Source of the DNA: a virus
IMG/VR virus record: IMGVR_UViG_3300037278_000090
Location: 1-22,315 of that record
Strand: one strand, 5' to 3'
Length of the DNA stretch: 22,315 nucleotides
Shown: piece by piece, positions 1 to 22,315 of the stretch
Position numbering within the stretch: the stretch's first letter is position 1
Layout: each line of letters opens with the position of its first letter
The notes under the pieces: generated by a model
Told to the model about the DNA's origin: nothing
Seen by the model: only the letters and a program-made list of their open reading frames with translations
The model's database searches: none
Program-made: the position numbers and the translations under genes

Positions 1-330
1 ATGGCAAAGCGGGACGCCGGTGCCAGCGAAGAGAAGATGCACCTGGCCATTGCCCATAGCCTGCACCACTCGCAGGCAAAGGGTGATCACGAGCGCAAGG
101 CTTACGGCTGGGGAGGCGTTCATGATGGGCAGGCACCGCCCGAACTCACTGTCGAGCAGAAGGCCAAGCATCTGGAAGCGGCCGCCGCTCACGGGCAAGC
201 TCAGGACCATTACCGTTCTGCGGCCAACTCCTACCGCGACAACCTGCCTAAGGGTGCCGCTGAGTATCAGAAGCTGGCAGAGGAAGCGGCGGCGCGAGCC
301 GAGAAACTGAGTGCAAAGGCGAATGTGTAA
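1..330 (+). CDS. Small unknown phage protein, helical, His/Ala-rich
   Basis: Open frame of 109 residues beginning with ATG at the first base of the window, so a longer N-terminus or a different true start cannot be excluded. The protein is hydrophilic and predicted helical, rich in Ala, His, Lys and Glu, with heptad-like stretches near residues 50-105. No signal peptide or membrane segment is visible, and I do not recognise a family. Its TAA stop directly abuts the ATG of the tail-terminator candidate, so it probably belongs to the same late operon. Its position just upstream of the neck and sheath genes suggests a head or head-tail joining role, which is inference from position only. Confidence 0.6.
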   Translation: MAKRDAGASEEKMHLAIAHSLHHSQAKGDHERKAYGWGGVHDGQAPPELTVEQKAKHLEAAAAHGQAQDHYRSAANSYRDNLPKGAAEYQKLAEEAAARAEKLSAKANV

Positions 331-939
331 ATGAGCGACCCCACCTATGGCGCGCTCCCGGTACAGATCGACCCCACGGCATGGGGCGGCAGGACCAACA
401 CGCCTACCGCGTCCCTTACCGTAGACTCGATTCAGAACCAGATAGCCGCCCAGCTTGTAGCGTTCTTCGCTTCCGGCTCGCTGGCAATTCCGGTCTACAT
501 CTACCCGGCCTTCGATCTTGATACGTGGTGGGCTTCATCGGCGATTGCTTTCGTCCTGATTTCCTACAGCAACACGGGACTCTCGAAACCGCTTGCAACG
601 TCGAGCATGGTCCAGGAGCGCACTCTCCAGTTCAAGGTCCACGTTGAAGCGCGCAAGACAGCGTGGAACCTCAGCGGGGTCGGCTCAGTCTACGCGCTCA
701 TCGATGCAATTGAATCGGCGCTCGGGGGATTCCAGCCTACCGGATGCCGTCACGCCTACTTCACTGAGGAAAGATTCTCGGAACAGGACCCACAAGGGCG
801 CGTCTGGCTGTACGACTTGACGTTCAACGTCCTCACCATTCGCCCGCGGCTGTTGCCCTCTTACGCGCTGGCGAACTTGCAGCAAGCGATTTTCAACGTT
901 ACTCCGAGCGGAGATCAGATCATCGTTCCATCGGAGTAG
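331..939 (+). CDS. Tail terminator / neck protein, Mu gp37-like (DUF1834-type)
   Basis: A 202-residue protein starting immediately after the preceding TAA. The central part (about residues 100-175) has the pattern of Mu gp37 / DUF1834 proteins: VHVEARKTAWNL, then a Gly-containing linker, then YALIDAIESALGGF, and later VWLYDLTFNVLT. In Mu-like phages this family sits directly upstream of the tail sheath gene, as here, and is thought to cap the tail tube at the head-proximal end. The residue pattern and location are seen in the sequence; the terminator role comes from family knowledge plus position. The -35-like part of the sheath leader overlaps the last codons. Confidence 0.65.
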   Translation: MSDPTYGALPVQIDPTAWGGRTNTPTASLTVDSIQNQIAAQLVAFFASGSLAIPVYIYPAFDLDTWWASSAIAFVLISYSNTGLSKPLATSSMVQERTLQFKVHVEARKTAWNLSGVGSVYALIDAIESALGGFQPTGCRHAYFTEERFSEQDPQGRVWLYDLTFNVLTIRPRLLPSYALANLQQAIFNVTPSGDQIIVPSE

Positions 940-969
940 CAACCTGATACACTTTGTATCGACGGGTAC
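926..969 (+). promoter_or_regulatory. Candidate promoter upstream of the tail sheath (leader A)
   Basis: TTCCAT (926-931), a 16-nt spacer and TACACT (948-953) resemble a weak sigma-70-type promoter overlapping the end of the preceding gene. The predicted start of transcription falls near GACGGGTAC (961-969). The same string and spacing occur in the leader at 14970-15012. A short palindrome, GATACA-CTT-TGTATC (946-960), overlaps the -10-like box and could be an operator. The -35 match is poor in isolation; the support comes mainly from the repeated architecture. Confidence 0.45.
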
Positions 970-980
970 TCAAGCACTGA

Positions 981-1027
981 GGCTCGGATGGTTCTGGTTT
1001 GATAAGCCAGCACTGTCCGGGCCTTTT
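981..1027 (+). terminator. Terminator-like hairpin in the sheath leader
   Basis: GGCTCGGA (981-988) pairs with TCCGGGCC (1016-1023), one G:U included, and is followed at once by TTTT. Inside the loop is a second perfect hairpin, CTGGTTT-GAT-AAGCCAG (994-1010). The structure lies between the candidate promoter and the sheath start, so it may end upstream transcripts, attenuate, or act as a protective or antitermination RNA structure. The T-run is short, so intrinsic termination may be partial. Confidence 0.5.
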
Positions 1028-1056
1028 CACGTTTGGCGGCAAAGGAGCGGAGAAAT

Positions 1057-3366
1057 ATGAGTTTCTTCCATGGCATTACAGTAACCGAGGTCAACGCCAA
1101 CGGCGTATCGATTCAGGTGGTCAACTCGGCAGTTATTGGCCTCATCGGCTCGGCTCCGCAGTGGTCGGCATCGTCTGGAGCAGGACCCGGAATCAACGTC
1201 CCGACGCTCATTCAGTCCGCCGCGCAGGGCTCGGCGTTTGGCAAGCAGATTCAGGGTTATACGATTCCTGAAGCCCTTGCGGACATTCAACTCCAGGGCG
1301 CGGGGGCCGTCATCGTCATCGACGTGTTCAACCCACTGCTCCATCAGAGCACCTTTGCGACCAATCCCTTGACAGGACCCGCATCCAACAGTGTGCCGGT
1401 AACACTCGGCCACATGGGCCTAATTGGTCCAGGCTTACCCAACACCCCCCTTTCTACCGCTTCGGTTGACACCGTGGCGCAGGCGGGCGGCGCGGCAAGC
1501 CACAGCTATGCAACAGGCGACACGATCACCTTGGCGGGCGGAACGGCTTCGACTCCCGCAGTCCTGACCGTCGCGACTACTAAACTCGTATCGCTGGCAG
1601 TGAACGCTCCCGGCGGCGCTACATCGCACAACTACGCGGCCGGCGACAGCGTTACATTGGCAGGCGGAACCGCTTCGGTTGCTCCCCAACTCACCGTTAC
1701 CTCCACTCAGGTTACCGGCGCAACGGTGGCGGCCGGTGGCAGCGGCGGCACGAACGGGACTCAGACAGTTACCGGCACGACTGGCACCGGAACACGCTTC
1801 CAGGCTTCTGTGACTGTGGCCGGTGGCGCGATTACTGCGGTCCTGTCCATCTCACTGGCCGGTTCCTATACTGTCAACCCCACGGCTCCCGCTCTTGAGC
1901 CTGTGACGGGCGCAGGTCTGACCGGTGCGGAGTTGGCTATCACTCTGGGCGTGGCCACCTTCAACATCGTCAACGCGGGAAGTTTCACCGTGAACAGCGC
2001 GGCATTGACGCAGGCAAGCTCAACAGGACTCGGAACCGGGGCAACCTTCAACCTTGGCGTCTTTGGAGTCCTGACGGCCACGGTCTCCACTGCGGGCAGC
2101 TACTCGGCTGTCCCGGCGAACCCTGTAGCTCAGGCCAGCACCTCGGGCAGCGGCACCGGTGCCACCTTCAACGTTACCTTTGCTGGACCGCCTACCACCG
2201 TCGTGGTCAAGAACCAGGCCGGATCGACGACCTATGTCGAGGGCACAGACTACACCATCGACTATGTGAACGGCCTGCTCTACACCAAGAGCGGCGGCGC
2301 AATCACCTCAGCGCAGGCATTGCAGGTTTCCGGCACCTACTGCGACCCGTCCAAGGTTGCCTATACCGACATCATCGGGACCGTGACTGGAAGCACCTAC
2401 ACTGGCATCCAAGCCTTGCAGACTACCTTCCAGACGATGGGTCTGTTCGCTAAGTTGCTCATCACCCCAACCTTCTACGATGCGTCCACGAGCGCGAACC
2501 TGCTGGCCATGGCGACGAAACTCCGGGCCATCTCGTTCACCGATGCGCCGCCGAACACGACTGTTGCAACCGCCATCGCCAACCGCGGAGCCTCCGGCAA
2601 TGCCTTCAATCAAGCCAGCGACCGGCTCGCACTCACCTTCCCTTGGCAGTTGAAGACGCCTACCACCATCAGCCCCACCGGCGTCGTGGTGAGTGCGCAG
2701 GGCACCATCGGATACACAACCCTGACCGGAACCGTCGACACCCCGTACAGCACTTGGGTTGCGGGTGCTACGGCAGCCAGCGACATTTCCAACGGCTTCT
2801 GGTTCTCGCCGTCGAACACTATCATCAACGGGATTCTGGGTCCTGATGTCAGTCTCTACATGAGCGCCTACGATCCGACTTCGGACACGAACGCGCTGAA
2901 CGCGGCCGGCATCATGACGGTCTTCAACGGATTCGGGACTGGATACAGGACCTGGGGCAACCGGGCATCGAGCTTCCCGTCGAGCGGCGCGGTTACCACG
3001 TTCCTCGCCGTTCGCAGGACCCTCGACGTTGTAGAGCAGAGCATCCAATACAGTTCGCTCCCCTTCGCAGACAAGCCCATTACCAACGGCCTTATCAATT
3101 CGATCTTGCGGAGCGTGAACGCCTTTATCAACTCGCTGATTCAGCAAGGCGCATTGATCGCCGGAAGCGCGGTGACCTACAACCCTGTCGACAATCCTCC
3201 TGCGAGTCTAGCGAACGGACAACTCACGTTTGAAGTAAGCGTGATGCCGCCGCCGCCGGCCGAGCAGATCATTTACAACTTCTCGATCAATACCAGTCTG
3301 CTTGCGAACCTCGGGGCATCCGTAACGAGCACCAGCACAACCAGCAACGTCAATGTGATCGCATAA
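1057..3366 (+). CDS. Tail sheath protein with a large inserted beta-repeat domain
   Basis: Contractile tail sheath subunit of 769 residues. I chose the ATG at 1057 because AGGAG lies 9 nt upstream; an in-frame TTG at 1033 has no such support. The N-terminus (FFHGITVTEVNANGVSI) is typical of P2 FI/Mu L sheath proteins. A sheath-like segment follows near residues 390-410 (EGTDYTIDYVNGLLYTKSGG), and the C-terminal third has the expected ADKPITNGLINSI and a Gly-Ala-Leu stretch before a PPPPAEQIIY end. Residues of about 138-376 are an insertion of Gly/Thr/Ala-rich beta repeats, making the protein almost twice the length of P2 FI. It follows its own leader and is followed closely by the tube gene. 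Confidence 0.93.
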   Translation: MSFFHGITVTEVNANGVSIQVVNSAVIGLIGSAPQWSASSGAGPGINVPTLIQSAAQGSAFGKQIQGYTIPEALADIQLQGAGAVIVIDVFNPLLHQSTFATNPLTGPASNSVPVTLGHMGLIGPGLPNTPLSTASVDTVAQAGGAASHSYATGDTITLAGGTASTPAVLTVATTKLVSLAVNAPGGATSHNYAAGDSVTLAGGTASVAPQLTVTSTQVTGATVAAGGSGGTNGTQTVTGTTGTGTRFQASVTVAGGAITAVLSISLAGSYTVNPTAPALEPVTGAGLTGAELAITLGVATFNIVNAGSFTVNSAALTQASSTGLGTGATFNLGVFGVLTATVSTAGSYSAVPANPVAQASTSGSGTGATFNVTFAGPPTTVVVKNQAGSTTYVEGTDYTIDYVNGLLYTKSGGAITSAQALQVSGTYCDPSKVAYTDIIGTVTGSTYTGIQALQTTFQTMGLFAKLLITPTFYDASTSANLLAMATKLRAISFTDAPPNTTVATAIANRGASGNAFNQASDRLALTFPWQLKTPTTISPTGVVVSAQGTIGYTTLTGTVDTPYSTWVAGATAASDISNGFWFSPSNTIINGILGPDVSLYMSAYDPTSDTNALNAAGIMTVFNGFGTGYRTWGNRASSFPSSGAVTTFLAVRRTLDVVEQSIQYSSLPFADKPITNGLINSILRSVNAFINSLIQQGALIAGSAVTYNPVDNPPASLANGQLTFEVSVMPPPPAEQIIYNFSINTSLLANLGASVTSTSTTSNVNVIA
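1486..1707 (+). repeat. Tandem coding repeat inside the sheath insertion
   Basis: Two 32-residue copies, at 1486-1581 and 1612-1707 (spacing 126 bp), share the pattern GGAxSHxYAxGDxxTLAGGTAS followed by a beta-strand ending LTV. The DNA copies have diverged at many third positions, so selection has kept the protein repeat rather than the DNA. Further looser repeats with GTGATFN occur downstream to about 2180. Confidence 0.75.
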
Positions 3367-3376
3367 GGAGCGCACC

Positions 3377-3898
3377 GTGGCAAATCTCGTCATCAATTCC
3401 CTCAGTAATTGCAACGTCTATTTGAACGGGGTCGAACTCCTCGGGCGCGCCGCAGAAGTGAAGATTCCCCAGCCCAAGCGCATCAGGACTGACTACAAGG
3501 GACTCGGCATGGCCGCGCGTATCAAGATCCCGACTGGCTGGGACATGATGGAGTCCACCATCAAGTGGTCTTCGTTTGATCCTGACACCATCAGCCAAGT
3601 GGCGCTCTCCAGCCAAACCTGCTCTATCAGTTGCCTCGGCGACTTGCAGACACTCTCAGCATCGGGAGAGGTTTCCGAGAGTCCTGTCATCTACAACTTC
3701 AACGGCGTCCCATTCGATGTGGGCGACATTGATTTCAAGTCTCAGGAACTGGTTGAATTCACATCCAGCTTCGATGTCTACCACGTCGATCTAAGCGTTG
3801 GCGGGACTCAGATTTACCTTTTTGACGCATTCTCCAACCAGTACGTCGTGAATGGCGTTGACCAACTCGCGGGTTACCGAGCGAACATCGGAGGTTGA
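3377..3898 (+). CDS. Major tail tube protein, P2 FII-like
   Basis: A 173-residue protein with a GTG start, preceded by AAGGAG overlapping the sheath stop region. It has the whole-length signature of the P2 FII tube family: N-terminal NVYLNGVELLGRAAEVKIPQ, a KGLGMAARI loop, and a C-terminal VNGVDQLAGYRANIGG that closely matches the FII ending. Hexameric rings of this protein form the inner tube through which DNA passes. The order sheath then tube is the standard P2/Mu arrangement. No anomalies are visible. Confidence 0.93.
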   Translation: MANLVINSLSNCNVYLNGVELLGRAAEVKIPQPKRIRTDYKGLGMAARIKIPTGWDMMESTIKWSSFDPDTISQVALSSQTCSISCLGDLQTLSASGEVSESPVIYNFNGVPFDVGDIDFKSQELVEFTSSFDVYHVDLSVGGTQIYLFDAFSNQYVVNGVDQLAGYRANIGG

Positions 3899-3901
3899 TA
3901 A

Positions 3902-4198
3902 GTGGCAGCCAATGGATATGCCCCATCCGCTTCACAGCAAGTTGTAGCAAGCGGAATAGCGAACACCATCGCCAATCCAGGGACCGGCGCAACGCTGCGT
4001 CTTGCCAATGTGGGAGCCGAGCCTGTGTATGTCGCACTGGGCGCATCGAGTCCTGTTGCGGTCACTCCCCAGACGGGACTCGCGATCTTGCCCGGCGCGC
4101 CTGCTGAGTTTCTGACGGCGGTATCAAACGGGTTCATCGGCTTCGTGACTGACGGATGCACTTTCAACGTTCGGCTCAACATCTCGCAAGGGACGTAG
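3902..4198 (+). CDS. Small beta-rich structural protein of unknown function
   Basis: A 98-residue product with a GTG start preceded by GGAGG inside the end of the tube gene. It is Ala/Gly/Val-rich with alternating hydrophobic residues (for example PVYVALG and FIGFVTDGCTFNVRL), suggesting a beta-sandwich. No signal peptide or membrane segment is seen. It lies between tube and tail chaperone, where P2 has no gene. It could be a tail or head decoration protein, but I do not recognise a family and make no firm assignment. Confidence 0.7.
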   Translation: MAANGYAPSASQQVVASGIANTIANPGTGATLRLANVGAEPVYVALGASSPVAVTPQTGLAILPGAPAEFLTAVSNGFIGFVTDGCTFNVRLNISQGT

Positions 4199-4245
4199 AG
4201 GCCGAACCACAACCATAGCCGAGCACCGGCGTGAGGTGATTCACC

Positions 4246-4629
4246 ATGGCAACAGGACCCATCGTACTGACTTCCGATACAACCCCCTCCCCCGAACAGA
4301 TTCGCCGCGAGTTCGACCTTCCCTCTGGCAAGCACGTGATCTTGCTGAAAGGTACTGGTCGTGACCAGCGCCTGGCCGCTACGGTCGCCGGCGAGAATGC
4401 CGACAGCATCAAGATTCAGGACGCCCTGGCTTCCCGTCTGTCCCTCGTGGACGGCAAACGCATCCGCATGGAAGACGTGGACGAGATGGACTTCGACGAT
4501 GCGATGGTGTTTCGCGCCGAGGTCTCTCAGGTATTGCGCCCTTTGCTCCAGAGGATTTCGAGTGTCCTGAAACCGGATCAGGACGCGCCGAAACCCGCAC
4601 AGGACGCGGCAACCGACCAGTCGTCCTAA
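4246..4629 (+). CDS. Tail assembly chaperone, first part (Mu gp41 / P2 gpE-like)
   Basis: A 127-residue acidic protein beginning at ATG 4246 after a GAGGTGAT ribosome binding site. It has a compact N-terminal domain (residues 1-100, with PSGKHVILLKG and a MEDVDEMDFDDAMVFRAEV helix) and a Pro/Asp/Gln-rich tail, as in phage tail assembly chaperones of the Mu gp41/P2 gpE kind. Location between tube and tape measure is diagnostic for these genes, which coat the tape measure during tail assembly. Family assignment is by context plus composition rather than a unique motif. Confidence 0.7.
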   Translation: MATGPIVLTSDTTPSPEQIRREFDLPSGKHVILLKGTGRDQRLAATVAGENADSIKIQDALASRLSLVDGKRIRMEDVDEMDFDDAMVFRAEVSQVLRPLLQRISSVLKPDQDAPKPAQDAATDQSS

Positions 4630-4631
4630 CC

Positions 4632-4781
4632 ATGGAAGCACTGGGCGCGATGGTGCATGAGGGGGTGAGTCCTGAATCCATCGATTCCATGTCAATAGGC
4701 GATTTAGTAGGGTGGTACCTAGTTCTACAACAGTACAGCCGAGCCGTTGAAAAGCGCATTCCGAAGCGGAGGAAACCTTGA
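4632..4781 (+). CDS. GpE'-like tail chaperone partner (49 aa)
   Basis: A short frame of 49 residues in the -1 frame relative to the preceding chaperone, starting two bases after its TAA. It contains PESIDSMSIGDLVGWYLVL, which resembles the conserved P2 gpE' pattern of a Pro, a Met, a D/E-L-L and a Trp helix, and ends in a basic tail (KRIPKRRKP). In P2 this part is made by a -1 frameshift fused to E. Here the -1 frame is open for at least 75 nt upstream of this ATG, but no X-XXY-YYZ slippery heptamer is present. No ribosome binding site precedes the ATG either, so termination-reinitiation is the simplest expression route. Its TGA overlaps the TTG start of the tape measure. Confidence 0.65.
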   Translation: MEALGAMVHEGVSPESIDSMSIGDLVGWYLVLQQYSRAVEKRIPKRRKP

Positions 4782-6535
4782 GCGAAGACGATCAAACATC
4801 CATACTGAAAGTCCTCGTCCAACTCCGCGACGAAGTGACTGACCCTCTAAAACAGGTCAATGACCGATTCAGCGAGATGGCGGAGAATTTCGCCAGTATC
4901 GGCATGGCTGCTGGTGAAGTGTTTGCTGGATACGAGGCGCTGAAGACGGTAATTGAGCCCGCTGCTGCCATGCAAGAGCAGATGGTCAGCCTAAAAGAGG
5001 CCACTCTCGCTAATGCGGATGCGATGGAAAAGTACAAGCATCAGGCAGATGAGGTTGGAACTTCCTTGCCACTGAAGGGTGGCGCAGAAGAAGCAATGCA
5101 GGCAATGACGGAACTGTACAAGACGTTCCGTGACGATGGGGCGATCAAAGAACAGACCGAGACCGCAGCAAAATTAGCCGTAGTCATGGGAGACACGGCC
5201 CCGCTCGCGGCAAAAGTCTTGTCTTCGGCAGTTCAGAACCTTGGAGACACGAGTCGCCCCGTTGTCGATCAAATGAAGGAGTTTGGCGACGAAATAGCCG
5301 TTCTTCAGGCGCGCTTCCCGATGGGCAGCGGTGGCCTGATGCGCATGTCGATGGCTCTTCGGATGCTCGGCACAGCGGCCCAGGTCAACAATGTTGCGCA
5401 GAAAACCATGCTCGCCCTGATGGCCGAGGGTAACAGGATCAACCTTGGTGGCCCGCGCGGATCGGGGCCCATACTTGCGGGAATCGTCAACTCTCTGCTC
5501 AAGATGAAAGATGGTCGCTACGAAATGGAGAAGTATGGCCTCCAGGTCGTAAAGACAACCGATGGGCACGTCAACCTCATCAAGACTCTTGAGAAGATGA
5601 GCGAACTTTCTGACAAGCAGAAGCGCGCACTTGAGTCTTCCATGGGTAGTCAGGGGGCCAACGTCTCTTTGCTTATCAAGCACATGGACGATTTGAAGGA
5701 GGCGTACAACGAAATAGACCACGCAAGTGGGCAGTTAGATCAGGACGCGAAAGACCGCACTGCTACCTTCGATGCGCACATGCAAGAAATGAAAAATTCG
5801 TGGCAGGCGCTCAAGGAGTCTATCGGGACTCATATCCTTCCTGATCTGACTACCGACATTAACCAGATGACGGAAATCATAAATAAAATGAACGAGTTTT
5901 CCGATAAGCACCCGACTGCGGCGAAAGCTGCCGGAAGAGGTTTGGAGCTTGGAGTAGGAACGGGAATTTTAGCAGCGGCAGTAAAATTAGGGCCGATGAT
6001 GTGGAAAGGACTTGGCGGTGCCGCTGCTTACGGATGGGCGCGCAGTTTTTTCCCGGCGGCGACAAAGACGCTGTCTGCTCGGGAAGCAATGTATGGCGGG
6101 AGTAAAGCCGCTGAGGCAGCAGGACTCTCAAGATTTCTTCCATTTATTGGAGAGGCGGTGACTGGGGGGATGATGGGATGGAGTGCTGGCCACTGGTTGC
6201 AGAGGCATGACCCCATTGGATTTGAAGCCTATCAAGGGATGCAAGAGAAAACATCCGTATTGGAAGGTTGGAAAGGGCCTATCGCAGTTCCCGTACAGGG
6301 AAATTATGGATGGAACACTGAGGCGTTCGGATCGCCTCGATTGGCAAACCCGTTCGCTAATACCACACCATTTTCCGCGCTTGGATCAGCCGGAACCGTA
6401 AACAATAATCCAAATATCAACATCTACCCTCCAAGCCAAGAAATGGACCCAAAAGCGATGGGAGATATGGTTGAACGGGAGATTGAGAAGTATAACCAGC
6501 AAAATGCCCGTAAGCAATTGGGGGGAGGCCGCTAA
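4778..6535 (+). CDS. Tape measure protein
   Basis: A 585-residue protein with a TTG start overlapping the previous TGA (TTGA) and GGAGG 5 nt upstream. It is mostly helical with heptad repeats. Phage minor-tail/TP901-like features include an N-terminal helical region, a Gly-rich loop near residue 190 (FPMGSGG), and two hydrophobic segments near 380-420 and 450-475 that could insert into the host membrane after ejection. It follows the tail chaperones and precedes U and X homologues, the canonical tape-measure position. At about 1.5 angstroms per residue it would predict a fairly short tail of roughly 80-90 nm (inference). The 3' third looks AT-richer than the 5' part. Confidence 0.88.
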   Translation: MSEDDQTSILKVLVQLRDEVTDPLKQVNDRFSEMAENFASIGMAAGEVFAGYEALKTVIEPAAAMQEQMVSLKEATLANADAMEKYKHQADEVGTSLPLKGGAEEAMQAMTELYKTFRDDGAIKEQTETAAKLAVVMGDTAPLAAKVLSSAVQNLGDTSRPVVDQMKEFGDEIAVLQARFPMGSGGLMRMSMALRMLGTAAQVNNVAQKTMLALMAEGNRINLGGPRGSGPILAGIVNSLLKMKDGRYEMEKYGLQVVKTTDGHVNLIKTLEKMSELSDKQKRALESSMGSQGANVSLLIKHMDDLKEAYNEIDHASGQLDQDAKDRTATFDAHMQEMKNSWQALKESIGTHILPDLTTDINQMTEIINKMNEFSDKHPTAAKAAGRGLELGVGTGILAAAVKLGPMMWKGLGGAAAYGWARSFFPAATKTLSAREAMYGGSKAAEAAGLSRFLPFIGEAVTGGMMGWSAGHWLQRHDPIGFEAYQGMQEKTSVLEGWKGPIAVPVQGNYGWNTEAFGSPRLANPFANTTPFSALGSAGTVNNNPNINIYPPSQEMDPKAMGDMVEREIEKYNQQNARKQLGGGR

Positions 6536-7114
6536 ATGTTCGCCTCTTTCGGTCCCATCTCGTTTCAGCCTCTTGCGAGTCCTACCAAGCTGGAGATCGA
6601 GAAAAAGTACCACTACGAAGCAATCAACGTGATCGGCGCGCCTCCTGTGTTGCAGTGGATTTACGACAATCTTCGCCACGTTGAACTGTCGATCTACCTT
6701 CACAACTTCTGGTGCAAGCCTCAGACGGCCATCAACGCTCTGACGCAGCTTGCCGACTTCCACGTTCCGCAGCAGTTCGTCTTTGGGAACAAGAACAACC
6801 TCGGGACCTTCGTTATCTCAAACTACCGGCTAAAACAGCGCTGGATGGCCGACGACGGCTCTGTAATCGCTGCGGAGATGGATCTTGAACTGACTGAGTA
6901 CGTCGCACCGTCCACGCTCCAAAGCAACACCATGACAGTCGGGACCATCGGCAACTCGACAATCAACACCAATCCTCCAGGGCTCACTACTTCACAGAGC
7001 GCGGCGGCCGGCTCGACGCTGGTTGTGAGTCCTGCCACGGCTTCCCCCTCGGGCATACCGGCACAGACGCCGTATACGAATGTCCCGTTGAGCACGATTG
7101 CGAGGGCTGCATAA
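6536..7114 (+). CDS. P2 gpU-like tail protein
   Basis: A 192-residue protein with ATG immediately after the tape-measure TAA and a GGGGAGG site upstream. The first 125 residues fit the P2 gpU family: FGPISFQPL at the start, a core with HVELSIYLHNFW, then ALTQLADFHVPQQFVFG and NLGTFVISNYRLKQRWMADDG before a beta-strand ending in LELTEYV. The remaining 65 residues are a Ser/Thr/Pro/Ala-rich low-complexity tail absent from P2 gpU. gpU is a tail-completion protein needed for assembly near the tape measure. Context (tape measure then U then X then D) supports the call. Confidence 0.83.
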   Translation: MFASFGPISFQPLASPTKLEIEKKYHYEAINVIGAPPVLQWIYDNLRHVELSIYLHNFWCKPQTAINALTQLADFHVPQQFVFGNKNNLGTFVISNYRLKQRWMADDGSVIAAEMDLELTEYVAPSTLQSNTMTVGTIGNSTINTNPPGLTTSQSAAAGSTLVVSPATASPSGIPAQTPYTNVPLSTIARAA

Positions 7115-7402
7115 ATGCCGAATGTCGTCATTCCAAACGGTGGTTCTGGAGTCCTGACGCCTTCACTCGTTACCACATACGTCAATCCGTCAGCACCGAC
7201 CTCGGGAATCATCTACGTGTCCAAAGGGGAACGCTGGGACGCGATAGCGTATCGGATGTACGGCGACAGCACGCAGGTTGAGCCGCTGATTCAGAACAAC
7301 CCTGGCATTCCGATTGGCGACATTGTGGCGCAGGGAGTGCAGGTTTTTGTCCCGCTGATCACGCCAGCGACCAGCACAACCAGTTCGACGCCGTGGGGTT
7401 GA
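7115..7402 (+). CDS. P2 gpX-like tail protein with LysM domain
   Basis: A 95-residue protein with a single LysM-like core: GERWDAIAYRMYGD at about residues 38-51 and then EPLIQNNPGIPIGDIVAQGVQVFVP. This is the hallmark of the P2 gpX / phage_tail_X family, which binds at the junction of tube and baseplate hub. The N-terminal 30 residues are a Pro/Gly/Ser-rich extension. The ATG follows the U stop directly. Function is from family knowledge. Confidence 0.88.
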   Translation: MPNVVIPNGGSGVLTPSLVTTYVNPSAPTSGIIYVSKGERWDAIAYRMYGDSTQVEPLIQNNPGIPIGDIVAQGVQVFVPLITPATSTTSSTPWG

Positions 7403-7405
7403 TAA

Positions 7406-7690
7406 ATGGCAAAGTTGCACAAGATCGCAGAGGATTACTACGGGTTCTTTTGCCCCGGGTGCCTTAACACGCACGCCGTTTCAGTGAATGGGCGCCGAAA
7501 CTCATGCAATGCAACTTGGGGATGGAACGGAAGTGTGGATAGTCCCACCTTTACGCCATCAATCAACTGCGTGGGATACTGCCATTCGTTCGTTACCGAC
7601 GGGAAGATTCAGTTTCTCGGTGACAGCACGCATAAACTGGCCGGGCAGACGGTCGAGATACCTGATTGGGACGCGGAGCAGGAAGATTGA
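7406..7690 (+). CDS. DUF6527-family protein
   Basis: A 94-residue protein recognisable by FFCPGCLNTHAV, WGWNGSVDSPTFTPSI, GYCHSFVTDGKIQFLGD and STHKLAGQTVEIPDWD, the characteristic blocks of DUF6527 proteins found in many phages. The CPGC and CVGYC pairs with nearby His residues suggest a metal site (inference). From memory, some cellular members in bacterial ubiquitin-like (Bub) operons have been reported as proteases; whether this protein is active is unknown. It sits between the X and D homologues, an extra gene in the P2 order, and its TGA overlaps the TTG start of the hub gene. Confidence 0.85.
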   Translation: MAKLHKIAEDYYGFFCPGCLNTHAVSVNGRRNSCNATWGWNGSVDSPTFTPSINCVGYCHSFVTDGKIQFLGDSTHKLAGQTVEIPDWDAEQED

Positions 7691-8769
7691 GCGCATCCGT
7701 ACAAATCCCGGCGTGGCAGATCATGTACGGCGGAACCCAAGTCGCCGGCAACCTGCTCACCCATTCCCAGCACATCCACTACGACGAAGCTGTGGGTGGC
7801 AAGGCCAACGTGCTGGAGATTCAAGTCGAGGATTCGGCGCGCGCGTGGGCGAACAGCCCTCCAGTCATCGGGACCGCACTCAGCTTGTCAATCGGTTATC
7901 AAGGCCAGTCTCTCGTGTCCTGCGGGAACTTTGAAGTGGACGAGTGGGAAGCAGAGGGACCGCCGGACACGTTCCTGATTCGAGCGATCCAAGCCGGGGT
8001 TACTCACGCCATCAGGACTCCGAAATCAGTCGCCTATGAGGGCCAGTCCCTCATCTCGATAGCGAACACCATCGCCAACCAGTACGGCATGAGCGTGGAC
8101 TCCTCAGCGGTGAGTCCCGATGTTCCTTATCAACGCCTTACGCAACGGCTTGAAACAGACCTCGGATTTCTGCATCGCATCGCCAATGCGCACAACTACG
8201 AATTCACCATTCGCGGCAATCAACTCGTCTTCTACAGCCGCCCGAAGTTGGACGCAAAGACGATTGCCAGTTTGACAGACAAGAATGCGCAGTACATCTA
8301 CAAGACTGACAGCACGCGATTCAGGATTCACCAGCAGCACCACGGTGACAAGACCTACAAGAAGGCCGTGGTGATGTATTTCGACCCGCACTCGAAGGCG
8401 CTTCTCCAGGCAACGGCTAATGCCGCAACTACATCTACCCAAGGCGTTGACTTGGGGCTTCAGGACACCCTACTAGTCCGGGAGCGGATAGAGAACGCAC
8501 AGCAGGCCACTCTGCGCGCACAAGCACATCTCCACGCCGCCAATATGCACGTCCTGAAGGGCGAGATGGTCATCCCAGGGTCGATGGTCTACCGGGCTGG
8601 CAATCCAGTGATGCTGAGCGGCTTTGGTACGGCTCTCGATTCGATAAAATGGATCATCAATGAGGGCAAGCATCGGTTGGACCGGAATGGCTACAAGACT
8701 TCATTGGAACTCAGGACTGCGATAACCGGCGCGGCCACACAAACCGTATCAGACGACTACGGAGAGTAA
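7687..8769 (+). CDS. Baseplate hub protein, P2 gpD-like
   Basis: A 360-residue product. I placed the start at the TTG at 7687, which overlaps the preceding TGA as TTGA and has AGGA just upstream, exactly like the tape-measure start; the open frame continues a little further upstream but inside the DUF6527 gene. The protein has the gpD/gp27 hub layout: beta-barrel domains with PPVIGTALSLSIGYQGQ and FEVDEWEAEGPPDTFLIRA, a SLISIANTIANQYGM helix, RLETDLGFLHRIANAHNYEF, and a conserved IPGSMVYRAGNPVML near the C-terminus. As hub it would trimerise under the tube and carry the spike encoded next. Confidence 0.88.
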   Translation: MSASVQIPAWQIMYGGTQVAGNLLTHSQHIHYDEAVGGKANVLEIQVEDSARAWANSPPVIGTALSLSIGYQGQSLVSCGNFEVDEWEAEGPPDTFLIRAIQAGVTHAIRTPKSVAYEGQSLISIANTIANQYGMSVDSSAVSPDVPYQRLTQRLETDLGFLHRIANAHNYEFTIRGNQLVFYSRPKLDAKTIASLTDKNAQYIYKTDSTRFRIHQQHHGDKTYKKAVVMYFDPHSKALLQATANAATTSTQGVDLGLQDTLLVRERIENAQQATLRAQAHLHAANMHVLKGEMVIPGSMVYRAGNPVMLSGFGTALDSIKWIINEGKHRLDRNGYKTSLELRTAITGAATQTVSDDYGE

Positions 8770-9414
8770 ATGCCAGACTCAGTACGCGGACCATACACGG
8801 AGCAGTTCCACCCGCCCTACAGGACGGGCATCGTCGCGCAGATCGAGTCTGTGCCGCCATACCGGGTGCGCGTGCAGTTCCCTGACCAAGCGAACGTGCT
8901 CTCTTTTTGGTTGCCGGTCCAAGTCATGAAGACGATGAACGACAAAGACTTCTGGCAACCGGATATCGGCGAGCAGGTGTCCGTTGTCATGGATGAGTGG
9001 GACGAAAATGGCATCGTGACCGGTGGAGTCCCGTCAACCGTGGACTCGGCACCAGCAGGACTCACACCCGCCGATCGCTATACCCAATTCGCCGATGGAA
9101 CGATCATCCACTACAACACGAGTACGCACCAGCTCCAGGTGACACTCGGGGCCGGTGGGCAGATGGTTCTGAGCCAACCATCAGGAGGAAAAATTGAACT
9201 GGATCCATCGGGCAATGTTGAGATTCAGGCGGCAAGTAGCATTTCGCTTACCAATGGCGGCGCAGCGGCGGATGCGCTGGCACTGGTGAGTAAACTGGTG
9301 ACAGCGTTCAACGCACACACTCACTCTGACCCGCAAGGGGGAGTGACGGGCGCGCCGACAACGCCATGGACGGCAAGCACGATTGAGAGTGTACTGACGA
9401 AGGTGTCAAACTGA
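8770..9414 (+). CDS. Baseplate spike, gpV-like, with HxH metal-binding tip
   Basis: A 214-residue protein starting directly after the hub stop. Residues of about 15-95 form an OB-fold/phage_base_V-type domain (GIVAQIESVPPYRVRVQF, FWQPDIGEQVSVVMDEWDENG). A beta-helix-like region follows (DGTIIHYNTSTHQLQVTLGAGG, IELDPSGNVEIQA). The C-terminus has AHTHSDPQGG with His at about 183 and 185, the HxH motif that binds iron at the tip of P2-type membrane-piercing spikes. The stop overlaps the next start (TGATG). No enzymatic domain is fused. Confidence 0.92.
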   Translation: MPDSVRGPYTEQFHPPYRTGIVAQIESVPPYRVRVQFPDQANVLSFWLPVQVMKTMNDKDFWQPDIGEQVSVVMDEWDENGIVTGGVPSTVDSAPAGLTPADRYTQFADGTIIHYNTSTHQLQVTLGAGGQMVLSQPSGGKIELDPSGNVEIQAASSISLTNGGAAADALALVSKLVTAFNAHTHSDPQGGVTGAPTTPWTASTIESVLTKVSN

Positions 9415-9863
9415 TGGCAACGACTTTCCCATACGCGACCCTCACCAACATCCAGTCATCGAGCTGGGAGCTGATGCTTGACTCGACGGCGGGAGGCGGA
9501 CCGGGATCAGGACTCGGACAAGTTTGTCAAGCCCTCGGCGATGTTCACCAGACGCTCCAGATCATCTTCAGCACCATTCCCGGCGAAGATCCTTTCCGCC
9601 CCACGTTTGGATGCGACCTCACGCAGTTCTTCGACCGCCCGCTCACCGTTGCGATTCCAGCCATCATCGGCGCCATCTCCGCGGCCATTGCCGATTGGGA
9701 ACCACGTATCACCCTTGAGAGCGTCGATGTTGTCGCCAGCACAACGAACATCGGGACTCTGACCGTGACAATCAACTGGAAGCCGGACATGGGGTCGAGC
9801 AGTTCTACCACGACTACGATAGGCACAGAGAGTACGACAATATCTGTGGGAGGATCTTCTTAA
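9414..9863 (+). CDS. Baseplate wedge protein, gpW/gp25-like
   Basis: A 149-residue protein whose ATG overlaps the spike TGA. It carries the gp25-type signature GEDPFRPTFGCDLTQFF at about residues 56-72, followed by an amphipathic helix (AIPAIIGAISAAIADWEPRITLESV) and paired beta-strands. T4 gp25 and P2 gpW homologues form part of the baseplate wedge that triggers sheath polymerisation. The C-terminal 25 residues are a Ser/Thr-rich low-complexity extension. Confidence 0.9.
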   Translation: MATTFPYATLTNIQSSSWELMLDSTAGGGPGSGLGQVCQALGDVHQTLQIIFSTIPGEDPFRPTFGCDLTQFFDRPLTVAIPAIIGAISAAIADWEPRITLESVDVVASTTNIGTLTVTINWKPDMGSSSSTTTTIGTESTTISVGGSS

Positions 9864-11150
9864 ATGCCGGTCATAATCCCGAATCAATCATTCCCATCGG
9901 CCACCGGCACTCCTCAGACGGTTCCTGTTGACCTGCCCACGCCTTCATTCGTCAACGACTCAGACGGCTTAGATGCAACGCTGGTCCTGAACGACATGGT
10001 GAGCAAGTTCGAGACAGACACCGGCAGGACCCTCTACCCGGCCCAGGTCGAGCAGTTGCTTATCAACCTCTACGCCTACCGCGAGATTCTGGTCCGGAAC
10101 GCGATTCAGTATTGCGGACTTCAGAACCTGCTCGCATTCGCCGTCTACCCGATGCTGGACTACCTCGGCGAGTATCTGGATTGCCCCAGACTCCCCGCGC
10201 AGTACGCCACGACGACGCTACAGTTCACGCTCACCGCGGCGCAGTCGTCCGACACCACGATAGCCTCTGGCACGCAGGTCGGGACTCAGGACGGCCTCAA
10301 CATCTTCGCCACAACATCAGCGCTCACGATTGCCGCTGGACAGACGACAGGGACCGTGGCGGCGCAATGCACTACGGCAGGACTCAGCGGCAACGGCTAC
10401 CTCGCTGGGCAGGTCAGTGTCCTGATGGGTTCTTTCCCGCTTGTCTCTGCCGTCTCCAACACGACGACCACGGCCAACGGAACGGCAGGTGAACCGGCCG
10501 GAACCACTGCGGGAGACAACCACTACCGCACACGCATCCAGGCGGCACCGAACAACCTCACGACGGCAGGACCATCTGGCCAGTACCGGTCTCTTGCGCT
10601 CGACGTGAGTTCGACAATCGTTGATGCACAAGTCCCGACTAATCCGACAACGCCGGGCACGGTGCAGGTCTATATCTTGACAGGACCCGTAACCCAACCA
10701 TCGGCATCCCCAAACAGCAACGGCATCGCCTCTGGCACCCTGCTTTCTGCGGTTCAGTCGGCCCTCAGTGCTCAGACCGTGCGGCCTCTTTGCGACACCG
10801 TTCTAGTCTCCGCTGTGACTGAAGTCGATTACACGGTGACCGGCGCGATCACGCTTTACGCCAACGCCAGCTACTCAACCATCGCTGCTGGTATCACTGC
10901 GGCGGCGCAGAACCTCGCTCTGACACTCGCTGCAAACATTGAGCAGGACATAGTCCTGAGTCAGTGGCAATCGGCTCTCAGCGTGTCTGGCGTCTACGAT
11001 ATGCAACTGACGCTTACTGCGAACATCGGCGGTACACCACTCACGCCAACCTCGGACGGTAGCTTTTTGCTCACGGCGGGACAATGGGCAAACTGTACTG
11101 CAATCAACTTGACTATCGTCATGGGCACAAAGAACCAGCCAGTTAGCTAG
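9864..11150 (+). CDS. Baseplate wedge protein, gpJ-like
   Basis: A 428-residue protein with ATG directly after the W-homologue TAA. The N-terminal helical part (AQVEQLLINLYAYREILVRNAIQYCGLQNLLAFAVYPMLDYLGEYLDC) and central Thr-rich beta region (ASGTQVGTQDGLNIFATTSA, AGEPAGTTAGDNHYRTRI) match the baseplate_J family (P2 gpJ, T4 gp6-like). The C-terminus has a conserved-looking DIVLSQWQSALSVSGVYD. It dimerises to form the wedge ring in related phages. In P2 the next gene is I; here a fibre cassette intervenes. Confidence 0.9.
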   Translation: MPVIIPNQSFPSATGTPQTVPVDLPTPSFVNDSDGLDATLVLNDMVSKFETDTGRTLYPAQVEQLLINLYAYREILVRNAIQYCGLQNLLAFAVYPMLDYLGEYLDCPRLPAQYATTTLQFTLTAAQSSDTTIASGTQVGTQDGLNIFATTSALTIAAGQTTGTVAAQCTTAGLSGNGYLAGQVSVLMGSFPLVSAVSNTTTTANGTAGEPAGTTAGDNHYRTRIQAAPNNLTTAGPSGQYRSLALDVSSTIVDAQVPTNPTTPGTVQVYILTGPVTQPSASPNSNGIASGTLLSAVQSALSAQTVRPLCDTVLVSAVTEVDYTVTGAITLYANASYSTIAAGITAAAQNLALTLAANIEQDIVLSQWQSALSVSGVYDMQLTLTANIGGTPLTPTSDGSFLLTAGQWANCTAINLTIVMGTKNQPVS

Positions 11151-11169
11151 TCCACAAGGAGACTTCAGC

Positions 11170-13131
11170 ATGAAACGAATCGCGCTCTTTATTTTCCTGA
11201 TCTTGTCAGTTATCACATGCTTTGCGCAGACCCAGATTGACCCGACATATCAAGTAGCATGGAACCTTTTGACCGGATCAGGTGCGCCGTCGAACAGTTG
11301 CACGCAAAATGGTAACTACACAGTTTATCCGTATGGCGCAGAGTGGGGCCAGTCTTATCAGGACACGACGAACAACGTGCGGTATAACTGCACATCGACT
11401 GGATGGATGCAGGGAGCCGCTTCCTCAGGCATAGTGCCTATCGTGGACGGCGGCACAGGGGCAACCACAGCAGCCGGGGCGCTGGTGAACCTTGGCGCAG
11501 CCCCAGCCTTTACGCTGACCACGACAGGCACCAGCGGCCCGGCTACGTACGGTGGGAACGTCATAAACATTCCGCAGTATGCAGGCAGCGGCGGCGCAGG
11601 AGTAACTCAAATCATCGCTGGAACAAACGTTACAGTGTCGCCGTCTGGCGGAACAGGCGCTGTGACGATCAACGCTACGGGGGGCGGAAGCGGAGGAGTC
11701 CAATATAATCCGCCGAATACTGTGTATATGTGGGGCGCAGGGGATTCGTCAATCTCTGACGATGGCCGATTGTATGGTGGCAGCACGACAGCAACGGCAG
11801 CAAATTGCAACGGTACAGTGTGTATCATCACCGCTCCGAATAGCTATGCGGCCGGTCAAACTATTTGGATTGACGGGACGTGGAGTCCGAGCTTTTTGAA
11901 TACTGTAACGGCACCTCAATATCTCGGGACCGGGCATGGATTTTATCAAGTAATTTCGACCGGCCTAAGCAGCACTCAATTTGAGTTTGCATATACTTCA
12001 GCCAGTGGTACGGGAACTGGCGGAACTGTACGTGATACCAGCTATATGGTGCCGTTTCTTTCAGGCTCAATGCCATTTTTGAATGGACACGGAACCACAA
12101 TCGTAGAAGTCGGTCAAGAGTCAGGACAAGGATTTACGATTCAAGCGTCTCTCGATAACTTCTCAGCGCTTTATGGGTCTTATGCTCCCAACGTAACCGG
12201 TAATCCCGGCTTCTTCTTTATTTCAGGATGGAAAAACGACGTGGGAGCACTGAATGAGAGTGCGAGTACCGTTGTATCCAACATACAATCGCTCATGGCA
12301 CTGGCTCATGCGTCAGGCTGGCAGGTTATCGCGATGACAGAGTGGACGTCGGTTACTGGCGGAAATATGACAACCAGCTATATGGCGCAGATCAACAGCG
12401 ATATTTTGCAGCTAGGAAAAACCAACGCCAACGCTTCCAGTGGCCAATATTGGGATTATATAGTCGATGCGGCATCGGGAGTTACAGATCCGGGTCTCAC
12501 ATATACACCCTCAACTGTTCCGCTTATAGCCGCCAAAGTAAACGAGGCTTTTGCGTCACAAAAATCGGCAACCACTGGACTGTCTACGATGTTTTCTCTT
12601 GATACCGGTCCGAATACATGGAGAATGCAAGGGAATAACGGATTAGAAATTTGCGCAGCAAACAACCCAGTCTGTATGTTAACTGTCTATTCAAATGGTA
12701 ATACGACGTCGGTGAATAATTTCAATGAAACTCAAACAGCAAGTGTAAATGACCGTGGTGGTACTGGAATTGGAAGTCCGATTCTCGTATCTAATCCAAG
12801 TTCTTACTATCCTACCGGCGTCACAGAATACTTCCCAAGCTTGTCCGCTGGCCAATACGGAAGCATGTTGTATGCCTATGACCAGATTGGCGATCACTTT
12901 TCATTGCACATGGAAAATACAGGATCAGCGAGCATTTTCGGAATAAGTGGCTCACAAGAATTTTCATCGACACCAACAGATATACTGCAAGTGTTTGCCA
13001 ATGGCAATGTGGCAATCCCCGCTGAAGCACCGTTCGCAGGGTATGCCGCGTGTTTCACGACAGGCGGAACAATGGGTCACTGTACGTCAATTATAGGAGC
13101 AACCGGAACGTGTACGTGCGTCACACCGTAG
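11170..13131 (+). CDS. Tail-fibre-like protein with Sec signal peptide and possible SGNH hydrolase domain
   Basis: A 653-residue protein with AAGGAGA upstream of ATG 11170. Residues 1-19 look like a cleavable signal peptide (MKRIALFIFLILSVITCFA, then QTQ), which is unusual for a virion fibre. Residues of about 88-110 hold the tail-fibre motif VDGGTGATTAAGALVNLGA, then AGTNVTVSPSGGTGAVTIN. The middle (about 180-460) resembles an SGNH/GDSL fold: GAGDSSISDD (block I-like), FFISGWKNDVG (block III-like GxND), and DPGLTYTP near the end where block V would have Asp-x-x-His but His is missing. The mature part has ten cysteines by my count. The gene looks AT-richer than its neighbours and lacks the iterated CAGGACTC motif, suggesting recent acquisition. 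Receptor-binding or polysaccharide-modifying function is inferred. Confidence 0.72.
   Translation: MKRIALFIFLILSVITCFAQTQIDPTYQVAWNLLTGSGAPSNSCTQNGNYTVYPYGAEWGQSYQDTTNNVRYNCTSTGWMQGAASSGIVPIVDGGTGATTAAGALVNLGAAPAFTLTTTGTSGPATYGGNVINIPQYAGSGGAGVTQIIAGTNVTVSPSGGTGAVTINATGGGSGGVQYNPPNTVYMWGAGDSSISDDGRLYGGSTTATAANCNGTVCIITAPNSYAAGQTIWIDGTWSPSFLNTVTAPQYLGTGHGFYQVISTGLSSTQFEFAYTSASGTGTGGTVRDTSYMVPFLSGSMPFLNGHGTTIVEVGQESGQGFTIQASLDNFSALYGSYAPNVTGNPGFFFISGWKNDVGALNESASTVVSNIQSLMALAHASGWQVIAMTEWTSVTGGNMTTSYMAQINSDILQLGKTNANASSGQYWDYIVDAASGVTDPGLTYTPSTVPLIAAKVNEAFASQKSATTGLSTMFSLDTGPNTWRMQGNNGLEICAANNPVCMLTVYSNGNTTSVNNFNETQTASVNDRGGTGIGSPILVSNPSSYYPTGVTEYFPSLSAGQYGSMLYAYDQIGDHFSLHMENTGSASIFGISGSQEFSSTPTDILQVFANGNVAIPAEAPFAGYAACFTTGGTMGHCTSIIGATGTCTCVTP
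11638..11688 (+). repeat. 51-bp perfect direct repeat, copy 1
   Basis: Fifty-one bases identical to 13442-13492, encoding SPSGGTGAVTINATGGG in the same codon phase in both genes. The copies start 1804 bp apart. Homology continues weakly upstream (about 70% by eye) but identity is exact only in this block, which suggests recent gene conversion or duplication. Confidence 0.95.
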
Positions 13132-13154
13132 CTTGTATTCAGCAGGGAAATAAC

Positions 13155-13193
13155 ATGCAATTGACAGCGGTAAAAGGGCCAACGGGGATTTAA
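13155..13193 (+). CDS. Possible 12-codon micro-ORF coupled to the fibre paralogue
   Basis: ATG at 13155 has AGGGAA upstream and encodes MQLTAVKGPTGI, ending in TAA that overlaps the ATG of the next gene (TAATG). It may be a fibre remnant or a leader that feeds ribosomes into the next frame, which has only a weak binding site of its own. This short frame could easily be chance. Confidence 0.3.
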   Translation: MQLTAVKGPTGI

Positions 13194-13615
13194 TGGAAAA
13201 TGCGAAGGACGGAAAAGACGAGAAGTTAATATGTTTCCAGTGCATCCATGAAGATGATATTCACAGGCTGCTGAAATCGCTTCTCGACGGAAATGGTCAG
13301 CCGTCCCTCATGCAGAGGTATACCGTGACTGAAATAGCGGCAGGAAGCAATGTAACGGTAGGTACATCTGGGAACACAATTACGATAAATTCTACAGGTG
13401 GTGGCGTCAGTCAAATCGTCGCTGGCACCAATGTGAGTATTTCGCCGTCTGGCGGAACAGGCGCTGTGACGATCAACGCTACGGGGGGCGGAGGCGGCGG
13501 TGTGGCGATTCTATCGAGTCAGGCCGCGGTGAGCAGTTGGCCGACTATTAATGTTTCGGGCGGATCGGGCGGTTCTGGCGGGGCAGGCTGGTATATGGAG
13601 TTTGCTGGTTGGTAG
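13193..13615 (+). CDS. Truncated tail-fibre paralogue (tip cassette)
   Basis: A 140-residue product with a hydrophilic N-terminus (residues 1-40, including CFQCIHEDDIHRLLKSLLDG) and then two fibre repeats: TEIAAGSNVTVGTSGNTITI and SQIVAGTNVSISPSGGTGAV, ending in a Gly/Ser-rich stretch and YMEFAGW. The second repeat shares 51 identical bases with the upstream fibre. It has no signal peptide. It stops at TAG 13613-13615, while a sensible fibre-like sequence continues in the -1 frame to 13740, so the gene is probably frameshifted or uses recoding. It may be a decayed or silent alternative tip. Confidence 0.55.
   Translation: MENAKDGKDEKLICFQCIHEDDIHRLLKSLLDGNGQPSLMQRYTVTEIAAGSNVTVGTSGNTITINSTGGGVSQIVAGTNVSISPSGGTGAVTINATGGGGGGVAILSSQAAVSSWPTINVSGGSGGSGGAGWYMEFAGW
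13442..13492 (+). repeat. 51-bp perfect direct repeat, copy 2
   Basis: Exact copy of 11638-11688, inside the truncated fibre paralogue and read in the same codon phase. Crossing-over between the copies would delete about 1.8 kb and fuse the signal-peptide end of the first fibre to this tip in frame. Confidence 0.95.
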
Positions 13616-13740
13616 TTGAGGCGAACGCGAGTACAACGCTGGCAACCAACGTCTACAACAGCGCACAAAGCAACACGGCGGTGACATTCACTTTTCCGGC
13701 ACTGACTGGCGGTTTGTTCTATCACTGCGATGGGAATTAA
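13612..13740 (+). pseudogene. Out-of-frame C-terminal continuation of the fibre paralogue
   Basis: In the -1 frame relative to the paralogue, an open stretch encodes VVEANASTTLATNVYNSAQS and then a beta-rich TAVTFTFPALTGGLFYHCDGN, ending at TAA 13738-13740. It has no start of its own. Composition and ending look like a fibre C-terminus, so one lost or gained base near 13580-13613 would restore a longer protein. About 10 nt further on, a second short frame (13749-13775) ends in CTGN, echoing CDGN, as if remnants of alternative ends lie side by side. The stretch 13776-13831 has nothing else I can name. Confidence 0.45.
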
Positions 13741-13837
13741 GTGACATCATGGTAGTAGCTTGCACCGGTAACTAAGTTGTGGGCGCTGCGGTGCCTGAGC
13801 AGGACCAGAATCTACGATAGAGGGACGGGCCAAAGGA

Positions 13838-13871
13838 GGGCCTGAGAAATATGGCAAACAATCTCAGGCCC
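13838..13871 (+). promoter_or_regulatory. Perfect 10-bp hairpin enclosing the gpI start codon
   Basis: GGGCCTGAGA (13838-13847) and TCTCAGGCCC (13862-13871) are exact reverse complements with a 14-nt loop that contains the ATG (13851). The ribosome binding site AAAGGAGG (13832-13839) runs into the 5' arm. In RNA this would occlude initiation, so it is a likely translational control element. A DNA operator is the alternative. Confidence 0.75.
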
Positions 13872-14984
13872 GCATCATCTATCAATGACCTCCGCACCCA
13901 AGCCCACATGCAACTCTCTGCTCGCCTTGAGTCCATCGACCTCACGCCTTTGCTTATCAGGACTCTAGGAAACAACCTCCCGGCATCCATCTTGCCCTAC
14001 TTGATATGGGAACTCGATATGATGATTCCGAGTGTCCCGATGCAGGCGTTGGGCGTAACATCCCAGACCATCATCCAAAATACTCTTCGGCTTCACAAGA
14101 TCATGGGCACGCCGGGAGCAATCATCCAGGCTCTCGGGCTCTGCGGCGCCACTGCGACCTGCTATGAGGGGCAGACGTCGTGGGGAGGATCTTCATATCC
14201 CGCTGACCAAGGGTGGGCCGTCTTCCGCGTGGGAGTGAGCGGATCAGGGCAAGCCCCAATTGGAGTTATCAATGGAGTTAACCGGTCTTTCAACCTTCCT
14301 GCGGTGCCAGTCGGGAATTCGTTGCGAGTCTTCTACAACGGGCTTTTGCAGCCAACCACGAACTACACCACATCAGGAACAGGACTCACGATGTCCTTTG
14401 CTCCTGCGTTGAATTCTGCGTTGGATGTCCTGATGCGCAAGGCCACGGACGGCACTCCGCTCTACTTCGATGCCGTTGTGCCGACCGTCTCGGGTTCGAA
14501 TCTGGTACTGCCAGACGCCCCGATTTCCATTGAACTCTACCGCAATGGATTATTCCAGATCATGGACACCACGCCAGCGCAACTCGGCTACATGGCCACA
14601 ATCATTAACTTCTTCAAGCCCGCACGGTGTCTGCTGGATTCAGTGTTCTCGGAATCTGGAGAGGATTACTACATCCTCGACGGCAACACCATCATTCCAT
14701 CTGTCCCGATTGGCAGCGCATCTTTTCTCGCTTGGGGAACCTACGCCGGAAGCGGAACTGAACCAAACTTTGCCGATTGGATTACTCCAGCCGGAACTCT
14801 AAACGGGATTAACAAAGTCTTTACGTTGCCGCAAGCCCCGAATCCCGCCGCCAGCCTTCGCCTTTACCGCGGATGGCAAGTTCTGAAGCCGGGAGGGGTT
14901 GACTTCACGTTGAGCGGCGCAACGATCACCTACACCATCGCCCCGCCGCCCACGGCCACGCATCTGGCATTCTATCGCTACTAG
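13851..14984 (+). CDS. P2 gpI-like baseplate/tail protein with C-terminal beta repeats
   Basis: A 377-residue protein. The first 100 residues match the Tail_P2_I pattern: QLSARLESIDLTPLLIRT, then LPASILPYLIWELDM and IIQNTLRLHKIMGTPGAIIQALGLCG. gpI lies at the baseplate periphery and connects to fibres. The rest is made of beta-sandwich repeats: INGVNRSFNLPAVP with VFYNGLLQPTTNYTTSG, and LNGINKVFTLPQAPNP with RLYRGWQVLKPGGVDFTLSG, typical of fibre-like modules. The start lies in a strong hairpin. In P2 this gene follows J directly; here it is separated from J by a 2.7-kb fibre cassette. Confidence 0.85.
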   Translation: MANNLRPASSINDLRTQAHMQLSARLESIDLTPLLIRTLGNNLPASILPYLIWELDMMIPSVPMQALGVTSQTIIQNTLRLHKIMGTPGAIIQALGLCGATATCYEGQTSWGGSSYPADQGWAVFRVGVSGSGQAPIGVINGVNRSFNLPAVPVGNSLRVFYNGLLQPTTNYTTSGTGLTMSFAPALNSALDVLMRKATDGTPLYFDAVVPTVSGSNLVLPDAPISIELYRNGLFQIMDTTPAQLGYMATIINFFKPARCLLDSVFSESGEDYYILDGNTIIPSVPIGSASFLAWGTYAGSGTEPNFADWITPAGTLNGINKVFTLPQAPNPAASLRLYRGWQVLKPGGVDFTLSGATITYTIAPPPTATHLAFYRY

Positions 14985-15012
14985 GGTGCGGTACAATCGC
15001 TTTGACGGGTAC
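14970..15012 (+). promoter_or_regulatory. Candidate promoter upstream of the zinc-ribbon gene (leader B)
   Basis: TTCTAT (14970-14975), a 16-nt spacer and TACAAT (14992-14997) precede GACGGGTAC (15004-15012). The order, spacing and the GACGGGTAC string repeat those at 926-969. The -35-like box overlaps the last codons of the gpI-like gene, as the other overlaps the terminator gene. The likely transcription start is near 15004. Confidence 0.45.
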
Positions 15013-15023
15013 AGAACCAGTCT

Positions 15024-15073
15024 GACTCGCCACAGAGCCTCTTATCAAGGTCCCGCGGCGAGTCTTTTACTTT
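15024..15073 (+). terminator. Terminator-like hairpin in leader B
   Basis: GACTCGCC (15024-15031) pairs perfectly with GGCGAGTC (15057-15064), followed at once by TTTTACTTT. The arm begins exactly 20 nt after the first base of GACGGGTAC, the same distance as in leader A. A weak inner pairing GCCT/AGGT closes a loop with CTTATCA. It could terminate gpI transcription or act within its own leader. Confidence 0.6.
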
Positions 15074-15086
15074 GGAGGGAATACCG

Positions 15087-15371
15087 ATGGAAACGAAGAT
15101 TGAACCGAACGAAACCGCTATTGTGACTCCTGTCATGCTGCCAGCCTGCCCGTATTGCGCAGACGATCCGGCCCGGCTCTCGATCATGAACCAGATCTTT
15201 CCTGGCGGCATGATTGGCGCCATCATCTTCTGCGGGAATCCAGAGTGCCGGAAGATCATCTCGACGCAGATCGTTGGGCGGATTGAGCAACAGATAGCAA
15301 ATCAGGACTCGAAGCCTCAAGAGGCCGTAGTTGCTGGCCCGCAGTTGGTGAAGTCTCCGGAGGCCCTGTGA
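15087..15371 (+). CDS. Small zinc-ribbon-like protein
   Basis: A 94-residue protein. I chose ATG 15087 because GGAGG lies 8 nt upstream; an in-frame TTG at 15072 overlaps that site. Residues 20-60 contain CPYC and later CGNPEC separated by about 28 residues, a likely two-pair zinc ribbon around a hydrophobic loop (PGGMIGAIIF). The C-terminus is hydrophilic and probably disordered. The TGA overlaps the GTG start of the following fibre gene, so the two are translationally coupled. No specific family recognised; a fibre-assembly or regulatory role would be speculation. Confidence 0.72.
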   Translation: METKIEPNETAIVTPVMLPACPYCADDPARLSIMNQIFPGGMIGAIIFCGNPECRKIISTQIVGRIEQQIANQDSKPQEAVVAGPQLVKSPEAL

Positions 15372-16429
15372 AGCGATCAGTAAAGCTCATCATCGCCCTC
15401 GCCGCTCTCTGGCTTTGCGCAGCCTTTGCCATCGCCCAGGCTCCCATCGGAGTTTGCCTGAACAATGTCGCACAGACCATCTCAAACGGCGTCATTGCTC
15501 CGATTCCCTACGCCACCGTTGCGCTCTGCACGCCAGGCTCGACAGCGGCCAATTGCGTGGCGAACAAAGTCGGCATCTACACCTCGACAGCCCTCAGCAC
15601 GGCAACCCCCACAAACCCATTCACATCTGACGCTGGCGGCAACTACTTCTTCTGCGCCCATGTGGGGCATTACGGGCTTCTGATCAACTCCTCGTATGGC
15701 CAATATTTTGTTCCTGATGTGACCTTGGATGACAACTGGGCAGCCGGCGGGACGATGACCGGACCTCTCACAGATGCCGCCGGATTCATCGGTCCCCTAT
15801 CCGGAAACGCCAGCACGGCATCTGCCTCTGACCATTCTCCTACTCAGTGCGGGTCAGGACTCTACTCTCAGGGCGATACGACGAGTTGGTCTGCAAACTG
15901 CGCTCAGGTTCAATGGGGCCAACTGGGCGGTATACCCTCCCTCGTGACGAGCTTTAACACCCGCACAGGAGGTGTGACGCTGACCGCCGCTGATGTGGAT
16001 GCAGTCGGCAACATCACCAATAGCACGAGCGGCAATGCTGCCACAGCAACAGCGCTAGCCGCAGCCGGAACGACGTTGACGAGTCCTGCTGTTGCCAAGG
16101 GTGTGGACGCTTCGGGTAATGCTATTGCTCAGACCTTCTCTTCTTCCTTTACTACCAATGGATATTCATTGCTACCGGGGGGGTTGATGATTCAGTGGGG
16201 GCATAGTGGCGCAATTGCCGACGGTTCGCCTGGTACGGATGTTTGTTTCAATACACCATTCCCCCATTCGGTATTTTCGGCCGGCGTGTCAGACGATTTT
16301 GCGGTTGGCGCTACGAGTACAACGTCAGTCCCAGCGCTCAGTGCTTCATCATGCGGATCGAATGGCGGAATCCATGTCTGGGGAACGCGCTCAGGTAATG
16401 GGGTTTACTGGTGGGCGTTCGGATATTAA
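15368..16429 (+). CDS. Tail fibre protein with Sec signal peptide and gp53-like C-terminal domain
   Basis: A 353-residue protein with a GTG start (GTGA overlap) and GGAGG 4 nt upstream. Residues 1-24 form a clear signal peptide (MKR, a hydrophobic core, then AFAIAQA with an AxA-type site). Residues 25-120 look like a beta-sandwich with ATVALCTPG, NPFTSDAGGNYFFCA and GHYGLLI. The middle has fibre-type GNASTASA and GNAATATA repeats. The last 90 residues (from NGYSLLPGGLMIQWG to WWAFGY) match the gp53-like fibre C-terminal domain, which forms the receptor-binding tip. Eight cysteines remain after cleavage. Export of a fibre is unexpected; the hydrophobic start could instead be an uncleaved anchor. 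Confidence 0.82.
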   Translation: MKRSVKLIIALAALWLCAAFAIAQAPIGVCLNNVAQTISNGVIAPIPYATVALCTPGSTAANCVANKVGIYTSTALSTATPTNPFTSDAGGNYFFCAHVGHYGLLINSSYGQYFVPDVTLDDNWAAGGTMTGPLTDAAGFIGPLSGNASTASASDHSPTQCGSGLYSQGDTTSWSANCAQVQWGQLGGIPSLVTSFNTRTGGVTLTAADVDAVGNITNSTSGNAATATALAAAGTTLTSPAVAKGVDASGNAIAQTFSSSFTTNGYSLLPGGLMIQWGHSGAIADGSPGTDVCFNTPFPHSVFSAGVSDDFAVGATSTTSVPALSASSCGSNGGIHVWGTRSGNGVYWWAFGY

Positions 16430-16441
16430 GGATGAGGAAAA

Positions 16442-16768
16442 ATGGCAGAGCGCAGAACGGACGTAAGCCAATTCGCCGGGGTGAACGCACTCCAAAAGGA
16501 CATTGAGCGCCTAACCAAAGAGCGCGATGCGCTCTCCAAAGAGCGAGAGAACGCGCAGACAAATCTCCTTGAAGAGCACAGCGTAACACTCAAAGAGATG
16601 ACGACGACCCTGGCTCTGCTCGTTGACCGCACGAAAGACCTCCCCGAGCTTGGTAAAAGGGTTACCAGGCTGGAGTCGTGGAAGGTGTATCTGTCTGGCA
16701 TTGCATCGGCATTCACGCTCATCGGAACCTTGATCGGTGCCGGAATTACGCTGATGTTTCGGAGATGA
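16442..16768 (+). CDS. XhlA-like coiled-coil membrane protein (lysis candidate)
   Basis: A 108-residue protein after a GAGGAA site. Residues 12-55 are a charged coiled coil (LQKDIERLTKERDALSKERE), and residues 82-105 form one hydrophobic membrane helix (YLSGIASAFTLIGTLIGAGI) ending in Arg-Arg. This coiled coil plus C-terminal TM plan is that of haemolysin XhlA-like phage proteins that accompany holins and endolysins. Location just before the endolysin fits. A holin proper cannot be excluded. Confidence 0.68.
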   Translation: MAERRTDVSQFAGVNALQKDIERLTKERDALSKERENAQTNLLEEHSVTLKEMTTTLALLVDRTKDLPELGKRVTRLESWKVYLSGIASAFTLIGTLIGAGITLMFRR

Positions 16769-16821
16769 AATGGATCACGGCCACGATCTTCCGCAACCCG
16801 ATGATTTATGAGGTAACATGA
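16765..16821 (+). CDS. 18-residue micro-ORF bridging the XhlA-like gene and the endolysin
   Basis: The ATG overlaps the preceding TGA (ATGA), and its own TGA overlaps the endolysin ATG (ATGA again). It encodes MKWITATIFRNPMIYEVT. Perfect overlaps at both ends suggest that translation is passed from one gene to the next through this frame. The endolysin also has a GAGGT site inside it. Whether the peptide itself matters is unknown. Confidence 0.45.
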   Translation: MKWITATIFRNPMIYEVT

Positions 16822-17330
16822 ACAGCTTTCCAAAGATCGACGTACTGGCTGCCTGCGCAAAGTATGGCCCGGTATTGAAAGTCCCGACAGGACTCGACGG
16901 TGAACGTATCATGGCCTCCCTGGCTTCTAACGAGAGCAGCACTGGCAACGACTGCGGGCCGCGCCATGAACCCGCATACGATGTAGGCGGTTCGGTATGG
17001 GCTTCGAGTCCTGCGCAGCGTTCTCTCGTGGCGCAATTTAGTCGCAATGGTGCCTCCAGCTTTGGCCCATGGCAGACCATGCTGATCAACTGCCCAGGGT
17101 TTACTCCTGCCGAACTCGAAACCAGTCTTGACGATTGTGCGCGGTCATTCGTCAGTCACTTCAATTCCTACGTGGCGCACTTCGAGCCCAAGAACCTGAC
17201 TGAGATCGGGCAAATCTGGAACTTGGGACACAAGACAGTCAATCCGCCAACTGGCGTTATCAAATACTGCGCTGATCTGCAAAAGGCGTACGATTCTGCC
17301 GTGAAGCAATCCACATCTGGTGTATCCTGA
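16818..17330 (+). CDS. Endolysin, lysozyme/SLT-like
   Basis: A 170-residue protein with the layout of lytic transglycosylase-like phage lysins: a Glu at position 39 in ASNESSTGNDCGPRHEPAYD as candidate catalytic acid, SFGPWQTM at 81-88 (compare SxGxxQI in SLT enzymes), and IGQIWNLGH at 130-138 in the place of the usual NxG motif. It has no signal peptide, so release would depend on a holin. It is flanked by membrane proteins typical of a lysis cassette. Substrate (peptidoglycan glycan strands) is from family knowledge; the match is motif-level, so a related glycosidase is possible. Confidence 0.68.
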   Translation: MNSFPKIDVLAACAKYGPVLKVPTGLDGERIMASLASNESSTGNDCGPRHEPAYDVGGSVWASSPAQRSLVAQFSRNGASSFGPWQTMLINCPGFTPAELETSLDDCARSFVSHFNSYVAHFEPKNLTEIGQIWNLGHKTVNPPTGVIKYCADLQKAYDSAVKQSTSGVS

Positions 17331-17337
17331 TTTCAAT

Positions 17338-17478
17338 ATGATTTGGTTTATCAAAAACCTGTTTTGGAAGCGCCTCTGCTCTCTTTGCGACGGTAAAGGT
17401 TGGATTGAAGTTGATCATCGCGAAGGAATTCAGGAGCATCTAAAATGCTGCGTTTGCAGCGGGAAGGGAACGTTATGA
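17338..17478 (+). CDS. 46-residue microprotein with two CxxCxGKG zinc knuckles
   Basis: Sequence begins MIWFIKNLFWKRL, then CSLCDGKGWIEV, a short charged linker (DHREGIQEHLK), and CCVCSGKGTL. The two CxxCxGKG repeats match half of a DnaJ-type zinc finger and would bind one zinc ion. The first 10 residues are hydrophobic/aromatic and might touch the membrane. The TGA overlaps the ATG of the next gene (ATGA). No good ribosome binding site precedes it, and it starts 7 nt after the endolysin stop, so reinitiation is likely. Function unknown. Confidence 0.72.
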   Translation: MIWFIKNLFWKRLCSLCDGKGWIEVDHREGIQEHLKCCVCSGKGTL

Positions 17479-17720
17479 AGATTCCCGAGCCCTTTTGGGC
17501 TACAGTTCTCGCCGTACTGGGGGTTATTCTTGCACTGGCTTGCCTCTTTGCTCCATCTCCGGCAAACATCGTCCTCGCAGTGCTTGCCATTGCCTCCAAC
17601 CTCGTCAGCGGTGCCCTTGGGGCCTTTGCCGGTCACGCAAGTGCAACCAGTAACTCCACAGGACCCAACGCCACAATCAATAACCCTGGTGCCACCTTTC
17701 CCGGTGACGCAAACAAGTAG
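17475..17720 (+). CDS. Holin candidate with two membrane helices
   Basis: An 81-residue protein. I chose ATG 17475 (ATGA overlap with the microprotein, GGGAAGGGAA upstream) over an in-frame ATG at 17445 that lies inside the microprotein gene and has no site. Two hydrophobic helices (residues 8-26, WATVLAVLGVILALACLF; and 29-52, ANIVLAVLAIASNLVSGALG) are followed by a Gly/Ser/Asn/Pro-rich soluble tail. Size, topology and location suggest a holin, but many small phage membrane proteins look alike. Confidence 0.62.
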   Translation: MKIPEPFWATVLAVLGVILALACLFAPSPANIVLAVLAIASNLVSGALGAFAGHASATSNSTGPNATINNPGATFPGDANK

Positions 17721-17742
17721 CGCCAAGGAGGCGCAAGACACT

Positions 17743-18174
17743 ATGTGCATTTTCAGCACTATCATCAAGGATGTCGAATCCTTCGCCAGCAAGTTCGAGA
17801 AGGAACTTGCGAAGCTCTGGAGCAAAGCCCCCAGTGTGGCCGCTGTCGCTTCGACTGTACTCCAATTCGTTGCTCCGCTGATCGAAACATCATTCACTAT
17901 CGAGTCGGGCGCAGCGGCGGGTGCCGCAGTAACCACTCTGCTGAATACCGTTGAGCAGAAACTCGTAGCTGCCCAAGGGCTCATCACTGCCATCGGTGCC
18001 ACGCCGACGCTTACAGCCGTGATTGCCGGTGTCGAATCCGACCTGACCGATCTGCTTTCTTTGGGTGGCTTTAAGAATTCGACGACTCAAGCCAATATTC
18101 AGTTGGTGCTGAAGGAAATCCAAGCGCTGCTTGGAGCGTTGCCGACTGCTGGAACTCCGGCTGTCAGTGCCTAA
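17743..18174 (+). CDS. Unknown helical phage protein
   Basis: A 143-residue protein. ATG 17743 has AAGGAGG 11 nt upstream; the open frame extends back to 17530 but overlaps the holin candidate there. The N-terminal 30 residues form an amphipathic helix (FSTIIKDVESFASKFEKEL), followed by Ala/Thr-rich helices with hydrophobic faces (AAAGAAVTTLLNTVEQKLVA, LTAVIAGVESDLTDLLSLGG). No strong membrane helix or motif is visible. Its place in the lysis region suggests an accessory role, but I do not recognise the family. Confidence 0.68.
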   Translation: MCIFSTIIKDVESFASKFEKELAKLWSKAPSVAAVASTVLQFVAPLIETSFTIESGAAAGAAVTTLLNTVEQKLVAAQGLITAIGATPTLTAVIAGVESDLTDLLSLGGFKNSTTQANIQLVLKEIQALLGALPTAGTPAVSA

Positions 18175-18177
18175 GCC

Positions 18178-18876
18178 ATGAACATTGCCATCAAGGTCGC
18201 AATCGCCGCAGGGGCCATCACCCTTGCGGCCCTTTGCATTTGGGGGTGCTTTGGGCTCTGCCAACACATCATCGTGGCTGTGGACCGATGGGGAGCCGCC
18301 GCTCCGGACGCTGGCAAGATAGACGCGGTGCTTGACCACGTTAACAGGCCATGCAAAGGGGCATCAGGACCCGACGCCTGCGGGACTCTGGCGCAGATCA
18401 ACAAGACGGCCATCGATGCCGGGGACGCCATCGTGCGCACTCAGTTAATTGAGCGCACCGCCCAGCCGCACATTGTTGCTGCCATGGATGAGTTCGGCCA
18501 GACAGCCAAACATCTGAGCAGCACGGCTGATTCTCTCAAAGGAACCGCCGATGCGCTCACGGGAACGGCTCAGGGTGCTACAGACACGCTGGCTGAAGGG
18601 AAACGTACCATCGCCGCCGCACAGCCGCTCCTCGCGCAACTGACGGCCAACGGAGCATCCCTCCAGGCCACCACGGACACGATCAACGATATTCTCAAGC
18701 GGCAAGCAATCGGCAAGTTGCTCGACAACGCGGCGGGAATCTCCGGTGATTTCAGGACCATCGCAGACAAGGCGACCGCCGATTTCATCCGGCCTGTTCC
18801 GTGGTGGCAGCAGCCTATCAAGAAAAGCGGACAACTCATTGATATTGGAGCCGCTATCGCGCGGCACACCCCTTAG
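18178..18876 (+). CDS. Membrane-anchored coiled-coil protein of the lysis region
   Basis: A 232-residue protein starting 3 nt after the previous stop. Residues 5-32 are a hydrophobic N-terminal anchor containing CIWGCFGLC, followed by a long helical periplasmic-type domain with Thr/Ala-rich heptads (TADSLKGTADALTGTAQGAT). The plan (N-terminal TM plus coiled coil) is compatible with an i-spanin, although it is longer than most and I could not find a lipobox partner nested or downstream. Other readings include a generic phage membrane protein. It is the last gene before a terminator. Confidence 0.68.
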   Translation: MNIAIKVAIAAGAITLAALCIWGCFGLCQHIIVAVDRWGAAAPDAGKIDAVLDHVNRPCKGASGPDACGTLAQINKTAIDAGDAIVRTQLIERTAQPHIVAAMDEFGQTAKHLSSTADSLKGTADALTGTAQGATDTLAEGKRTIAAAQPLLAQLTANGASLQATTDTINDILKRQAIGKLLDNAAGISGDFRTIADKATADFIRPVPWWQQPIKKSGQLIDIGAAIARHTP

Positions 18877-18922
18877 GAGTCAAATTCAATAATAGGAGGA
18901 TCGGAGTAGCCAGAGCATAAAG

Positions 18923-18954
18923 AGGTCAGTCTTTCGGGGCTGGCCTTTTTATTT
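18923..18954 (+). terminator. Rho-independent terminator after the lysis region
   Basis: AGGTCAG (18923-18929) pairs with CTGGCCT (18940-18946), one G:T included, with a 10-nt loop, and is followed by TTTTTATTT. It separates the late operon from the helicase gene. The preceding 18877-18922 contains a GGAGG string without a following start codon. Confidence 0.85.
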
Positions 18955-18987
18955 GATAAATATCCCAAAGTGAAGCAAAATCTGATT

Positions 18988-18993
18988 TATAAT
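18988..18993 (+). promoter_or_regulatory. -10 box (TATAAT) of the helicase gene
   Basis: A consensus TATAAT ends 8 nt before the helicase ATG (19002). Transcription starting about 7 nt downstream would begin almost at the start codon, so the mRNA would be leaderless. No good -35 box lies 16-18 nt upstream. No Shine-Dalgarno sequence precedes the ATG. Confidence 0.6.
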
Positions 18994-19001
18994 GTGCTGA
19001 T

Positions 19002-22000
19002 ATGGACTTATCAACCAGACTATTGCTGCTCAACCGCAGGACTCGGATTCAGCGTCCTGTCGAGAACCTGAACGCTTATCAAGAGGTCTACACCTCACTT
19101 TCCAGTCTTCAGGATGAAGCGGTGATGTGTCCGCGATCGATGAAAGAGCCGATGCGGGAGGCCATGGAGCGGGTGCGCGCCGAGGTTGGCGACTTGGATG
19201 AGTTCTTGGCCCGCGAACTGGAGTACCCCTCCGTCAAGGAGATGCAGAGCTACTTCATGGGCCTCCAGGTTGACGCCATTGCTCTGGCTATCTGGCAGAT
19301 CAGACGCAGGAAGGCGCTCGTCGAAGGAACCCAAACTGGTATTGGCAAAGGTAGAGAGGCTGCTGCTATCTGTAGATGGTCTATTTTGCATGGCTTAATC
19401 CCAATATTTTGCACCTATCAAGACACTTTATTCACCGCTTTCCAGATTGATCTTGACGACATCGGCTTTGGACCCAACGTCTGGCCGTTGCTCTTCAATG
19501 CTGGGGCGTCGATAACCGAGCAGGTAACAGGACGCAAGATATTCGCCAACAAGAGCAGTATGAAGGGGGTCCTGACCCGCATATCCGAAACTGGCGAACT
19601 GCCCCGCGCGCGCAATGCCGTCTACCTGACCTATTCGCAGATCAACACGATCAACATCCAGCAGGAAGCCCTGAGACGGTTGGCGCCGAAAGCCGTCTTT
19701 ATCCTTGACGAGTCCCACAATGCCGGCGGAGACGAGTCGAACACGGGCACATTCTTCCAGGAGGTTCTGCCCGCAGCGCACGGCGTGATGTTCCTGTCGG
19801 CAACGTGGGCGAAGCGGCCGGACAACATGACGCTCTACGCGACCAAGACAGACATCTCGATTGCCATTCCCGACAACCAGCGCGTCTCTGACGCCATCCG
19901 CGCCGGCGGTCCACCCCTACAGACCGTCGTGAGCCATCAACTCGCCCAGACCGGCCAGCTTGTGCGGCGGGAGCGGTCCTTTGAGGGCATAAGCATCTTG
20001 AATTTCATTGACGACCGGAATCATCTTTATCAAGAGCAGGTGTGCGACGATGTGACAGAAGTCCTGCGCGCCATATTCAAGGCGGATCAGGACTATCATC
20101 AGAACGATTTCGAGACGTTGCGCCTCCAGTACAAGAAGCGGCACATCAAAATCTACCACCACAAGTTCAGCGCCATCGTTCACAATATCGTGAAGCAGTT
20201 CCTCCTGGCCTTGAAGTCGGACGCGGCGGCAGATTGCGCCATCGAAGCGCTCGGACGCGGGGAAAAACCGATTGTGGCCCTTGAGAGCACCATGGGGGCG
20301 TTCCTCGACAGCTATGTGAGCGCGGCGAATATGAGCGAGGGAGAAGTGCTTGATAAGCTCTCATGGTCCACTATCCTCAGACGCGCGCTCGACAGGACCC
20401 TCCACTACACCATCAAGACCTCAATGGGCAATGACCGCCAAGAGTTCCCGCGCCATCTGCTCTACGTCGAAACAGAAGCGAAGTACCGGGAGGCTGAGAG
20501 GCTGCTGGACGCCCTTGCGGTGACGTTGCCCGTATCGCCTATCGACTGGATCAGGACTCGAATCACGCAAGCCGGCTACACCGTGGCAGAGATTACCGGC
20601 CGTTCCTACCGAATCAACTACGCGGGTCCCGTTCCGGTCCTGTCTTCGGTCCCGGCCAGCGAGCGCAAGGACCGCGTACAGACTGGCAGTCTGTTTAATA
20701 ACGGCGGCGTCGATTGTCTCATCCTCAACCAGGCCGGTTCTACGGGAATCAGCCTTCACGCCTCCGAGAAGTTCAAAGACCAGCATCAGCGGCACATGAT
20801 CGTTGCCCAGCCGGCCGGCGACGTGAACGTGTTCATGCAGATCCTCGGACGTTCGAACAGGACCGGCCAGATGGTCCTGCCAAGGTACACGATGCTCTCC
20901 CTGGCCATCCCCGCAGAGATTCGCCCGGCCATCAGCCTCGCCAAGAAACTGAAGAGCCTGAACGCCAACACGTCGAGCAACACGCGGTCGGCAATGTCGA
21001 TTGAGGCGCCAGACATGATGAACAAGTACGGCGACAAGATCGTGGCGGAATGGCTGCACGAGAATGAGCAGATTGCCCGTCTCATGGGCCTCACGATGGA
21101 CAAGTCGGAAGAGGAAGGGGGTACTCCAGAGGAGGACCTGGCGCGCACGGCAACAGGACGCTCGGCATTGCTTCCCGTCAAAGAGCAGCGCGAGTTCATG
21201 GAGACGATCACCGAAAGCTACACGGACTACATCGCCTACCTCGACGAAACCGGGCAGAACGACCTTGAACCCAAGACCTACGACTTCGATGCAGAGCAGA
21301 AGACCTCACACGTCATTTACGTTGGCTCGGACCCTTCATCGCCATTCGGGGAAGATGCCATCTTCGGAACCTACTCAATCAAGCGTCAAGGCAAGTCCTA
21401 CACCCCGGAAGAGGTCGAGGAACTCATTGCACAGACTTATGGTCCTGACCTCATGAAGTACGAGCCATGGCAGCGGGACACGTACCACGCGCGGGCCTTG
21501 AGCGCACACCTTGAGGGCTTGTTCAAGCCATACATTGAGGGCGTGGAAGCCCCACACATCTTTGATCGAGCGCAGAAAATCAGGGAATGGTCACGGTCGA
21601 TATTGAACGACTTCCGAATGGGAACAGGACTCAGAATCGAAATCAACGGAGACACCTACAACGGCATCATCTACGACATTCGCGGTCGCAAGAAGGTAAG
21701 CGGAAACCCCTACGCACCCAGTTCGCTGAAGTTCTACATTGCCGTCAACGGACCCTTGCGCGAGGTGCGCGTCCCTGGCTCTCAGATCAAGAAGATCACG
21801 CTGTCGAACCTTGGACGCAATGCGGATATTGCTGAACTGTTTCAGGACTATCTAAGCGACACTCGGCAGCGCGCCAAGATCATCACCGGGAATCTGCTGG
21901 GAGCTTATGGGCAGTTGAAGCCGGGCAGCAAGGGAAGAATTATCACGTTCACAAAGCATGAGGGCGGCACAGAGCAGGGAATCTTGATGCCAGCACGGTT

Positions 22001-22037
22001 CGATTGGGAGAAGGACATTCAACCACAGAAACTATGA
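19002..22037 (+). CDS. Strawberry-notch-like (SBNO) DExH helicase / NTPase
   Basis: A 1011-residue protein. ATG 19002 is the only upstream start possible because TAA lies four codons before it. Motifs in order: Walker-A-like GTQTGIGKGREAAA (about 109-121), DESHNAGG (236-243) as DExH Walker B, LSATWA (265-270) as motif III, and a second RecA-like domain with NQAGSTGISLHA (about 575-586) and ILGRSNRTGQ (about 613-622). These match the SBNO / P-loop 'pore-1' and Helicase_C_4 families, present in many large phages. The region beyond residue 660 is unrecognised. No methyltransferase domain is fused. It probably acts on phage DNA or RNA during the lytic cycle; the exact role is not known. It has its own promoter and no close neighbour. 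Confidence 0.88.
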   Translation: MDLSTRLLLLNRRTRIQRPVENLNAYQEVYTSLSSLQDEAVMCPRSMKEPMREAMERVRAEVGDLDEFLARELEYPSVKEMQSYFMGLQVDAIALAIWQIRRRKALVEGTQTGIGKGREAAAICRWSILHGLIPIFCTYQDTLFTAFQIDLDDIGFGPNVWPLLFNAGASITEQVTGRKIFANKSSMKGVLTRISETGELPRARNAVYLTYSQINTINIQQEALRRLAPKAVFILDESHNAGGDESNTGTFFQEVLPAAHGVMFLSATWAKRPDNMTLYATKTDISIAIPDNQRVSDAIRAGGPPLQTVVSHQLAQTGQLVRRERSFEGISILNFIDDRNHLYQEQVCDDVTEVLRAIFKADQDYHQNDFETLRLQYKKRHIKIYHHKFSAIVHNIVKQFLLALKSDAAADCAIEALGRGEKPIVALESTMGAFLDSYVSAANMSEGEVLDKLSWSTILRRALDRTLHYTIKTSMGNDRQEFPRHLLYVETEAKYREAERLLDALAVTLPVSPIDWIRTRITQAGYTVAEITGRSYRINYAGPVPVLSSVPASERKDRVQTGSLFNNGGVDCLILNQAGSTGISLHASEKFKDQHQRHMIVAQPAGDVNVFMQILGRSNRTGQMVLPRYTMLSLAIPAEIRPAISLAKKLKSLNANTSSNTRSAMSIEAPDMMNKYGDKIVAEWLHENEQIARLMGLTMDKSEEEGGTPEEDLARTATGRSALLPVKEQREFMETITESYTDYIAYLDETGQNDLEPKTYDFDAEQKTSHVIYVGSDPSSPFGEDAIFGTYSIKRQGKSYTPEEVEELIAQTYGPDLMKYEPWQRDTYHARALSAHLEGLFKPYIEGVEAPHIFDRAQKIREWSRSILNDFRMGTGLRIEINGDTYNGIIYDIRGRKKVSGNPYAPSSLKFYIAVNGPLREVRVPGSQIKKITLSNLGRNADIAELFQDYLSDTRQRAKIITGNLLGAYGQLKPGSKGRIITFTKHEGGTEQGILMPARFDWEKDIQPQKL

Positions 22038-22043
22038 TGTAAA

Positions 22044-22093
22044 TGCATACTCACCGCGATACTTTATCGCCGCTGCGCAATATGCACGGTGAG
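22044..22093. other. Structured intergenic segment after the helicase
   Basis: GCGATA-CTT-TATCGC (22056-22070) is a perfect small hairpin. Around it lie two crossing pairs: TGCATA (22044-22049) with TATGCA (22081-22086), and CTCACC (22050-22055) with GGTGAG (22088-22093). The two cannot form together easily, so they are alternatives. No T-run follows directly. Possible roles are an mRNA 3' end or a small RNA. Confidence 0.4.
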
Positions 22094-22156
22094 CATCTTC
22101 CTTGCTTTTTCAAAGAAGTATTCTGAATTTGGGGATGTCATCTTGTGGCCCTCCAT
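22064..22156 (-). CDS. Possible 30-residue minus-strand small protein
   Basis: ATG at 22156-22154 encodes MEGHKMTSPNSEYFFEKARK and then MLTVHIAQRR. The frame is open upstream to a TTG at 22210. A perfect TATAAT lies at 22204-22199 on the same strand. The ribosome binding site is weak (AAGG). The region also folds into several hairpins (GGCC-N6-GGCC and GGGAG-N7-CTCCC), so a non-coding RNA is an equal alternative. Confidence 0.25.
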   Translation of the reverse strand: MEGHKMTSPNSEYFFEKARKMLTVHIAQRR

Positions 22157-22209
22157 GGCCTTGAGATTCAAAGGGAGTTTGCCGCTCCCGATGTCCCCAT
22201 TATAGAACA

Positions 22210-22242
22210 ACCCCGCAGAAACTCGATTGAGTCCTGCGGGGT
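22210..22242. terminator. Bidirectional terminator between convergent genes
   Basis: ACCCCGCAG (22210-22218) and CTGCGGGGT (22234-22242) form a 9-bp perfect stem, with a nearly complete inner stem ACTC-GATT-GAGT. GTTTGGTT follows on the + strand and TGTTCTATAAT on the minus strand. It lies between the helicase and a minus-strand gene end, as expected for a shared terminator. The 3' part contains a GAGTCCTG copy of the iterated motif. Confidence 0.7.
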
Positions 22243-22272
22243 GTTTGGTTAGAAGTTCATTTCGGCGGGTTC

Positions 22273-22315
22273 TTACTTGTCCTGATCTTCTTCTATTGGG
22301 GCATCGAACTCTTCA
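22273..22315 (-). CDS. C-terminal end of a minus-strand gene (partial)
   Basis: Thirteen codons run in from the window edge and end at TAA (22275-22273), encoding EEFDAPIEEDQDK. The acidic tail and the terminator hairpin 30 nt beyond the stop fit a genuine gene end. The product cannot be identified from this fragment. It shows that the genes beyond the helicase are transcribed towards it. Confidence 0.6.
   Translation of the reverse strand, partial: EEFDAPIEEDQDK

Follow-up and report, generated by a model that had tools for sequence, protein, structure and literature searches.

A 51-bp repeat in a phage tail-fibre locus is probably the core of a reusable shaft linker recently made identical by recombination

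Background

Modular mosaicism of tail fibres is known in P2, T-even, lambda and Mu-like phages. The locus described here resembles these systems in that a conserved N-terminal anchor is combined with exchanged bodies and tips, with short shared motifs as joints. It differs from them in that the exchanged unit lies between baseplate protein J and tail protein I, and in that downstream of the main fibre gene the linker recurs in a second open reading frame (ORF), which carries a tip. Invertible tail-fibre cassettes, as found with Gin in Mu and Cin in P1, need inverted repeats and an invertase. They, too, allow a constant N-terminus to be joined to alternative C-termini, but the repeats of the present locus are direct, and neither the viral stretch analysed here nor five related records showed an invertase. 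Polymorphic proteins such as Rhs are known for orphan or displaced C-terminal tips. The likeness to our case, an analogy only, lies in an older tip fragment downstream that has short homology to the main gene, whereas here a structural phage gene is concerned and the arrangement was shown in one population only.

In EfV12-phi1, 1.8-kb in-frame tandem duplications in the tail-fibre gene arose during coevolution with the host (PMC6365445), and duplications in the T4 adhesin expand host range (Tetart 1996, as cited in PMC6957217). As far as these two accounts go, the cases share with ours fibre-gene repeats that result from recombination and keep the reading frame. In EfV12-phi1, however, the 1.8-kb stretch itself is duplicated within one gene, whereas here 51 bp are repeated and flank different sequence. 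Both cases show that fibre-gene repeats undergo recombination and can have consequences; neither implies a dedicated switch at the present locus.

Results and discussion

Locus and fibre slot

The window, i.e. the whole stretch of 22,315 nucleotides that was analysed, is a 22.3-kb IMG/VR record of a soil or peat virus and carries contractile-tail genes, among them those for the sheath, baseplate protein J and tail protein I (gpI). The J gene (positions 9864–11150, plus strand as for all features of the fibre slot and gpI; PF04865, E 6e-45; phrog_6, E 1e-64) is the left neighbour of the slot, and gpI (13851–14984; PF09684, E 5e-5) its right neighbour. The J-to-I interval of the window is made up of the main fibre gene (11170–13131, 653 aa), which has a signal-peptide-like N-terminus, and of ORF2 (13193–13615, 140 aa), which consists of a 42-aa N-terminus, two tandem linker repeats and a C-terminal tip fragment. 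Starts resembling Sec-type signal peptides are present on both fibre genes of the window (11170–11230 and 15368–15440), the first one being conserved throughout the relatives; such starts are surprising in virion proteins, since these assemble in the cytoplasm. The tail genes are followed by a 1011-aa ORF for a Strawberry-notch-type helicase (19002–22037; PF13871, PF13872). J proteins in genome contigs were only 50–58% identical and mostly belonged to Proteobacteria or Deltaproteobacteria MAGs, and no host was assigned.

In relatives with 87–97% identical J, the J-to-I interval varies from 2.4 to 4.8 kb, and reaches up to 6.1 kb where a contig end cuts J. Among more distant relatives (70–76% J identity), it comprises 0.8 kb in one group and 7–8 bp in several; the fibre is thus optional cargo of the J–I position, as J and I lie 7–8 bp apart in L034, L037, L038, L039 and L040. 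Common to the relatives are the fibre N-terminus up to position 11406, where blastn similarity to most of them ends, and a block at 13775–13846 directly before gpI, while nearly everything between 11406 and 13775 is unrelated. Of the main fibre, the N-terminal ~79 codons are kept in relatives and the remainder is replaced, so that a conserved anchor (11170–11406), which forms the left border of the swapped region, is joined to unrelated C-terminal bodies as in other modular tail-fibre loci. These conserved ends around an unrelated middle indicate that fibres are exchanged at two borders, one near codon 79 and one just upstream of gpI, and not at the 51-bp repeat discussed below. For the fibre N-terminus, no match was found in the phage collection.

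The right border of the slot is the conserved leader of gpI (13775–13850) with ATCTACGATAGAG and the element GGCC-AAAGGAG-GGCC. Of the 275 fetched loci, some of which overlap, 49 have the sequence ATCTACGATAGA of this leader, each a single time and just upstream of gpI wherever checked, and the ribosome-binding sequence AAAGGAG has GGCC on both sides, as in the loop of a small hairpin. Judged by these elements, the leader may combine a promoter with translation control. In L094, the main fibre is followed by a second large ORF (4010–6508) that starts like a signal peptide and is preceded by a partial repeat of the gpI border block (L094:4008–4035), an arrangement that suggests stepwise insertion. 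In L111 (position 3258), a tip end 99.9% identical to that of L013 is found in frame after an unrelated structural-type ORF; L111 may be a chimera or a real fusion and was left out of the count of tip swaps.

The repeat pair

Copy 1 of the repeat (11638–11688; shaft-linker core SPSGGTGAVTINATGGG) lies in the main fibre gene and copy 2 (13442–13492) in ORF2. As the original prediction had stated, all 51 bp are the same and are read in the same codon phase (phase 0 of the ORFs starting at 11170 and 13193), with differing bases adjoining them. The moderate similarity that it had described for the flanks was also found: the cores are embedded in directly oriented blocks of 101 nt with 85% identity (11599–11699 and 13403–13503, spacing 1804), and a BLAST alignment around the repeats covers about 87 nt at 88.5%. 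The linker parts beside the core are homologous yet diverged (GVTQIIAGTNVTV versus GVSQIVAGTNVSI). A chance origin of the 51-bp identity is excluded, and the null model chosen for the pair was that of two homologous linkers and not chance.

Measured against other linkers, the pair stands out. Over a 42-nt core, 64 distinct linker copies share a mean identity of 68.7% (sd 7.3), third codon positions matching in 33%; in three other genomes with two linkers, the cores of the same genome are 74–79% identical, whereas the window pair is 100% identical. That selection on DNA or protein maintains the identity could be argued from the amino-acid motif, which is strongly conserved across phages, but with a third-position match of 33% on average and same-genome pairs at 74–79% elsewhere we consider this very improbable. 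Of the proposal that the identity is either maintained or recent, the second half stands: the values for unrelated linkers and for other same-genome pairs indicate that it marks a recent event and not general maintenance. Recent recombination, duplication or conversion accounts for the identity of the pair better than constraint.

Fibre-gene repeats may also suggest a diversity-generating retroelement or a site-specific inversion cassette, to which we give practically no credence here. The repeats are direct and not inverted, differences within the 101-nt block are not limited to A positions, and searches of the window and of five related records, possibly fragments, gave no RVT_1, Resolvase or Phage_integrase. 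Thus, no reverse transcriptase is seen near the fibre gene, and inverted repeats with a serine recombinase are likewise absent.

The linker as a joint in other phages

The repeat encodes the core of a fibre-shaft linker, GTNVxxSPSGGTGAVTINATGGG, with (G)VTQIIAGTNVTVSPSGGTGAVTINATGGG. Patterns derived from ORF2 yielded 423 matching stretches in viral contigs, and the linker is present in fibres of dozens of unrelated contigs; a literature search with the linker letters gave no match. In a gapped comparison, 62 distinct linker contexts fell into 25 upstream and 27 downstream types that form 32 combinations, in which five of the upstream types have several downstream partners and four of the downstream types several upstream partners. 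In the pair L132 and L144, for example, DNA identity is 97% upstream of the linker and 92% within it, and the sequences beyond are unrelated, the types again being confirmed by gapped comparison.

The break rate, i.e. the rate at which only one side is shared, was determined with a 50-aa window per side and a shifted-joint control; its numbers are indicative, since the linker or sequence next to it served to recruit the contexts, and pairs are non-independent. It amounts to 0.47 at the linker and to 0.00–0.10 at points at least 75 aa downstream or at least 150 aa upstream, points 25–50 aa away being unusable because their windows include the linker. A rate of 0.55–0.59 was obtained 75–100 aa upstream of the linker, at the start of another common module, so the linker is not the sole joint. 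Gapped clustering and the shifted-joint control replaced an ungapped breakpoint mapping, in which one-residue shifts created false breaks. As far as can be judged from sequence comparison, the linker acts as a mix-and-match joint between differing shafts and tips in unrelated viral contigs. The 32 combinations and the L132/L144 pair bear out the view that it is a natural shaft/tip joint in other phages, and a short motif is thereby common to the joints of different modules.

Main fibre body

The fibre body (11689–13128) comprises a first part of ~300 aa that is probably SGNH/GDSL-hydrolase-like, followed by a C-terminal domain. The body encoded in the window had no Pfam match, and its counterpart in L013 matched PF13472 weakly. 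A low-confidence AlphaFold model of the body built from four sequences (mean pLDDT 49.9) had mostly GDSL/SGNH enzymes as neighbours in the PDB (best E about 0.003).

The body differs from its surroundings in GC3 (0.435, compared to 0.61 in the shaft, 0.58 in the ORF2 tip and 0.58–0.70 in neighbouring fibre parts and genes). A change-point analysis of raw GC (log-likelihood gain 24) lets a low-GC segment end at 13442, where copy 2 begins, with support intervals of 11598–12024 and 13259–13484 that include the repeats. At four-fold sites, the difference between segment and flanks shrinks to p 0.047, so the change-point lends weak support only, and composition alone was rejected as proof of import. 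Much of the GC contrast may go back to glycine-rich protein composition.

ORF2 and its tip fragment

The tip fragment of ORF2 (13493–13615), with the native stop (GGAGWYMEFAGW*), is the end of a glycine-rich fibre tip and shares 61–62% of its amino acids with the ends of the L102 and L104 fibres. The last 43 residues of ORF2 match the C-terminal ends of these glycine-rich tips, stop included. A frameshift in ORF2, considered because an open frame continues downstream, was rejected, as the stop coincides with the native end of the fibre in both. With dN of 0.15–0.23 and pS of 0.57–0.86 relative to L102 and L104, the fragment shows no visible decay. The "spare tip" proposed downstream of the main fibre thus holds true insofar as ORF2 ends in real fibre-tip sequence, but it is a fragment: only the last ~40 residues are retained after copy 2, whereas the glycine-rich tips of relatives, seen in truncated contigs, measure at least 188–197 aa. 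A complete-domain alternative tip is therefore not present.

For the ORF2 N-terminus, a pattern search of viral contigs revealed no relatives outside its own population, and other relatives have other small ORFs at the same position. L119 has a comparable layout with a short N-terminus, two linkers and a different head, and on this ground ORF2 could encode a genuine, if short, fibre protein. This likeness also speaks for an explanation by gene conversion only, according to which fibre and ORF2 were both functional genes with diverged linkers, in which a short conversion tract homogenised 51 bp and nothing was moved. The homologous but diverged linker parts beside the core and the conserved tip are in line with such a history; it leaves unexplained, however, the composition change near both repeats and the truncated glycine-rich tip after copy 2, and we regard it as possible but rather unlikely.

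Fate of the 1.8-kb segment

The original prediction had read the locus as a one-way host-range switch, in which recombination between the repeats deletes 1.8 kb and joins the signal peptide and shaft of the main fibre to the spare tip. The join is in frame, as predicted: the deletion product is open over 213 residues with a single terminal stop, and the reciprocal join is likewise open up to its terminal stop. Together with 51 bp of identical homology, the use of the linker as a joint elsewhere and the undecayed tip, this favours the switch. The population itself speaks against it. A degenerate scan of IMG/VR for the 50-nt linker core returned four contigs, all of the same population, and none with a deletion junction. 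L003, L004 and L005 show the arrangement of the window with its two copies, and the truncated L084, which starts at window position 12311, has copy 2 with the unswitched left side. L004 differs from the window in about a hundred alignment columns, all between 6 and 8 kb; the strains of the population thus vary, but in L004 the fibre slot is unchanged. Since L003, L004 and L005 come from other metagenome identifiers, and L084 agrees where it covers the locus, an assembly artefact is extremely improbable, although the window is a metagenome contig and assemblers may go wrong at short repeats.

Reverse transcriptase, serine resolvase, tyrosine integrase, RecT and Erf were all absent from the window and from five related records (35–61 kb, possibly incomplete), so no dedicated recombinase was found there. 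Moreover, the switched product would carry a tip of ~40 aa and lose the whole SGNH-like body. The junction lacking the 1.8-kb segment, which was to be sought in related genomes, is thus missing among the IMG/VR contigs, and relatives swap fibre bodies at borders other than the repeat. We judge the switch improbable. A dedicated one-way switch is not supported, and the repeats look like an ordinary recombination scar. Equally improbable is a spare tip kept for use, with homologous recombination by host or phage functions acting on the 51-bp repeat to switch fibres and the 213-residue fusion of shaft and tip present in a minority of genomes.

A proposed history of the locus

The repeat is probably the core of a reusable shaft linker of which the main fibre has one copy and ORF2, with the end of a different, glycine-rich tip, the other. 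Homologous recombination at the linker would have made both copies identical in a recent event; by the most likely route, the AT-richer fibre body between the repeats would have entered at the linker, and the earlier tip would have been pushed downstream as an orphan during wholesale fibre exchange in the J-to-I slot. If the two copies recombined, an in-frame fusion of shaft and tip could be restored, but there is no sign of regularity or control in this.

Import of the body at the linker appears to be the most likely history in view of the widespread linker, the 74–79% identity of other same-genome pairs, the tip match to L102 and L104, the hypervariable slot (7 bp to 6.1 kb) and the GC segment ending near the repeats. 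Against it stands L013, where signal peptide, linker and SGNH already follow one another; copy 1 may thus be ancestral, with no insertion needed at this point. No relative was found in the pre-insertion state, with signal peptide, linker and glycine-rich tip and without a body.

Conclusions

For a host-range switch at this locus to be of consequence, deletion junctions would have to turn up in reads. What the locus offers is a concrete recombination scar, as it appears, at a linker common to many unrelated phage fibres, and the definition of a fibre slot that is hypervariable inside sharp, conserved borders in an uncultivated group of soil or peat phages.

Follow-up and report, generated by a model that had tools for sequence, protein, structure and literature searches.

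The closest described counterparts of the hairpin reported here are RNA structures at the translation start sites of phage genes and of one bacterial mRNA. At the T4 genes e, soc, 49 and I-TevI, according to the portion of PMC3014915 devoted to them, an inhibitory helix sequesters the Shine-Dalgarno sequence and/or the AUG and lowers 30S binding, and late transcripts of e and I-TevI escape it because their late promoters are located around the 5' strand of the helix. For T4 genes 38 and 25, the same portion describes a structure between the Shine-Dalgarno sequence and the AUG that helps translation. The mom gene of Mu, as outlined in part of PMC6483171, carries a translation inhibition structure at its start, with the GUG in the stem and the binding site of Com, the protein that opens it, adjoining, whereas the pertinent part of PMC6733600 presents experimentally backed metastable competing hairpins at the start of the Helicobacter pylori aapA3 mRNA, in which a synonymous codon is kept for folding.

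The locus described here, on positions 1 to 22,315 of the IMG/VR virus record IMGVR_UViG_3300037278_000090 (22,315 nt, hereafter the window), shares features with each of these systems. Like the starts of the T4 e and I-TevI type, it has a stable predicted helix with the start codon in the loop and the last two Shine-Dalgarno bases in the helix, which is kept across relatives (44 of 44 in some form) without covariation. Unlike in e and I-TevI, the Shine-Dalgarno sequence itself runs into the 5' arm, so that a transcript starting within this arm would lack it. As in Mu mom, a hairpin that would need opening lies at a phage start site, but the ATG is in the loop rather than in the stem; the RNA structure at a phage start is also reminiscent of T4 genes 38 and 25, from which it differs in spanning the AUG. 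Competing start-site hairpins recall aapA3, although here they are a folding possibility from prediction.

The hairpin on the start of the gpI-like gene is real. Its stem, hereafter stem A, is a perfect inverted repeat of the 5' arm GGGCCTGAGA (13838–13847; this and all other features listed with coordinates are on the plus strand) and the 3' arm TCTCAGGCCC (13862–13871), which corresponds to gpI codons 4–7, and the 14-nt loop between them (13848–13861) contains the ATG at 13851. Both arms, the loop, the ATG and the codons involved had been given in a preliminary description of this DNA in exact agreement with the sequence, but the ribosome binding site, said there to run into the stem, does so only with the last two bases of its AGGAGG (13834–13839), which lies 11 nt from the ATG. 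A second copy of the core of the 5' arm (GTGCCTGAGCAGG) is found about 47 nt upstream (approximately 13790–13805) and also in many relatives. Stem A is the sole perfect inverted repeat of at least 10 nt with arms within 40 nt in the window, and a helix of 10 bp crosses the gpI start, compared to 4–6 bp at the remaining 21 of the 22 window start sites examined. Nevertheless, at least one such perfect 10-bp stem occurs in 13 of 40 dinucleotide shuffles of the window (mean 0.475 per window), and the mere presence of a hairpin is thus weak evidence; by arithmetic from the shuffles, the chance of such a stem enclosing one of the approximately 22 start codons is about 0.6%. Folding with flanks had been put forward as a check in the preliminary description: the isolated 34-nt element folds at -18.1 kcal/mol with a z of -4.67, but with flanks z is only -2.0 (81 nt) and -1.2 (146 nt). 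The window had no Rfam match at the gathering score. An intrinsic terminator was considered and rejected, with no plus-strand site at the hairpin and the stem being followed by GCATCATC, with no T run; no sigma-70-like promoter was found near the hairpin by a scan that does not cover phage late promoters of other types.

The gene under the hairpin (13851–14984) encodes a gpI-like baseplate protein, matching Pfam Tail_P2_I (E 4.8e-5; 23.7 bits versus a cut-off of 20.6) and the PHROG tail family phrog_5726, and is preceded by gp25/W-like and J-like baseplate genes recognized by Pfam, the gpJ-like gene being located at 9864–11150 (Baseplate_J, E 6.3e-45). The gpI start at the ATG at 13851, as assumed in the preliminary description, is very probably correct: hairpin-free relatives open with the nearly identical peptide MANNLRPPSSINDLRT right at the gpJ end. 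The gpJ gene directly adjoins gpI in distant relatives, whereas in the window the two are separated by 2.7 kb with a fibre cassette (11170–13741) consisting of ORFs 11170–13131 and 13193–13615 and a shifted frame to 13741. The cassette ORFs gave no Pfam or PHROG match at 1e-3, and the label 'fibre' was chosen because of their sequence character and place. ORF 13193–13615 apparently continues in another frame to 13741 (region 13600–13741, ending in ...AVTFTFPALTGGLFYHCDGN), which seems, from the sequence, to reflect a frameshift, decay or a sequence error. Two neighbouring fibre ORFs have in common a 101-nt direct repeat (11599–11699 and 13403–13503, 85% identical), which may aid fibre exchange. 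The fibre-like ORFs at 11170 and 15368 have, as judged by eye, signal-peptide-like N-termini (MKRIALFIFLILSVITCFAQ and MKRSVKLIIALAALWLCAAFAIAQ), which are odd for virion proteins, and similar stretches were seen, again by eye, in fibre ORFs of L149 and L152. On the other side of gpI, between it and the next gene, lies a terminator-like stem, GACTCGCC...GGCGAGTC followed by TTTT (15024–15068), the inner 16 nt of which (15037–15052) are inverted between phages, with the window orientation in 7 and the inverted one in 24 of the sequences among L001–L033; the stretch is absent from L031 and L045.

The close gpI set comprises 44 genes, that is, the window and 43 IMG/VR records, 33 of them full-length relatives from a first search (in which two further matches were partial) and 10 more from an alignment-based search. 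The stem has 8–10 pairs in 39 of these genes (10 bp in 5, 9 bp in 28, 8 bp in 2 and 8 bp plus a terminal G-U in 4), an internal C-A mismatch in 4 (L045–L048) and a weaker, rearranged form in L031, the start region of which folds at -10.9 kcal/mol; it persists while the upstream fibre region differs among the relatives. The exact element is present in 35 IMG/VR contigs, one copy per contig, and by contig name all are gpI starts of relatives already collected. By contrast, a stem of more than 8 bp across the start was found in none of the 47 other relatives with a readable start (10 full-length and 37 partial or MAG; L090, which has no start, was left out), the longest helix being 8 bp, and the helices of 7–8 bp at 5 of the 37 partial or MAG starts are apparently due to GC-rich chance. 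No gpI relative was matched in the annotated phage collection or, with a single gpI query, in GTDB genomes; an alignment detected 12 distant relatives in bacterial MAGs of GTDB, titled Delta-/Proteobacteria or Binatus/Binataceae. The hairpin clade forms one side of a branch in 39% of bootstrap trees; a single origin is the simplest view and may be correct, although the tree does not decide the matter.

Gene order differs between the two groups. In all 17 hairpin records with gpJ placed (the window, L001–L003, L008, L009, L014, L019, L026, L031, L033, L046–L048 and L071–L073), gpJ and gpI are separated by 2.4–6.1 kb of fibre cassette, and beyond these, L013 would have a gap of about 3.1 kb were its record circular. 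In eight more distant full-length relatives (L076–L083), gpI starts from 1 nt before to 3 nt after the gpJ end, with the overlap TAATG in L081, and none of the eight has such a stem at the gpI start; L074 and L075 have a 788-nt insert, no hairpin and an altered 3' arm, and among 26 partial relatives, many show a 4-nt gpJ overlap and others are up to 253 nt apart. Given that the hairpin clade possibly has one origin, the correlation with gene order may rest on one event. Coupling of gpI to a frame inside the cassette was also considered and rejected: the stop positions share no common frame, and short leader indels speak against coding. Where seen, long fibre frames stop at least 58 nt before gpI; some other open frames end nearer to it, for example at -22 in L024 and -29 in L017, a frame without a start codon ends at -5 in L072, and frames in L008 and L010 end at +38 relative to gpI.

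The preliminary description held that pairing is imposed on protein-coding DNA and named covariation in relatives as a check. Pairing does overlap codons 4–7, and parsimony changes per column, counted over 25 representatives, reveal a strongly constrained segment: the third positions of codons 2–7 changed once in total, whereas the 94 fourfold sites beyond codon 7 average 5.2 changes each; the single change, CCC to CCT, preserves a G-U pair, and codons 2–7 are the lowest of 235 six-codon windows for synonymous change. The freezing breaks off sharply where the 3' arm ends, from codon 8 on, and includes the loop, which is frozen as much as the stem, with zero synonymous change in codons 2–4. Covariation failed to appear, with changes on both sides in 0 pairs; the 5' arm underwent 4 changes in 9 shared columns of the 25 representatives, each breaking a pair, and the variants that weaken the stem are uncompensated (T to C in L045–L048, T to A and G to T in L031, G to A in L008 and L009). 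This check is mostly uninformative because most changes in the 3' arm would alter the protein, and only 3 of the 9 shared pairs, at the third positions of codons 5, 6 and 7, can vary on that side without doing so. Furthermore, codons 2–7 are similarly frozen without such a hairpin in 5 of 13 control genes, gene D (15087) being equal to gpI and the genes at 4246, 4778, 7406 and 8770 low, and we accordingly dropped synonymous conservation as proof of pairing. Of the proposed imposition of pairing, the overlap with coding sequence and the retention in all close relatives stand; selection on the pairing itself is opposed by the lack of covariation, by uncompensated breaks at two stem positions and by the frozen controls. 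It is by structure, not by frozen codons, that the gpI start is set apart from the controls. In nine phages, the folding energy of the gpI start region is -10.9 to -19.6 kcal/mol, as against -2 to -9 kcal/mol for most control starts, with gene 6536 at -8.1 to -14.7 kcal/mol and gpJ at up to -12.5 kcal/mol, and across 14 distinct leaders, only 6–52 of 1000 synonymous recodings fold equally well. A pseudoknot between an upstream GCCA and UGGC in the loop, seen by eye in the alignment, was rejected, being broken in L018 and L031.

Starting from what is observed, namely the stem, its conservation, its location and the contrast in gene order, we favour, at about even chances, a translation-initiation hairpin in the mRNA that replaces coupling to gpJ and moderates gpI. 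In the distant relatives, ribosomes leaving gpJ would probably start gpI by translational coupling. In the hairpin clade, the cassette of 2.4–6.1 kb splits gpJ from gpI, so that gpI would need a start site of its own; it would have gained its AGGAGG Shine-Dalgarno sequence together with a stem, mostly of 9–10 bp, that encloses the start codon and takes in the last bases of that sequence. Any free 30S subunit would have to melt this stem, and by analogy with the T4 starts in the part of PMC3014915 that treats them, melting 9–10 bp should slow 30S binding, so that gpI synthesis would be moderated, perhaps since gpI is needed in fewer copies than the fibre protein. Clearing the 30S footprint is predicted to cost 14.1 kcal/mol for gpI, which is unexceptional within the range of 6.7–18.1 kcal/mol for other genes of the window; we therefore rejected this cost as proof of repression, and strong repression would not be expected. 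A moderating role alongside a good Shine-Dalgarno sequence fits better, and the hairpin probably tunes the amount of gpI made. Such a strong local fold would also leave the start site much alike whatever fibre sequence lies upstream. Insulation of this kind, raised in the preliminary description, is plausible: stem A has a probability of at least 0.76 in 23 of 25 natural contexts, but only 0.34 in L008 and 0.08 in L024. A more ambitious version, in which coupling has been replaced by a self-contained, context-proof, hairpin-gated start, perhaps with two states, keeping the gpI dose constant whatever fibre lies upstream, strikes us as unlikely.

The main competitor, possible though doubtful, is that the hairpin had a single chance origin at a gene boundary and has since been carried along by codons and a leader frozen for other reasons, either a general constraint on start sites or shared homology at the cassette edge that serves fibre exchange, the pairing itself being without a role. 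The frequency of such stems in the shuffled windows, the nearly frozen first codons of the stem-free control genes, the equal freezing of loop and arms and the lack of covariation are all as expected under chance origin, as are the sequence switches immediately upstream of the leader between phages that are otherwise alike (L005/L007 and L024/L025) and the occurrence of the leader before another gene in L152. However, a strong start-site stem is normally selected against, and most other starts are weakly folded; in each of the distinct leaders, the codons used rank close to the best of 1000 synonymous recodings; and the synonymous freezing halts abruptly past the 3' arm. Mobility of the leader bears also on a quite different explanation, which we regard as very improbable, namely, a site acting at the DNA level, for recombination or protein binding, at the right-hand boundary of the fibre cassette. 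Besides the position of the element, cassettes that carry the leader into L149, L150 and L152, in which neither a gpJ match nor a complete gpI was found, point in this direction. In the IMG/VR records L149 and L150, the leader precedes, without a matching 3' arm and behind a fibre cassette, a gpI remnant in which codons 1–5 are joined to approximately codon 44 (from 6898 on in L149 and 1259 on in L150), which, from the sequences, looks to be a trace of cassette transfer between phages. In L152, it precedes a different gene of 121 aa, only one of the six records of that gene having this leader, and L152 and L169 alike have the same leader before a different gene without the 3' arm. Fibre cassettes can thus carry the leader, whereas the 3' arm belongs to gpI. 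A DNA site sits poorly with the single copy per contig, with cassette junctions outside the block in L005/L007 and L024/L025 and with the overlap of the block with the Shine-Dalgarno sequence and start codon, to which much of its conservation can be attributed.

Another alternative, improbable in our view albeit a little less so than a DNA site, is a two-state RNA switch, built on the invariant GGCCA upstream of the Shine-Dalgarno sequence (13828–13832). Its GGCC (13828–13831) can pair with the GGCC of the 5' arm (13839–13842) to form a stem B with AAAGGAG in a 7-nt loop; stem B would form first, leaving the start codon free, and stem A would displace it once the 3' arm has been transcribed, opening a short translation window per mRNA. 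The motif has 0 changes in the 25 representatives, whereas the freely changing column next to it has 7 and fourfold sites average 5.2. In most of 7 leaders, short nascent prefixes are predicted to adopt B, with energies of about -6 to -10 kcal/mol, and A generally takes its place only after the 3' arm is added. Yet when up to 120 nt of natural upstream sequence is included, only 12 of 25 nascent leaders give B a probability above 0.5, B shows no covariation and loses its outer pair in 2 of 18 distinct rows, and the Shine-Dalgarno sequence is not clearly more open in the 7-nt loop.

As the evidence stands, the initiation hairpin of gpI is a well-conserved example of an already known class of control, with a putative function. 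Should it function in the manner proposed, it would show how a phage holds a structural protein at a steady dose beside an often-exchanged module and what replaces translational coupling once gene order breaks, and would represent a compact case of insulation in a mosaic genome.
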